Positions 1 through 64,000 of a stretch of 64,000 bases of DNA are shown one piece after another. A program made the position numbers and the translations under genes. Within the stretch, counting starts at the first letter, position 1; each line of letters opens with the position of its first letter. Source of the DNA: Terriglobia bacterium (GTDB lineage: Bacteria > Acidobacteriota > Terriglobia > Bryobacterales > Bryobacteraceae). The stretch is taken from the NCBI GenBank assembly GCA_025350105.1, contig JANXYJ010000181.1, forward strand, positions 1 to 64,000, read 5' to 3'. A model generated the notes under the pieces. The model did no database searches. It had not been told where the DNA came from and was given only the letters and a program-made list of their open reading frames with translations.

Positions 1-3000
1 CCCCAACGCACTTCCGTCGCGCTCCTGCGAACCACGGGTATCCCCCATCTTCGATCACGTCGCCGGCCTTGATGTCGTTGTAGTTCACCAGCGAAATACC
101 GCACTCATAACCTGATTTCACTTCGCTGGCGTCGTTCTTGAAGCGCTTGAGTGCGTCAATCTTGCCGGTATGCACCAGTTTGTTATCGCGCATCAGGCGC
201 ACTTCGCAACTGCGCAGAATCACGCCGTCGTCCACCTGGCAGCCGGCCACCGCGCCAACCTTGGAAATCTTGAACACCTCGCGCACCTGCGCGCGGCCCT
301 TGTAGACTTGTTTGAAAACGGGCTCCAGAAGGCCCGTCATGGCGCGCTTAATTTCGTCCGAAAGCTCGTAAATAATCGAGTGCAGGCGGATATCCACCTT
401 CTCTTCTTCCGCCGTGGCTTGTGCGTTGCGTTCGGGCCGTACGTTGAAGCCCACAATTACCGCGTTCGAGGCCGACGCCAGCAGCACGTCGGTTTCGGTG
501 ATCGCACCGACGCCCGAATGCAGTACGCGGATCTTCACTTTGTCCGTTGACAGCCGTTGCAAGCTATCGGAAATCACTTCCGCCGTGCCGCCCACATCCG
601 TCTTCAGAATAATGCTGAGTTCCTTAACCTCGCCCTCTTTCAACTGATCGTGCAGTTGATCGAGCGTAATGCGCTTGGTCTTGGACATCTGTACTTCGCG
701 GTCTTTTTGCTGGCGGTAAATGACAATCTGTTTCGCCTTCGCCGTATCGGTGACCACCTGCAGCGTGTCACCCACATCGGGCAGCGAATCGAGGCCCAGC
801 ACTTCGGCAGGCATGGATGGACCCACTTCGCGTACCGGCTGTCCACCGTCGCCAAACATCGCACGGACCTTGCCCGACACCGAACCGCAGATCACGAAAT
901 CGCCCACCTTCAATGTTCCATTGCGCACCAGTACCGTTGCCACTGGACCGCGTCCACGATCCAGCTTTGCTTCGAGCACGGAACCCATGCCAGGCCGGGT
1001 TGCATTGGCTTTCAGATCTTGCAAATCGGCAACCAGCAGAATCATTTCCAGAAGACTATCGATGCCGTCTTTGGTTTTGGCCGAAACGTTCACCATGGGC
1101 GTATCGCCGCCCCATTCATCCCACAGCAGGCCGCGATCGGACAGCTGCTTCTTTACCCTATCCGGCTGAGCATCCGGTTTGTCGATTTTATTCACCGCCA
1201 CAATGATGGGCACGCCGGCTGCTTTGGCGTGATCGATGGCTTCCAGCGTCTGCGGCATCACACCGTCGTCCGCCGCCACCACCAGAATGACGATATCGGT
1301 CACCTTGGCGCCGCGCGCACGCATCCGGGTAAAGGCTTCGTGACCCGGCGTGTCAATGAACACAATATTCTTGCCGTTCTTCTCCACGTGATACGCGCCG
1401 ATGTGCTGCGTGATGCCGCCGGCTTCTCCGCCAGCCACATTGGCTTCGCGTATGGAATCGAGCAGCGAAGTTTTGCCGTGATCGACGTGGCCCATGATGG
1501 TGACCACCGGCGGCCGCTTCTCGCGATCGTCGTCTACTTCAGTCTGCTGAATTTCGTGCGTCGTTTCTTCTTCGTAGCTCAGCTTATTGGTGGAGGCGCC
1601 AAAGTCACGCGCCAGTTCCTCGGCCAGCTTTACGTCCATGGTCTGGTTGATAGTGGCGAAAATCTTCCTCTCCACCAAACGCTTCACCAGCAAGTTGCCC
1701 TTGATGCCCAGCTTTTCCGAAAGCTCTTTTACCGTGATGCCTTCGGCAATGGTGATCTCGCGATCGACCGGCGGCTGTTGGAACGATTCCTGGCGCCGCG
1801 AAACGGGACGCAAACGTCCTTCCTCATCCTCACGGCGATGGCCCGCTCCTCGCGTGCCGGGTTTGGTGGCATGGCGGCGGCCCGGATCGGTAGGCAAAGT
1901 GGCGGGTTCCGCCCGCAACGGCGAAGTAGGATGCATCGGCCGCCCGCGCGGAGGGCCGCCGGGACGCTGCGGATACGAACTGCCTGGATAAGGCGATCCA
2001 GGTGCCCCACCGGGACCCCCGCCACTACCCCGTGACAATGGTTGGCCGGGACGCACCGGACCGGTATAAATGGGGCGCCCTGGAACCGGACTGCTGGGGC
2101 GGGCCGACGGCGCGCCCGGCCGTGGTTGACCCGGCATGGCCGGTGCTGCTGGCGGTTTCGCCAAGCGGGCTGCCAAATCCGGACGCGGCGGAACCACCGG
2201 ACGTACGCCGGGCTGGCCTGCCAATGGTGGCCGTGGACCTGAACCGGTTTGACCGGATGATCCGGTTTGCGATGGTCCTGCTTGCGGAAAGCTCGACGGC
2301 GGGTAGTTTCCGTGCGAAGAATGCGCTGACGGCGGACGCAACGGTTGCTGCGCGGCGCCAGGCATCGGCGGTCGCGGCAGCGGACCGCCCGGTCTGGGTG
2401 AACCTGCGCCGGGCGTGGTAATCCCGCGAGGTGTTGTCATCCCACCGGGCGTGGTAATCATCGACGGCGGGTGAGCCGACCCCGGCATCGGCGTGGGCCT
2501 GGGCCCAGGCATCGTTGGACGCAACGGCGTCTGGCTGGCAGGACGCGGCGGTTGCGGGGTTCCCGGCTGGGTTGTTCCAGAAAGTTGGGTTGTCCCAGAA
2601 AGCTGGGTTGTTCCGGGAACGGGCGCACTCGGCGTGGCCGAACCAGGTGTGCTCATGGCTCCAGGCGCGGACGTTTGTGTCGCGGGATGGGTTGACGTGT
2701 GTGTTGACGTGTGTGTTGAGGTGTGTGTTGAAGGCTGAGTGGACAGCTGTCCGGCCGCCCCCGGTAGCGGTTGCCTTGGTCCCGAGAAATCTTGTCCAGG
2801 CCGTGGTATTGGTGGCACCGCACGAACCGGAATCGCAGGTGAACGATTTACAATCGGACCACTGGGTGCCAGGCTTCCCGGTGCGGAACCCGACGCTAAA
2901 GGCGGACGCAACGGAAACGCTGTTTTGCGTTGCGGTGCCACTGGCGCGGCAGTTTCTGGCGTTACCGTTGTTGCCGCGTTGGTTGTGATACTCGGTGTGA

Positions 3001-3433
3001 CGGCCGGTGCAACACTGGGCGCAACACCTGGTGCAACAGCTGGTGCAACACCCGGCGCAACACTTGCAACGACCGGTGTGATGTTCGACGCAGCAGTTGG
3101 CGTGACAGCAATTGGCATGACAGCAGTTGGCGTCACTTCGGCTTTCGCTGTGTGCGGAATCTCCATCGGTTCACCGGAGCGGCTGCTCGAGTGTGCAGCC
3201 GATTCTGCAGAAGAAGCAGAAGCCGAAGACAGGTCACCGCGTGGCCGCTCGCCTGTCGATTCACCAGCATCTTCGCCAGTTACCCGGCGGCGAATTCTCA
3301 AGGCCAGATCGTCCTCAAGAGAACTGGAATGCGTCTTCTTGTCGTGGACGCCTAGCTCCGGCAAGATATCAATAATCACGCCGGGTTTTACCTCCAGCTC
3401 ACGAGCCAACTCGTTGATGCGAATTTTACTCAT
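1..3433 (-). CDS. infB: Translation initiation factor IF-2 (3' end lies beyond the window start)
   Basis: Minus-strand reading from ATG at 3433 is open to the window edge. It contains the IF-2 GTPase core ([45 protein letters not shown]) after a long repeat-rich N-terminal region. It lies downstream of nusA as in the classic operon. Confidence 0.95.
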
Positions 3434-3559
3434 ACGTAGCGCCTGACATTATGTTGCGTCACCTTCACCGGTTTGATGACCCAATGAAATAACCCAACCC
3501 AACGCCAGATAAGAACACGCGATTCCGCGATTAAACCTTTCCGAAGTCCCAACCAAATC

Positions 3560-5002
3560 TTACCCGGCCTGTCCGGTGGACTCCGCGTTTTCTATCGTAA
3601 CAGATTCATTTTGCACCGCTGTTGCGGTCTGGGCGATTGGTAGTTCGCCGCCCGCGCCGGCGTCATCACTGGATCCGGAAATGGGCGCGGCATCCGAGGG
3701 AACAACTGCCGCCACCGGTTCCGCCGCATTTTCATACTGACCGTAGTAACTGTTCACCGCCAGCTGAATTTTTTCCACCGCCTCCGGATCCACTTCCGGC
3801 AACAGTTCCAATTCTTCCGGCGTCATGGAACCCAGCCGTTCCACTGTGGTCACATCTCCGGCCATCAGTTTTTCTATGATGGCCTCGGTCAACCCATGAT
3901 CCAGCAGCACCGACACTGGCGCGCCCGGCACCACCATCGCGGCCATTTGCGATTCCACTTCCTGCCGCTTCTCTTCTTCGCTCTTAATATCAATACGCCA
4001 TCCTAGCAATTTTGCGGCCAAGCGCACATTCTGGCCTTTCTTGCCGATGGCGAGCGAAAGCTGCGTGTCGTCCACCACAACTTCCATGTGTTTGCCCAGC
4101 GAATCGACGATGGTCACGCGCGCAATCTTCGCCGGACTCAGCGCATGCGTCGCGAACACCACCGGATCGTCGCTGTATTCAATAATGTCGATTTTCTCGC
4201 CGCGCAGCTCACGGATAATGGACTGCACGCGCATGCCCTTCATGCCCACGCACGCGCCCACGCTATCCACATCGCGGTCCCTGCTGGAAACCGTGATCTT
4301 GGTCCGTTCGCCGGCTTCGCGCGCACATCCCTTGATGCTCACCGTGCCGTCGTAAATCTCCGGCACTTCCTGTTCAAACAGACGCATCACCAGCTCCGGC
4401 GCCGCGCGCGAAATCACCACACCAGCATTCTTGCCGATCTTTTCAACGCTCTTAATCACGCAGCGGATGCGGTCACCCACGCTGAAGCTTTCCAGTTTCG
4501 ATTGTTCTTTTTTGCCCAAACGCGCTTCGGTTTTCCCTAAATCCACAACCAGATCCGGGCCTTCGATGCGCTTTACCACGCAGTTCACCAGCTCGCCCAC
4601 ACGGCCGGAAAATTCGGAATGAATATTTTCGCGTTCCGCTTCGCGCACTTTTTGCAGAATCACCTGCTTGGCCAGCTGCGCGGAAATGCGGCCCAGCGCT
4701 TCGGTCTTTTTGGGGAAACGGATTTCCTGTCCAAGCTCGGCATCTTTGCGCATGGCCTGTGCCGCGCCCAGCGTCATTTCCTTGTCCGGATCGGTGACTT
4801 CTTCCACTACTTTCTTAATGCCGAAAATTTGCAGGGCGCCGGTGCCCGGATCGAAATCCGCGCCCAGTTCCTCGTTGGTATGAAATTGCTTCCGCGCCGC
4901 CACCAGCATGGCGTCCTTCACCGCGTCCAGAATAATTTTCGGGTCAATACCCTTTTCTTTGGCTAGACTTTCGACGTTTTGTAAAATCGGTCCTAAGCTC
5001 AT
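3560..5002 (-). CDS. nusA: Transcription termination/antitermination factor NusA
   Basis: 480 aa ORF with S1/KH regions (VGACVGMKGMRVQSIIRELRGEKIDIIEYSDDPVVFATHALSPAKI) and a C-terminal helix-hairpin-helix; located between rimP and infB. Confidence 0.97.
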   Translation of the reverse strand: MSLGPILQNVESLAKEKGIDPKIILDAVKDAMLVAARKQFHTNEELGADFDPGTGALQIFGIKKVVEEVTDPDKEMTLGAAQAMRKDAELGQEIRFPKKTEALGRISAQLAKQVILQKVREAERENIHSEFSGRVGELVNCVVKRIEGPDLVVDLGKTEARLGKKEQSKLESFSVGDRIRCVIKSVEKIGKNAGVVISRAAPELVMRLFEQEVPEIYDGTVSIKGCAREAGERTKITVSSRDRDVDSVGACVGMKGMRVQSIIRELRGEKIDIIEYSDDPVVFATHALSPAKIARVTIVDSLGKHMEVVVDDTQLSLAIGKKGQNVRLAAKLLGWRIDIKSEEEKRQEVESQMAAMVVPGAPVSVLLDHGLTEAIIEKLMAGDVTTVERLGSMTPEELELLPEVDPEAVEKIQLAVNSYYGQYENAAEPVAAVVPSDAAPISGSSDDAGAGGELPIAQTATAVQNESVTIENAESTGQAG

Positions 5003-5053
5003 ATATCCCTGTTTTCGTTTTTCTGGATTTCCGTTTTCTGGTCTCTTCTTAAA

Positions 5054-5128
5054 CTTTGCTACTGGGCTTACACTCTGCTACTGGCTTACACTTTGCTACT
5101 GGGCTTACCGTTTCCTGCTGGGCTGACA
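5054..5128. repeat. Four ~19-bp tandem repeats (CTTTGCTACTGGGCTTACA-like) in the rimP-nusA spacer
   Basis: Units 5054-5072, 5073-5090, 5091-5109, 5110-5128, read directly from the sequence. Confidence 0.9.
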
Positions 5129-5183
5129 ATTTGGTACTAACTTTTCGCTGGAACGGGATGCCAGCGCCGCGGCCGCTTGGCCC

Positions 5184-5759
5184 CTACCACTCGAACTTAA
5201 GGTTGGCCTTTTCCACGTGGTCCAGCGGAATTAAAACGCTTTTGCCGGGCGTGGGTTCCAGCGTAATCACGCCGTCAGCAAAGCCTTTCAGGGCGCCAAT
5301 CCAATGGCGCTGGTTTTCCACCGGCCGCCGCAGTACGATCTTCACTTTTTGGCCCACGAAGCGTTCAAACTCACGCGGCTTGGTGAGCTTCCGCTCCACT
5401 CCCGGCGAACTGACCTCTAACGCGTAAGCTTCGCCCGGAATCACGTCTTCCACGTCCAAAATCGTACCCACTTCGTGCGAAATGAATTCACAATCGGCAT
5501 GGGTCACACCCGAGAATGCCACGCCGGTTGGCGCCGGAACATTCGGAAATTCTGTGGTCGCTGCCGTGGCAGCTGAATCCATGTGACTTCCCGCTACCGT
5601 GGCAGCTGTAGGCATACGATCAATCACCATCCGCAGCACACGGTTCCGCCCGCCGCCCACCAGTTCCACATCGACAATCTCGATGCCCTGGCTGGCGCCG
5701 ACGCGCTCGGCGATCTCTCGCACTTTTTCCGTAATTGCCTCTCGATTCCGGTCTGCCAT
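5184..5759 (-). CDS. rimP: Ribosome maturation factor RimP
   Basis: RimP signature (REIAERVGASQGIEIVDVELVGGGRNRVLRMVIDR ... CEFISHEVGTILDVEDVIPGEAYALEVSSPGVERKLTKPREFERFVGQKVKI); upstream of nusA. Confidence 0.95.
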   Translation of the reverse strand: MADRNREAITEKVREIAERVGASQGIEIVDVELVGGGRNRVLRMVIDRMPTAATVAGSHMDSAATAATTEFPNVPAPTGVAFSGVTHADCEFISHEVGTILDVEDVIPGEAYALEVSSPGVERKLTKPREFERFVGQKVKIVLRRPVENQRHWIGALKGFADGVITLEPTPGKSVLIPLDHVEKANLKFEW

Positions 5760-6054
5760 AACGCACCTGGGAGCTTTTGCCCAGTCTTTTTATCCGGTTG
5801 GCCGCAAAACCCCTTGGCTGCCGTTTACAAATTGCCAGCCGTCGACGGGCTGCGCTGACGCACTTAACGTTTTGCCAATAAAAAAGTGGGCTTTCGCCCA
5901 CGGGAGTCATTCGCCAACTGATTCCAGTATACACGAGGGGCCAAGCCCACCGGAATCCGCCTCTCCGGATCTTTCTTGGATTGGAATGCCGCGCGACTTC
6001 TATCGGGGGCTGCAAGAGACCGTATAATGTTGCAATCGAGAGGAATATTCGCCA

Positions 6055-6654
6055 TTGAAACCCGATCCCGCAGCCTTACGCCGCCATTACGCTTCCCTCC
6101 CCGACGAGGTTCTTCTTGATATGGATCGGGCCGAACTCACCCAATTGGCCCAGCAGGTTTATGATGACGAACTGGCCAGCCGGCATCTGAGCACGGGCAC
6201 CGGCGCACAGGAATCGGCCGGCCCTGAACAACCCGCCGAGAAAACGGATGACGAACTGGATTGGTCTGCCGATCCCGATTGGTTGAGCGAGGCCGCCTGT
6301 GCCTGTGCCTTCGACAACGCGGCGGAAATGGACGAAGCCCGCGAGATTCTGGAGAAGGCGGAAATTCTTTGTCATGCCCGCCTTCTGCCTAGGGATACTT
6401 CGCCCGGCCAACCACCGCGCTTTGACTATGAACTGATGGTTCCGAGCGCACTCAATCTCCGTGCCATCAGCGTGCTGGACAAAGAACTGTTCAATCCTCC
6501 GGTGGAAGCCCAATGGCGGGCCCATTTTGAGGTGCTAGCGGACCAGGATTTCAGCGCCCTGCGTTTGGAGGACCTCACCGCCGGCTTGCAGGATCGCATC
6601 GCCCGCCTCACCGCCGCCTTTAACGACGAACGGATGCGGCGCTGGGGGCGCTGA
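6055..6654 (+). CDS. Conserved hypothetical protein (possible DUF2007-like C-terminal region)
   Basis: 199 aa ORF with TTG start and acidic composition; clear coding composition, family assignment weak. Confidence 0.7.
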   Translation: MKPDPAALRRHYASLPDEVLLDMDRAELTQLAQQVYDDELASRHLSTGTGAQESAGPEQPAEKTDDELDWSADPDWLSEAACACAFDNAAEMDEAREILEKAEILCHARLLPRDTSPGQPPRFDYELMVPSALNLRAISVLDKELFNPPVEAQWRAHFEVLADQDFSALRLEDLTAGLQDRIARLTAAFNDERMRRWGR

Positions 6655-6724
6655 ATCGTATCCCGAGTGGGTGGGGTGCGAGTAACCCAGGATCGCGGCA
6701 CCGCCAGCCAGGGGCTCAGCTTTT

Positions 6725-6756
6725 TGTCCTGCGCCGATTCTGTCCTGCGCCGATTC
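6725..6756. repeat. Perfect 16-bp tandem duplication TGTCCTGCGCCGATTC x2
   Basis: 6725-6740 and 6741-6756 are identical. Confidence 0.9.
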
Positions 6757-6845
6757 GCTGTTGAAGGGATGCCCGCCGTAGTGATGATCACCATCGCCTT
6801 CGCGCGGACTCGGTCGTCGCAAAGGCGGACAGGGCAAAGGGAAGT

Positions 6846-7170
6846 TGGTGCGGGCGGAGGGACTTGAACCCTCACGGACCTTGCGGTCCAACGGATTTTC
6901 ATACCCGCTACGGCTTTCGCCGCCGCCCACCGCTTTCGCAAGTGGGGTTTGGGGTCTGGACTATCCCTTCACCGTTCCCGGATTGGTTCCGGGGCTCAGG
7001 TGCTGCCCGTCTAGTCTCTACACCTTCCCGGCCGCTTCGGGCCGGGCTTGGCTCGGGATCGCCATGTTAGAGGGTTCCCCGACTTTGAGCAGTTCTGCAT
7101 CGCCGGTTTCCCGGCGAGCACTCAAGTTGGCGCTTAAGTCCGATGCGTCTGCCGATTCCGCCACGCCCGC
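6846..7170 (-). tRNA. tRNA-Leu(UAA) interrupted by a group I intron (5' exon 7170-7136, intron 7135-6900, 3' exon 6899-6846 including CCA)
   Basis: Minus strand: acceptor GCGGGCG pairs with CGCCCGC-A-CCA; D arm GCGGAATCGGCAGACGC; anticodon loop CTT^AAAA split after U34; long variable arm TTGGACCGCAAGGTCC; T arm GAGGGTTCAAGTCCCTC. The intron ends in G, contains GCGATCCCGAGCCAAGCCC (P/Q-like) and a P7 pairing GACTA...TAGTC within GTAGAGACTAGAC / AAGGGATAGTCCAGA. Confidence 0.93.
6900..7135 (-). ncRNA. Group I intron (about 236 nt, no internal ORF) within tRNA-Leu(UAA)
   Basis: Conserved P7 strands GACTA/TAGTC, terminal G, insertion at the position known for cyanobacterial/plastid trnL(UAA) introns. 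Confidence 0.9.
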
Positions 7171-7430
7171 AATATCCAAATGCCGTTCCCAGTGTAGCGT
7201 CCTTTCGAGTGCAGACCAAACTAACTTTTAAGTCCCTCTGGCCTACCTGCATGCTGCTGATAAATAAAGGATTACATTCTGCAAGATGTGAGCCTGTGTA
7301 AGTAACCGTGTAAACTTCGTTTGTTAAAAATCTCTCGCCACGTCAGCATCTTATCGCGATCAAGGCGCAGCTGGCATGCGAGCTCAGCACTGCACGCCAG
7401 ATACGAAGGATCGTGGATGTGAGGGTCGGC

Positions 7431-9869
7431 TCAATTCTTGTACAGGGGCGTGGGTGTCCAAACGTACTTGCCGGTTTTGTTGATATAGCCGTACTTCCCG
7501 TCTTTGGTGGAAACAAACGCAAGACCATGGTGGAAGTCCTCAGCGCGCGTTGCCGTCATGGGTTCGATGACCATTTTCCCTGTGGTATCGATGTATCCCC
7601 ACTTACCGCCAATTACCACCGCCGCCAGCCCCTCAGAGAAGTGAAAGGTCAAGTCGAATCGGGGTTTAATAAAGGTCTTGCCGTTGCGATCAATGTATCC
7701 GTACTTCTTGCCGAACTTCCAACGCGACAATCCCTCCACGAAGTCTCCCCATACGGTGCCACAGTCTGTCTCACCCGCTGATACCGGAGGCTGAAGAACC
7801 ATGGTGCCGGTTGTATTCACGTATCCACAGTTATGTTTTCGATTGACCGAAGCTAGTCCTTGGTTGAAGGAACTTCCCCATTCGAATTGGGGGGCGATCA
7901 TCCACTTACCTGTTTTGTCGATATAGCCCCAGCCATCATCGCCCGAAGTCGATTTCGTGACGGAGGCCATCCCCTCAGAGAACGGATAAACATACGTGAA
8001 CTCGGGTGGAATCGCGAATTTACCGGTCTTATCGATGTAACCCTTCTTACCGCCGACTTCAATTACGGCGAGGCCATCGTGAAACGCGCTTTCCGCGCTG
8101 TCAGTTCCAATATTGTTATGCTCTCCGAAGCTCGTTTCTTGCCGTTCGTCAATCACAACTGCGCCAGTCTTGTCGATGAACCCCCACTTCGCATCGGCAC
8201 TCAATTGCAAACCGGATACTTGGACGCGGGCCAGACCTTCGGAGAACTCCTGCGCCCACGGAAATCTCGGCTCGATCACGACTTTACCGGTCATGTCGAT
8301 GTAGCCCCACTTCTTGTCGCGCTCAAAACGAGCCATCCCCTCCGAGAAATCCCCCACCGCGTCGAAGCACAGAGGTATCACGACTCGGCCATTTTGATCG
8401 ATGAAACCACCTCTGCCTTTATCTTCCACCGGAAAAAGATGATCACCGTCACGTAGGTTAGGTCGGTTCGCGCTGGTTGCCACTGCGCACGCCTGATCAC
8501 GCGGTGCGTGCTCCGGGGCTAGTATGCCGTCCGGCGTTACCTCCCGGCCCGAGCAGCCGCCGAAGTTTTCCTTGTACTCGGCGCATTCCCCCGCTGAAAA
8601 ATCCGAAGGGCTCCAATTCAACAATCCGGACACGCCGCCGTAACGCCACAGAAGCATGTGTTTATCAGGAAAAAGAATCCAGTAGGTTTCCGAGTAAGTG
8701 TTGCCCACGATTAGGAGGACCGCTTCTTCTTGTTGTCCCCGCAGTTGCTCAATCAGGTCCGGCCGCTCTCGAAATCGCATGTCGTCGCCGAACGTTCGCA
8801 ATGTCTTATCCCCAATCGAACGGCTGTGGACATATGAGATCCGGACCGTGACTCGCGGGTGTCCCTGGATATATTGATTCAGCCACGGTACTGACAAAGC
8901 CAGAGTTTCGTACTTCTCAGCGTTGGCAAGAAACGTATCTACGCCCTCAACCCTACCCTGGACTTGTCGCAGAACGAGTCCCACGCTAACGCCCGGCGGA
9001 AAGGTAGCTTTGCGCAGGGTTGCGTGCAGATTCATTTCCTCCGGTTCGCCTTTGTAAGTCGCCGTTCCGTATTCGGGGTGATGATAAGGGGTGATCTCCG
9101 AAGCCACGACTTCATAGCGACTTCTCAGCGCCGTCAAAGCATCGCCGGCGCGATCCTGGGAGCCGAGCAAATTCCATTCGCGTTCGATGGATCGCTTGGT
9201 ATTCTCTACAAGTTCATACGAGAACGTCGAGCCTCTCAAACGGTCTTTGTTCGGCGACTTCTTTTCGAGCAGGTTCGCAACAACCCTTGAAAGGTCGGCG
9301 TTGTATGTCTGCCCGTTCAGGCCCTGGACCGACCAGGGAAGCATGAAGGGGTAGTAGGAATGCGTTTCCGCCCCAAGTTTGGACCCATCTTCGAACGTCA
9401 CCTCCACCGTAACCCCTGGATAGTCGTCCGTTCTGACGTACGAGAACAACGCGGGTACCACGCGTGCTACCTGTTGGGCATCCTTGATTGTGTCGGACAG
9501 CAAAGCCCGCTGGCTTGCTGTTGCTCGGGCTACCTCCAATCGAAAGCGTCCCTTGGGGTCGACGATTTGTTCGTTGAGCCACGCGGGCGTTGCTCCTAGA
9601 TTGAAAAGCTCCGGCCGAGCAATAGTTGGGGCATTCAGCGCAGCGATCAGTGCCTCCACTTTTGACCGATCTACCCGCTTGCCATTTGAAACGAAGGTGC
9701 CGCTCTTGGCACGAATCAAGATGGTCTGATCTTGGGTCGTCCCGAGTCCGCCCCAGCCGGAACGGATTGAAATCTCGCGTACAGGAGACTGAGCTACACC
9801 AAATCTTTGCAGAGAAAGAAGAAGAACACAGGCTAAGTGCCACCGAGATGTGAACCATTTTGCCTGCAC
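7431..9869 (-). CDS. Exported WG-repeat (KWG) protein
   Basis: 812 aa; signal-peptide-like N-terminus; repeated units such as GWGYIDKTGKWMIAPQFEWGSSFNQGLASV and KWGYIDMTGKVVIEPRFPWAQEFSEGLARV. Confidence 0.9.
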   Translation of the reverse strand: MQAKWFTSRWHLACVLLLSLQRFGVAQSPVREISIRSGWGGLGTTQDQTILIRAKSGTFVSNGKRVDRSKVEALIAALNAPTIARPELFNLGATPAWLNEQIVDPKGRFRLEVARATASQRALLSDTIKDAQQVARVVPALFSYVRTDDYPGVTVEVTFEDGSKLGAETHSYYPFMLPWSVQGLNGQTYNADLSRVVANLLEKKSPNKDRLRGSTFSYELVENTKRSIEREWNLLGSQDRAGDALTALRSRYEVVASEITPYHHPEYGTATYKGEPEEMNLHATLRKATFPPGVSVGLVLRQVQGRVEGVDTFLANAEKYETLALSVPWLNQYIQGHPRVTVRISYVHSRSIGDKTLRTFGDDMRFRERPDLIEQLRGQQEEAVLLIVGNTYSETYWILFPDKHMLLWRYGGVSGLLNWSPSDFSAGECAEYKENFGGCSGREVTPDGILAPEHAPRDQACAVATSANRPNLRDGDHLFPVEDKGRGGFIDQNGRVVIPLCFDAVGDFSEGMARFERDKKWGYIDMTGKVVIEPRFPWAQEFSEGLARVQVSGLQLSADAKWGFIDKTGAVVIDERQETSFGEHNNIGTDSAESAFHDGLAVIEVGGKKGYIDKTGKFAIPPEFTYVYPFSEGMASVTKSTSGDDGWGYIDKTGKWMIAPQFEWGSSFNQGLASVNRKHNCGYVNTTGTMVLQPPVSAGETDCGTVWGDFVEGLSRWKFGKKYGYIDRNGKTFIKPRFDLTFHFSEGLAAVVIGGKWGYIDTTGKMVIEPMTATRAEDFHHGLAFVSTKDGKYGYINKTGKYVWTPTPLYKN

Positions 9870-9985
9870 GTTTCCATTATCCGCCGGATGTAGCTCAATT
9901 CATCCTCGATATGCGGGATGGTGCTACCCCTATGCCGAAGACACACGCAGTTTTTTCGGATTCGAAGTGGGGGGTAAAGTGAAAT

Positions 9986-10292
9986 TGGTGCGGGCGGAGG
10001 GGCTAGAACCCTCACGGACCTTGCGGTCCAACGGATTTTCATACCCTGCTACCGCTTTCGCCGCCGCCCACCGCTTTCGCAATGGGGTTTGGGTCTGGAC
10101 TATCCCTTCACCATGTCCCGGATACCTCTCCGGTGTTCAGGTGCTGCCGGTCTAGTCTCTACACCTTCCCGGCCTTGACTAGGGCAGGGCTTGGCTCGGG
10201 ATCGCCATGTTATAGGGTTCCCCGACTTTGAGCAGTTCCACATCGCCGGTTTCCCGGCGAGCACTCAAGTTTGCGCTTAAGTCCGATGCGTC
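9986..10292 (-). pseudogene. 5'-truncated second copy of the intron-containing tRNA-Leu (intron 10278-10040, 3' exon 10039-9986); lacks the first 21 nt of the tRNA
   Basis: Near-identical to 6846-7149 through GACGCATCGGACTT, the whole intron and the 3' exon with CCA. Identity stops abruptly at 10292, so the 5' acceptor strand and the 5' half of the D arm are missing. Confidence 0.88.
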
Positions 10293-10338
10293 ACTTCGTA
10301 ATGTGGATGCGGAGCATGCTTTATACTGGCAGCAAACC

Positions 10339-11301
10339 ATGAAAATCGTAGTCTTAGACGGCCACGCCCTCAACCCCGGCGACCTGGACTGGGGCCCCAT
10401 GCAGCGCTTGGGTGCATTGCAGGTTTACCCGCGCACTCCCGAAGACCAGGTGGTGGAGCGCGCCACTGGCGCCGATGCCGTGCTCACCAACAAAACCAAA
10501 CTCCGCAAGGAAGCGCTGGCCCAACTTCCCAAGCTGCGCTACATTGGCGTGCTGGCCACCGGTTACGATTGCGTCGATATCGCCACCGCGCGCGAACACA
10601 CGATCACCGTCACCAACATCCCCACCTACGGCACCAACACCGTCGCCCAGTTTGCCACCGCGTTGATGCTGGAACTGTGCCATCACGTCGGCCGCCACGA
10701 ACGCGCCGTCAATGCCGGTGAGTGGACCACCAACCCCGATTGGACCTTTTGGAAAACGCCGCAAATCGAGCTCGCCGGCAAAACCCTGGGCATCGCCGGC
10801 TTCGGCCGCATCGGCCGCCAGATGGGAGAAATCGGCAACGCTCTCGGCATGCGCGTGCTGGCGCATGACATTCCGTCATACCGTGTGAATCCGCCTTCAT
10901 GGCCCGGTTTCCGCTTCGCCGAAATCGATGAACTGCTGCGCGAAGCCGACGTGGTCAGCCTGCATTGCCCGCTCACCCCGGAAACCCGCGGCATGATCAA
11001 CGCCGCTTCGCTAAAACATATGAAGCCATCCGCGTTTTTGGTGAATTCCTCACGCGGGCCTTTGATTGTCGAACAGGATCTGGCCGACGCCTTGAATCAT
11101 GGCCGCTTGGCCGGAGCCGCTTTGGATGTACTCAGCAGCGAACCTCCGCCCGCCGATAATCCGTTGTTGATGGCCAAGCATTGCATCATCACGCCGCACA
11201 TGGCCTGGTCCACCGGCGCCGCACGCGGCAACCTGATGAATACGGCAGTTGAAAATTTAACGGCCTACTTAGCCGGCAAGCCCGTAAACGTTGTGAGTTG
11301 A
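10339..11301 (+). CDS. D-2-hydroxyacid dehydrogenase family protein
   Basis: NAD-binding motif GKTLGIAGFGRIGRQMGEIGNALGM and catalytic-region motifs (HCPLTPETRGMIN, LVNSSRGPLIVEQDLADAL, ALDVLSSEPP). Confidence 0.93.
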   Translation: MKIVVLDGHALNPGDLDWGPMQRLGALQVYPRTPEDQVVERATGADAVLTNKTKLRKEALAQLPKLRYIGVLATGYDCVDIATAREHTITVTNIPTYGTNTVAQFATALMLELCHHVGRHERAVNAGEWTTNPDWTFWKTPQIELAGKTLGIAGFGRIGRQMGEIGNALGMRVLAHDIPSYRVNPPSWPGFRFAEIDELLREADVVSLHCPLTPETRGMINAASLKHMKPSAFLVNSSRGPLIVEQDLADALNHGRLAGAALDVLSSEPPPADNPLLMAKHCIITPHMAWSTGAARGNLMNTAVENLTAYLAGKPVNVVS

Positions 11302-11309
11302 GAGCGCCA

Positions 11310-12194
11310 TCAATTCGTCGCCGCCGCACCCATCTCCGGCCGCTCTACCCGAATGATGAACCGCGGTGCATGATCCGCAAAATGATGCAGCAGCGCCCGC
11401 AGAAATAACAGCGCACCCAACATCTGCATGAATTGATCGAACAACGTCAGCAGCGCGTACGCGCCATGTGCGCCGGGCATTTGATCATAGGCCACGCCGG
11501 TCAACCCCATCCCCAACGCACCAAAACTATAAACCACAATTGCGACAATGAACTCCGCGCGTGTGCTGGGCGGAACGCATTTCAGGAACGGATAAAAGCG
11601 CGCGCCAATGCCAATGAAAATCAGCAGCGAAAGCCCCAACCATCCCAATTCAAAAACGCCCGTGGTGCCGGACATTTTGCGTAGGGGATCCAACAGGATT
11701 TGGTGTACCGTGCCCACTTCGTCCATCGAAATGAACATCAGCATTACCGCCAGCAAGCGCCAATCCTTATACAAAGGATCGCGGGCGGACTTCGCCAGTA
11801 CCGCCAGCAAAGTGAGCAAAACGCCGCAACTGAACAGCGCCACTCCGTCAAACCACGAAAGCAAATTGGCTTCGTGATTCAGACTGACCAGACGCGCCGC
11901 ACTCAAGTTCCAACGGCCGTCGCTGGCCACCGAAACACAGGTCTGCACAAAGCCGGCCAAACACAGCGCGATTAAGGCAATCGCAAAAAACTTTAGCAGT
12001 TTGCGCGGATGAATAATGTACGACACACCAGCCGCTGGATCCAAATGCGAATCCTTGCGCGGCGAACGGCGAGGCTTAAACACGGGCCGCCACGAGGTTT
12101 TCGGCGCGTCATGAACACGCGGTGCCTCTTGCCCTCGCGGACTGGAAGCCGCAGCCTCATGAATATGAATCGTCGGATAAGTGGTGCGCGCCAT
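11310..12194 (-). CDS. Multi-pass membrane protein of unknown function
   Basis: Likely start MARTTYPTIHIHE at 12194; several hydrophobic segments (FFAIALIALCLAGFVQTC, ALFSCGVLLTLLAVLA, GWLGLSLLIFIGIGA). Confidence 0.7.
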   Translation of the reverse strand: MARTTYPTIHIHEAAASSPRGQEAPRVHDAPKTSWRPVFKPRRSPRKDSHLDPAAGVSYIIHPRKLLKFFAIALIALCLAGFVQTCVSVASDGRWNLSAARLVSLNHEANLLSWFDGVALFSCGVLLTLLAVLAKSARDPLYKDWRLLAVMLMFISMDEVGTVHQILLDPLRKMSGTTGVFELGWLGLSLLIFIGIGARFYPFLKCVPPSTRAEFIVAIVVYSFGALGMGLTGVAYDQMPGAHGAYALLTLFDQFMQMLGALLFLRALLHHFADHAPRFIIRVERPEMGAAATN

Positions 12195-12395
12195 GAGAAT
12201 CCAGAAACTTCTCCGGTGATTCCAATGCGACGAAACAACGTTCGAGGGGAAACGGAAACGCCCTAGCAGCGCAAACAGCGGCCGAAGGGCAAAGGCACGA
12301 CAACGGTGCCCGGAAGTAGCTGACTCCATTATCAGGAAAGAATGTTTCAAGCGCAAGCGCGCCAAATTCCACCGCAAACCATCACAATAGGAAAC

Positions 12396-13550
12396 ATGGC
12401 CCATCCATCCGCCATCACCGCCGCCATCACCGCCGCCATCACCACCGCCACCAACCCTTCCGCCGGCGCACTCAGCGGTTCCCTCTTCGCCCTGGTGCTG
12501 GTGGAAGTGGCCGAACAAATTCACTTGGAGCACCTCCGCAAACTGCTGGGCGCCGGCCCCGCCCGCCGCGAGCCCACCTTTAAACACCCCGCCCCTGAAT
12601 ACGTCCGCTTTGAGCGCCCTCCGGTGGTCGAAGACGTCGATCCCGTGGAGTTGCTCACCGGCGAAAAGTTCCAATGCCGCGTCAAGTACTACGAAAACGG
12701 CGTCGCCTGCGTGGAGCTCGAGCTGCCTTTTCATTGCGATTGGGACGGCTTGTTGAAACTCACCAGCCGCTGGGTGGGCTCAGCCATTTTGGAAAAGCGG
12801 GCCGAAGAAGTGCTGCGGACGCGTTTAACCTGGGCCCGCAAGGCGCTCGTCGATCCCTACGACGTCAATCTCAGCGAGGAGTATTACATCATCCACCTGA
12901 ATAGCGGGCCGAATGGACAAAGCAATCCGTTCACGGCTTCCGCCATGCTCGCCGCGCACGGGCGCGAAATCGCACAAATGGTCCGCGGCGAATCCGCTTT
13001 GCTTTCTGAGGCCGAATACGCCGAAGCCTTGCAAGGCGGCATGTCGTATTATCCCAACGATCTTCTGGTCGCCGGTTGGGTCGCCGCACTGGTCTACGAT
13101 TCAGCCGAAGGCGCAGCGCCTGCTATTCAACTGCTCGAATACGCCAACACCCAGTTGCTGGAATTCCGCCATTACGATGATGTGCTCACCCGCGTGCTGG
13201 AGCGCGTCTACAAAGCCGTTGGCCCCAAACGCGGTTTTTTTTCGCGCTGGCGGCTGGCCCGCCAGGCCAGGGAATTGAACGCCCTCCGCTTGGACGTAAC
13301 CGAGCTCACCGAACGCGCCGATAACTCCATCAAATTTTTGAGCGATATGTTTTACGCCCGCGCTTACCGCATGGCCGCCGCCAAAGTGGGCGTGCCGGAT
13401 TATCGCAACCTGGTCGAACGCAAACTCCGCATCGCCGCCGAACTCTACGAACACATGGTGAACGAATATCATCAGGCACGTTCGTTCGCACTCGAAATGG
13501 CGGTCGTGATTATTCTCGTCATTGAACTGGTAAAACTACTTTGGAAATGA
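12396..13550 (+). CDS. RMD1/YagE-family (DUF155-like) protein with C-terminal transmembrane helix
   Basis: C-terminal DNSIKFLSDMFYARAYRMAAAKVGVPDYRNLVERKLRIAAELYEHMVNEYHQARSFALEMAVVIILVIELVKLLWK is typical of the family. Confidence 0.75.
   Translation: MAHPSAITAAITAAITTATNPSAGALSGSLFALVLVEVAEQIHLEHLRKLLGAGPARREPTFKHPAPEYVRFERPPVVEDVDPVELLTGEKFQCRVKYYENGVACVELELPFHCDWDGLLKLTSRWVGSAILEKRAEEVLRTRLTWARKALVDPYDVNLSEEYYIIHLNSGPNGQSNPFTASAMLAAHGREIAQMVRGESALLSEAEYAEALQGGMSYYPNDLLVAGWVAALVYDSAEGAAPAIQLLEYANTQLLEFRHYDDVLTRVLERVYKAVGPKRGFFSRWRLARQARELNALRLDVTELTERADNSIKFLSDMFYARAYRMAAAKVGVPDYRNLVERKLRIAAELYEHMVNEYHQARSFALEMAVVIILVIELVKLLWK
12411..12446. repeat. 12-bp in-frame tandem repeat GCCATCACCGCC x3
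   Basis: Encodes AITA AITA AITT at the N-terminus of the DUF155-like protein. Confidence 0.85.
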
Positions 13551-13566
13551 CTCTTTTGCTGCGAGA

Positions 13567-14784
13567 ATGGTGCAACTTGCTTCTCGAAAGGACCCATCTG
13601 TGAGCCAACCCAGTCTGCCGCGCAATGCCCAGGAACTGATCGCCCTCCGCCACGAATTCTCCCAGCGATTGGCCGAGGCCAAAAAAGTTCCCCTGCCCTC
13701 GCACTTCACCTGGTACCCCTACGACAGCATGGCTTCCATTGACCATGTGGGCCCCTTCCTGCAGCGCCATTTCGACGACTTTCAGCGAGCGCTGCGCGCC
13801 GGCCCGGTGATCGATTTCGGCTGCGGCGATGGCGACATGCCTTTGTTCTTTGCGAGCCTTGGCTGCCAGGTAGCGGCGGCCGATCATCCGCGGAACAATC
13901 ACAATTGGATGGCCGGCTTGCGCGCCTTGCGCGAACGCCTGAATCTCCCGTTGGACATTTTTGAACTGGATGCCGATACCGCCACCCGCCTGCCCGAAAC
14001 CTCCGCCGGCGCGGATTACGGCCTGGCCATTTCCTTCGGCGTCTTGTATCACCTGAAGAATCCGTATCTCGCGCTCGAAACCTTAGCCAAACAATCGCGC
14101 TATTGTTTGTTAAGCACTCGTGTGGCCGATGTCACCAAGTCCGGATTGGCCATCAAAGACCAACCGCTGGCGTATCTATTGGATCACCGCGAAACCAATA
14201 ACGATCCCACCAATCAATGGATCTTTTCGCCCGCAGGCTTGGAGCGAATCGCCAAACGCAGCGGCTGGCGCATCATCGACAAACTTACCGTCGGTTGCAA
14301 GGACGCCTCCAATCCCACCGACCTAGACAAAGACGCCCGCGCGTTTTTGTTCATGCGCAGTGAACGCCTCTCCGCGCCCGCCACCGTTCGTCTATTGAAT
14401 GGTTGGACCGAAATCACTGAGCTCGAATGGGCCTGGACGCTGAAACATTTCAGCTTTGAAGTGACTTTGAACGAAGCTCAGCGCCCGCCCAAATTTGCGC
14501 TGGAGTTTGTGATTCCCGAAGTGGTGGCCGCGCAATCGCCCACCGTCAAACTATCTTGCCGCGTGAACGGCCAGCCCGCGGGCAGCCAAAGCTACACCGG
14601 CACCGACGAAAAAATGTTTGAAACAGACTTGCCCTCTAGCGTCGATACCGCCAAGCCCATGCTCTTTGAGTTCACCGTCGATCACAGCTTCATCTCGCCC
14701 GATACCCGCGAACTGGGCGTGATCATGCAGTTCAAAGGCAAAATCGGCGGCATTTCGGAAAAGATCAGCTTCTGGCTGTACTAA
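13567..14784 (+). CDS. Class I SAM-dependent methyltransferase
   Basis: Motif I VIDFGCGDGDMPLFFASLGCQVAAADHPRNN; the C-terminal extension looks like a beta-sandwich domain. Confidence 0.8.
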   Translation: MVQLASRKDPSVSQPSLPRNAQELIALRHEFSQRLAEAKKVPLPSHFTWYPYDSMASIDHVGPFLQRHFDDFQRALRAGPVIDFGCGDGDMPLFFASLGCQVAAADHPRNNHNWMAGLRALRERLNLPLDIFELDADTATRLPETSAGADYGLAISFGVLYHLKNPYLALETLAKQSRYCLLSTRVADVTKSGLAIKDQPLAYLLDHRETNNDPTNQWIFSPAGLERIAKRSGWRIIDKLTVGCKDASNPTDLDKDARAFLFMRSERLSAPATVRLLNGWTEITELEWAWTLKHFSFEVTLNEAQRPPKFALEFVIPEVVAAQSPTVKLSCRVNGQPAGSQSYTGTDEKMFETDLPSSVDTAKPMLFEFTVDHSFISPDTRELGVIMQFKGKIGGISEKISFWLY

Positions 14785-14793
14785 CGGCACCCA

Positions 14794-17010
14794 CTACTTC
14801 AAATCCAGAATCTGAAACAGATTGCTGTAATCATCCGTCCAGGCCCGGAAAGCTTTTTTCGGAACGGCGTCGTAGATATACGCATCGGCGAAATATTTGC
14901 TCTTGAATAACTCCGGGTCGGAACTCACCAAAACCCACGTCGAAGACGAAAAATAACTCGCCTCCGTCCCTTCGTCTTCCACGACCTTGGCCGGCTTCCC
15001 CACCGCTGCCGCGCCGCGCTCACACACCGGCTTCAAATCCAAATAGCGATTGGAAATATGCAGCGCCAAAACGCCATTCGGCTTCAGATGTTTGAAATAC
15101 AGCTCAATCGCCTGGCGCGTCAACAAGTGCACCGGAATCGCGTCGCTGGAAAACGCATCCACCGCGATGATGTCGTAATTCTGCGCGCCCTGCTTTAACT
15201 GATTTTCCAGAGTCAAGCGGGCATCGCCCATCAAAATGGCTTTATCCGCATAAGTATGCGGAAAGAAAGTGAATAACGATTGCGCAATCCGCTGAATTAA
15301 CGGGTTGATTTCATACACCCGGAAATAATCGCCCGCCCGGCCATAATTCGACAATACGCCGGAGCCTAGTCCAATAATCCCCGCCCGTATCGGCCCCCTT
15401 GCTTGCAAGGTTTGCATCGCCCGCCCCACCCCGGAACGCTTCCCATAATACGACGTGGAAACATAACGCAGCACCGGGTCCAGCAATTGTGAACCGTGAT
15501 TGATGGTGCCGTGCAGCAGCGTGCGCTCCGCGTAATCTTCCGTGGGAACATCGTCACGCACTTCCAGCGGCCCGTAGAAATTGCGTGCGCGCAACACCAG
15601 GTTTTTCCCCAATGCTTTTTCTTGTTGCACGAAATAGGCACTGAGTGCGCCGATGCCAAGCACGATCAAAATACGCGGCATCCACGCCGCCAAGCCCCGC
15701 GGCAGCGCGGCCCAGGCTACCATCAACATGGCGATCCCGGCGGTCCCCAAAATCACCTCGAGCCGATGGCCCTTTAACAGCTCATTCATAACGGCCCGCT
15801 CACGCAGAAACAAAAAGATGCCCACGCCAATAGCCGCCGCTAACGCCACGCCCGCTACAACCCAATTCAACTTGGCCAGATAATTCCACGATGCGATGAA
15901 CGCCAGAATTCCGCACGCGCACAACGCCAACGGCAATTCCCAATACGCCGGGAACACCCGCGGAGCCACCAACGCCACCAGAATTCCGCCAATCGCTCCG
16001 CCCAGCGAAACCGTCAAATAAAACAACGTCAAATGTTGCGGAGCCGGCCGCCTGCGCGCTAATTCGCCATGGCAAAACATGCAGCACACAAACAATCCCG
16101 CCGCAAAACCCGGAATGGCGAACTTGATATTGAAGTTGCCTTCGTTGGCGTAAATCATATACGCCATGCCTCCCAACGCGGGCACCAATAAGGGGATGAA
16201 TAACCAGCGTTGATAGAACATGTCGCTCTCAAACGAAAAAATGAACGACAAAAGATAAATGGCCAGCGGTAACACCCACAACAATGGAATCGGCGCTACG
16301 TTTTCACTCATGTGATTGGTGACCGAGATCAACAACACCGACGCACACGCCGCCAGCGTCACCCAGAAGATCAATTGCAAAAACGACGGCCCTGGCACCC
16401 GCACGGCGTCCATCGCGTCCGAAATCGTGGCCTCGTCCTTGCTGCTCCATGCCGCATAACCGCACACCAACGCAAAAACTACAAATGCGGCGCTCCAGCT
16501 ATTGGCCTGCAAGTGCGTGGTCAGACGCGGCTCCACCAACAACGGAAAACTCACCAGCGCCAACATCGATCCAAAATTCGACAGCGCAAACAAGCGATAC
16601 GGCACGCCCGCCACAAACTTGCGCACATACCAGGCCTGCAGCAGCGGACTGGTGGAGGAAAGCAAAAAATACGGCAATCCAATGGTCGCCGCCAGCAATT
16701 CCAGAATCCGCAACGTCGGGTCGCCGGCTTCGGTCGGCCGCCAGGAGGCCGATGGATAAATCGGCAACAGCGCGCAACTGGCCAGCAACAACCCCACGTG
16801 CAGCATCATTTGCAGCCGGGGCTTTAAATAGCGCACGGATAGGTGCGCATAACTATAACCCGCCAGCAGCGTCAGTTGAAAGAACAGCATGCTGGCGCTC
16901 CACACGGCGGCCGAGCCACCGAACCAGGGCAAAATAATCTTGGCGATCAACGGCTGCACTTGAAACAGCAGGAACGCACTCAAAAAAATCGTGATCGCGT
17001 AGATGGCCAT
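14794..17010 (-). CDS. Integral-membrane protein fused to a spermidine synthase-like domain (paralog 2)
   Basis: N-terminal ~12 TM segments, C-terminal IGLGSGVLSNYGRAGDYFRVYEINPLI...YDIIAVDAFSSDAIPVHLLTRQAI. Confidence 0.85.
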   Translation of the reverse strand: MAIYAITIFLSAFLLFQVQPLIAKIILPWFGGSAAVWSASMLFFQLTLLAGYSYAHLSVRYLKPRLQMMLHVGLLLASCALLPIYPSASWRPTEAGDPTLRILELLAATIGLPYFLLSSTSPLLQAWYVRKFVAGVPYRLFALSNFGSMLALVSFPLLVEPRLTTHLQANSWSAAFVVFALVCGYAAWSSKDEATISDAMDAVRVPGPSFLQLIFWVTLAACASVLLISVTNHMSENVAPIPLLWVLPLAIYLLSFIFSFESDMFYQRWLFIPLLVPALGGMAYMIYANEGNFNIKFAIPGFAAGLFVCCMFCHGELARRRPAPQHLTLFYLTVSLGGAIGGILVALVAPRVFPAYWELPLALCACGILAFIASWNYLAKLNWVVAGVALAAAIGVGIFLFLRERAVMNELLKGHRLEVILGTAGIAMLMVAWAALPRGLAAWMPRILIVLGIGALSAYFVQQEKALGKNLVLRARNFYGPLEVRDDVPTEDYAERTLLHGTINHGSQLLDPVLRYVSTSYYGKRSGVGRAMQTLQARGPIRAGIIGLGSGVLSNYGRAGDYFRVYEINPLIQRIAQSLFTFFPHTYADKAILMGDARLTLENQLKQGAQNYDIIAVDAFSSDAIPVHLLTRQAIELYFKHLKPNGVLALHISNRYLDLKPVCERGAAAVGKPAKVVEDEGTEASYFSSSTWVLVSSDPELFKSKYFADAYIYDAVPKKAFRAWTDDYSNLFQILDLK

Positions 17011-17016
17011 TTATGT

Positions 17017-19200
17017 TTATTTAAGAATGCTGATGATGTTGCTGAAATCGTCCGTCCAGGCCAGAAAGCCCTTCTTGGGCAATAACGGAGTGATGATACT
17101 CGTCGGATTGCCTTCGAAATTCTTGCCTTGAAAAAACTCGTCCTTCGGGGACAGCACCGTCCACGTCGTGCCGGTGTAATAAGGAACATCGGCGCCGTCG
17201 TCTTCAATCAGACGGCCATGCCAGCCAATCTCGCTCATGGCTTGCGCGACAACCGGTTTCAAATCTAGGTAGCGATTCGAAATATGCACCGCCAAAATTC
17301 CATCCGGTTTCAAGTGGCGCAAATAGATTTTGTAAGCTTCTTTGGTTAATAAGTGCATCGGCACCGCGTCACTTGTAAAGGCGTCCATCGCCAGAAAATC
17401 CAGATTTTCGCTGGGCATATCTTCCAGCAACAAACGCGCATCGCCCATAAAAACCTGCGGATGCGCGGGGCACCCCTTCAAAAATCCAAACTGATTCGTC
17501 GCCACATCCAGCACCAGCGGATTGATCTCGTAATAATGCAGTGTATCGCCGCGCTCGGCCAATGTCGCCGTAACCCCCGCGCCCAATCCCAAAATTCCCA
17601 ATCGCAGTGCGCCCCGTTGTTCTCGCAATTGTCGAATCGCACGGTTGATCCCCGACGTCTTCCCGAAGTACGACGTCGTAATCCGCCCAATCGTATCGGA
17701 CTTCAACTGGGTTCCGTGATCGATGGTCCCATGCACCAGAACCCGCTCCGCCGGCACGCCGTATTCGTCGTCGGGATCGTCCCGCACGTGCATAACGCCA
17801 TAAAAATTACGCACGCTGCGCACGTAGCTGCGGTCTTTTTTGATATCCGCGTAGCCCAAATACGAAGCGAAGGCCACCGCCACCAACGCCAGTATCGGTA
17901 GCAGCGCCCTCTGCCACAAGATCATCACGAACAACACGGCGCCTGCACCCATCGCCACCGGCAATTGCCAATGTTCTTTCGTGAAGATGCGCCAACCCAC
18001 TGCCGCCACCAGAATGATCGCGATGGCCGACAGCACCCATTGCAGCACGGACGTCATCTGCTCCCGTGATTGCCGCCACAGCAGAACCGTCACCAGCAAC
18101 GCCAGCACCACCATCGCCACCGGGAGTTCCCAGTAGTCGCGGAAAATGCGTGGAGAAATCAGCGCCACAAACAATCCACCAATCGCCCCGCCCACTGACA
18201 CCATTAGATAGAACTGCGTCAAGTAACGTGGATGCGGCCGCAATCGCGCCAACTCCCCGTGGCATACCATGCAACACACAAACAGGGCTCCGCACAAGGC
18301 CGGGATCAATTGCCTGATCTCCACATTCCCTTCGTACAGGCCAATGCCATACGTGAACAATCCCAAGGCCCCCGCCAGCAGCGGCAGAAACAAAGCGCGT
18401 TGATAAAACCGGTCGCTTTCAAAACAGAAAATGAAGCTCAGCAAATATAGCGTCAGTGGCACCACCCACAGCAACGGAATCGGCGCCACGTTTTGCGTTA
18501 GATGACTGGTAACGGCCAACAGCAGAACGGACGCGCAAGCCGACAAGCCAATCCACAAAAGAATTTGCGTAATTCCGGGCGCCGCCACAATTTCCTCTGC
18601 CGCTGTCTCCGCCGTCTCCACATCGGTATCCGTCCGGCTGATCCACGCCGTAATCATGCAGGCCACCGCAAACGCCCCAAAAATCCAGCTCCACAAAATC
18701 GCCTGCGGATGCAAAGCCATGCGCGGCTCGATCAATGTGGGATAGGAAATCAGCGCCACCATTGACCCGAAGTTCGACAGCGCAAACAAGCGATAGGGCA
18801 CCGCGCCCTTGTGCGTGCGCACAAACCAGGCCTGCAGCAGAGGGCTGGTGGCCGAAAGCAGCGTGTAAGGCAAACCCACTGATGCCGCCAGTACCAACAG
18901 AATTTGACCCGTGGGATCGCCGCTTGAAATTTTTACGGCGTGCGGCACAATCGGCAATGTGAACAGACTGAGCGCCAGCAATCCGCTGTGCACCCAAAAC
19001 TGCATTTTGGGTTTTACATAACGGATCAAAACATGCGCGTAGAAATACCCAGCCAACAAAAGCAGCTGGAAAAACAGCAGCGCCGCGCTCCACACTGCAG
19101 CCGATCCACCAAACCACGGCAAGATGAATTTGGCGATCAGCGGCTGAACTTGGAACAGCAGGAAAGCACTTAAAAGGATAGTCGCGGCGTAAACCAGCAT
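17017..19200 (-). CDS. Integral-membrane protein fused to a spermidine synthase-like domain (paralog 1)
   Basis: Same architecture as the adjacent ORF (SAFLLFQVQPLIAKFILPWFGGSAAVWS; LGILGLGAGVTATLAERGDTLHYYEINPLV...LDFLAMDAFTSDAVPMHLLTKEAY). Confidence 0.85.
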   Translation of the reverse strand: MLVYAATILLSAFLLFQVQPLIAKFILPWFGGSAAVWSAALLFFQLLLLAGYFYAHVLIRYVKPKMQFWVHSGLLALSLFTLPIVPHAVKISSGDPTGQILLVLAASVGLPYTLLSATSPLLQAWFVRTHKGAVPYRLFALSNFGSMVALISYPTLIEPRMALHPQAILWSWIFGAFAVACMITAWISRTDTDVETAETAAEEIVAAPGITQILLWIGLSACASVLLLAVTSHLTQNVAPIPLLWVVPLTLYLLSFIFCFESDRFYQRALFLPLLAGALGLFTYGIGLYEGNVEIRQLIPALCGALFVCCMVCHGELARLRPHPRYLTQFYLMVSVGGAIGGLFVALISPRIFRDYWELPVAMVVLALLVTVLLWRQSREQMTSVLQWVLSAIAIILVAAVGWRIFTKEHWQLPVAMGAGAVLFVMILWQRALLPILALVAVAFASYLGYADIKKDRSYVRSVRNFYGVMHVRDDPDDEYGVPAERVLVHGTIDHGTQLKSDTIGRITTSYFGKTSGINRAIRQLREQRGALRLGILGLGAGVTATLAERGDTLHYYEINPLVLDVATNQFGFLKGCPAHPQVFMGDARLLLEDMPSENLDFLAMDAFTSDAVPMHLLTKEAYKIYLRHLKPDGILAVHISNRYLDLKPVVAQAMSEIGWHGRLIEDDGADVPYYTGTTWTVLSPKDEFFQGKNFEGNPTSIITPLLPKKGFLAWTDDFSNIISILK

Positions 19201-19241
19201 CGACCGCCTAGGATACCGTAAAAGCCCGGAACGGCGAATGA

Positions 19242-19286
19242 AGAGAAGTTAAGGTAAGAGAAGTAAAGGTAAAAAAAGTTAAGGTG
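19242..19286. repeat. 15-bp tandem repeat AGAGAAGTTAAGGTA-like x3
   Basis: Units 19242-19256, 19257-19271, 19272-19286 with few mismatches. Confidence 0.8.
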
Positions 19287-19301
19287 AACGAGTGAAGTGA
19301 T

Positions 19302-19598
19302 TCAAGCTTCGTAATCCACCGCGCCGCGCAACTCGCGCAGAGGGCCGATCACCGGCTTGATGGCCTGGTGCGTTGGATGATTCTGATACGCCAATAGCGC
19401 CGCGCGGTCCGTGAATTCCGAATACACCACCACGTCCCACGGCGCGTGATCGATGCCCGCGTCCACGCCAACCTCGTATTTCAGCATGCCGGGAACAATG
19501 CCAACGCAGGTTTCAAGCGTCGTCTTCACCGTTTGAATGTTCTTCCGCTTGTCCTCGCCTTGTCCGGCAATTTTCCACATCGCAATATGCTTGATCAT
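19302..19598 (-). CDS. Dabb (stress-responsive alpha/beta barrel) family protein
   Basis: 98 aa: MIKHIAMWKI...EVGVDAGIDHAPWDVVVYSEFTDRAALLAYQNHPTHQAI. Confidence 0.85.
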   Translation of the reverse strand: MIKHIAMWKIAGQGEDKRKNIQTVKTTLETCVGIVPGMLKYEVGVDAGIDHAPWDVVVYSEFTDRAALLAYQNHPTHQAIKPVIGPLRELRGAVDYEA

Positions 19599-21298
19599 TT
19601 GGAAACTATTCTAGCGTTGAACGCCCAGCCCGCTGCGCCCGCCGGTTCCAGTTCCGGCCGTACCGCGTCTCCATCTATACGCCAAATGTGGCGGCCAGCA
19701 TAATGCCGCATCAGTTTTTCGTTCGAAGCCGTGTCCAGCTCCCGCGCCCACAAAATATTTTGTTGTTCCAGCTCCGCGCCATTCACCACAAAATCGATCA
19801 CCGGATTGTGCTCCGGCCCATAGCGCACCAGCACCAAATGCTGGCCGGGTTGCTTCTCCAGTTGCGCCAACAGGCGGTGCCGCGTGGCTCTCAATGCAAC
19901 GATGCCTCCCATTTCGAGCGGCGTTTTTTGCAGAAAATCGCGATACACGACGTCGCGCACAAACAGCAACAGCACGCCCGCCATCGCAACTCTCGCCAGC
20001 ACGCTGCCGGTGGGCTTGCCTTGCGGATTCCACCGGCGGATCGCGTGCAGTCCGCCGATCATCACAATGATGATCAGCCCGGCCCCCGGCGCCGCATAAT
20101 GCGGATAGTTGCCAATCATCGGAAGTAATCCACATAGAAACAGCGCGAACAAAATCGCCGCCCAGCGCAGCCTCCGGTTCCGCACCAGAAAGGGCACGCC
20201 CAACAAGGACAAACTCAACGGCCAATCGGTCCAGAAAAACGCCCATCCCGTACGCAGTTTTTCAACCACCGCTGCCACCGGATGGGCCTGGGTTTTCTGC
20301 GCCAAATCCGGCACCAGTAGCGTCCAGAAGGTTCGATAGCTTTCGTTGCGATACACCGGTACCACGGCTTTGGGTTTCTGAAACAAAAAGTATCCAGACA
20401 CTTCATATTGCTGTTCATGCACCACGTAAGGCATGCGCAGCGCGCTGCCCGTCACCTGGTGATTGTAGTAACCCAGAAACAACACACCCGCCGCCACCAC
20501 CGGCGCAGCCCAGCGCAACCATGCAAGGGATTCACCGCGCCTCATCCATAGCAGCGATAATCCCGCGATCGCAGAAATGCAAAAACCTTCATACGGCCGG
20601 CTGAAAGCCAATAGCGTCACGCCCAGGCCAAACAAAGAACCAACACCGGGTGAGGCTTTTCGAAAAGCCAGACGGGCCCACGCACCCGACACCAGCGCCC
20701 CGCCCACGGCTGCGGCGGACCCTCCCCAATACCCATTCATCCAATACGTACTGGGACCCATCTTCGCCACCGCAATCAGCCAGGCCAGCAGCGCATAGCT
20801 GGGCGGCAGCCACCCATAGAACATCCACAGCAGCGCCGCAAACATCAACCCGCAACTCAGTAACACACCGTAATAAGGATGGCCCAGCTTTTGCCCCACC
20901 GCCAGAAACGCCCCTTGCAGCGGCGGATACTTGCTCGAAAACGTTGGCTGCGCCAGCACATGATATTGCTCAAAATGCGGCCAAAACTGGGGCGTGGGAT
21001 TCGCCAATCGCCCATGCGCAAACGTGTCCGCCTGCAGCAGGTAGGAAAATTCGTCGTGAATGGACGGCTCCGGCCGCGGATAGAACGCCAGATGAATCGC
21101 CACTGGAATTACCGCCGCCAGCAGCAGACTCAGCCTGCGCTTCCGGGCCAATCGCCGCCAGGCCAATTTCAGCTGCTGTAACGGCCCCGGCAGAAACGTC
21201 AGAATCAGCATGATCCCAAACACCAGCGCGAAATTGAATAGGATGGGCTGCATGGGCGCAAACAGTCGCTCCTCTGTCTTTCGGCAAATCCTCCGCAA
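19595..21298 (-). CDS. Multi-pass membrane protein (glycosyltransferase-like topology)
   Basis: 567 aa with many hydrophobic helices and a conserved-looking loop PSIHDEFSYLLQADTFAHGRLANPTPQFWPHFEQYHVL; 4-bp overlap with the next gene. Confidence 0.75.
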   Translation of the reverse strand: MRRICRKTEERLFAPMQPILFNFALVFGIMLILTFLPGPLQQLKLAWRRLARKRRLSLLLAAVIPVAIHLAFYPRPEPSIHDEFSYLLQADTFAHGRLANPTPQFWPHFEQYHVLAQPTFSSKYPPLQGAFLAVGQKLGHPYYGVLLSCGLMFAALLWMFYGWLPPSYALLAWLIAVAKMGPSTYWMNGYWGGSAAAVGGALVSGAWARLAFRKASPGVGSLFGLGVTLLAFSRPYEGFCISAIAGLSLLWMRRGESLAWLRWAAPVVAAGVLFLGYYNHQVTGSALRMPYVVHEQQYEVSGYFLFQKPKAVVPVYRNESYRTFWTLLVPDLAQKTQAHPVAAVVEKLRTGWAFFWTDWPLSLSLLGVPFLVRNRRLRWAAILFALFLCGLLPMIGNYPHYAAPGAGLIIIVMIGGLHAIRRWNPQGKPTGSVLARVAMAGVLLLFVRDVVYRDFLQKTPLEMGGIVALRATRHRLLAQLEKQPGQHLVLVRYGPEHNPVIDFVVNGAELEQQNILWARELDTASNEKLMRHYAGRHIWRIDGDAVRPELEPAGAAGWAFNARIVSK

Positions 21299-21365
21299 GG
21301 GTTTAGATTGGCCTCCCGCGCACAGGCCTTTTTTTCACCCAGCAAAGTTTGGTATCTTCAAAAGC

Positions 21366-21397
21366 CTGAAGCGTTATCTACCTGAAGCGTTATCTAT
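21366..21397. repeat. 16-bp direct repeat CTGAAGCGTTATCTA(C/T) x2 abutting the coxS-like start codon
   Basis: 21366-21381 and 21382-21397; ATG at 21398. Confidence 0.9.
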
Positions 21398-21859
21398 ATG
21401 AAGATCAACCTCACCATCAACGGAAAACCCCACTCCCACGACGTGGAGCCGCGTTTGTTGCTGATTCACTACCTGCGCGAGGTGGTGGGCCTTACCGGTT
21501 CGCACATCGGCTGCGAGACCACATTGTGCGGCGCTTGCACCATTGAGATGAACGGACAAGCCGTGAAAAGCTGCACCGTGTTCGCCGTGCAAGCTGACGG
21601 CGCCAACCTGGTCACCATCGAGGGATTAGCCAGCAACGGCAAGCACCATGCCATGCAGGAGGCCTTTTGGAACCAGCACGGAGCCCAATGCGGCTTCTGC
21701 ACCCCCGGCATGATCATGGCCTCCAAACAAATTCTGGACCGCAACCCCAATCCCACCGACGAAGAGATCCGCCACGGCATTGAAGGCAATTTGTGCCGCT
21801 GCACCGGCTATCAGCATATCGTCAACGCGGTGAGAGCCGCGGCGGAAGCAACCAAGTAA
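21398..21859 (+). CDS. (2Fe-2S)-binding small subunit, CoxS-like
   Basis: [25 protein letters not shown] and [10 protein letters not shown]...[14 protein letters not shown] motifs. Confidence 0.93.
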
Positions 21860-21881
21860 AGCCTCAGCAGGAAAATAGTAT

Positions 21882-24215
21882 ATGGCAACCACCATCACCA
21901 AAACCGAAAAACTGATTGGCAAGCGTATCCGCCGCCGCGAAGACCCGCGCCTGATCACCGGCACTGCTACCTACGTCGACGATATGCAGTTGGCCGGCAT
22001 GCACTACGCCTCCATCGTGCGCAGCCCTCACGCCGCGGCGAAAATTCGCTCGATCGATATCAAAGCAGCTCTAGCCGCGCCCGGCGTCGTTGCGGTCTTC
22101 ACCGGAAAGGATACGGAGCAAGTTGGCCCCGTGCCGTGCGGTGGTTCGCTCCCCGGCCTGCGCGTTCCGCATCATCATATATTGGCCACCGACCGCGTTT
22201 ACTTCGTCGGCCACCCCGTCGCTGTGGTTGTCGCGGCGGATCGCTACGTGGCCCGCGATGCCGCGGACCTGGTCGAAGTTGATTGGGAGGTTCTGCCCGC
22301 CGTTGCCGATCCGGAAAAGGCCCTCGCGCCCGGCGCTCCTCCGGTCCATCCGCAGTGGCCCGATAACACCGCGTTCACTTATCACCAGGAGGGCGGCGAC
22401 ATCGACAAAGCTTTCGCGGAGGCGGACGTCATCGTAAAGCAGCGCATCGTCAGTCAGCGCCTTGTGCCGGTGGCGATGGAGACCCGCGGCGTGATTGCCG
22501 ATTGGCGCGGCGCCGATCGCGCTTTAACTTTGTACACCTCGACGCAAGTCCCCCACTTGGTCCGCACCCTGGTCGCCGGCATGTTGGGCCTGGAAGAAAA
22601 TCGCATGCGCGTGGTGGCGCCGGAGGTGGGCGGCGGCTTCGGCAGCAAGCTGAACATTTACGCCGAAGAAGCGCTGATGGGCTTCGTCGCGATGAAGATC
22701 AACAAGCCCGTGAAGTGGATCGAATCCCGCCGCGAAAATTTCCTGTGCACCATTCACGGCCGCGGCCACGTGGATTATTTCGAAGTCGCCGCGAAAAAAG
22801 ACGGAACGATTTTAGGCATCAAGCTGAAACTGATTCAGGACCTGGGCTCGTATCATCAACTGCTCACGCCCGTCATCCCCACTCTTTCTGTATTGATGAT
22901 GCCCGGCCTGTATCGCACGCAAAACATCCGCGCCGATATTGTCGGCGTGTTCACCAACTGCGTGCCGACGGACGCTTACCGCGGCGCCGGACGTCCGGAG
23001 GCCACCCATGGCATCGAGCGCATGGTGGACATCCTGGCCGACGAACTGAAAATGGACCCGGCGGAAATCCGCTTGAAGAACTTCGTTCAGAAAGAAGAGT
23101 TCCCGTTCCCCACCGCTACCGGCCTGATGTACGATTCCGGCGACTACTCGGCGCCACTTGCGAAAGTGCTGGATCTCGCTGGCTACCAAGAACTCCGCGC
23201 CGAACAGGCCAAAGCCCAGGCCGCTGGCAAGTTGATGGGCGTGGGCCTGTGTACTTACGGCGAAATTTGCGGCATCGGCCCTTCGCCCGCTACTCCCGCC
23301 GGGGGTTGGGAAAGCGCCACCGTGAAGATCGAACCCTCGGGCAAAGTCACGGTGATGACCGGTTCCTGCCATCACGGCCAGGGCGAAGAAACCACTTTCG
23401 CCATGATCGCTGCCGATGAGCTCGGCATCGGGATCGATGACATCTTAGTGGTCCGCGGAGACACCGCAATCGTGCAATACGGCATTGGAACTTTCGGCAG
23501 CCGCGCCACCGCCATTGGCGGCACCGCCCTGTATTTCGCGTTGCAGGAGATGAAGGTGAAAATCAAAAAGTTCGGCGCCATGCTGCTGGAATCCGACGAC
23601 GTCACCTTTGAAGACGGCCGGGTCACCTGCAACAAAACCGGCAATAGCAAACCGCTGGCCGAAATTGCCGGTGCGTCCTATCGAGCCATGAAGCTCCCGC
23701 CCAACACCGAGCCCGGCCTCAACGTCACCTATTTCTGGGAGCCGCCGAATTTCACTTTCGGTTTCGGCGCGCATTTCATCGTTACCGATATTGACCGCGA
23801 CACCGGGCACATCAAGATCCGGCGCTATATTGCGGTTGATGATTGTGGCAACATTTTGAATCCGCTGATTGTCGATGGCCAGGTGCACGGCGGCGTGGCG
23901 CAAGGTCTGGGCCAGGCCCTTTGGGAGCAGGCCGTTTACGATGACAACGGCCAGCTGGTTACCGGCGAATTCATGGATTACGTTATGCCCCGCGCGCACA
24001 TGATGCCGTGGGTGGAAAGCCATCACACCATCACGCCTTCGCCGGTAAATCCACTGGGAGTGAAAGGCGTTGGCGAAGCCGGCACCATCGGCGCATCGCC
24101 CGCGCTAGTCAATTCGGTTGTCGACGCGCTGTCTCACCTCGGCGTCCGCCATATCGACATGCCCCTGACGCCCGAAAAGATCTGGAAGATTCTGCAAACG
24201 GCAGGTAAGAACTAA
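21882..24215 (+). CDS. Molybdopterin-dependent hydroxylase large subunit, form II CoxL-like
   Basis: Xanthine oxidase-family large subunit; active-site loop PTDAYRGAGRPEA (AYRGAGR is the form II signature). Confidence 0.93.
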   Translation: MATTITKTEKLIGKRIRRREDPRLITGTATYVDDMQLAGMHYASIVRSPHAAAKIRSIDIKAALAAPGVVAVFTGKDTEQVGPVPCGGSLPGLRVPHHHILATDRVYFVGHPVAVVVAADRYVARDAADLVEVDWEVLPAVADPEKALAPGAPPVHPQWPDNTAFTYHQEGGDIDKAFAEADVIVKQRIVSQRLVPVAMETRGVIADWRGADRALTLYTSTQVPHLVRTLVAGMLGLEENRMRVVAPEVGGGFGSKLNIYAEEALMGFVAMKINKPVKWIESRRENFLCTIHGRGHVDYFEVAAKKDGTILGIKLKLIQDLGSYHQLLTPVIPTLSVLMMPGLYRTQNIRADIVGVFTNCVPTDAYRGAGRPEATHGIERMVDILADELKMDPAEIRLKNFVQKEEFPFPTATGLMYDSGDYSAPLAKVLDLAGYQELRAEQAKAQAAGKLMGVGLCTYGEICGIGPSPATPAGGWESATVKIEPSGKVTVMTGSCHHGQGEETTFAMIAADELGIGIDDILVVRGDTAIVQYGIGTFGSRATAIGGTALYFALQEMKVKIKKFGAMLLESDDVTFEDGRVTCNKTGNSKPLAEIAGASYRAMKLPPNTEPGLNVTYFWEPPNFTFGFGAHFIVTDIDRDTGHIKIRRYIAVDDCGNILNPLIVDGQVHGGVAQGLGQALWEQAVYDDNGQLVTGEFMDYVMPRAHMMPWVESHHTITPSPVNPLGVKGVGEAGTIGASPALVNSVVDALSHLGVRHIDMPLTPEKIWKILQTAGKN

Positions 24216-24216
24216 C

Positions 24217-25071
24217 ATGATCCCGCAAAGTTTTGCATACACCGCACCCAGCACCATCGACGAAGCTCTGGCGCTGATTGCTTCCGGCGCCAAGCCGCTG
24301 GCCGGCGGCATGAGCCTGATCCCCATGATGAAGCTGCGCCTGGCCGCGCCCGAACATCTGGTCGATCTGGGGCGCATCAAAGACCTGAATTATATTCGGG
24401 AAGGCCAGGGCCAATTGCACATCGGCGCCACCGCGACCCACTACTCAGTTCATAGTTCAGCGCTGGTGTTAGCAAAATGTCCCTTGCTGGCCGAAACCGC
24501 GGGCATGATTGGCGATCCGCAAGTGCGCAACATGGGCACCATCGGAGGCAGCGTCGCGCACGCGGATCCTTCGGCCGACTATCCCGCGGCGCTGCAGGCG
24601 CTTGAAGCCCAAATCGTCATCAAAGGTCCAAAATCGGAACGCGCCGTCAGCGCGCATGACTTCTTTCTCGAAGCTTTTGCGACGGCGCTGGAACCCGGCG
24701 AACTGATCCGCGAAGTGGTCGTGCTGGTGGAAACCCAGGGCACCGGCACAAATTATCAGAAGATGCTGCAACCCGCCAGCGGCTTCGCCATCGTGGGCAT
24801 CGCCGTGCGTTTGCGGAAAGCCGGTGGAAAGATTTCGTTCGCGCGTATCGGCGTGACGGGCCTCTCGAACGTCGGCTACCGCGCCGAAGGAGCAGAAGGG
24901 GCGCTCATGAACTCAGCCGGCACCGCCGCCGATGTGCTGCGCGCCGCATCGCTAGTAGCCCAAGGCATTGACGCCAACTCCGATCTCCACGCCTCGGCGC
25001 ACTATCGCAAACACATGGCGGTGGTCTACGCCGCCCGCGCCATCAACGCGGCGTTGGGGCAAGTGAAGTAA
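24217..25071 (+). CDS. FAD-binding medium subunit, CoxM-like
   Basis: AGGMSLIPMMKLRLAAPEHLVDLGRI; QVRNMGTIGGSVAHADPSADYPAAL. Confidence 0.93.
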   Translation: MIPQSFAYTAPSTIDEALALIASGAKPLAGGMSLIPMMKLRLAAPEHLVDLGRIKDLNYIREGQGQLHIGATATHYSVHSSALVLAKCPLLAETAGMIGDPQVRNMGTIGGSVAHADPSADYPAALQALEAQIVIKGPKSERAVSAHDFFLEAFATALEPGELIREVVVLVETQGTGTNYQKMLQPASGFAIVGIAVRLRKAGGKISFARIGVTGLSNVGYRAEGAEGALMNSAGTAADVLRAASLVAQGIDANSDLHASAHYRKHMAVVYAARAINAALGQVK

Positions 25072-25078
25072 CCGGACG

Positions 25079-25528
25079 ATGAAAATTTCCGGATCCTACA
25101 CCCTCCCGCTTCCGCAACACCGCGTCTACGCCGTCATGCAGGACCCGGCCGTCCTGGCGCAAGCCATCCCCGGTTGCGAGGGCCTGGAAAAAATCGGCGA
25201 AGACGAATACTCGATGAAAATGAAAATGGCTCTCGCCAGCCTGTCGGGAGCCTTCGACGGCAAGGTCCGCATCACCGATCAAGCTCCGCCCAACAGATTT
25301 CGGCTGGTCGTGGAAGGCACCGGCCGCATCGGGTTTATGAAAGGTGAAGGAGTACTGACACTCAGCCCATCCGCCGCCGCCGACAGCACCGATGTCGCCT
25401 ATGAAGGCGACGCCCAAATCGGAGGCACCATCGCCGCGGTAGGCCAACGCCTGATCGACGGCACCGCCAAGATGATGATCAAGAAGTTTTTCGACAATCT
25501 GGCTAAGGTGGCGGAAACCGCTGCATAG
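25079..25528 (+). CDS. CoxG-like SRPBCC carbon monoxide dehydrogenase subunit G family protein
   Basis: MKISGSYTLPLPQHRVYAVMQDPAVLAQAIPGCEGLEKIGEDEY. Confidence 0.92.
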   Translation: MKISGSYTLPLPQHRVYAVMQDPAVLAQAIPGCEGLEKIGEDEYSMKMKMALASLSGAFDGKVRITDQAPPNRFRLVVEGTGRIGFMKGEGVLTLSPSAAADSTDVAYEGDAQIGGTIAAVGQRLIDGTAKMMIKKFFDNLAKVAETAA

Positions 25529-25650
25529 CGCCAAGACTCTGCTCTATTCAATTGTCAAAGAACACGCTTCACCTGGCATTTGCGTCGGCGCGACATTTGT
25601 ACGAGTGTTCCCTCTCCTCTCGCTGTTGATAAATCGTATGATCGAGTGGT

Positions 25651-25687
25651 GAAAACCAGGAGCAACTGGTAGTTGCTCCTGGTTTTC
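25651..25687. terminator. Perfect 17-bp-arm hairpin with GGT loop (possible terminator or rpiA leader structure)
   Basis: GAAAACCAGGAGCAACT-GGT-AGTTGCTCCTGGTTTTC; A/T-rich outer ends on both strands; lies between coxG and rpiA. Confidence 0.7.
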
Positions 25688-25705
25688 TGGTTTGCTCCAG
25701 AAAGC

Positions 25706-26413
25706 ATGAATACCCGCACGCACAACGGCAACCAACTAAAGCAAGCAGCGGCCGAATTCGCCGCTTCGCTCGTCGAAGACGGAATGAAAGTGGGCTTGGG
25801 AACCGGGTCTACGGCGAGCTACGTAGTCGAAGCCCTAGGGAGACGTGTGGCTGCCGGGCTTCGCATCATCGGCGTGCCGACGTCCGAAAAGACGGCAGAG
25901 CAAGCGAAGAGCTTGCGGATTCCTCTCTCCGATTTAGGCACACACCCGCAATTGGATCTCACGATAGACGGCGCCGATGAAGTGCAGCCGGGCTCTTTGA
26001 ATGTCCTGAAAGGTTTAGGCGGAGCGCTCCTGCGAGAGAAGATTGTCGCGGCTGGCAGCGCGCGCCTGATCATCGTTGTGGACGAATCGAAAATCGTGAA
26101 GACGCTGGCGGAAAAGTCGCCGATTCCTGTGGAAGTGGTTCCGTTTGGCTGGCCAGCAACACAAGCAAAATTGCAAGCGCTGGGTTGCACACCGGCGCTC
26201 CGGGTAGGCGCGACCGGCGAAGTATTTGTGACGGACGGGGGCAACTATATTATCGACTGCGCGTTCGGCCCGGTTCATGATCCCGAAAAGTTGGACCGCG
26301 ACTTGAACAACGTGATTGGCTTGGTGGAGCATGGACTGTTCCTGGGTATGGTGACGTCGGTTGTCGTTGCCGGTAGCAACGGGATCGCAACGCTGCTTCC
26401 CGCCGGCGCATAA
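25706..26413 (+). CDS. rpiA: Ribose-5-phosphate isomerase A
   Basis: GLGTGSTASYVVEALG...DGADEVQPGSLNVLKGLGGALLREKIVAAGS...FVTDGGNYIIDCAFGP. Confidence 0.96.
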   Translation: MNTRTHNGNQLKQAAAEFAASLVEDGMKVGLGTGSTASYVVEALGRRVAAGLRIIGVPTSEKTAEQAKSLRIPLSDLGTHPQLDLTIDGADEVQPGSLNVLKGLGGALLREKIVAAGSARLIIVVDESKIVKTLAEKSPIPVEVVPFGWPATQAKLQALGCTPALRVGATGEVFVTDGGNYIIDCAFGPVHDPEKLDRDLNNVIGLVEHGLFLGMVTSVVVAGSNGIATLLPAGA

Positions 26414-26425
26414 ACGCCGTCAGGT

Positions 26426-27235
26426 TCACGGCAATCCCCACTTCACGCGCGTGTAGGCGATGCGAAAACCGTTCCGCTCCGCATTGCGTTGGGAGCCGCT
26501 TCCAGGAGCGGCACCCATCATGGCCAGGTGGCACCCTTGATTGACGGCATAACGGAGACGCGCATCGAGTAACGCCGACTGGGCTCCTTTTTTGCGAGCG
26601 TGCGGAATGGTGGATGCGCCCGCCAGAAGCGCCACGCCGTTGTGGATGCTGATGGAAGCGGCGGCCACAGGAGCGCCATCGATTTCGGCGAGGAACGCCT
26701 GGGTGTTGGTTTTTTGCACGATGGCGGCGCCAAGGTCCAGCAGGAATCCGGTGAGCCCGGGGGTTTCGGCCCAGCCTGCGGCCATGACCTGAGCCCAGAG
26801 CGAACGTTCGTCTTCGCGAATCACGCGCACCGGGATGCGCTGTTGGGTGGCGCTGAACGCATCGTCGCTGAATGCGTCTAGGCTCCGGTACATAACACTG
26901 GTGAGTTCCACGGGACGATAGCCACGTTCGACCAGTGTTGCGAAGAACTCAACGCCCGCGTGGGGACTCACTTCATGGAACACGGGAGCCTGTTTCTGTT
27001 TGAAGAATGCCTCGATCCGATCCAAATCCCGCGCCGTTACTGGCCCGAACATTCCCAGTCCAAATGTTTGGGTGACGGGTGACGACGGCCCGTCGTAGAC
27101 CACGTAGGCACCGGCAACGCGAATCGATGTGGCTCCGACTTCTGGTTGGATGATGGCCCTGGCATGGACAAAGCTTGTGCAACTGGCGCCCTCGGCTTGT
27201 TCTAAACGTGCTGAGAGTTCAAAATCCGCAAACAT
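26426..27235 (-). CDS. GNAT-family N-acetyltransferase
   Basis: C-terminal acetyltransferase fold: LLAGASTIPHARKKGAQSALLDARLRYAVNQGCHLAMMGAAPGSGSQRNAERNGFRIAYTRVKWG. Confidence 0.85.
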   Translation of the reverse strand: MFADFELSARLEQAEGASCTSFVHARAIIQPEVGATSIRVAGAYVVYDGPSSPVTQTFGLGMFGPVTARDLDRIEAFFKQKQAPVFHEVSPHAGVEFFATLVERGYRPVELTSVMYRSLDAFSDDAFSATQQRIPVRVIREDERSLWAQVMAAGWAETPGLTGFLLDLGAAIVQKTNTQAFLAEIDGAPVAAASISIHNGVALLAGASTIPHARKKGAQSALLDARLRYAVNQGCHLAMMGAAPGSGSQRNAERNGFRIAYTRVKWGLP

Positions 27236-27246
27236 GTTTCTCCTTT

Positions 27247-27316
27247 GTAGGTTGAAAGTGAAGTGTAGGTTAAAAGTGAAGTGTAGGTTGAAAGTGAAGT
27301 GTAGGTTGAAAGTGAG
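27247..27316. repeat. 18-bp tandem repeat GTAGGTTGAAAGTGAAGT, about 4 copies
   Basis: Units start at 27247, 27265, 27283 and 27301; 5' leader of the GNAT gene. Confidence 0.92.
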
Positions 27317-27412
27317 GAACGAATAGACACACGAAACCGCACGCGGCAAGTGTCGCAACGGTTGGCGGGGTTAGCGGGCGGCTGAGTGTTTCAAAGGCGC
27401 AGGGTGATTATA

Positions 27413-27793
27413 TCAATGCTGGCTCAGGCTGAGCAGGTTGCCATCGGGATCCTTGAACCAGGCCACCCGCGCGCCGCCTGGGGCATCCCAAATGCCAAAG
27501 GCGTCCTGGGTCATGAACGAATAGCGTTCAAACACAACGCCGGCCTGAGTGAGCACCTGCACCGTGGCGGCCGCATCGGGTACTTGCCAGCCCAGCACGG
27601 TGTAGGGGGCGGGCGAAATCTGTTCCGCAACGGCCACGCGCAAGGGCGTGCCGTGAGCGTCGAACACCAACGCAAAATTATCTTCGGAGATGAACTTCAG
27701 CCCCAGCACATCGCGATAAAATGCTTTGGCCTTGGCCGCATTGGTGGTGGTCACAAAGGCCATCAGTTGGGCGGCGGCAAGCGCGTCTGGCAT
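27413..27793 (-). CDS. VOC (glyoxalase/bleomycin resistance) family protein
   Basis: 126 aa: AKAFYRDVLGLKFISEDNFALVFDAHGTPLRV...DAFGIWDAPGGARVAWFKDPDGNLLSL. Confidence 0.88.
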   Translation of the reverse strand: MPDALAAAQLMAFVTTTNAAKAKAFYRDVLGLKFISEDNFALVFDAHGTPLRVAVAEQISPAPYTVLGWQVPDAAATVQVLTQAGVVFERYSFMTQDAFGIWDAPGGARVAWFKDPDGNLLSLSQH

Positions 27794-27849
27794 GCGGTGA
27801 TTGTAGCAAATTCATCCCGATCTAACCCGCGCTGGTTAAGGCAATGCCA

Positions 27850-30800
27850 TTACTGCCCAGCGGCGACGTTTTGGATTTCGGCGGTGGAGAGCACGCGGCC
27901 ATAGACGCGCACGTCATCAATGCTGCCGTTGAAAGCGAACCATTGATTGTCGGGGGTGGCGCCGACGGCCAGGTTGTAAGCGGAGTCGTCCACGATGCTG
28001 CCGGTTGCCGCGATTTGCGAAGAGTACGCCACTTCGACACCGTTTTTGTAGATGTGGACTTGGCGGTCGCCGGCGTCATCGTAAGTGATGGCCCAATGAA
28101 TCCAGACGCCGAGCGCGTAGGTGCCAACCACGGAGGTGCTTTGGGCGGCGCCATCGGCATTGACGGCTGCATTCACGATGAAGGGATCGCTGTTGGTGGA
28201 CGAGCCAAAATACAAGGTCTTTTGAACGCTGCTGCCGCTGCCTTTTTCAATGATGGGGCCGAGATTGTGGCCGGGTTCGGCGGCGGCGTAGACCCAGGCA
28301 GTATAAGTGAAAGTCTTCAGGCCGTTCAAGGCGCCGGGTTTGCCGATCACCACCTGATCGGTTTGGCCGTTGAATGCCAGTGCGCCGGCGAGTTTGCCGG
28401 AGGTCCATACGGGACCGTTGACGGAGGCGTTGTTGCCTTGACCAGAGGAATCGGCCGCGACGGTGCCGGAGCCATCATCGAAAGTCCAACGGCCGAGCAA
28501 GCCCGCGCCACCACCACCGCCGCCTGCGCTGGCGGTGGTGAAGCTCCAGGTTGAGGTAGTGCCGAGCGTGAGTCCGCCGGGATCGGCTACGGAGCCTGCA
28601 ACAGTAACGGTGTAATTTGTCGCGGCCGTTAAGGCGGACGACGGGGTGAGCGTAGCGGTTGCGCCGGAGACGTTGATAGACGCGGCAACGTTCGATGATG
28701 CACCGGCGGCCCGCAGTGAGAATGTCGACGAAGAGAAGCTGGCGGCGTTCATGGAGCGATCGAAAGTAACGGCGACGTTGGTGCTGGTAGAAACGCCGGT
28801 GGCGCCGGAGGCCGGCGAGCGGCTGATGATGACCGGCGGGGTGGGCGCGGAGGCGGTGGTGAATATCCACGATGAGTCGCTGCCCAAGGCGATGCCGTTA
28901 GTGTCGGTAACGCTGCCGGAGACAAAAACGGTGTAGCTGGTGGCAGCAGCCAAGGCGGACGACGGCGTGAGTGTAGCGGTGGCACCGGAAACACTGATGG
29001 ACGCAGAAACGCCGGAGGACGAACCGTTGGGAGTGAGCGAGAAAGTAGACGATGAAAACGACGAACTGCTCATCGCGCGGGAGAACGTCACGCTGATGTT
29101 GGTGCTGGTGGAGATGCCGCTGGCTCCCGATGCCGGTGCACGATTGGTGATGGTGGGCGGGGTGGCCGCAGCGGCGGTGGTGAAGCTCCAACTGTTGTCA
29201 CTGCCCAAGGCGACGCCGTTGGTGTCGGTGACGCTGCCGGAGACGGTGGCGGTGTAGGTGGTTCCAGAAGCCAGCGCGGAGGACGGCGTAAGTGTGGCAG
29301 TGGAGCCCGACACACTGATGGACGCGGAGACGGAGGAGGAGGAACCGTTCGGCGTCAAAAAGAATGTGGAGGAGAAGAAGGAAGAACTGCTCATCGCGCG
29401 TGAGAAGGTGGCGGTTATGTTGGTGCTGGTGGCGACGCCGCTGGCACCCGAGGTGGGCGAGACCCGCGTGATGGTGGGAGGTTGAACCGAGGTTCCGTAG
29501 CTGGCCACGTAGGAGCCGCTGTTGGCCGCGAAAGTGACATAGTTGACGCCTTTAATGGTCTGCGAAGAGTAACTGACGCTGCTGCCGTTTTGCGTGAGCG
29601 AAGTGAGTGGTCCGGTGGCGGAGGTGCTGGGGAGCATAGCCTGCAGGCCGTTGGCGCCCGAGGCGGCGCTGATGGAAAAAGACAACTGATTGCCGCTGAA
29701 GTTTAGCGATCCAAACGATGAGCCGTTGCGGCCATCGAGCCAGGTAAGCAACTGGCGGGCGGTGATGACGGGCACTCCGCGGGCTTTCGCCGCATTGGCT
29801 GCGCCGACGGCGATGGGCGTATTCCAACTGGCATCGGTGTGAACCAGCGAAGTGAGGATGGCGTAGTAGCCGTTGGAGCCTACGGCGTTATCGAGGACCG
29901 TGTTCTCCCAGGCGGGATGCTGTTGGCCGGTCTCATCGGAAAGATGGGTGGCGGCCTGATAGATGTCCAGAAGCGTGCCGTTGACTTGCGCAAAGCGCAT
30001 CACCATGCCGGAGCCGGTCATGAAGCCAGGGGTGGCGGAGTATTGTTGATACGGCATCTGCTCAAGCGTCAGGTCCATGCGAATGCCGTGGGTGAGTTCG
30101 GATTCAGCGGGAGCGGTATAGTCAGTCCCCCAGGTGCCCGCGTGAATGCGCGTGGTGGCGCTAGGCGAAAGGCCAGGGTATTGGGTTCGCAGTTGGCCCA
30201 GCAAATTGGTGAAGTCAGTGTCGATTTGCGCGCGGGTGCAATAAGTACAACTGAGGCGCGGATGCAGGGCGATCTCAAAGCCTTGCGACTGATAGTTGTT
30301 GGCGGCGGAAGCGGTGAGGGGTTCGCCGGGGTAGACGTAGGAGGTGCCGCGTATGCAGGTCCAATTGTCGAGTGAGCAGGACGGGCTGAGCGCGGCCAGG
30401 GCGTCGAAGCGGCCGGCAGTGCCGCCCAAGGCGTGATCGTCACCGGTCATCACCATGATGGCTTTGTTGTTGTTGGGGAAATACCAGAAGCGCGGCAAGG
30501 GCTTCTTACGGGCGTTCATGGAGAGAATCAGATTGGCAAGCAGGCGCTGCTGTTCATCGGCCTGAGGGATGGCCATGCGGCTGTTGTCGACCCAACCGAC
30601 GAAGGGATTCCAGGCCATGGCCAATCCACCGGAAGCACGCGCAACGGTATACCAAGCGGGGTTACCTTGATGGGAGTAAACCACGGAACGCGCCAAATCG
30701 TAAGTAAAAGCCGCGATTTGACCGGAGCCCGAACTGCGCAGAGTGACGGCGGGGCTGGCGGTGGGGCTGCTGGAATTGTTGTACAGCGTGGCCACGACGG

Positions 30801-31281
30801 TAGCGTTGACGTTGGAGTAGAGATCCGCCGTGCCGTGAAACTGAATGGTTTGACTGACGATGCCCGCGCCAGGGCCTGTGGAGTTCACCGCCAGATATGC
30901 GTCCGACAACGTGGAACCAAAACTGGACAGGCCGATGAGGCTGGCCAATTGTTTATCGGGGCGCATGGCGATGAGGTTGCCGCCGGCGCTGACGTAGTTC
31001 GAAAACATTTGCGCCTGACTGGAGCTGAGCGGCATATCGCCCAGAATGACGACGTCATAAGAACTGAGGGTGCTGGAAGAGACGCTGGAGAGATCGGCCA
31101 CGGCGAACTCATTGAAGCCTTCGGTTCGCAGGATCTCCGCGTAATAACGGCCGAAGGGGTTGGAGCTACCCGCGACGACCAGAATGGGTCCGCCCGGGCC
31201 CTGATCCACTTGCGCATACAGCGCGGTTCCTAGAACAGTGGCAGCGACGAGTGCGCGGAGCGGATTTGCCAAATACGACAT
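27850..31281 (-). CDS. Large exported multidomain protein: GATase-like N-terminus, deacetylase-like region, three Big_5-type Ig-like repeats, C-terminal LamG/concanavalin-like domain
   Basis: 1143 aa; repeats PPTITRVSPTSGASGVATSTNITATFSRAMSS..., C-terminal LLGRWTFDDGSGTVAADSSGQGNNASVNGPVWTSGKLAGALAFNG; internal TGDDHA and EIALHPRLSC motifs. Confidence 0.85.
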   Translation of the reverse strand: MSYLANPLRALVAATVLGTALYAQVDQGPGGPILVVAGSSNPFGRYYAEILRTEGFNEFAVADLSSVSSSTLSSYDVVILGDMPLSSSQAQMFSNYVSAGGNLIAMRPDKQLASLIGLSSFGSTLSDAYLAVNSTGPGAGIVSQTIQFHGTADLYSNVNATVVATLYNNSSSPTASPAVTLRSSGSGQIAAFTYDLARSVVYSHQGNPAWYTVARASGGLAMAWNPFVGWVDNSRMAIPQADEQQRLLANLILSMNARKKPLPRFWYFPNNNKAIMVMTGDDHALGGTAGRFDALAALSPSCSLDNWTCIRGTSYVYPGEPLTASAANNYQSQGFEIALHPRLSCTYCTRAQIDTDFTNLLGQLRTQYPGLSPSATTRIHAGTWGTDYTAPAESELTHGIRMDLTLEQMPYQQYSATPGFMTGSGMVMRFAQVNGTLLDIYQAATHLSDETGQQHPAWENTVLDNAVGSNGYYAILTSLVHTDASWNTPIAVGAANAAKARGVPVITARQLLTWLDGRNGSSFGSLNFSGNQLSFSISAASGANGLQAMLPSTSATGPLTSLTQNGSSVSYSSQTIKGVNYVTFAANSGSYVASYGTSVQPPTITRVSPTSGASGVATSTNITATFSRAMSSSSFFSSTFFLTPNGSSSSVSASISVSGSTATLTPSSALASGTTYTATVSGSVTDTNGVALGSDNSWSFTTAAAATPPTITNRAPASGASGISTSTNISVTFSRAMSSSSFSSSTFSLTPNGSSSGVSASISVSGATATLTPSSALAAATSYTVFVSGSVTDTNGIALGSDSSWIFTTASAPTPPVIISRSPASGATGVSTSTNVAVTFDRSMNAASFSSSTFSLRAAGASSNVAASINVSGATATLTPSSALTAATNYTVTVAGSVADPGGLTLGTTSTWSFTTASAGGGGGGAGLLGRWTFDDGSGTVAADSSGQGNNASVNGPVWTSGKLAGALAFNGQTDQVVIGKPGALNGLKTFTYTAWVYAAAEPGHNLGPIIEKGSGSSVQKTLYFGSSTNSDPFIVNAAVNADGAAQSTSVVGTYALGVWIHWAITYDDAGDRQVHIYKNGVEVAYSSQIAATGSIVDDSAYNLAVGATPDNQWFAFNGSIDDVRVYGRVLSTAEIQNVAAGQ

Positions 31282-31353
31282 CGAAACGTAACCAAGCTTT
31301 CTCCCTCCGCTGGTGGACAGTATACACCGCGGCGGGTTTGTGTTGGTCCGGGT

Positions 31354-32637
31354 CTATTTGGTGGGGGTGTTCCAGGACGCTGCGGCTTTGGTATCGCCGG
31401 CAACCGAGTACAGGGCTTTGGTGTTGCGGGTTTTCTGGAATTCTTCCAGCGTCTGGCCACGCATTGCCGCGTAAATGTGAAGATTGGAAACACCGATGAC
31501 GGCGCCGAGTTTCTCCAGGCCGAAGAAGATAACGCCGTAGTGGATCAGCGAGCGCCAATCACGGCGGCGAAGCATGTCGCGTTCGGGTTCGGTGAGGCCG
31601 TGTTCTTCAAAAGACGCTTCGGGTTCTTCCAGGAATTTTTTGCGATGGGCCGGCTTGGTCATGTCATGTAAATAGGAGTTGAGCCGGAAGGTTTTCACGC
31701 TGGACTGCAGAGTGAATGGGTAGGTGCCGGCCAGTTCCTCGATGCCTTTTAGCTGGCTTTCGGCGCTGGAGTGAACGGGCAGGCCGTCGCCCGCTTGGGT
31801 TTCATTTTCATAGATGGCGGTGCCGATGCCGGTCATGCTGGGGAGGTAGTAGCTTTGGTGAATTTTTCGGATGTTGGCGGAAAGAGCCCCGCGCATGATC
31901 AACCACATGATGATCTCGCTGCCCTCCATGCCGCCGAGTTTCGCGTAGTCGGCGTGGGTGAGCTCAGTGAGGCGGACGGGATCCTTTTCAATCAGGTCCA
32001 TGAACTGGGCGTCCCAGGGGGTATTGTTGAAGCCGGCGCGTTCACCGTGAACCTGATGCGAAAGGCCGCCGGTGCCGACGATGACCACGCGAAGATCTTC
32101 GGGATAACTTTCGATGGCTTTGCGCAAAGCCTGGCCCAGCTTGTAACAACGGCGAGCGGTGGGGATGGGGAATTGCAGCACGCCCACTTGCAGGGGAACG
32201 ATGGCGGCTGGCCAGCCATCTTCAGTATGCGGCAGCATCACCGAAAGGGGCGAGAAGCAGCCGTGATCGAGCGGGCGGTTTTGGAAGAAAGACAGGTCGA
32301 ATTCGTCGGCCATCAAAGAATGGCCGATGTGTTGCGCCAGCGCCGAATGGCCTTTGATGGGAGGCAGCGCGCGCGGGCCACCGCCTTCGTCAGCCACCGC
32401 GTAGGACTCTCCGATGCCCAGCACAAAGGGCGAGTAGTGATCGAAAAAGAAAGAGGTGACGTGATCGTTGAAGATCATGAACATGACGTCGGGTTTCTTT
32501 TCCGCCAGCCAGCGGGCGACGGGGGCAAAACCTTCAAAGATGGGAGCCCAAGCGGGATCGTTCTGTTTGTGCGCGTCCAGCGCAAAACCGATGGTTGGGG
32601 TGTGAGCACTAGCGATAGCGCCGATGATTTTGGCCAT
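31354..32637 (-). CDS. Fused LigB-LigA extradiol dioxygenase (gallate/protocatechuate 4,5-dioxygenase type)
   Basis: N-terminal LigB domain (IASAHTPTIGFALD..., FNDHVTSFF, GTGGLSHQVHGERAGFNN) fused to a C-terminal LigA-like domain (HRKKFLEEPEASFEEHGLTEPERDMLRRRDWRSLIHYGVIFFGLEKLGAVIGVSNLHIYAAMRGQTLEEF), as in known gallate dioxygenases. Confidence 0.85.
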   Translation of the reverse strand: MAKIIGAIASAHTPTIGFALDAHKQNDPAWAPIFEGFAPVARWLAEKKPDVMFMIFNDHVTSFFFDHYSPFVLGIGESYAVADEGGGPRALPPIKGHSALAQHIGHSLMADEFDLSFFQNRPLDHGCFSPLSVMLPHTEDGWPAAIVPLQVGVLQFPIPTARRCYKLGQALRKAIESYPEDLRVVIVGTGGLSHQVHGERAGFNNTPWDAQFMDLIEKDPVRLTELTHADYAKLGGMEGSEIIMWLIMRGALSANIRKIHQSYYLPSMTGIGTAIYENETQAGDGLPVHSSAESQLKGIEELAGTYPFTLQSSVKTFRLNSYLHDMTKPAHRKKFLEEPEASFEEHGLTEPERDMLRRRDWRSLIHYGVIFFGLEKLGAVIGVSNLHIYAAMRGQTLEEFQKTRNTKALYSVAGDTKAAASWNTPTK

Positions 32638-32707
32638 GGATTCTCTTTATTGGAACACATGCGTGGGCACGTCTCGGGTCTGGAGACCCGAACTACTAGC
32701 GTCGCGC

Positions 32708-33922
32708 TTACGCTTTGCGCGACAAGTGCACCACGGTTTCCAGATGATAGGTTTGGGGAAACAGATCCACCAGCACCATCCGTTCGATTTTGTAATTCGC
32801 CAACGATTGTAAATCGCGGGCGAGCGTGGCGGGGTCACAAGAAACGACGGTGATGCGCGGCGGGGCGAGCCTTTCGAGCTGAGCGGTGACGGATTTTCCC
32901 AAACCAGCGCGCGGCGGATCGGCGATGACGAAATCGGGCGCCGTCTTTAGTTCCCGTAGAAAATCCTCCACGCGATCGCGGTAGATGGAGATGTTGGAGA
33001 GACCGGCGCGTTCCTCATTCACTTCGAGGTCACGTGCCGCGCCGCTGCCTGATTCTACCGCCGTGACCTTCTTGAATCGCTTGGCCAGGGGAATTGCGAA
33101 CAAGCCGACGCCGGCGTATAGATCGAGCGCCGAGGTTCCGGAGACATCGCCCAACACTTCGTGGAGCAGAGGCTCGATTAGAAAACGGTTCACTTGAAAG
33201 AAGGACTGCGGGCTGACGCGGAATAATCCTTCCGCGGTTTTATAGTCGACGGCGACCACGGATTCGCACCAATCGTAAAACATTTTGGCCACGGGGCGAT
33301 CCGCCTCCAGAACATTTACCTGGACGTGTGTTTCATTGGTAAAGAGTTCGAGCGAATGCACGAAGCGCGGGAATTTGCCGTCATGCAGGCGGGCGCGCAT
33401 GGCGGTGATGGCCTGGTTCAGGCGCGGCGAGGAGATGGGGCATTCGCCAGTAAGCGGAACAAACTTGTGCGAACGGGCGGCGAGGAAGCCCAACTGGCCG
33501 TTGTCGATTCGCAGTTGGACGCGATTGCGGTAGCCGAAGGGTTCGGCGTATAGGGTGGCGATTTCGCCGGTATAGTCAATCTTGCCGACGCGGCGCAGTT
33601 GTTCACGTAGAATTTCGACCTTGCGCGCCAACTGGAATTCATACGGTGCGTATTGATAGTTGCAGCCGCCGCAGTGAGCGAAGATGGGACAGGCAGGTTC
33701 GATGCGCTCCGGCGAAGGAGTGGTGACTTCGAGGAGATCGGAGCGAACGTCATCCCCCAGCGTGACGCGGGCGGTTTCGCCGGGCATGATGAACGGGGCC
33801 AAAACAACTTTGCCGTCCACTCTGCCTAATGCGTCGCCGCCGTAAACCCATTTCTCAAAGGTGACGGATGCCTCCGCGGCGACGGGTAGTACTTGGTTTA
33901 CGATAGAACTTTCCCCACTCAT
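32708..33922 (-). CDS. TrmA/RlmD-family RNA (uracil-5-)-methyltransferase
   Basis: CPIFAHCGGCNYQYAPYEFQLARKVEIL Fe-S region; DLYAGVGLFAIPLAKRFKKVTAVE; DFVIADPPRAGLG; VSCDPATLARDL. Confidence 0.9.
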   Translation of the reverse strand: MSGESSIVNQVLPVAAEASVTFEKWVYGGDALGRVDGKVVLAPFIMPGETARVTLGDDVRSDLLEVTTPSPERIEPACPIFAHCGGCNYQYAPYEFQLARKVEILREQLRRVGKIDYTGEIATLYAEPFGYRNRVQLRIDNGQLGFLAARSHKFVPLTGECPISSPRLNQAITAMRARLHDGKFPRFVHSLELFTNETHVQVNVLEADRPVAKMFYDWCESVVAVDYKTAEGLFRVSPQSFFQVNRFLIEPLLHEVLGDVSGTSALDLYAGVGLFAIPLAKRFKKVTAVESGSGAARDLEVNEERAGLSNISIYRDRVEDFLRELKTAPDFVIADPPRAGLGKSVTAQLERLAPPRITVVSCDPATLARDLQSLANYKIERMVLVDLFPQTYHLETVVHLSRKA

Positions 33923-34946
33923 GAACTCACAAGTCCCTTCAACATCCGTACGAGAACCTGGAAAAGCCAGGGTCCTCTCCGGGATTCAGCCGACGGGCAG
34001 TCCGCACATCGGAAACTATTTAGGCGCACTCAAGAACTGGGCGCACATCCAGTATGACTACGACAGTATCTACTGTATCGTTGATTTGCATGCGATAACC
34101 GTCTACCAGAATCCGGCGGAGTTGCGCGCCAAGATTGAAGAGCTGGCGGGAATGCTGCTGGCGATTGGAATTGACCCCAAACATTCAGCACTAGTGGTGC
34201 AATCGTCGATTCCGCAACATGCGGAGCTGGCCTGGATGCTGACGTGCGTCACTCCGATTGGCTGGCTGGAACGCATGACGCAGTTCAAGGCGAAGTCACA
34301 AGCACAGGAGACGATTGGCGATGGACTGCTGCAGTATCCGGTGTTGATGGCCGCGGACATTTTGCTGTATCAGGCCAACATTGTGCCGGTGGGTGACGAT
34401 CAGACGCAACATTTGGAACTGGCCCGCGACATTGCACAGCGCTTCAACTCACTTTACGGGGACACGTTTGCGATGCCGGCGACGCGGTTGCCCAGTGTGG
34501 GTGCGCGCATCATGGGTCTGGACGATCCGGAAAAAAAGATGAGCAAGAGCACGGCGGGGACTGCGCATGCGATCAGTTTGCTGGATAAGCCAACGGACAT
34601 TCGCAAGAAGATTATGCGCGCGACCACGGATTCCAACCCTGCCGTGGACTACGAAACCATGGGTGCGGGTGTGCGGAATCTATTGACGATCTATCAGGCT
34701 TTTTCGGGGCGAAATGATGCCGAGACGCGCGCGTATTTCGAAGGGATGCGCTACGGCGATCTGAAAAAGAACGTCGCTGAAGCGGTGGTGGCCGCAATTG
34801 AACCGATTCAAAAGCGCTATGAGGAGATCATGGCGGAGCCTGGATTTGTGGCAAAGGTGCTGGCGAACGGTGCCGAACGCGTGACGCCGCTGGCGCAGGA
34901 CACGGTGGACAAGGCGAAGCGGGCAATGGGGCTGTGGACGGCGTAG
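33921..34946 (+). CDS. trpS: Tryptophan--tRNA ligase
   Basis: SGIQPTGSPHIGNYLGALKNW (HIGH-type motif), LVPVGDDQTQHLELARDIA-like region, EKKMSKS motif. Confidence 0.97.
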   Translation: MNSQVPSTSVREPGKARVLSGIQPTGSPHIGNYLGALKNWAHIQYDYDSIYCIVDLHAITVYQNPAELRAKIEELAGMLLAIGIDPKHSALVVQSSIPQHAELAWMLTCVTPIGWLERMTQFKAKSQAQETIGDGLLQYPVLMAADILLYQANIVPVGDDQTQHLELARDIAQRFNSLYGDTFAMPATRLPSVGARIMGLDDPEKKMSKSTAGTAHAISLLDKPTDIRKKIMRATTDSNPAVDYETMGAGVRNLLTIYQAFSGRNDAETRAYFEGMRYGDLKKNVAEAVVAAIEPIQKRYEEIMAEPGFVAKVLANGAERVTPLAQDTVDKAKRAMGLWTA

Positions 34947-34950
34947 ACAC

Positions 34951-36459
34951 TTAGCGCACGGCGCGCTTGTGTATACGGTTGACACTCACCGAGGCTGACG
35001 CTGATTTGGTGGGATCCGCGACGCTGGTGGCGGTGATAGTGACCGCGATCGGAGTGGCCGGCGCTTGATACAGTCCTTGTGCGGTGATGGTGCCGGGGGC
35101 GGGGTTGCCACGGCTCGCACTGGTGACTTTCCAGGTGACAGAGGTATTGGTTGTGTTGGTCACCGTAGCCGAAAACTGTAGTGCGCCACCCAGATTCAAG
35201 AACGCGCTGGCCGGCGTGATCTTTACGGCGATGGGGTTGACGATTGGGTTGGTGATGGTGACGGAAGCTGAGCCAATTGCCGCCGGAACCGCATGACTAG
35301 CGGCGTGAATCCTCACCGTTGCGGGTGAAGGCACACTGGCGGGCGCGGTGTAGACGCCACTGATGGAATCGATGAATCCAACCGTGCCATTTCCGCCCAC
35401 CGTTCCATTCACGTCCCAGGTTACGGTTTGATCGGCTGTGTTGGTGACGGTGGCGTTCAACGCTGTTTTCGCGTTGACGTTGACGGTGATTGTTGCGGGC
35501 GTCACCGAAACGCTAACGCCAGTTTGCCGGGCGTGGCCGGAATTCGGATCGATCATCAACGGCAAAACATCTACGGCTTCGAAGTTCGCGCCGGTCAGGG
35601 TCTTCAGTTGATTCAGATCGTTGTTATCCCAACGGTCGTCCTGCGTGCCGGAGATGTACCAGGCGGAACCGTTATCGGCCAGCATCATGCCGTAACGTTT
35701 TAGCGCGGTGAGAATCACGCGATTCGCGGTGGAAAATGTCGAGATATCGAAATTCGCCTGCAAACGAAAACGCGCGCCCATGGGCGGATATTGCGGCGCG
35801 GTCAACGACGATGCATCGTGCCGGGCAGGCCATAGGTGGGCCTTCTGCGTACGGGGAACGGTGAAGCGAACGGCGTGTCGAATTTCGCCGGCCAGTACTT
35901 CGTCGTAACGAACCAGGCCGGGGAAGATGGGAAGCCCGGCGGCATCGGCGGAGGTCCAGGTATCGGGCCGCAAAGCGTTCGAAGACAGATTGAAAATCGC
36001 GCCCGAATCCGCTTTCCAACTGCTGGTTTGCGGAAACGCGTTGTAGAGTTCGTAGAGGAAGCAGTTGGTTGCGTCCACTGTAATCACGTGGCGGTCACCC
36101 GTACTGGCGCTGCCGCCTTCAATCGGCGCGTTCACTGGAACGGCGTAAGGGCCGGGGTCACTTTCATCGGCATACAAAAATGTTGCGGGGAACTTTGGTT
36201 GGGTACCCGGCACCAACACAAATGGAATGCCAAAGGGTTCGCCGCTGATCAGGCCGGAGCCGAAATCGGGATGCAAGTGCGTGGCGGCTCCGATGGTATT
36301 CACCCAGGTAGACGAACTGGGCGAAAGCGGAAGCTGATCCACACGCGTGTTCCAAATGTTATTGGCGGGGAAAACGGTGCAACTGCCGATGGGCGGGGCT
36401 TGGGCAAAGGCGGTTGACGTAACAGCGCACAAGACAGCCGCGCATACGAATCTCTTCAT
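34951..36459 (-). CDS. Exported protein with C-terminal Ig-like (Big-type) domains
   Basis: Signal peptide MKRFVCAAVLCAVTSTAFAQ; C-terminal SVSVTPATITVNVNAKTALNATVTNTADQTVTWDVNG and AVKITPASAFLNLGGALQFSATVTNTTNTSVTWKV. Confidence 0.75.
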   Translation of the reverse strand: MKRFVCAAVLCAVTSTAFAQAPPIGSCTVFPANNIWNTRVDQLPLSPSSSTWVNTIGAATHLHPDFGSGLISGEPFGIPFVLVPGTQPKFPATFLYADESDPGPYAVPVNAPIEGGSASTGDRHVITVDATNCFLYELYNAFPQTSSWKADSGAIFNLSSNALRPDTWTSADAAGLPIFPGLVRYDEVLAGEIRHAVRFTVPRTQKAHLWPARHDASSLTAPQYPPMGARFRLQANFDISTFSTANRVILTALKRYGMMLADNGSAWYISGTQDDRWDNNDLNQLKTLTGANFEAVDVLPLMIDPNSGHARQTGVSVSVTPATITVNVNAKTALNATVTNTADQTVTWDVNGTVGGNGTVGFIDSISGVYTAPASVPSPATVRIHAASHAVPAAIGSASVTITNPIVNPIAVKITPASAFLNLGGALQFSATVTNTTNTSVTWKVTSASRGNPAPGTITAQGLYQAPATPIAVTITATSVADPTKSASASVSVNRIHKRAVR

Positions 36460-36535
36460 AGGAACGCCTCCGAAGGGGTTGCTGTAGAGGAGATAACGCG
36501 GGCGGCGATTTCGTTTCAGGCTTTGCAAAAAACTT

Positions 36536-37837
36536 TTACTTAGTAACCAACTCAGGTGCCTCGCTTACGTCGTCGGGTTGGATGGCGGCGGCTTTGGTGG
36601 GATCGAATTCCTTCTCCCATTTCGCTACGACGATGGTGGCGACGGCGTTGCCAGCCAGGTTGGTGAGGCTGCGCATCTCCGACATAAAGCGATCCACGCC
36701 AAGCAGCAGAGTAATGCCCGCTACCGGTACCGTGCCTAACGACGAGAGCGTGGCGGCCAGGGTAATGAAGCCGCTGCCGGTGACGCCGGCGGCGCCTTTG
36801 GAGGTCAACATCAACACGACCAGCAGTTGAAATTCCTGCGCGATGGACAAGTGAGTATTGGTGGCTTGCGCGACAAAAAGAGCGGCGATCGTGAGATAGA
36901 TGGACGTACCGTCGAGGTTGAACGAGTATCCTGAAGGCACCACCAGTCCGACAACGGGTTTCGAACACCCAATGTTTTCTAGCTTCATCATCAGGCGCGG
37001 CAAGGCCGATTCCGACGACGATGTGCCCAGCACAATCAGGAATTCCTCTTTCAGGTACTTGAGCAATTTCAGGATGCGGAAACCGTGCGCACGCGCGATT
37101 GCACCCAGAATCACGAAGACAAATAGCGCCGAGGTGGCGTAGAAGCACAGCATTAGATTTGCAAGCGATATCAGTGTCTTGATGCCGTATTTTCCAATGG
37201 TGAAGGCCATGGCGCCGAAGGCTCCAATCGGTGCGGCCTTCATGATGAAGCCAATCATTCCGAACAGAATATGGTTTATGTAGTGGAAGGCGTCCAGTAC
37301 CGGTTTGGGGTTGGGCAAATAACCTAGCGATAGGCCGAATAAGATCGCCACCAAAAGAATTTGCAGAATTTCGCCTTTGGCGAACGCGTTCACCATCTGA
37401 TCGGGAATAATGTTGAGGATAAAGTCCGTGGCGCTTTGTTGCGCGTTGGGATTGGTGAATTGCGCGACGGATTTGGTGTCCAGCGTGGCGGGATCCGCAT
37501 TCACGCCGGCACCGGGTTTCACGATGCTGACCACGACTAAACCGATCAGCAACGCCAGCGTTGAGACCACTTCGAAATACAACAGCGCCTTCATACCCAC
37601 GCGGCCGAGTTTGTGCATGTCGCCGATGCCGGCAATGCCCGTGACCACGGTGCAAAAGATGATGGGCGCGATCATCATACGGATAAGCTTGATGAAGCCA
37701 TCGCCCAGGGGCTTCATTTTTTCTCCGAGATGCGGATTGAAAAAGCCCAGTGCCACGCCCAGCGCGATGCCGATCAACACTTGAAAATACAGCGAGCGAT
37801 ACAGCGGAACACGCGCAGTGGGCTGAGGGGTGGCCAT
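36536..37837 (-). CDS. Dicarboxylate/amino acid:cation symporter (DAACS, DctA-like)
   Basis: [86 protein letters not shown]. Confidence 0.93.
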
Positions 37838-37874
37838 GAAGGTTCTATTCTACGCCGTTCATTTGGTGCAAACT

Positions 37875-38801
37875 CTACAGACCGTTTTTGGCCAAAAACT
37901 GGCGGATTTTGCTGTAGATTTGCGTGCGCTCATCAGGGCTGAAATTTCCGTGGCCGCCTTGGGGCACGGTGAACAATTCGTTTTGCACGCCAGCTTCGGT
38001 AAGCGACTTGTGCAGGCGCACGTTTTGCGAATAGGGCACGATGGGGTCGGCATCACCCTGAATGCTGAGGATGGGCGGCAGACCGGAACGAACATAAGTG
38101 AGCGGTGAAACGCTGCGCGCGAGTTCGTCGCGATTGGGCAAATTGGCCAGCCATTGCACGGCGTAGCTCTTAGCGTTGGCGCCTGCCAGCAGGTCATTCA
38201 CGTCGGTGATTCCGTACCAATTGACGATGGCGGCAACTTTGGGCAGCGCGGTTTCCGATGCCGTGAATCCGCCACCAGCACAAATACGGTCGAAGCCGGC
38301 AGACTCGGGAATCATTCCTGTGGTGAGCGCCAGATGCCCGCCCGCGGATTCGCCGCTGACCACGATCTTGCTGGTATCCACGCCGTAGTCCTTGGCATTG
38401 CCGGCAACGTGGCGCAGGGCGCATTGCAAGTCTTCCACGGCCGCAGGCGCAGGCGCGACTTGAATCATGCGGTATTCGACATTCACGACGTTCCAACCCA
38501 TTTCGAGCCAGGGGATGATGGACATCACCGAGGCTTCTTTGGTGCCGCGAATCCAGCCGCCGCCGTGAATGAAGATCAGCGTTTTTTGCGGCGTAGTGGT
38601 GTCCTTGCGTTTGTAGACATCCAGCTTCGATTCATGCCCGCTGGCGGAGAGATAGGTCACGTTGGGAATGACCAGATATTGGTTCAGCGCGTGGGCGGCC
38701 CAGTCGGCAGTGGGTGTTAAGGGGGCTTGCGCGGACTGCGCCATCACCAAAGTTACGAACAGCGTTGCAAAAACCGGCATCAGCATAAAACGTTTCGGCA
38801 T
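37875..38801 (-). CDS. Alpha/beta hydrolase (BD-FAE/lipase-like)
   Basis: Signal peptide; FIHGGGWIRGTKE, VSGESAGGHLAL, GDADPIVPYSQ, GGHGNF. Confidence 0.88.
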   Translation of the reverse strand: MPKRFMLMPVFATLFVTLVMAQSAQAPLTPTADWAAHALNQYLVIPNVTYLSASGHESKLDVYKRKDTTTPQKTLIFIHGGGWIRGTKEASVMSIIPWLEMGWNVVNVEYRMIQVAPAPAAVEDLQCALRHVAGNAKDYGVDTSKIVVSGESAGGHLALTTGMIPESAGFDRICAGGGFTASETALPKVAAIVNWYGITDVNDLLAGANAKSYAVQWLANLPNRDELARSVSPLTYVRSGLPPILSIQGDADPIVPYSQNVRLHKSLTEAGVQNELFTVPQGGHGNFSPDERTQIYSKIRQFLAKNGL

Positions 38802-38852
38802 GAAAAACTCCTCGCGCTTGAATTTTAGCAGCACTGGAATATCGCGGTACGA

Positions 38853-40271
38853 TTGACCAAAGTGCCCGGCCAAAATATCTCAGCGGACGTGATTGTGATT
38901 GGAGGTGGCAACGCAGCCTTGTGCGCGGCACTGACGGTGCGGGAGGCGGGTTTGTCCGTTACGATTCTGGAAAGCGCGCCCGCGGAATATCGCGGCGGCA
39001 ACAGCCGTCACACGCGCAATATGCGGACGATGCACACCGCGCCGACCGACGTTTTGACGGACTCGTATTTAGAGGGTGAATTTCTGGCAGACCTGTTGCG
39101 CGTTACCGGAGGGCAGACCGACGAAGCGCTGGCGCGGTTGGTGATTCGCCAATCGCCGTACGCCAATTTGTGGATGCGCGGGCACGGGGCGCGGTTTCAA
39201 CCGCCGCTGGGCGGGACACTGCATCTGGGGCGGACGAACGCGTTTTTTTTGGGCGGCGGTAAGGCGCTGATGAATTCGTACTATGAATCCGCGCGCAAGC
39301 TGGGGGTGCAAGTCTTGTATAACGCCGAAGTGACGCAGTTGCAATTATGTGATGGGCGTTTTGCATCCGGAACAGTTTTGGTGAATGGTGTTGCAAAACA
39401 ATTTCACGGCAAAGCGTTAGTAGTGGCGTCCGGCGGGTTTGAGTCGAATCTGGAATGGTTGAAGGAGGCGTGGGGTCCGCCAGCGGACAACTTCTTGATT
39501 CGCGGAACGCCGTACAACAAAGGCAAACTGCTGCGGATTTTATTGGACCAAGGCGCCTGTTCGATTGGCGATCCGAAACAGTGCCATGCGGTGGCGATTG
39601 ATGGCCGCGCGCCGAAGTTCGATGGCGGGATCGTCACGCGGCTGGATTGCGTGCCACTGGGTATTGTGGTGAACAAACACGCCGCGCGTTTTTACGACGA
39701 GGGCGAAGACCTGTGGCCCAAGCGGTATGCGATTTGGGGGCGATTGGTGGCGCAACAGGACGATCAGATTGCGTATTCGATCATCGACGCAAAGGTTGTG
39801 GGACGTTTCATGCCCAGCGTGTTTCCGCCCGTGGTGGGAGACCGTTTGGAAGACTTGGCGCGGGCGTTTCAACTTCCGGTGGACCCGTTTGTAAAAACGG
39901 TGCGTGAATATAATCAAGCGGTGATGGCCGGCAAGTTCGATCACAATCTTTTGGACGATTGCCATACCCAGGGGCTCACTCCGCCGAAATCGCACTGGGC
40001 GCAAACGATTGATAGGCCGCCGTTCTGGGGCTATCCGCTGCGGCCGGGGATCACGTTTACCTACCTGGGTGTGGGGGTGACGGACAAAGCTCAGGTGAAA
40101 TTTGAGAAAACGGGCGTTAGTGAAAATGTTTTCGCGGCCGGGGAGATCATGGCGGGCAATATTTTGGGCCAAGGCTATTTGGCGGGGTTTGGCATGACGA
40201 TTGGCGCGGTGTTTGGGCGGATTGCGGGGGCCGGCGCGGCGGCCTGTGTAAAGGGACTCGTGAATGGCTGA
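38853..40271 (+). CDS. tcuA: FAD-dependent tricarballylate dehydrogenase (TcuA-like)
   Basis: VIVIGGGNAALCAALTVREAGLSVTILE; FAD_binding_2 architecture; C-terminal VFAAGEIMAGNILGQGYLAGFGMTIGAVFGRIAG; adjacent tcuB. Confidence 0.85.
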   Translation: MTKVPGQNISADVIVIGGGNAALCAALTVREAGLSVTILESAPAEYRGGNSRHTRNMRTMHTAPTDVLTDSYLEGEFLADLLRVTGGQTDEALARLVIRQSPYANLWMRGHGARFQPPLGGTLHLGRTNAFFLGGGKALMNSYYESARKLGVQVLYNAEVTQLQLCDGRFASGTVLVNGVAKQFHGKALVVASGGFESNLEWLKEAWGPPADNFLIRGTPYNKGKLLRILLDQGACSIGDPKQCHAVAIDGRAPKFDGGIVTRLDCVPLGIVVNKHAARFYDEGEDLWPKRYAIWGRLVAQQDDQIAYSIIDAKVVGRFMPSVFPPVVGDRLEDLARAFQLPVDPFVKTVREYNQAVMAGKFDHNLLDDCHTQGLTPPKSHWAQTIDRPPFWGYPLRPGITFTYLGVGVTDKAQVKFEKTGVSENVFAAGEIMAGNILGQGYLAGFGMTIGAVFGRIAGAGAAACVKGLVNG

Positions 40272-41352
40272 CTTGAGGGTTCTCGACAATCCTATCGCCG
40301 AGGGCGAGCGGATCCTTACCATTTGCAATTCGTGCCGCTATTGCGAGGGATTTTGCGCGGTGTTTCCGGCGATGGAGCGGCGCCTGAATTTCGTCGAGGC
40401 CGACATCAACTATCTGGCCAACCTGTGCCACAACTGCGCCGAGTGCTATTACGCGTGCCAGTATGCGCCGCCGCATGAGTTTGCGATTAATGTGCCGCAG
40501 GTGCTGGCAGAGGTGCGGGGCAGGTCGTATCAGAAGTACGGCCGCGCTTTAGACATGGGTTGGGTAGATGCCATTTCCATCGGCCTATTTGCCTCCACCG
40601 CACTTGGCATCATCCTGGATCGAGGAGACTCCACACGCAAGACCTTCTACAGCGTTATTCCACATGAGTGGATGGTTGGAATCTTCGGTGCGCTCGCGGG
40701 CTTCATCTTTATCGCCCAGGTAGTGGGCTTCCTCCGATTCTGGCGTGAGACCGGCGAATCACTCGCCGACTTCTTCACGCCATCTGCCTTGCTACAAGCC
40801 GCGAAGGACGCGCTGACGCTGAAAAATCTTTCGAGCAATGGCGCGGGCTGCACCTACCCTGATGAGCATCACTCCAACGCGCGGCGGATTTTTCATCACT
40901 TCACGTTTTATGGATTTGCCCTGTGTTTTGCCTCGACCACGGTTGCCGCGCTGTATCATTTCAGCGGACGCATCGCGCCCTATCCATATCTAAGCGCGCC
41001 GGTAGTTTTGGGCACGCTGGGCGGAATCGGTCTGTTAGTTGGACCCGCGGGACTCTACGCACTGAAGCGAAAACGCGATGAGCACATTGTCGATAAAAAA
41101 CAGAATCGCAGCGAGGTGTTGTTTATCGCTTTGTTGATTTTGACCAGCGCAACGGGACTGGTGCTACTTGGCCTGAGAACTTCAGAGGCCATGCCCGTTT
41201 TGTTGCGCATGCATCTGGCAGTGGTGTTTGGGCTGTTCCTGACGCTACCCTACGGGAAATTCGTCCACAGCATTTATCGCACTGCTGCGTTGGTCCGCTC
41301 TGCTTTGGAAAGCGCGCGAAGTCAGAATCAGAGTAGCGGTCAATCCCATTAG
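40264..41352 (+). CDS. tcuB: Tricarballylate utilization 4Fe-4S/membrane protein (TcuB-like)
   Basis: ICNSCRYCEGFCAVFPAMERR...LCHNCAECYYACQYAPPHEFAINVPQVLAEVR, followed by TM helices; overlaps tcuA by 8 bp. Confidence 0.88.
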   Translation: MADLRVLDNPIAEGERILTICNSCRYCEGFCAVFPAMERRLNFVEADINYLANLCHNCAECYYACQYAPPHEFAINVPQVLAEVRGRSYQKYGRALDMGWVDAISIGLFASTALGIILDRGDSTRKTFYSVIPHEWMVGIFGALAGFIFIAQVVGFLRFWRETGESLADFFTPSALLQAAKDALTLKNLSSNGAGCTYPDEHHSNARRIFHHFTFYGFALCFASTTVAALYHFSGRIAPYPYLSAPVVLGTLGGIGLLVGPAGLYALKRKRDEHIVDKKQNRSEVLFIALLILTSATGLVLLGLRTSEAMPVLLRMHLAVVFGLFLTLPYGKFVHSIYRTAALVRSALESARSQNQSSGQSH

Positions 41353-42600
41353 GCCGGCGAAGGAGAGCCACAAGCCCGGCATGGCGCGGTCGCCGGTATC
41401 GTGGATTAACTTGGTCGCCACCGCGGGCGTGAAGCCTCCGAATATGCCGGTGGCCAAACTGTAGGCGAACGAAAATCCCGAGACGCGAACGCTGGCGGGC
41501 ATGATTTCGGTGAGGTAGACCACCATGGCTCCGTTGTAGCTGCCGAAGATCATGGAAAACCACAACGCGGCTGCCAGCAAGTGTCCGAAGGAGGGCGCTT
41601 TTACTAACCACAACAACACTGGATACGGCGTAAGCAGCGCGATGGTGGAGAACAATAGCAGCAGAGGCCGGCGGCCGATTTTATCGGACAGCGCGCCCAT
41701 GGCCGGCAACCAACACAAATTCGAAATTCCTACGCACAACGTCACCAACATGCTGGTTTTGTTGCTCAACTTCAGCACGCTGGTGCCATAGGTGGGCATG
41801 TAGGCGGTGATCAGGTAAAACGTCACCGTGGTGGTGGTGGTCAGCATCATGCCCAGCAGCATCAGCTTCCAGTTGGCCATCACGGTGCGCCAAATTTCGG
41901 CTGACGTGGGCCGGTGCTTCCGCGCTAGAAATTCGTCGGTCTCTGTGAGTGACCGACGCAACAGCAGCAGGAACGGGATCAACATGGAGCCGACCAACAA
42001 CGGTACGCGCCAACCCCAGGCGGCCATTTCTTCCGGCTTCAAAAGCGACGAAAGCGAAAGACCGATCAGCGCTGCGAAAATCACCGCCACTTGTTGACTG
42101 CCGGATTGCCAACTGACGAAAAAGCCTTTGTGGCCGGGAGTGGCGATTTCGGCCAGATACACGCTGACCCCGCCGATTTCGACGCCTGCGGAAAGGCCTT
42201 GGATCAAGCGCCCGAAGACCACCAACAGCGGCGCGAAAAAGCCGATCGTTTCGTAACCCGGCATGATGCCGATGGAGAGCGTGCCGACGGCCATCAGCAG
42301 CAATGTGAGGAGCAAACCTTTGCGCCGGCCGTGATGATCGATGTAAGCACCCAGCACGATGGCGCCTAACGGACGCATCAGATAACCGGTGCCGAAGGTC
42401 ATCAACGACAACATGAGCGAGGCGTATTCGTTCCTGGTGGGGAAGAACGCGCGGCCGATACCGGCGGCATAGTAGCCGAACACCATGAAGTCGTACATCT
42501 CCAAAAAATTACCCATGGAGACGCGCACCACGGCCGTGATTTTGGCGCGCATGGAGTTAGGTTTTGAGATTTCCGACAATCCGAAGCGAGAATAGCACAC
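41245..42600 (-). CDS. MFS transporter, citrate/tricarballylate:H+ symporter type
   Basis: GNFLEMYDFMVFGYYAAGIGRAFFP, MRPLGAIVLGAYIDHHGRRKGLL, GRLIQGLSAGVEIGGVSVYLAEIATPGHKGFFVSWQSGSQQ. Confidence 0.88.
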   Translation of the reverse strand: MCYSRFGLSEISKPNSMRAKITAVVRVSMGNFLEMYDFMVFGYYAAGIGRAFFPTRNEYASLMLSLMTFGTGYLMRPLGAIVLGAYIDHHGRRKGLLLTLLLMAVGTLSIGIMPGYETIGFFAPLLVVFGRLIQGLSAGVEIGGVSVYLAEIATPGHKGFFVSWQSGSQQVAVIFAALIGLSLSSLLKPEEMAAWGWRVPLLVGSMLIPFLLLLRRSLTETDEFLARKHRPTSAEIWRTVMANWKLMLLGMMLTTTTTVTFYLITAYMPTYGTSVLKLSNKTSMLVTLCVGISNLCWLPAMGALSDKIGRRPLLLLFSTIALLTPYPVLLWLVKAPSFGHLLAAALWFSMIFGSYNGAMVVYLTEIMPASVRVSGFSFAYSLATGIFGGFTPAVATKLIHDTGDRAMPGLWLSFAGLMGLTATLILTSRAFQSRADQRSSAINAVDEFPVG

Positions 42601-42604
42601 GCGC

Positions 42605-43453
42605 CTAGCGCGCGCTTGCGGTGGATTTTAAGACGGCGATGCGCTGCCGGTATTCCGGATACGCGGTCTCCGCGCCACCGCGCGAAGCTTCGTAGGGCAA
42701 TTTATATTTGTCCGAAAATTCATGCAGAAACGTGTTGGTGCCGGGCAGATGATGGGGGACCGATCCCAACTCGCGCGGGACCTCGGTCACGGCCTCGCAT
42801 GGGTACGGCGCCAATTCCTGCTCACGGGTCCACACCCAATTTTGCGAGCGCACCATGGGCTCGGTTAAATAAACCGGATCGGTGATGAATTCCAGCAGGG
42901 TGAGGGTATCGCCGTGGCGGATCCAATGTTCCACCAGTACTGCTTTTTCACTGCGCGGCACGCCGTTGCGGCGAATGAAGCCGGGCTTCAGATGCGTCGT
43001 GGTGACGGTTAATACGCCCGCTTCCCATTTTCCAGTGGAGAAGCCTTGCCAGCTGTGCGCGGTGTCGGCCGGCGGATGCGCGCGGCCGTCCATCCAAATG
43101 GTCCGCTCCGGCGCCTGCCATGCGATGTGGGTGTGATAGGCAATCACCTGCTGAGTTGCCTGATCAACATCTTTCCAAATGCGCATGTTCGAAGGCCCGC
43201 GCGTGCCATAGTCCGCGGGATGTGGCCGGCACTGCCACTCCGGCAAGGTTAAGAGCGATGCGTCCCAGGCGTCGGCCTTGGCGCGCGCGGCTTCGTTGAT
43301 CGGCAAGCCAAGATAATCGCCCAGTTCCGGCCCGGGCCCACGTTCCGGCTGGTCCTCGTGTTGACGTTGCCCCCATTCACCCACCAGATCCACTTGCGCG
43401 TAAATGGGCGAGCACAATATTGCCAACAGAACCACTCCGGGGAGTTTGCACAT
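42605..43453 (-). CDS. Exported protein of unknown function (paralog of 60229-61128 and 61141-61905)
   Basis: Signal peptide MCKLPGVVLLAILCSPIYAQ; shares HLKPGFIRRNGVPRSE and TDPVYLTEPM motifs with the two later ORFs. Confidence 0.75.
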   Translation of the reverse strand: MCKLPGVVLLAILCSPIYAQVDLVGEWGQRQHEDQPERGPGPELGDYLGLPINEAARAKADAWDASLLTLPEWQCRPHPADYGTRGPSNMRIWKDVDQATQQVIAYHTHIAWQAPERTIWMDGRAHPPADTAHSWQGFSTGKWEAGVLTVTTTHLKPGFIRRNGVPRSEKAVLVEHWIRHGDTLTLLEFITDPVYLTEPMVRSQNWVWTREQELAPYPCEAVTEVPRELGSVPHHLPGTNTFLHEFSDKYKLPYEASRGGAETAYPEYRQRIAVLKSTASAR

Positions 43454-43505
43454 GGCCGATATTCTTTCACGATCGGCAAATGGAATCAAGCGGCATTGGT
43501 CAGAC

Positions 43506-44513
43506 TCACTCGAACGAAGTCAATAGCAAAGTCTGCGGACCTAAGGGTTGCGTGGTGCTTACACCGAAGCCCGCCTGGCGGAACATGGCGTCCAATTCTT
43601 TGAACGTGTAGGCATCGCCGCCTTCGGTGGAGCCCAACATCATCAGGCTGAAGGCGGCCTCCTGCGGCGGGGTGACGCGATCGTCATTGGGAACGAATTC
43701 AACCGTGGCCACCCGCCCGCCGGGTTTCAACGCGGCATGGACCTTCTTCAGGAGCTGAACAATGGTGGGCGCGTCGAAATGATGCAGGAAGTTGGGCAGC
43801 AGAACCAGATCGTAGCCGCTGCCGTAGTCGACATCGAAGGCGCTGCCGGGGAGGGTGTGATAACGGTTGCCCACGCCCGCATCGCGGGCATGTTCAGCGG
43901 AAACTTCCAAAACATTTTTCCAATCCTGGGCGTAAATTTCAGCGGCCGGATTCAGTTTCGCGATTTCGATGCCGTAAGCGCCAGGGCCCGCGGAGATGTC
44001 CAAAACTTTCATCGGCATCTGGTGAATAGCGACAAGCCTAGCCAATTCCGCCGCGCCCGCGGCGGACATCGGCGCCATATTTTTCGCGAACTCCACCCAT
44101 AGGGGATTTTCAGGATCCATGTTGCCATGGCCAACACTGCCGCCCTTGCGAACGGCCGGAACCAGGTCCAGATAGTTGGCGATCTGCGTGGGGTGCGTCA
44201 GGAACAGGGCGACGGAGCCGAAGTAAGCCGGCGACTTTTTGTCGAGAAAAAACGCGGAGTCCGGCGTCAGCGCGTAGCTGTGGTCCTGCTTGGTGAGGAA
44301 ACCGGAAATCGTCAAGTAGTCGCACAGAATGCGCATGCCTTTTTCGCTGGCCTGCGCGCAATGGGCCAGCTCTGCGGCTGTGTTTGCGCCGGCTGCGATG
44401 TGGGTGAAGACTTCCAGCTCAATCCCCGCCCGGAGCGAGGTGGCGCGCTGAAATGCGTTCAAGGCGGCAAAGATGACGAGAGGGCTGGGTGCGTTTTGCT
44501 TGAGCGAAGACAT
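43506..44513 (-). CDS. SAM-dependent methyltransferase (acetylserotonin/hydroxyneurosporene O-methyltransferase-like, with dimerisation domain)
   Basis: N-terminal ATSLRAGIELEVFTHIAAGANTAAELAHCAQASEKGMRILCDYLTISGFL; VLDISAGPGAYGIEIAKLNP; DLVLLPNFLHHFD. Confidence 0.85.
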   Translation of the reverse strand: MSSLKQNAPSPLVIFAALNAFQRATSLRAGIELEVFTHIAAGANTAAELAHCAQASEKGMRILCDYLTISGFLTKQDHSYALTPDSAFFLDKKSPAYFGSVALFLTHPTQIANYLDLVPAVRKGGSVGHGNMDPENPLWVEFAKNMAPMSAAGAAELARLVAIHQMPMKVLDISAGPGAYGIEIAKLNPAAEIYAQDWKNVLEVSAEHARDAGVGNRYHTLPGSAFDVDYGSGYDLVLLPNFLHHFDAPTIVQLLKKVHAALKPGGRVATVEFVPNDDRVTPPQEAAFSLMMLGSTEGGDAYTFKELDAMFRQAGFGVSTTQPLGPQTLLLTSFE

Positions 44514-44543
44514 TCTTCTCCAGAGTCTAACGCACACGCTGCT

Positions 44544-44999
44544 TCAGCCACGCGGCATCAAGCGCTTCACCGAGTACACGTCCCAGCGCTGGCACAGGAA
44601 TAAGGCGAAATACAGCAGCACGTAGAACATTTGCAATTCAAGCAACGACCAATCACTTCTCATTGCCGTGCCAAAGACCAGGCCGGCCATGAGAAACATT
44701 CCGGCGATCAGAGTCCAACGGGTTTTCAGGTCGAGCAACAGCATCACACCGATGACGATTTCGGCGAAGGGGATCACGGTGGCGAAGGCCTGCACTTGCC
44801 ACACGGGCAGAATGGTCTTTTCGAATTGTTTGACGGTGTTGCCGACGAAGGTATCCAGCGAGCCGATGAACACGCGCGTGATGCCGTGCAGGGCGATGTT
44901 CAGGCCGAGAATCATGCGGAGCAGCAGAACGCCGAGGGCACGGTCGGTGTCGAAATCGTTTGAAACAGATTCATTGAATTTTGTTGCTGTGGCTGCCAT
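44544..44999 (-). CDS. DoxX-family membrane protein
   Basis: LGVLLLRMILGLNIALHGITRVFIG...QAFATVIPFAEIVIGVMLLLDLKTRWTLIAGMFLM. Confidence 0.82.
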   Translation of the reverse strand: MAATATKFNESVSNDFDTDRALGVLLLRMILGLNIALHGITRVFIGSLDTFVGNTVKQFEKTILPVWQVQAFATVIPFAEIVIGVMLLLDLKTRWTLIAGMFLMAGLVFGTAMRSDWSLLELQMFYVLLYFALFLCQRWDVYSVKRLMPRG

Positions 45000-45008
45000 G
45001 AATATTTC

Positions 45009-45611
45009 CTACCTTGCTTGCTGGATCTGACGTGCTTGCGGTGTTGCATATAACGCCTTCCGATAAGGTTTCGCCGGCGTCTTCATGTGTTGGTCTTCCG
45101 CTGACGATGCCAGCTTCGCTCCGGGATAGCGGATTAAGTCCCAGCCAGCGAAATTTTTATTGCCACCATAAGACGGGTCACTGAACATGCCTTCTAGCGT
45201 CAGGCGGCGCACGCGATTAAAGAAACCGCGAAGGTTGGATGATTGTTCGATTTCGGCCAACACCGCATCGCTCTTCTCAGGAGAAAGCCCCGCCAGCCGC
45301 GCGCCTTGAGTACGCATGGCGAAGGCATTCACGTTTTCCAGCCCGCTGACGAACATGAGCTTTTCGGCGGCCAGATAGTCCCGCAGACACAGCTCGATGT
45401 AATCGCCCGCACCGCAGTCAAGCGCGCCGGGGCCGTTTTCGTCTTTGGGTACCAGGCGGTCGATGAAGGCGTCAAGGGTTTTGCGTTGGTCTTCGGAAAG
45501 AGCGGCGGCCACTGGTTGCGCCTGTGCCATGAGCGCGGCCAGCGGAATGAAGCCGGCGCTGGCGATGACGGCTCTTCTGGAGATGGTTTGAAATGGATCC
45601 GGCGTCGACAT
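45009..45611 (-). CDS. Gluconate 2-dehydrogenase subunit 3-family protein with Tat-like signal
   Basis: ISRRAVIASAGFIPLAALMAQAQ; LDAFIDRLVPKDENGPGALDCGAGDYIELCLRDYLA; GGNKNFAGWDLIRYPG. Confidence 0.83.
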   Translation of the reverse strand: MSTPDPFQTISRRAVIASAGFIPLAALMAQAQPVAAALSEDQRKTLDAFIDRLVPKDENGPGALDCGAGDYIELCLRDYLAAEKLMFVSGLENVNAFAMRTQGARLAGLSPEKSDAVLAEIEQSSNLRGFFNRVRRLTLEGMFSDPSYGGNKNFAGWDLIRYPGAKLASSAEDQHMKTPAKPYRKALYATPQARQIQQAR

Positions 45612-45663
45612 GTGCGGTTTTGATACCGAGAAAAAGTATACACCCACGGTATGCTGGAAGTTC

Positions 45664-46629
45664 GTGCCTTCCACACTTACCACGCTTATCCATTTTGACG
45701 ATATTCAGGACGCGGCGCGACGCATTGCGCCGATTGCTAAGCGGACGCCGGTGATGACCTCGCGCAGCTTCGACGTGCAAGCCGGCCTTACTGCGTTCTT
45801 CAAGTGCGAGAACTTTCAAACTGGCGGGGCCTTCAAGATTCGCGGAGCGGCGAATACGATCTATTCGATTCCGGAAGCAGATCGGCCGCGCGGCGTTGTG
45901 GCCTACTCGTCTGGCAATCACGCGCAGGCAGTAGCCATCGCGGCGGGGTCCATCGGCGTGCCCGCCACGCTGGTCATGCCGAAGGATGCGCCGCAATCAA
46001 AAGTAGAAGGAGCGCGCGCACGCAATCCGCGGATTGTGTTTTATGACCGCTTCACCGAAGACCGCGTGGCCATTACCCAACGCGTTGCGGATGAGACGGG
46101 GGCGATGATTGTTCCGCCCTTCGATCATCCGAAAGTGATTGCCGGCGCCGGAACGCTGGCGCTGGAACTATTGACTGACGTATCTGATCTGGATGCAATC
46201 GTCGTGCAGATTGGTGGCGGTGGGATGATCTCAGGTTGCGCGATTGCGGCCAAGCATATGAATCCCAAGATTCGCGTGATTGGCGTGGAGCCCGCCGATG
46301 CGAACGATACATTTTTGTCGTTGGCCGCTGGCAAACGGGTTGAGATACCGCCACCCTCGACGATTGCCGATGGATTGCGCGCTCAGATGCCGGGAGCGAT
46401 GACTTTCCCCATTGTCCAAAAGCTTGTCGACGAAATTGTGTTGGTGACCGACGATGAGATTCGGGCGGCGGTGAAGTTCATGCTGCTGCGGTTGAAGATT
46501 GTGGTTGAGCCAAGCGGAGCCGTGCCCGCTGCGGCGGCTCTGCACCAGAAACTGCCGCCGGGACTGAAGCGCGTGGGCCTGGTGGTCTCCGGCGGCAATT
46601 TGGATTACGAGATGTTGGCAGGGTTATAG
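45664..46629 (+). CDS. Threonine/serine dehydratase (PLP fold II); exact start uncertain (ORF opens at 45610)
   Basis: CENFQTGGAFKIRGAANTI (PLP lysine), SSGNHAQAVAIAA, IGGGGMISG. Confidence 0.92.
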   Translation: MPSTLTTLIHFDDIQDAARRIAPIAKRTPVMTSRSFDVQAGLTAFFKCENFQTGGAFKIRGAANTIYSIPEADRPRGVVAYSSGNHAQAVAIAAGSIGVPATLVMPKDAPQSKVEGARARNPRIVFYDRFTEDRVAITQRVADETGAMIVPPFDHPKVIAGAGTLALELLTDVSDLDAIVVQIGGGGMISGCAIAAKHMNPKIRVIGVEPADANDTFLSLAAGKRVEIPPPSTIADGLRAQMPGAMTFPIVQKLVDEIVLVTDDEIRAAVKFMLLRLKIVVEPSGAVPAAAALHQKLPPGLKRVGLVVSGGNLDYEMLAGL

Positions 46630-46631
46630 CT

Positions 46632-47414
46632 TTATATCGCTGGCGCCAGGTTTTCCGTCACTTCGATATAGGTGCCCCACGGGTCCGTGAAGAAGGCCAC
46701 GCGGGTTTTTACGTTGGGGATGGAGCGGATGGCTCCGTCAAACTTCAGGTTATTGGCTTCCAACTTTTTGGAGAACGCATCTAAATCCTTCACGTCGAAA
46801 CCCACGTGATCGAAGCTGCGGCCTTTGGTGGGGGTTTGCGGATTAGCGTCTTTGGTGAGCGCGATTTCCACGCCCGGCAGGTTCGCGGTATCGAAAGCTC
46901 CACGCTTACCAGGGGTTGAGCCGAAGAGGTTGTCGTACCACTTCTGAACTTCCAAGGGCTCCGCTACAAACATGTGGACGTGATGCATTTGAATGGGCAT
47001 GGATTGCGTGGCATCTTCGAGAAGCTCCACACGCACGTCGTCGGGGCTGGTGACGAAGGCTTGCTGAGGATTGTTCTGCTCCACTTTGAAGCCCAGCGAC
47101 TTGATTCTGGCGAGAGTGTCAGCAACGTTCTTCACGTGAAAACCGTAGTGATTCACGCGTGAGCCGACGGTGCCAGCGGTTGGTTCGCCCTTGCGCAGCA
47201 TGATGAAGACGCCGGGAAATTGGATGAACTCGAGTGGCCCGTTCTTCACCGGCACGCCGCCCAGCATGGTGTAGAACTGCTTTTGCGCGTCAACATCTTT
47301 GACCAGCAAATGCACGTGGCCCATGGAGACTCCAGCCGTGTTGGGCGAGGCGAGTTGCGCGAAAGCGGGGACCAGCGAAACGGCAAGAAGAGTCACCAGA
47401 GAGAGATATTTCAT
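46632..47414 (-). CDS. Exported protein with two VOC domains
   Basis: MKYLSLVTLLAVSLVPAFAQ signal; MGHVHLLVKDVDAQKQFYTMLGG and MHHVHMFVAEPLEVQKWYDNLFG repeats. Confidence 0.87.
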   Translation of the reverse strand: MKYLSLVTLLAVSLVPAFAQLASPNTAGVSMGHVHLLVKDVDAQKQFYTMLGGVPVKNGPLEFIQFPGVFIMLRKGEPTAGTVGSRVNHYGFHVKNVADTLARIKSLGFKVEQNNPQQAFVTSPDDVRVELLEDATQSMPIQMHHVHMFVAEPLEVQKWYDNLFGSTPGKRGAFDTANLPGVEIALTKDANPQTPTKGRSFDHVGFDVKDLDAFSKKLEANNLKFDGAIRSIPNVKTRVAFFTDPWGTYIEVTENLAPAI

Positions 47415-47826
47415 AGCAGAGACCAATGTATCACCAACTGAAACACTCATCGGAAAAGTGTTTTTACGAAACGAACCCAATTTGTGTTGGTGGCTTTGTA
47501 AGGCCCGGTTTGCGGGCCTGCAGCAATACCTGCTATCGAAAGTGGGAGGAAAATGAATCACAACCATGATTAGGTTAGCGCGCGGATTAGTGAGCGCACC
47601 CGAGTCAACAGACAAAGTCTTGAAAAAGAGGAAACAACCACGCGTTGCTGGGTAGAAATCGCTACCATAGCGAGGATGATTTAGCGATCAGCTGGGACGA
47701 ACATCTTTGCCCTGAGGAATTGACGAGGATCAAGTGCGGGACCGGTGATGATACAGATGAAGTTGCATAAACCTGGCCACTTAATCGGTTCACGGCCAAG
47801 GCGGTAGAATTGGATCAACGATATTT

Positions 47827-48114
47827 ATGCGCAAGCTCTTATTGAGTTTCCTTCTCGCTTTCACGGTTAGCCAGCCTGTGTTTCCGCAAGGCAATCCGAA
47901 AGACGACAAAATTTATGACGATGTGCGCCGCCGTTTGGCCGATGATGCGGATGTGCGTGGCGCGGCGATTGAGGTGACGGTGAAAAATGGTGCCGTGGTG
48001 ATTGCCGGGCGGGTGCGGGATGAAGTGGCCCGGCAGAAAGCGCCGAAGGTGGTGAAGAGAGTGAAGGGCGTGACGACGGTGGAGAATAAGCTGAAGTTGT
48101 TTAGCGAGAACTAG
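47827..48114 (+). CDS. BON-domain protein, exported
   Basis: Signal peptide then DDKIYDDVRRRLADDADVRGAAIEVTVKNGAVVIAGRVRDEVARQKAPKVVKRVKGVTTVENKLKL. Confidence 0.9.
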   Translation: MRKLLLSFLLAFTVSQPVFPQGNPKDDKIYDDVRRRLADDADVRGAAIEVTVKNGAVVIAGRVRDEVARQKAPKVVKRVKGVTTVENKLKLFSEN

Positions 48115-48142
48115 CGGGGGTGGGGAGCTCGGGTCACGAATT

Positions 48143-48174
48143 CGGTAGCTCGGCCCTGAAGGCCCGAGCTACCG
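48143..48174. repeat. REP-like imperfect palindrome, 11-bp arms
   Basis: CGGTAGCTCGG ... CCGAGCTACCG with a 10-nt centre; a second palindrome CTCCGGTC/GACCGGAG lies at 48194-48226. Confidence 0.75.
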
Positions 48175-48235
48175 GGAGCGGCGGGTTTCGGTTCTCCGGT
48201 CTACCGACCTGAGCTAGCGACCGGAGCTACCGCGT

Positions 48236-48709
48236 TTACTTTACTTCGGCGGGCGTAGACGTCGCCGGGCCTTCGCCCAGAATTTGCAGGACCACATCGC
48301 CGTCTTTTGCGCCATCGTAGTGGATGCCCTTGCCGGGGTGGACCACGTAGCTACCGGCCGCAACCGGGATGGTGCTGGCCGGATCGTACTTGGTGCCAGT
48401 GCCGGTCCACCAGGTGCCGGAGAGCACGGTGATGTAGCGGTCATTGGGATGAAAGTGCGGGCGGCTCATGTGGCCGGCGTGCCATTTAGTCAAAACGATG
48501 TAGAGGCCGGGTTTGGCGGGGTCGCCATGCAGGATGGCCTGCGCGGAGCCAGCCTTGGTGTTTTCCACCCACGGAATTTTGTCGGGCATGGTGATGATGA
48601 TGTTCTTGGGATCGGGTTCGGTGGCATGCACCAGACCTACCCAGGTGAACAATGCGCCAACTATTGTCACTTGTCCCATTCGCCGCAATTTCAGATTCAA
48701 TGCGTTCAC
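48236..48709 (-). CDS. Exported cupin-domain protein
   Basis: GTG start preceded by GGAGGCGGCAA; HMSRPHFHPNDRYITVLSGTWWTGTGTKYDPASTIPVAAGSYVVHPGKGIHYDGAKDGDVVLQILGEGP. Confidence 0.85.
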   Translation of the reverse strand: MNALNLKLRRMGQVTIVGALFTWVGLVHATEPDPKNIIITMPDKIPWVENTKAGSAQAILHGDPAKPGLYIVLTKWHAGHMSRPHFHPNDRYITVLSGTWWTGTGTKYDPASTIPVAAGSYVVHPGKGIHYDGAKDGDVVLQILGEGPATSTPAEVK

Positions 48710-48797
48710 TTGCCGCCTCCTTGTTCGTCTTCTCGCGAGATCCTCATGATTATACATCTGATGTTCGCGGCGTGTGCCAGGAATTGGTCTCCCGGGG

Positions 48798-49562
48798 CTA
48801 GCCCTCCGGGAACGGCACAAACCGATACCCCACGCCACGCACGGTGAGCAAGTGCCGGGGATGGGCGGGGTCAATTTCCAAATACCGTCTCAGGCGGACG
48901 ATGAAGTTATCGATGGCGCGGGTGTCGGTGTCTTCGTGGAGACCCCAGACTTCCTGCAGCATGATTTTGCGTGACACGGTTTCGCCGGCGCGGTCAATCA
49001 AATAGCGCAAAATATTGGCTTCCATCAGCGTTAGTGGATACACCTGCTCGCCTGCCCGGAGTTCGAGTTGGTCGTAGTTGATGGATTTATCCCCGAAGAC
49101 GTAGATGTCGCGTTGGGGCGCCTTGGGAGTGACTGCCGCAGGCGTCTGACCGGCCCATTGTTTCCTGCGCAGCAGGCCGCGTACACGCGCGATCAGGATG
49201 GAGAGTTCAAACGGCTTGGAGAGATAATCGTCTGCTCCCGCGCCGAACCCCTGCAGAATGTCTTCGGAACGGCCACGCGCGGTGAGCATCAACGTTGGTA
49301 CATACTGGCCGGCATGGCGCAGTTCCTGCATCACCGTGAAACCGTCCTTGCCGGGAAGCATCACGTCTAAAACGACGACATCAAAAGGAGGCTGTTCTTT
49401 GTCGAGCAGTAACTCCAGTGCCTCTTCGCCAGTCTCCACCGTGCGCACAACGTAATTTTCGGCTTCGAGATTGAAGCGCAGTCCTTCGGCCAGATGCTTT
49501 TCGTCTTCGACGATGAGAATATTTTCCTGCGGGGCGTGGGTTGGAGTTGGCGGAAGGGGCAT
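48798..49562 (-). CDS. OmpR-family response regulator
   Basis: ILIVEDEKHLAEGLRFNLEAENY...VVLDVMLPGKDGF; winged-helix C-terminus ending VRLRRYLEIDPAHPRHLLTVRGVGYRF. Confidence 0.95.
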   Translation of the reverse strand: MPLPPTPTHAPQENILIVEDEKHLAEGLRFNLEAENYVVRTVETGEEALELLLDKEQPPFDVVVLDVMLPGKDGFTVMQELRHAGQYVPTLMLTARGRSEDILQGFGAGADDYLSKPFELSILIARVRGLLRRKQWAGQTPAAVTPKAPQRDIYVFGDKSINYDQLELRAGEQVYPLTLMEANILRYLIDRAGETVSRKIMLQEVWGLHEDTDTRAIDNFIVRLRRYLEIDPAHPRHLLTVRGVGYRFVPFPEG

Positions 49563-49577
49563 GATCGGTTCTAGAGA

Positions 49578-50474
49578 CTAAGAACGGGCTATCGGCAACT
49601 GCAAAACGAAGGTACTGCCGTGGCCTTCGCCGGCGCTTTCGGCCCACACTTTACCGCCATGGCGTTTGGCAACGGAACGCACGATGAACAGACCCAGGCC
49701 GGTGCCTTTTACTTTGGTGGCGATGGGTCCGGGGATACGGTAAAAGCGCTTAAACACCTGCTTGAGTTCAGCTTTGGCGATGCCGGGGCCGTTGTCGGTG
49801 ACGCGAACGGTGACGTAGCGGCTATCAGTACTGACGGTTTGCACGGCCACTTGTCCCAGGCTGCCGGAATATTTTACGGCGTTGTCGATTAAATTGGCGA
49901 TGGCGGCGCGGACTTCGTCGGCATCGCCGCGGATGGTGACGGGCGGGCCGGGCGTATAGGAGAGCGCGTTGTCGGGAACGTTGTAGAGGCGCCGGGCGCG
50001 GGCCAGGCAGTCTTCCACAATCGCGCCGAAATCGATGGAAGAAATATGCAGCTCTCGATTTGGTTGGCCGATGCGGCCGGTGCGCAGGATCTGCTCGATC
50101 ATGCCGAGAAGACGGTCGCTGTCATCCAGCATGATGCGGTAGAACTCCTGGCGTTTGGCATCGTCCACGGGCCGGGTCTGCAGGGTTTCCAGATAGAGGC
50201 GAATAGACGCGACCGGGGTTTTCAGTTCGTGGGTGACGGCGTTGATGAAGGCATCGTGCTGGGCGTTGCGGCGGATTTCGCGGACCAGAAAAGTGGTGTT
50301 GAGCACGACGCCGGCGATGACTGTCAGCACCAGCAAGATGCCGAAAAACAGCAGAATACCATTGCGCCAGCCCAGCAGCACCCAGCCGATGTAGAGCAGC
50401 AGGATGACGAGGATGAGGCCAACGCCCAGGGCGATGAAGAAGGCGATGGATTTGCGGCGTCCGCCGTGGACCAT
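49578..50474 (-). CDS. Sensor histidine kinase
   Basis: Two N-terminal TM segments; FINAVTHELKTPVASIRLYLETL (H box); NLIDNAVKYS (N box); VTDNGPGI; KGTGLGLFIVRSV. Confidence 0.95.
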   Translation of the reverse strand: MVHGGRRKSIAFFIALGVGLILVILLLYIGWVLLGWRNGILLFFGILLVLTVIAGVVLNTTFLVREIRRNAQHDAFINAVTHELKTPVASIRLYLETLQTRPVDDAKRQEFYRIMLDDSDRLLGMIEQILRTGRIGQPNRELHISSIDFGAIVEDCLARARRLYNVPDNALSYTPGPPVTIRGDADEVRAAIANLIDNAVKYSGSLGQVAVQTVSTDSRYVTVRVTDNGPGIAKAELKQVFKRFYRIPGPIATKVKGTGLGLFIVRSVAKRHGGKVWAESAGEGHGSTFVLQLPIARS

Positions 50475-50525
50475 GACTTCAGATTAGCCCTTTTAGTGCC
50501 CTTGGAAAATGTTATTTTGGATTCC

Positions 50526-51023
50526 ATGCCCATCAGCGCGGATACGCTTCGTCAGCAACTGGATTACACCACCTGGGCCACCAACCGTTTAATGGAGGCG
50601 GCCAAGCAGTTGACCCCGGAGGAATTGACCCGCGATTTTGGGGCTTCGGAGAAGAACGTGGTGGGGACGCTGGCTCATATATATGCGGCGGACCGGGTTT
50701 GGCTGGGGCGGATTCAGGGCAATCCGCCGGCGGCGTTTATTACGGATGCGGATCGGGATTTCGGTTTGTTGCAGCGCGAATGGCCCGGGTTACTGGATCG
50801 CTGGAAGAAATGGGCGACTCCGCTGAGCGACGAAGATATTCTGGGCAAGCTGACCTACAAAAGCATGTTGGGCGGGGAGCGCACCACTCCACTGTGGCAG
50901 ATCACGCTGCACGTGGTGAATCATGGAACGCATCACCGCGGGCAGGTGTCTGGGTTTTTAAGAGCGATGGGCAAGACGCCGCCGCAGTTGGATTTGATCC
51001 GGTATTACTGGGAACTGGAGTAG
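50526..51023 (+). CDS. DinB-family protein
   Basis: LRQQLDYTTWATNRLMEAAKQLTPEELTRDFGASEKNVVGTLAHIYAADRVWLGRI...LHVVNHGTHHRGQVSGFLRAMGKTPPQLDLIRYY. Confidence 0.93.
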   Translation: MPISADTLRQQLDYTTWATNRLMEAAKQLTPEELTRDFGASEKNVVGTLAHIYAADRVWLGRIQGNPPAAFITDADRDFGLLQREWPGLLDRWKKWATPLSDEDILGKLTYKSMLGGERTTPLWQITLHVVNHGTHHRGQVSGFLRAMGKTPPQLDLIRYYWELE

Positions 51024-51061
51024 TAGCTCCAGTGGCCCGACCGGAGCCTGCTGAAATCAAG

Positions 51062-51134
51062 GGCGCTCCCTCATGGTCGCGGCTTGGTGCTAATTATTTG
51101 TGGCGCGCCCTGCTGGTCGCGGCTTGGTGCTGAT
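51062..51134. repeat. Two copies of a 33-bp unit GGCG(C/G)(T/G)CCCT(C/G)(A/C)TGGTCGCGGCTTGGTGCT(A/G)AT
   Basis: 51062-51094 and 51102-51134; a third related copy at 59251-59284. Confidence 0.85.
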
Positions 51135-51137
51135 CAG

Positions 51138-51203
51138 CACGGTAGCTTCGGTCGCCAGACCGGAGAGTATCACGGTAGCTCCGGTCGCCAGACCGGAGAG
51201 TAT
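51138..51203. repeat. 33-bp tandem duplication containing the palindrome CTCCGGTC-GCCA-GACCGGAG
   Basis: 51138-51170 and 51171-51203, one mismatch. Confidence 0.9.
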
Positions 51204-51208
51204 CAAAG

Positions 51209-52105
51209 TTAAGCCGCTTTTTGCAGAACCTGGCTGTCCACTTTGGCGGTACGGATGCCCCAAACTAAGCCAACAGCGCGCAGCATCTTCAGGGTGATCC
51301 AGGAGATATCAAGCTCGTACCACGTCAAACCGTGGCGGGCCGAGGTTTGGTGCGCGTGGTGATTGTTGTGCCAGCCCTCGCCGAAGGTAAGCAAGGCGAT
51401 GATCAAACTGTTGCGGGAATCGTCACGGGTGTTGAACCGGCGTTTGCCGAACATATGGGTAGCGGAGTTCACCAGCCAAGTGGCGTGCAGGCCGTAAACC
51501 GTGCGCAGACAACCAGCCCACAGGAATACCGGCAAGCCGCCAAATACCAGCAACAGAACGCCCAAGGCGGTGGGCGGGACCCAATGATTGGTGTTGAGCC
51601 AGTAGTAGAACCGGTGCTTGGACAGATCCGGGGCGTGCTTGATCATCAAAATCGTGTCGTTATGGTTGGTCTCGCCGAATAGAATCCAACCGATGTGGGC
51701 CCAGAAGCCGCCATCCAGAACGGGAGAATGCGGGTCACCCGGTTGATCGGACTTCGCGTGGTGAATGCGGTGCGTGCCCACCCAGAACATGGGACCGCCT
51801 TCCAAAGTGAGCGTGCCGCAGACCGCTAAAAAGTATTCCATCCACAAGGGGCACTGATAACTTTGATGGGTATGCAGACGGTGGTAGCCCAGGCTGATCC
51901 CCCAGCCTACGGCTATCCAATGGACCACGATGGCGATGGCCAAAGCCTTCCAACTGAAGAAAAAGAAGGCGGCTACGGCGCCAATGTGCAAAAGCAAAAG
52001 AGTCACTGCCGTGGGCCAGTTGATCTTTCGGCCATTCGAGAGGGGGATGGTGTGCTTGCTCACTATGAAATCCTGCTTTATGTTTGCGCTTATGTATACT
52101 TCCAT
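51209..52105 (-). CDS. Acyl-CoA/fatty acid desaturase (membrane di-iron)
   Basis: Three histidine boxes: HRLHTH, HRIHHAKSD, HNNHHAHQTSARHG. Confidence 0.93.
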   Translation of the reverse strand: MEVYISANIKQDFIVSKHTIPLSNGRKINWPTAVTLLLLHIGAVAAFFFFSWKALAIAIVVHWIAVGWGISLGYHRLHTHQSYQCPLWMEYFLAVCGTLTLEGGPMFWVGTHRIHHAKSDQPGDPHSPVLDGGFWAHIGWILFGETNHNDTILMIKHAPDLSKHRFYYWLNTNHWVPPTALGVLLLVFGGLPVFLWAGCLRTVYGLHATWLVNSATHMFGKRRFNTRDDSRNSLIIALLTFGEGWHNNHHAHQTSARHGLTWYELDISWITLKMLRAVGLVWGIRTAKVDSQVLQKAA

Positions 52106-52226
52106 CGTCAGAGTAGCAGTGGAAAGTACCCTTGCATTGTAAGAGTTGTGTAATTTCGATGAGATTGCGGGGGTTAGGCCGGGAAATGCTTGAGGGAAAG
52201 GCGTTTGGTGCCGGGGAAAGCCGTTG

Positions 52227-52270
52227 GCAGAGTAATCTTTGCAGAGTAAGCAGGCAGAGTAAGCAGAGTG
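52227..52270. repeat. Clustered GCAGAGTAA repeats (four near-copies)
   Basis: GGCAGAGTAATCTTTGCAGAGTAAGCAGGCAGAGTAAGCAGAGTG between desaturase and FAAL genes. Confidence 0.75.
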
Positions 52271-52271
52271 A

Positions 52272-54212
52272 TTAGAAGCCCGCGTACACACCCCAGCTTG
52301 CATTGGGTTGCAGGGCCAGGATCAGGTAGAACGCAAGCGCCAGGACGAAGGTTACGGCAACCAGCGTCAATGGCCCTGCGGCTGCGGCCTGGGTTTCGGC
52401 CGCGGCGTCAGTTGCGGGCGCAGAGGCCGGTTCAGCGGCGGACTTGCCGGCCAGTTCCTCGCGATAGCGGTCCAGATTGGGCCGCCGTGCGATTTTGCCG
52501 GAGGTGGTTTTCACCAGCCACCGGTGTGGAACCACGTGGACCTCACTCACCGGGCAATCCAGCTCTTCGAAAATGCGTTGGCGGGCAGTCATTTCCAGTT
52601 GTTCGATGGATTCGGCGGGGCTTGCAGGGCTGTCACTCAGAACCTGGCTTTCGTCACTCAGAACCTGGCTTTCAATGAGAACGATTATCCGCTCCGTGCC
52701 CGTCCGCTCGTCTTCCACCCCGATGGCAACGGAACGCCCCGGCACGGCATTGGGGCAAGTGTCGCACACGGCCTCTATATCCTGGGGATAGAAGTTGCGC
52801 CCGCCCACGATGAGCAGGTCCTTTTTTCGCCCGGTGATGAAGAACTGGCCCTGGTGCTGGAAGCCAAGATCGCCGGTGTAGTACCAGCCATCGCCATCGA
52901 TGTTGTCGCGGGTGGCTTCGGGATTGCGAAAGTACTGGTGCAGCGCGAACGGGCTGCGCAGAGCCAGTTCGCCTACCTCTGCTTCGGCAACACTGCTCCG
53001 TTGGGAGTCCACTACTTTCACTTCACAGCCTTCGATGGGTGATCCCACCGAGACCACGGGGGTGGACTTCTTCATCTGGGCCTCTTCTTTCAGGGCCTCT
53101 TCGAACCTGCCGCGAGAAAGCGCGGCGAGTTCAGCGTTGCGCACCACCACCGGGACGGTAGTGCTGCCGCAGGAGGTAACGGCAAATGAATTTTCCGCCA
53201 TCGCGTAGCACACCCAAAGCGATTCGCGTTTGACGCCGTAAGCCTGAAAGCGTTGCAGAAACATGTCGTGACTGGCCGCGCGCACGGGCTCGGAACAATT
53301 ATTGAAGCCGCGCATGCAGGAAAGGTCCAGGCCCGCCAAGTCCTCCGGGCGCATTCGGCTGGCCAATAGGTTGTAAGCGAAGTTGGGCTGCCAGCACAGG
53401 GTGCCTTTGAAATCCGTGATTAGCTTCAGGAAAGACGCGGGGGCCTGCACCCAGCGGAACGGATCGATGGCGGCCACTTTGGTGCCGGAGAGCAAGGGCA
53501 GGAACCAGGTGGTGAACAGGCCCATGTCGTGATACAGGGGAATCCAAGAACAAATGCGGTCCGTTTCCGGATTGAGCTGAATGCGCCGGCCGTAGCTGGC
53601 GCATTGTCCCGCCACCATTTCATGAGTGAGCGCAACACCCTTCTGCAGGCCCGTGCTTCCGGAGGAGTGCTGAATGATGGCGATCTGATCGGGCCGCACG
53701 CTTTGCCACGCGGTTGGTTCATGCGAGGTTTGCGCGGCCAGGCTATCGGCGATAATCAGGCGCCCGGACTTGACGCCGGCCTTGCTGACGGCATGGTCAA
53801 CGTCGGTGGCGAATTCGCGGTTGGTAATCACGCCATCAGGCTCCAGCAACTCCAGCACGTGGGACAGGTGTTTCATGTACACGGCGCGATCCATTTTCTC
53901 TGAAGGATGGCTATGCAGTATGGGGATGGCACCGCGCAGCATGGTGCCCAGGTGCGCGGCAAGTATAGTGCAACCGATGGGCAAAACCACCAGCACTCTG
54001 CCACCTGGCGGGATATTTTGCAGGGCTTCGGCGACCACGGCGGCGCGGGACCACAACTGGCCGTAGGTCAGCTGTTGGTGACGATCGGCCCCTTTGCCTG
54101 GATCAACCCCATCGGGTGGCGCTTGCAGATCGCGGAAAGTGAAAAAATCGCGGTCCGGATTGCGATCGACGATCGCGCGGACAATGGCGGGAAGGGTTTG
54201 CGGCGTGGACAC
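52272..54212 (-). CDS. Fatty acyl-AMP ligase-like adenylating enzyme with C-terminal transmembrane anchor
   Basis: IIQHSSGSTGLQKGVALTHEM, SWIPLYHDMGLFTTWFLPLLSG, WYYTGDLGFQHQGQFFITGRKKDLLIVGGRNFYPQDIE; C-terminal PLTLVAVTFVLALAFYLILALQ. Confidence 0.9.
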   Translation of the reverse strand: MSTPQTLPAIVRAIVDRNPDRDFFTFRDLQAPPDGVDPGKGADRHQQLTYGQLWSRAAVVAEALQNIPPGGRVLVVLPIGCTILAAHLGTMLRGAIPILHSHPSEKMDRAVYMKHLSHVLELLEPDGVITNREFATDVDHAVSKAGVKSGRLIIADSLAAQTSHEPTAWQSVRPDQIAIIQHSSGSTGLQKGVALTHEMVAGQCASYGRRIQLNPETDRICSWIPLYHDMGLFTTWFLPLLSGTKVAAIDPFRWVQAPASFLKLITDFKGTLCWQPNFAYNLLASRMRPEDLAGLDLSCMRGFNNCSEPVRAASHDMFLQRFQAYGVKRESLWVCYAMAENSFAVTSCGSTTVPVVVRNAELAALSRGRFEEALKEEAQMKKSTPVVSVGSPIEGCEVKVVDSQRSSVAEAEVGELALRSPFALHQYFRNPEATRDNIDGDGWYYTGDLGFQHQGQFFITGRKKDLLIVGGRNFYPQDIEAVCDTCPNAVPGRSVAIGVEDERTGTERIIVLIESQVLSDESQVLSDSPASPAESIEQLEMTARQRIFEELDCPVSEVHVVPHRWLVKTTSGKIARRPNLDRYREELAGKSAAEPASAPATDAAAETQAAAAGPLTLVAVTFVLALAFYLILALQPNASWGVYAGF

Positions 54213-54213
54213 T

Positions 54214-55713
54214 TTAGCGTTGGCCTTCCTGGCCTGACTGTAAGATGGCTGCGGCGATGGGCGGCGCCAGACGCTGGTTGCCCTCCACGGTATAGTGCTT
54301 CAACGTGTCTAGAAATTCCGGTGCGGGAACACTCCAGCGCTGATTGACCACGGTGCAATCGTTTTCACGGCCGTTTTCGCGACAAAGTTCGTTGGCGATG
54401 GTGAGCGCATTGACGGGTGATATTTCGGTCTGCCGCTCCCGCGGCCCGGCCGGTTGCACGAACAAAACCGTTTTGACACCACGGCGATGCAGCAGGCGGA
54501 TGGTGGAACCAAGCATCTTCACCAAAGCGGGATTGACGTCGCTGCGGGGAATCAGGTCCAGCGGTTGCTGAGGATCGGTGAGGGCGATGCGTTCACTGCG
54601 CGCGCGATAGATATCCTGCCACATGGGTCCAAACCAGGGCTTCAGGTAATAGCCGGACGTCAGAAAAAACAGAAACGGTTGATTGTGGGGCAGCGAAAAA
54701 TGGGCGGCCTGGAAGCGCCGCAGTGCGCCCCACTGGCGGCGGTCGGATTGCTGAATCAGCGTGCCGATTTCGTCAAAGGGCGGCCGCTCCGGCGCGGGCA
54801 TGCGTTGGGCGAATTCGGTGTACAGCGGCAGATTCACGGTGGTGTGGCGAAAATCACGAATCCAAAGGCGGCTGTTGCGCGTGCTGAAATAGGGGTCGCC
54901 TACGGTGAATACGGCAACTTCAAACGGCTTGTCCCACACTGCGTCCAGCAGCATCAAATCCTTAGACATCAAACGTGCAAACCAGGCAAGGTTATAGACT
55001 TTCCACTTTTCGTCAGAGTTTTTCAAGTTCTGTTCCACCCGCGCCGGCAAGGCCTGATCGGCTTCCAGATAGGAGCCGATGGTGCCGGAATCACCGAAAA
55101 AGGCAACCCTTTTATTCCCTGGTTTATTGCCTGGTTTATTGCCTGGTTTATTCCCAGTGTCCGGTGCCCTGCTGATTTCGTGCTGAGAAACGGCGAAGCG
55201 AAAATCATCCTGGCTGAATTCACCGGAGCCGCGCGGGTACAGGCGCTTGCCTCCCTCGATAAAGTCAGCGTACTGTTGGCGCAGCACGGTTTGGGGTGCC
55301 AGCCCGAGCAGCGCATCTAAAACAAAAAGCCAGAACACGGCCAGCGCAATGGTGAGAAACGGGCGGCAGGCAAGGGCGTGAAACAGCCGGTAGCCCGGCG
55401 CGGCCAGCACTGGGTGATTGGCTGAGTTGGCAGTGGCAACTTGTCCAGCCGAAGCCGGCGCGGCCTGGCCACCGGCGAGTTGGGTGAGCGAGGCAATGGT
55501 TACGGCGGACGAATCGGGAGGAGAAATGGTGCAGGCGAAGGCCTTTTCGAGATCGAGGAGAATGGTCACCAGCTCGATCGAAGTAATGATACCTGCGCGC
55601 AGCAGCGGTTTGGCATCGGCCACGCCCGTCAGACGGCCTTCGCCAAGGGCCTGCTCGAGAACCCGGCGGACGTCCTGAGCCGTAGGAGGGGCGAGTGGGC
55701 TAGTGGTGCTCAT
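54214..55713 (-). CDS. Fusion protein: acyl carrier protein-like domain, TM helix, SGNH/GDSL-like (AlgX/DltD-like) domain
   Basis: N-terminal AGIITSIELVTILLDLEKAFACTI (ACP Ser motif), TM FLTIALAVFWLFVLDALLGLA, then RVAFFGDSGTIGSYL (GDS block) and FLDTLKHYTVEGNQRLA (DxxH-like block). Confidence 0.78.
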   Translation of the reverse strand: MSTTSPLAPPTAQDVRRVLEQALGEGRLTGVADAKPLLRAGIITSIELVTILLDLEKAFACTISPPDSSAVTIASLTQLAGGQAAPASAGQVATANSANHPVLAAPGYRLFHALACRPFLTIALAVFWLFVLDALLGLAPQTVLRQQYADFIEGGKRLYPRGSGEFSQDDFRFAVSQHEISRAPDTGNKPGNKPGNKPGNKRVAFFGDSGTIGSYLEADQALPARVEQNLKNSDEKWKVYNLAWFARLMSKDLMLLDAVWDKPFEVAVFTVGDPYFSTRNSRLWIRDFRHTTVNLPLYTEFAQRMPAPERPPFDEIGTLIQQSDRRQWGALRRFQAAHFSLPHNQPFLFFLTSGYYLKPWFGPMWQDIYRARSERIALTDPQQPLDLIPRSDVNPALVKMLGSTIRLLHRRGVKTVLFVQPAGPRERQTEISPVNALTIANELCRENGRENDCTVVNQRWSVPAPEFLDTLKHYTVEGNQRLAPPIAAAILQSGQEGQR

Positions 55714-56864
55714 TGAGCGAATCCAACCAGCTTTTCAAACAAGCGGAGACGGTCCGCATAGCCGATGCCGGCTACGGGCAAAAAGAAGATCCAGGCGAGC
55801 GCGACGTAGGCGTGGGTGAGGGTCCAGGAAGCGGAGCGATAAACAAAGTGTCCTCGCAATGTTTTAGATAGAAGGGGATGGGCAAACTGGGTCCAGCTGG
55901 CGTGAAGCGCCAAACCCACTCCGTGGAACAGCCCCCACAACAAGAAGCTGGCTGTAACCGCGTGCCAGGCACCGCACACCAGCATGGTGACGGCGGGCAG
56001 CAACAGACTGGCGATCAGGCGGCTGGTGGAGGTGGCCAGGAGTCCCCGGCTGAGCGGCGTGTAAACCATGGCCCGCAACCAATTTCCCAAAGAAATGTGC
56101 CAGCGCTGCCAGAACCCGGTGATGGTGGAGGCGCCAAACGGGTTGTCGAAATTTTCGGGGGCCTGCACGCCCAGCAGGTGAGCGAAGCCGATATAGATTT
56201 CGCTGTAGCCGGAAAAATTCAGATACAGCCAAACGCCGGAGGCGAAAACGCCAATCCACAACAGAGGTGTGGGCCAGGCAGCGGCCTGCAGGGCGGCGCC
56301 AGGCAGCGCCAGGGGAACCATGCGCATTAAGATCAAGGCGGCGGCAATGCGGATCACGCCGTTCATCCAGCGGGTGAGGGCAAAAGCAAGCGCCGCTTTA
56401 TCGAAGCGGGTTTGGCTGCGCAAGGCGGTTTCCGGCGCCAGCACCGGGCCGGAAAAGAATGTGGGCGCGCAGAAGTAATAACGAAAGAAGCCAGGAGCAG
56501 TCCAATCGGTGCGCGAGACCAGCGCATAGACGACGCGCAAATAACAATAGCTGAGACCGAGTGTCCGGATGGACGCCTGGCTGATCCTTCGCAGGGAGGC
56601 ACCGGCGAAACCGGGCCAAGTGCTGCCCCACTGCATAAGAAACGGAGTTTGACGCAGGAGCAACAGCACGAAGGTGAGCGCGCAAATTGCAAGCGTTAAA
56701 TACAGACGCGACACAGGGGCCAAGCGACGGCCCAACACCAGCGCAGACGAAAACAGGAAGAACAGAATGGCTACGTCCAGGCGGGCCGAAAGGGACAACA
56801 CCATTACGGCGTGTAACAAATCAATCACAAGGGGGAGGACTGACATGGGCAGATTGCTAATCAA
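55710..56864 (-). CDS. MBOAT-family membrane-bound O-acyltransferase
   Basis: NLPMSVLPLV..., FWQRWHISLGNWLRAMVYTPL and MLVCGAWHAVTASFLLWGLFHGVGLAL (catalytic His region). Confidence 0.9.
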   Translation of the reverse strand: MISNLPMSVLPLVIDLLHAVMVLSLSARLDVAILFFLFSSALVLGRRLAPVSRLYLTLAICALTFVLLLLRQTPFLMQWGSTWPGFAGASLRRISQASIRTLGLSYCYLRVVYALVSRTDWTAPGFFRYYFCAPTFFSGPVLAPETALRSQTRFDKAALAFALTRWMNGVIRIAAALILMRMVPLALPGAALQAAAWPTPLLWIGVFASGVWLYLNFSGYSEIYIGFAHLLGVQAPENFDNPFGASTITGFWQRWHISLGNWLRAMVYTPLSRGLLATSTSRLIASLLLPAVTMLVCGAWHAVTASFLLWGLFHGVGLALHASWTQFAHPLLSKTLRGHFVYRSASWTLTHAYVALAWIFFLPVAGIGYADRLRLFEKLVGFAQ

Positions 56865-56901
56865 TCATAACGCGAAGCTTACACGAAACCGCAAATCTGT
56901 T

Positions 56902-57708
56902 TTAGCCATTTTTTACCAGAAACTCGCCCTTCACGGTCAGCTCAGCCGGGCCGGTGAGGAAGATTTCATCGCCTGCCCAACGGACAGCTAAGGGTCCGGC
57001 GGGCGTTTGAACGGTGACCGGCGAAGTGACTAAGCCACACGCGAAGGCAGCGGCAGCGGCGCCGGTGGAGCCCGTGCCCGAACTCATGGTCTCGCCCGCG
57101 CCGCGTTCGAAGAAGCGGACGTCGAGGTTATGTGGATCAATTCTTCTGATAAATGATACGTTGGTCCGGTTGGGGAAGTGGCGATGGCGTTCGATACGGG
57201 CTCCCATCCCAACCCAGTCGAAATCAAAATTTTCGACGAAGAAAGCGCACTGTGGGTTGCCGACGTTCAAGATGACGCAATCGCGGTCTTCGAAGGCGGC
57301 ATGTAGTTCTTCGATCTTGGCCGCGCCCATGTTCATCTCGAATTCAAAGTGCAGATCATCGCGGCTTAGAAGGCGCAAATGCTTCACGCCCGCGCCGGTA
57401 GCGATCTTGATGTCACTCCCTGCCAGGCCGGCATCAACTAAGAATGCCGCCGCGCAGCGCGTGCCATTGCCGGAAATTTCGCTGCGGCTGCCGTCGGAGT
57501 TCCAGAGTTCGATTGCGGGGTGGGCTTCAGCTTCGCGTTCGCCAGCACGTGCGATGATGATCCACCCGTCCGCCCCCACCCCTGTGTAGCGGTCGCAAAT
57601 GGCGCGGGCGGTGGCGGGCATGTCCACAAGATCGGTGCGAATATGGTGCCGCCAGGTGAGCAGAAAATCGTTGCGTGCGCCGTGGGCTTTGGTGAAGGGG
57701 ATGGTCAT
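56902..57708 (-). CDS. dapF: Diaminopimelate epimerase
   Basis: TKAHGARNDFLL, NSDGSRSEISGNGTRCAAAFL, FFERGAGETMSSGTGSTGAAAAAFACG. Confidence 0.96.
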   Translation of the reverse strand: MTIPFTKAHGARNDFLLTWRHHIRTDLVDMPATARAICDRYTGVGADGWIIIARAGEREAEAHPAIELWNSDGSRSEISGNGTRCAAAFLVDAGLAGSDIKIATGAGVKHLRLLSRDDLHFEFEMNMGAAKIEELHAAFEDRDCVILNVGNPQCAFFVENFDFDWVGMGARIERHRHFPNRTNVSFIRRIDPHNLDVRFFERGAGETMSSGTGSTGAAAAAFACGLVTSPVTVQTPAGPLAVRWAGDEIFLTGPAELTVKGEFLVKNG

Positions 57709-57714
57709 GATGGC

Positions 57715-59229
57715 TTACTCAATGCGCTGATAGATCTCGACGGCAGGGGCGTCGTGATCGCCGTTTCTACCATCACCGGCATCTTTTACGATAACGCGCC
57801 GCACTAACCTATACCGGGACGCTTGCCGCAGAGCTATCGACACGGGATCGCCCGCTATCGCCAGCGCCCATTCCTCGTGCAAAAAAAGATCGGGACGAAG
57901 AATCGCCGGGTCCCAGGTCAGGCGGTTGTCCTGATGTAAGCCTTCGCGCAAGGGAATGCCCGCTTCGCGGAAGACGCCGGTGAGGTCGCCAAAATAATAG
58001 ATGATGCCGGAGTTGGGAAGATAGCGTTCGCGGAGATAGTCGGCCGCTTCTTTGGTCCAAGCGCGCCGGGCAACCGAGTTCACTTGCGATTCTTTCCAGC
58101 AAATTTGTTGTGGACCGAACACCGCCACCATCGCCGTCGCTACCAGCGCAAATTTCATCCACCTCTCTGGCACGGCCGTGATGATAATCGCCACCCCGAA
58201 CCCCAGCAGCGGCAGCGCAGCCAAGCCGTAACGCGTGTTGTACCAACTGAAGGGCCACAACTCCGGAACATAAATCGGTGTGCCGGAGCCGTGCATACTG
58301 ATGACGTAGAACAGCGGCGGCAGTGCCAGCAGGAACAGGGGCCAGCGTAGAGGCCGACGCGTTAGGCCCATCACCAGGCCACCAGCGGCGATGACGACCA
58401 CCGGCCATCCGGCAACGTCGCGCACCGCGGCACCGTAGTAGTGTGCCGCCGTGAGCCAGTGGTGATCGCCAGGATAGCGGGCCATTCCTTGCGCCAATTG
58501 GCGCTGGTAAATCGCCAGAGCCGAATACGGCCCATGATAGAAGGCCAGGGCGTCGCTCCAATAATATTGGTTGTGGGCCAGCCAGGAAACCGGCGCCAGC
58601 GCGGCCAGGGTGGCGAATGCGAACGCGTGCCATTTCTTGCGTGCCGTGGTCAAAAAATAAAACGCGACAAAGGGAATGAGAAACCAACCTTCATAGCGGG
58701 TGAGCGATGCGGCGATGGCCGCGGCCGCCGCGGCCATCGCGGCCTTTCGCGACTGCGTATCGCGAAACCAAAGCGTGGACCAGAGCAGCGCCAGCAGCGC
58801 AGCGGCGAAGATGGTCTCTGTCATTGGGATGGACTGCAGGTAGAGCAGATTGGGATTGAGCGCGAAAACGAGTAGCGCGGCGACGGCGCTTTTGCGGGAG
58901 TTTGTGGCGCGCTCCACCGACGCGAATAGAAAGAGCCCCGCGAGCACAAAGCAGATCATGGAGGGGATGACGCCGGCAATGCCGCTGCGCCAAAGGTTGT
59001 CGTTGACGACCAACGGCGTCATCAAAAGATGTGGCAAGGGAAGCCATGCGGTGCCCAGTTGCTCAGGCCCCGGAGTGCGGGAATCGATAGAGCGGCGGGC
59101 GATGTTGAGATGCGCCTCGGCGTCACCGTAGTAGAGCGTGTAGCGGTTCGCGAAACAGTACCCGGCCGCCGAGACGCTGATGCCGGCCAACAGAAGGGCG
59201 ACACCAGCGTAAAGGCGTTTCGTTGGCAA
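57715..59229 (-). CDS. Membrane glycosyltransferase-like protein (GT39/ArnT-type topology)
   Basis: 504 aa, many TM segments; YYGDAEAHLNIARRSIDSRTPGPEQLGTAWLPLPHLLMTP luminal loop. Confidence 0.78.
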   Translation of the reverse strand: MPTKRLYAGVALLLAGISVSAAGYCFANRYTLYYGDAEAHLNIARRSIDSRTPGPEQLGTAWLPLPHLLMTPLVVNDNLWRSGIAGVIPSMICFVLAGLFLFASVERATNSRKSAVAALLVFALNPNLLYLQSIPMTETIFAAALLALLWSTLWFRDTQSRKAAMAAAAAAIAASLTRYEGWFLIPFVAFYFLTTARKKWHAFAFATLAALAPVSWLAHNQYYWSDALAFYHGPYSALAIYQRQLAQGMARYPGDHHWLTAAHYYGAAVRDVAGWPVVVIAAGGLVMGLTRRPLRWPLFLLALPPLFYVISMHGSGTPIYVPELWPFSWYNTRYGLAALPLLGFGVAIIITAVPERWMKFALVATAMVAVFGPQQICWKESQVNSVARRAWTKEAADYLRERYLPNSGIIYYFGDLTGVFREAGIPLREGLHQDNRLTWDPAILRPDLFLHEEWALAIAGDPVSIALRQASRYRLVRRVIVKDAGDGRNGDHDAPAVEIYQRIE

Positions 59230-59298
59230 AATATGGCGCTGTTGTTTTACGGACGCTCCCTTATGGTCGCGGCTTGGTGTTGTTGTGAAAACGTCGTT

Positions 59299-60216
59299 TT
59301 AAAACTTCGTAAACTGCCGGAACTCTTCAAACCGCGCATCGATCTCAGCCCGGGTGAGCGTACGAAAACGTTCGACGCCAAATTTTTCGCAGCAGAAACT
59401 GCCCATCACGCTGCCGTAAATCACCGCGCGGCTCAGCATGCCCCGGCTGATGTGGTCGCCTTCCAGATCGAAGCCGTGTTCAGCCAGGTAGCCGATGAAG
59501 CCGCCCGCGAAGCAATCGCCGGCGCCGGTAGGATCGAAAACATTTTCCAGCAAATAGCCGGGTACGACGAAATAGGAATCCTTGCGGAACAGCATGGCTC
59601 CGTACTCGCCGCGTTTGATGATGACGGTGTGCGGACCCATGGCCAGAATCTTGGCCGCGGCCTTCTTTAGATTGGTTTCGCCCGATAGCATGCGTGCTTC
59701 GCCGTCGTTAATCAGTAGGAAATCCCAGGTTTTAATGGTTTCGAGAAGCTCCGCGCGAAAATCGCTGATCCAGAAATTCATGGTATCGCCGCCGCCCAGC
59801 CGCAGGTGTTTCATCTGCTGGTGAACCATGCGCTGCAGGCTGGGTTGAATATTTCCCAACAGCAAATAGCGGGCGTTCTGATAGCTTTCCGGCAGCTTGG
59901 GTTTGAAATCGGCGAAGACGTTCAGATCGGTCTGCAAGGTGGTCCGATCGTTCATGTCGTCGGAGTACTTTCCTGCCCAGAAAAAAGTTTTACCCGGAAC
60001 GCGTTCCAATCCTTCCAGATCGATGCCGCGGCTGGCCAGCAAATCCGCGTCTTCCTGGGCGAAATCATCGCCCACGACGGCTACAATGCGAGTCTGCGTA
60101 AAGTAGCTGGAAGCCAGGGATATATAGGTAGCGGCGCCACCCAGCATGCGATCCACTTTTCCATGAGGAGTTTCTACACCGTCATAGGCGACGGATCCAA
60201 CGACAACAAGTGACAT
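59299..60216 (-). CDS. PfkB-family carbohydrate kinase
   Basis: MLGGAATYISLASSYF; VFDPTGAGDCFAGGFIGYL. Confidence 0.93.
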   Translation of the reverse strand: MSLVVVGSVAYDGVETPHGKVDRMLGGAATYISLASSYFTQTRIVAVVGDDFAQEDADLLASRGIDLEGLERVPGKTFFWAGKYSDDMNDRTTLQTDLNVFADFKPKLPESYQNARYLLLGNIQPSLQRMVHQQMKHLRLGGGDTMNFWISDFRAELLETIKTWDFLLINDGEARMLSGETNLKKAAAKILAMGPHTVIIKRGEYGAMLFRKDSYFVVPGYLLENVFDPTGAGDCFAGGFIGYLAEHGFDLEGDHISRGMLSRAVIYGSVMGSFCCEKFGVERFRTLTRAEIDARFEEFRQFTKF

Positions 60217-60228
60217 CTTTTTATTGTA

Positions 60229-61128
60229 CTAATTCCCGCCTGGCGCACCGCAGTTGCGTTTGCACCTGGCCGGAATGACGAACTTGTCTTTGATCTTGTC
60301 GCGGAATTCGGGATACATGGTTTCCGCACCGCCCAGGGACGCTTCACGCGGGATGTTGTAGAGCTTGGCCATCTCATCAATGAACGGATTCTTGCCCGGG
60401 AGATAATGTGGCACTTTGCCGCTCTCCACGCCTTCGTCACCGGGAATGCAGGGCGGGCCTGCGGTGGCCACTGGTGCCGGAGTCGATAGATACGACCGCG
60501 TCAAGATATACGGCTCCGTCAAATATGTCGGATCCTCCATCACCAGCGTCAAAGTCAGCATGTCTCCGTGGCGAAGGAAGGTGGTGGTGATGCTGGCCTG
60601 ATCGCTGCTGGCGGCGCCGTTGCGGCGGATGTAGCCGGTTTTGATGTGCGTGGTGTAGGCCGTCAGCACGTCGCCATTCCATGTCCCGGTGGTGAAACCG
60701 GTTTGATCGTGCGGCGCGTTTTCAGAGGGATGGGGACGGCCGTCCATCCAGATGGTCATGGGCGCGCGCGTTTCCCATCCGCCCAGCACCCATGCAATGG
60801 TTTTGCCGGTGAGCGGATCGGCCTCATTCCAAATTTTCAAACTGAATGGCCCGGCCGCGATGTGCCACTGGGTTTGGAACCAGCAGATGCGTTCTGGCAT
60901 GGAGATCGTCGACTGCGAAAAACTCAATGCCTTGGCACGGCCCGCGTCATTGAATGGCAGCCCTGCCCAATCGTCCGGATTGGGACCCGCGCCGCGCTCC
61001 ATGGCATCTTCGTGATTCTTGGCGGTCCAGGAGCCAGAGAGATCGATCTCCGCCAGAGCGGGCTGGGTGATGAACGATGCCACACAAACCACAACTGCAA
61101 ACGTGAAGAATAAACTATGCCATCTCAT
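60229..61128 (-). CDS. Exported protein of unknown function (paralog of 42605-43453)
   Basis: Signal peptide; IDLSGSWTAKNHEDAMERGAGPNPDDWAGLPFNDAGRAKA; HIKTGYIRRNGAASSD; EDPTYLTEPYI. Confidence 0.75.
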   Translation of the reverse strand: MRWHSLFFTFAVVVCVASFITQPALAEIDLSGSWTAKNHEDAMERGAGPNPDDWAGLPFNDAGRAKALSFSQSTISMPERICWFQTQWHIAAGPFSLKIWNEADPLTGKTIAWVLGGWETRAPMTIWMDGRPHPSENAPHDQTGFTTGTWNGDVLTAYTTHIKTGYIRRNGAASSDQASITTTFLRHGDMLTLTLVMEDPTYLTEPYILTRSYLSTPAPVATAGPPCIPGDEGVESGKVPHYLPGKNPFIDEMAKLYNIPREASLGGAETMYPEFRDKIKDKFVIPARCKRNCGAPGGN

Positions 61129-61140
61129 TTTTCTTGACCT

Positions 61141-61905
61141 CTACCATTTTGCCGTGCACGCCGTTGGATTCCAGCCAGCATTGTCGGCCTGCTTCTTGAA
61201 GTGCGAACTGACGATCATGGGCTCGCGCAAATACATTGGATCGGTGATGACGATGGTGACCACCAGCAGGGTATCGCCGTTGCGCTCCTTTACGAGATCG
61301 TAGTATTCAGCGAGCGTTGTGTTTTCGCTATAGGGCACGCCGTTTTTGCGCAGGAAGCCAGCCTTCAAATGCGACGTGTTCACCTTTAGCGATCCACCAA
61401 CCGCAGGCCCACCGCCGAAGCCACCGCCAGCGCGTTGGAACTCCCATTGGGCTGTGGAATCGCCTTGCAGCGTGTGCGCGCCGTCGGCCCCCTTGGCCTC
61501 TCCGAAGTGAAAAATCCGCGTTTGTTTGCCGGCGTCGGTTTCCAATTGCAGCGTCTGGTCGTCGGTCCAGGCGATGTGCAGGCGTTCGGGGAGGCGCAGA
61601 ATCGCAGGGGCGCCGAAGGATTTGCAGGGATCGCCCGACGCAGCTTCTTTTTCGGGATCCCAGGCATCGGCGATTTTGCGCGCGGCCGCCGTCATGGGCA
61701 CACCTTGGTAGTCGCCCGGCGCGGGCATCACCATGCGGTAGCGCCAATCCTCGGTGACGAGGGAGACCCAGTAGCCGGTGAGGTCAATGGGCGCGGCTGC
61801 TTTGGGAGTGGGCGGCGGACCACCACGTCCACCGGGTCCACCACCGGGCGGTTGGGCGAAAACGGCGACGCCGATACTGAATGCCAACAGTAATTTTGGT
61901 GCCAT
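61141..61905 (-). CDS. Exported protein of unknown function (divergent member of the same family)
   Basis: Signal peptide; IDLTGYWVSLVTEDWRYRM; HLKAGFLRKNGVPYSE; TDPMYLREPMIV. Confidence 0.72.
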   Translation of the reverse strand: MAPKLLLAFSIGVAVFAQPPGGGPGGRGGPPPTPKAAAPIDLTGYWVSLVTEDWRYRMVMPAPGDYQGVPMTAAARKIADAWDPEKEAASGDPCKSFGAPAILRLPERLHIAWTDDQTLQLETDAGKQTRIFHFGEAKGADGAHTLQGDSTAQWEFQRAGGGFGGGPAVGGSLKVNTSHLKAGFLRKNGVPYSENTTLAEYYDLVKERNGDTLLVVTIVITDPMYLREPMIVSSHFKKQADNAGWNPTACTAKW

Positions 61906-61910
61906 AGATT

Positions 61911-62906
61911 CTATTTCTTCAGGCTCTTGTAAATGGACTCAATGAACGCGCTGGTCACGCCTGGCAGTTTGCCGTACTGGGTTTCATAGGGCTTGGCTGG
62001 GGAAGCGGCTTTAATTTGATCGAGTGTCATGCCGCGCTCGATCATATCGGCGACGACGTCGCGGACCGTCACCACCATGTCGCGATAGTCCACCACTTCC
62101 ATCTGTTCACACAAACGCCCGTGTCCGGGAATGACGTAAGTGCCGGCACCTTTGTAGATGAACGGGATGGGCGCGATGGTCAGTTCAATCAATTTGTTCA
62201 GCGCGTCGATTTCGCCCTGAATGCTGCCGCCATTGGCCAGATCGATCACCGGAAAACGGGTTTTGTCCAGGATATCGCCAGCCACCACCACGTCGGAGCC
62301 GCGAAACATCACGAAACTATCGGCGGCGCTGTGCGCATTGGGCTGATACAAAATCTCAATCCCCTCTTCGTTCATGCGGATGGATTTTCGTTTTTGATAA
62401 AACGCTTCGGTTGGCCAGGATTCCTGGGGAAACGCGGCGGTTTTGCCGGTGGAAGCGCTCATTCTTTGCAGGATGCTGACGTGCGCCAAAATCGAAGCCG
62501 CACCGCCGTTGGTCATCGCTTTGGCCATATCCGGGTTGCCCAGCACGTTGGTGAAAATGGTCTGCCCGGCCGCCGCCAGCTTGGCGTTGCCGCCCACGTG
62601 ATCGGCGTCCGCGCCCGTGTTAACGATGTAGCGCACCGGCAAAGGCGTAAGTTTCTTCAGCGCGGCGATGACTTGATCGGACGCGCCTTCCTTACCCGCA
62701 TCCACCAGCACCACGCCGTCGGAGCCAATCTGCACCGCAATGTTCCCGCCGGCGCCCGCGATCATGTAAAGGTTGGGTCGCACGCGAACCACGTCCAGAT
62801 CCTCGGCGGCGCGCAGAATTTGCGGCGTTTGCAGGATGATGGTAACCAGCGCCGCGGCCACGATTACCCTGGCGGAAAATCTGCACATTCCAAAATCTCG
62901 CTGCAC
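61911..62906 (-). CDS. Exported metallo-beta-lactamase-fold hydrolase
   Basis: VVLVDAGKEGASDQVIAAL; YIVNTGADADHVGGNAKLA (HxH-like motif degenerate as ADADH); YVIPGHGRLCEQ. Confidence 0.83.
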   Translation of the reverse strand: MQRDFGMCRFSARVIVAAALVTIILQTPQILRAAEDLDVVRVRPNLYMIAGAGGNIAVQIGSDGVVLVDAGKEGASDQVIAALKKLTPLPVRYIVNTGADADHVGGNAKLAAAGQTIFTNVLGNPDMAKAMTNGGAASILAHVSILQRMSASTGKTAAFPQESWPTEAFYQKRKSIRMNEEGIEILYQPNAHSAADSFVMFRGSDVVVAGDILDKTRFPVIDLANGGSIQGEIDALNKLIELTIAPIPFIYKGAGTYVIPGHGRLCEQMEVVDYRDMVVTVRDVVADMIERGMTLDQIKAASPAKPYETQYGKLPGVTSAFIESIYKSLKK

Positions 62907-63128
62907 GGTTCCACTCCTCTCGGGGGCGCTGTTTCCGGCTGCAAACGGCAGGCCGCCCGATTTCCTTGCCGAGGATCATATTGGCAGGCGCGGGCCAACC
63001 GAGTCAAGTGGAAGAACGGGTTCTACTAAGTGGAACCGGCCGCTTTCGCCGTTGGCAGAAAGGGCGAAACGCCCAGCGGCCTGCCCGCGCCCGGTGCAAA
63101 AAAGCGACAATAGGAACGAGCTCCAAAC

Positions 63129-63932
63129 GTGAATCATTTGCGCTATTTGCTGGAGGAAGACCCGCCCCAGGGCAGATTGGACCACGCGGCCCTGGAATTG
63201 GCCTCCATCGATACGCCTGGCCTGGATCCGGCGCCTTTTCTGGATCAGTTGAATGCTATGGCCTCCGGGCTGGGCGACCGGATGCGCAATTTCAACGACG
63301 GGCGCGATTTTGTGGAAACCGCGCAACGGTACTTATTCGGCGAGTTGGGTTTTCGCGGCAACCAGGAGGATTTCTTCGATCCTCGCAATAGCTGCCTGAA
63401 TCAGGTACTGGAACGGCGGACGGGCATCCCCATCACGCTGTCGGTCCTTTATATGGAGATTGCCCGGCGGCTGCAGATGCCGGTGTACGGCATCAGTTTG
63501 CCGCGCCATTTCGTGATCCAGTTCGACGACGGCAACTATTCCACCTTTATCGACCCTTATAACGGCGGGAAGGCCATCACCGCACACGAGTGTTTTGCGC
63601 TGGCCGGGGCGGAGGTGGCCGATCCGGTTCTGCTGCGCCGCGCCTCCAAGAAAGACATCGTCATCCGGATGCTGCAGAATTTGCGCGGCGTCTACTTGCG
63701 GCGAAGCGATTGGGCGCGCACCGTGCAGACGCTGGATCTGTTGCTGGTGGGCGCGCCGGAGGTAGCTGGACTCTATAAGCAGCGTGGTTTGTTGCAGATC
63801 GAGCTGCGGCATATGCAGGCGGCGCGTACCGATTTAGAACGCTACCTGGCGCTGGAGCCTGACGCAGCCGATCGCGACGATGTCCGCAAGCAGATCCAGG
63901 CGATCCACGGGTGGCTGGGGCGGGTAAATTAA
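63129..63932 (+). CDS. SirB1/transglutaminase-like family protein with TPR-like C-terminus
   Basis: NQEDFFDPRNSCLNQVLERRTGIPITLSVLYMEIARRLQMPVYGISLPRHFVIQF. Confidence 0.9.
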   Translation: MNHLRYLLEEDPPQGRLDHAALELASIDTPGLDPAPFLDQLNAMASGLGDRMRNFNDGRDFVETAQRYLFGELGFRGNQEDFFDPRNSCLNQVLERRTGIPITLSVLYMEIARRLQMPVYGISLPRHFVIQFDDGNYSTFIDPYNGGKAITAHECFALAGAEVADPVLLRRASKKDIVIRMLQNLRGVYLRRSDWARTVQTLDLLLVGAPEVAGLYKQRGLLQIELRHMQAARTDLERYLALEPDAADRDDVRKQIQAIHGWLGRVN

Positions 63933-64000
63933 TGACGGCGAGAACCAGATTGAAACCTACGTCCCAATTCAGGACAAACTGAATCACAACTAAGGTGAAT

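Follow-up and report, generated by a model that had tools for sequence, protein, structure and literature searches.

A three-gene string with the parts of a FAAL-driven trans-membrane acylation system and a candidate acyl shuttle on its ligase

Three genes on the minus strand of the window (the whole 64-kb stretch of DNA analysed here) raise the question of whether a FAAL-type acyl-AMP ligase can supply a trans-membrane acylation system of the Dlt/PatAB type and, if so, which protein carries the acyl group across to the outside. In the literature we searched, the MBOAT-SGNH systems with a described mechanism move small groups (acetyl, D-alanyl), and their shuttle chemistry is described in PMC12148441. 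Among open-licence PMC papers we found none linking FAAL and MBOAT/DltB, or reporting FAAL-driven MBOAT-SGNH acylation. The reading we favour, and hold to be rather probable, is that the three genes encode a fatty-acyl version of this acylation in which the tail of the ligase acts as the shuttle.

The gene string and its MBOAT and fusion proteins

The string occupies 52272-56864 and runs in the order MBOAT, ACP-TM-SGNH fusion and FAAL-type ligase. All three ORFs are open in the sequence; the MBOAT stop and the fusion start share a 4-bp ATGA overlap, and a 1-bp gap separates the fusion gene from the ligase gene, which starts with GTG. The tight string described by the sequence-only reading was confirmed in each of these respects, and the layout of three overlapping genes is real. 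It is very unlikely that the string is a recently acquired island in decay that has lost its function. The operon is absent from all 22 sister genomes, several motif positions hold unusual residues and the MBOAT sits on a long branch, as such an island might; against this, the ORFs are intact and overlapping, the catalytic residues are kept and the GC content is similar to that of the surroundings.

The first gene (55710-56864, minus strand) encodes a DltB-like MBOAT acyltransferase of 384 aa (P0001), with a TTG start codon and an equally good ATG at 56846. Matches to Pfam PF03062 (E 8.7e-11) and to the solved DltB structures 6bug/8jem (E 3e-27), together with conserved His256 (FWQRWH) and His301 (GAWH) in the alignment, bear out the earlier assignment of this protein as the DltB counterpart. 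Its score against the NCBIfam DltB model, an equivalog, is 120 bits, under the cut-off of 375. The C-terminus (LFEKLVGFAQ) is without the FxYxxF shuttle motif, and in the tree the protein groups with mostly motif-less MBOATs. The string thereby has the DltB-type MBOAT without its own shuttle motif that is a feature of Dlt, though under the DltB cut-off, and the conserved MBOAT His and SGNH Ser that are a feature of PatAB-type systems.

The second gene (54214-55713, minus strand) encodes a 499-aa protein (P0002) with an ACP domain at about aa 12-84, a TM helix at about aa 116-138 and an SGNH domain at about aa 196-493. The acyl carrier domain (55462-55680, minus strand), identified by alignment and AlphaFold2/Foldseek, has its predicted phosphopantetheine serine, Ser45, in AGIITSIEL (codon 55579-55581). 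Ser45 is invariant across 24 aligned ACPs; the residue in front of it is Thr, a position taken by Asp in almost every relative. The Pfam PP-binding match (PF00550) has an E of 0.014, below cut-off. An AlphaFold2 model of the N-terminal 95 aa reached a mean pLDDT of 72, and the Foldseek matches listed for it are ACPs, DltC among them. The structure check suggested earlier for the N-terminal ~80 aa thus matched an ACP fold with Ser45 kept, and a modelled carrier domain with the predicted phosphopantetheine Ser, a feature of Dlt, is present. Phosphopantetheinyl transferase genes are found in the same genome.

A single TM helix (55300-55368, minus strand; hydropathy of the translation) lies between the two domains and appears as helix 2-31 when aa 106-499 are modelled, so that the protein has the one TM before the SGNH domain expected of a DltD-like protein. 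The topology would place the ACP side in the cytoplasm and the SGNH side outside. The SGNH (DltD/PatB-like) domain (54235-55128, minus strand) has its nucleophile, Ser209, in FFGDSGT and His473 in EFLDTLKH. Pfam gave no match for this part; a profile of Chloroflexota MBOAT-linked SGNH proteins matched it at E 4.5e-8, the GDS and His are conserved in the alignment, and AlphaFold2 with Foldseek matched the C-terminal part to SGNH enzymes at probability 1.00, including DltD (6pfx and 6o93), and to PatB. Block V reads DTLKH as compared to the canonical DxxH. Conservation of the ACP and SGNH parts was read from two separate alignments. Ser45, the Chloroflexota-derived profile and the two structural models all support the earlier claim that ACP and SGNH are joined in one membrane-spanning polypeptide. 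Queried with this protein, 60 related genomes held no relative (E<=1e-5), a pattern scan of genome contigs found none, and phmmer against the PDB returned nothing useful.

The FAAL-type ligase and its C-terminal tail

The third gene (52272-54212, minus strand) encodes a FAAL-type acyl-AMP ligase of 646 aa with a C-terminal TM and a shuttle-like tail. It matches AMP-binding PF00501 (E 5.4e-46) and carries the adenylation motifs A3 and A10 (SSGSTGLQKG and Lys573). Its best NCBIfam models are fatty-acid ligases/FAAL, at 319 and 293 bits against cut-offs of 572 and 600, and no DltA model is among the 25 NCBIfam models listed. The solved FAALs 3kxw (E 2.4e-59) and 3pbk (E 2.3e-54) agree with the models in supporting the earlier call of a FAAL-like rather than a D-Ala ligase; judged from these matches, the protein does not appear to be a DltA.

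Activation of some other acid (short, hydroxy, aryl or amino), which would give acylation but not fatty-acylation, is unlikely. Chain length is not fixed by FAAL-like sequence, the curated cut-offs are unmet, and two related loci with FkbH-like HAD and ACP (L087 and L099) seem to use other acyl-ACP chemistry. Nonetheless, FAALs are the nearest solved structures, and in the alignment to 3kxw, 7r7f and 3pbk the regions of the FAAL-specific helix and insertion are spanned with short gaps at most. What FAALs are known to do is mostly the loading of starter units for natural products (PMC11837247), and the loading pairs of such clusters share the ligase fold and an ACP partner with our string. A further reading is that a lipid or small secreted metabolite is made or exported by the genes, with starter loading by FAAL and ACP, and that the MBOAT-SGNH pair acylates this product instead of an envelope polymer. 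We consider this improbable: no PKS/NRPS gene is among the window genes scanned, and characterised MBOAT-SGNH pairs target envelope polymers (PMC12148441). The coupling to MBOAT and SGNH and the C-terminal membrane helix of the ligase also set the string apart from natural-product pairs.

That helix had been read as the ligase's own anchor. The helix is present; its role is revised by what follows it. The proposed acyl-shuttle module (52275-52370, minus strand) comprises the TM LTLVAVTFVLALAFYLILA and the outside tail LQPNASWGVYAGF, which ends at the stop codon, with the Tyr643 codon at 52284-52286. The helix runs into ASWGVYAGF, placing YxxF at the extreme C-terminus as in DltX. Among 810 window ORFs the ligase alone combines a TM with a C-terminal Y..[FYWL], and a C-terminal TM is absent from all 88 other FAALs compared. 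The TM-to-Tyr spacing is 9, within the 6-12 of 20 DltX-like proteins. The tail hexapeptide GVYAGF starts with Gly, with a Trp one place ahead, as compared to the aromatic or large hydrophobic residue that starts the MBOAT and DltX-like hexapeptides here, and the DltX profile gave no significant score on the tail. The helix is probably the missing DltX-type acyl shuttle and more than an anchor.

Related loci and shuttle complementarity

The co-occurrence check suggested earlier found MBOAT, SGNH, ACP and FAAL together elsewhere. About 12 loci of Anaerolineales (Chloroflexota), where the separate-gene form is common, have the order DltX-like microprotein, DltB-like MBOAT, SGNH, ACP and FAAL (L102, L103, L106, L107, L109-L111, L113, L119, L122, L124, L125). 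These operons share the five parts with our string, with FAALs 36-41% identical and a homologous SGNH protein; they differ in that the parts are separate genes, often with a second GDSL-like lipoprotein between SGNH and ACP. The Acidobacteriota genome G251 (L062) has the same parts, and other FAAL-ACP-MBOAT-SGNH loci exist in that phylum. The exact pair of fusions, for which the earlier reading knew of no described system, was found in no second genome among those searched (FAAL matches being limited to those listed). The evidence for this architecture thus comes from a single draft assembly of 206 contigs, which counts against the favoured reading. The FAAL-driven class of MBOAT-SGNH systems, of which this string would be one form, may be undescribed.

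Across the related loci, a DltX-like neighbour accompanies 19 of the 22 motif-less MBOATs and 0/37 of those with their own C-terminal acyl-shuttle motif (Fisher p 1e-12, from sequences that are not independent and represent ~6-7 lineages). Of the three exceptions, L126 has a convergent DltX-like ORF and L121 is cut by a contig end; L149 has a motif-less MBOAT and no recognisable DltX. The rule that either the MBOAT bears the motif or a separate microprotein does, and never the two together, offers a simple shuttle finder for such systems. Since the MBOAT here is motif-less, no separate DltX was found in the region of the string and the ligase is the sole YxxF-ending TM protein, we propose, on topology, spacing and this complementarity, that the tail is the shuttle. 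It is fairly unlikely that the same FAAL-ACP-MBOAT-SGNH acylation proceeds with the helix as a membrane anchor only and a DltX-like shuttle encoded elsewhere or not needed. The silent DltX profile, the leading Gly and the example of L149 fit an anchor; a YxxF tail of the right spacing and topology, unique among the 810 window ORFs and the 88 FAALs compared, just where a shuttle is otherwise missing, speaks against one.

Proposed mechanism and comparison with known systems

With the tail as shuttle, the ligase would adenylate a fatty (or fatty-like) acid on the cytoplasmic side and charge with it the phosphopantetheine carried by Ser45 of an ACP tethered to the membrane via the SGNH protein. 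The ACP would then dock on the MBOAT, and His301 of the MBOAT would hand the acyl group on to Tyr643, which lies in the ligase tail outside the cytoplasm and would take the DltX role. In the order of transfers we infer, Ser209 of the SGNH domain would next receive the group from the acyl-Tyr tail, and the domain would pass it to a periplasmic or envelope acceptor. We put at close to an even chance the full arrangement in which the ligase carries its own shuttle and receives its fatty acid back as acyl-Tyr, while carrier and final transferase form one membrane-spanning protein. Several sequence features count against the mechanism, namely the Gly and missing profile score of the tail, the Thr before Ser45 and the DTLKH of block V, as do the sub-cut-off NCBIfam scores of MBOAT and ligase.

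Gram-positive Dlt (DltXABCD) shares with the string a ligase, a carrier, a motif-less MBOAT and an SGNH protein. The single TM with YxxF at its C-terminal end also recalls DltX, though with the Gly in first place and no profile score. Dlt differs in using a D-Ala rather than a FAAL-type ligase; in our string, moreover, C (carrier) and D (SGNH) form one protein, and X (shuttle) apparently forms part of A (ligase). If the tail is the shuttle, three proteins carry the five Dlt roles (A+X, B, C+D). Teichoic acid is the Dlt acceptor, whereas no acceptor pathway was recognised within the window, which also counts against the mechanism. PatAB and other MBOAT-SGNH acetylation pairs share the MBOAT, the SGNH protein and the acyl-Tyr shuttle logic; they use acyl-CoA and bear the motif on the MBOAT, whereas here an ACP and ligase would supply the acyl group to a motif-less MBOAT.

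FAAL-linked operons span Chloroflexota, Acidobacteriota, Myxococcota, Planctomycetota and Ignavibacteriota, and suggest that fatty acyl groups, too, are carried through bacterial membranes by this route. Such transfer, if true, would equip envelope molecules with lipid anchors or with hydrophobic coats, and a ligase-borne shuttle would make a compact, self-tethered fatty-acylation complex. Structural studies of the hand-over among ACP, MBOAT and SGNH could take the fused form as a ready-made construct.

The sequence-only reading had also counted a desaturase into the system. The gene (FA_desaturase Pfam match, E 3.6e-14; probable start near 52105) does follow the ligase gene at ~165 bp, but we rejected it as a member: it is a genus-core gene with orthologues in 20/22 sister genomes, none of which has the operon. 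In 17 of the 20, the orthologue lies on the same contig as a histidine kinase gene, within ~5 kb.

A Dlt-like gene set with a fused carrier and transferase

Sequence, structural models and co-occurrence elsewhere together give good support to a FAAL-powered, Dlt-like trans-membrane acylation system. Its three minus-strand ORFs, MBOAT (55710-56864), the ACP-TM-SGNH protein P0002 (54214-55713) and a FAAL-type ligase (52272-54212), are intact, with the 4-bp overlap and 1-bp gap described in the sequence-only reading; the MBOAT start is called at TTG, with ATG at 56846 equally possible. In a Pfam search the MBOAT protein matched PF03062 (E 8.7e-11). It also matches solved DltB at E 3e-27, and the alignment shows the two conserved histidines in place. 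The closest solved relatives of the ligase are the FAALs 3kxw and 3pbk, and the alignment extends across the stretch where PMC8460268 places the FAAL-specific helix and insertion. Its top-ranked NCBIfam models are fatty-acid ligase and FAAL models, scoring below their curated cut-offs.

Carrier and transferase are fused in one polypeptide, as that reading had it. The Pfam score of the ACP domain is weak (E 0.014). The proposed N-terminal ACP fold is supported by AlphaFold2 helices at 12-23, 45-59 and 76-84 (mean pLDDT 72, moderate confidence), by listed Foldseek matches that are ACPs, including DltC (none at E 0.001, the domain being small), and by Ser45, which opens the second helix and is invariant in an alignment with 23 MBOAT/FAAL-linked ACPs. 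A Pfam search of the SGNH domain gave no match. A profile made solely from Chloroflexota MBOAT-linked SGNH proteins found it at E 4.5e-8, and SGNH enzymes, DltD and PatB among them, match its model (mean pLDDT 64, moderate confidence; much of the core >80) with probability about 1.00. NKPG units repeat in frame in the TM-SGNH linker (55110-55155), and the ligase gene carries small in-frame direct repeats at 52620-52670 (SQVLSDESQVLSD). In the open-licence literature no paper on a FAAL-powered Dlt-like system was found.

A candidate acyl shuttle on the ligase

In known systems the tyrosine of a C-terminal FXYXXF motif, borne by DltX or by MBOAT itself, takes the acyl group from MBOAT and hands it on to the SGNH serine (PMC12148441). 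Among the MBOATs fetched, own motif and DltX-like neighbour were mutually exclusive: such a neighbour accompanied 0/37 proteins with the motif vs 19/22 without it (Fisher p 1e-12, a value that overstates independence, the sequences being related and from about six to seven lineages). The exceptions are L126, where the DltX-like ORF is convergent, the truncated locus L121, and L149, whose FAAL-linked MBOAT (7911-9095) is motif-less with no recognisable DltX nearby. A Planctomycetota SGNH/AlgX protein (L126:1426-2991) ends in DUF5989 (PF19451) with PFIYTLF, and this domain looks like a DltX-type acyl-shuttle module.

The window MBOAT lacks the C-terminal motif, and none of the small ORFs nearby would suit as a separate DltX. 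At the C-terminus of the ligase a helix leads into the tail LQPNASWGVYAGF. The ligase alone among 810 window ORFs combines a TM segment with a C-terminal Y..[FYWL], its helix-to-Tyr spacing of 9 lies within the DltX-like range (6-12), and none of 88 other FAALs has a C-terminal TM. However, the first hexapeptide position is Gly rather than F, W, Y, L or I as in the others, and a DltX profile run on the tail gave no score. Weighing uniqueness and spacing against these two points, we consider it likely, from sequence, that the ligase bears the shuttle; the inference is a strong one.

Relatives in other genomes

Co-occurrence of the parts, a check put forward with the original proposal, was borne out by separate-gene operons in 12 Anaerolineales (Chloroflexota) loci and by the same parts in the Acidobacteriota genome G251, so this kind of system extends beyond the window. 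Among the matches listed, the FAALs nearest by sequence are from Anaerolineales (36-41% identity); in twelve of these loci the genes run in the order DltX-like microprotein, MBOAT, SGNH, ACP and FAAL. A second GDSL-like lipoprotein gene between SGNH and ACP is frequent in such Chloroflexota FAAL-Dlt operons (for example L109:4305-5240 and equivalents). The G251 locus (L062) holds a DltX-like ORF, MBOAT, ACP, FAAL and an SGNH gene cut by the contig end. FAALs also adjoin motif-bearing MBOATs in other Acidobacteriota and in Planctomycetota, Myxococcota and Ignavibacteriota, where ACP and SGNH genes are frequent companions.

In the FAAL tree the window ligase groups with those of L126 and L072 (support 87); in the MBOAT tree the window protein falls on a long branch among mostly motif-less MBOATs, a placement that is unsure. 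L072:2868-7558 encodes an 864-aa MBOAT-SGNH fusion, then ACP and FAAL, with no DltX-like ORF recognised. Three Acidobacteriaceae loci (L087:6050-10842, L099:6586-11246, L100:5846-7291) pair a motif-less MBOAT with a DltX-like microprotein (..SVNLVYQAF). An FkbH-like HAD protein adjoins the pair in L087 and L099, with an ACP also in L087; these two may be Dlt-like systems with another acyl-ACP donor.

Genomic setting and the neighbouring desaturase

The membrane desaturase P0004 (probable start near 52105), earlier counted as part of the operon, is rejected as a member and is better described as a neighbour. Its orthologues occur in 20/22 sister genomes (61-75% identical), all 22 of which lack the operon; G012 encodes no more than a distant FAAL, within a 1091-aa frame. 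In 17 sisters the orthologue lies within about 5 kb of that of the histidine kinase (49578-50474), on the same contig and strand. A desaturase is present at the G251 locus on the opposite strand, but the wider scan, which took in 80 FAAL loci, showed none among the matches listed.

Because the dapF-glycosyltransferase-PfkB and desaturase-kinase-regulator blocks lie on different contigs in both sister genomes inspected (n=2), the operon sits between otherwise separate core blocks. The scan of window genes turned up nothing recognisable as an envelope polysaccharide cluster, and GC is uniform across the operon and its surroundings. Since dapF (56902-57708, minus) lies on the same strand 38-56 bp upstream of MBOAT, the operon may be transcribed together with it.
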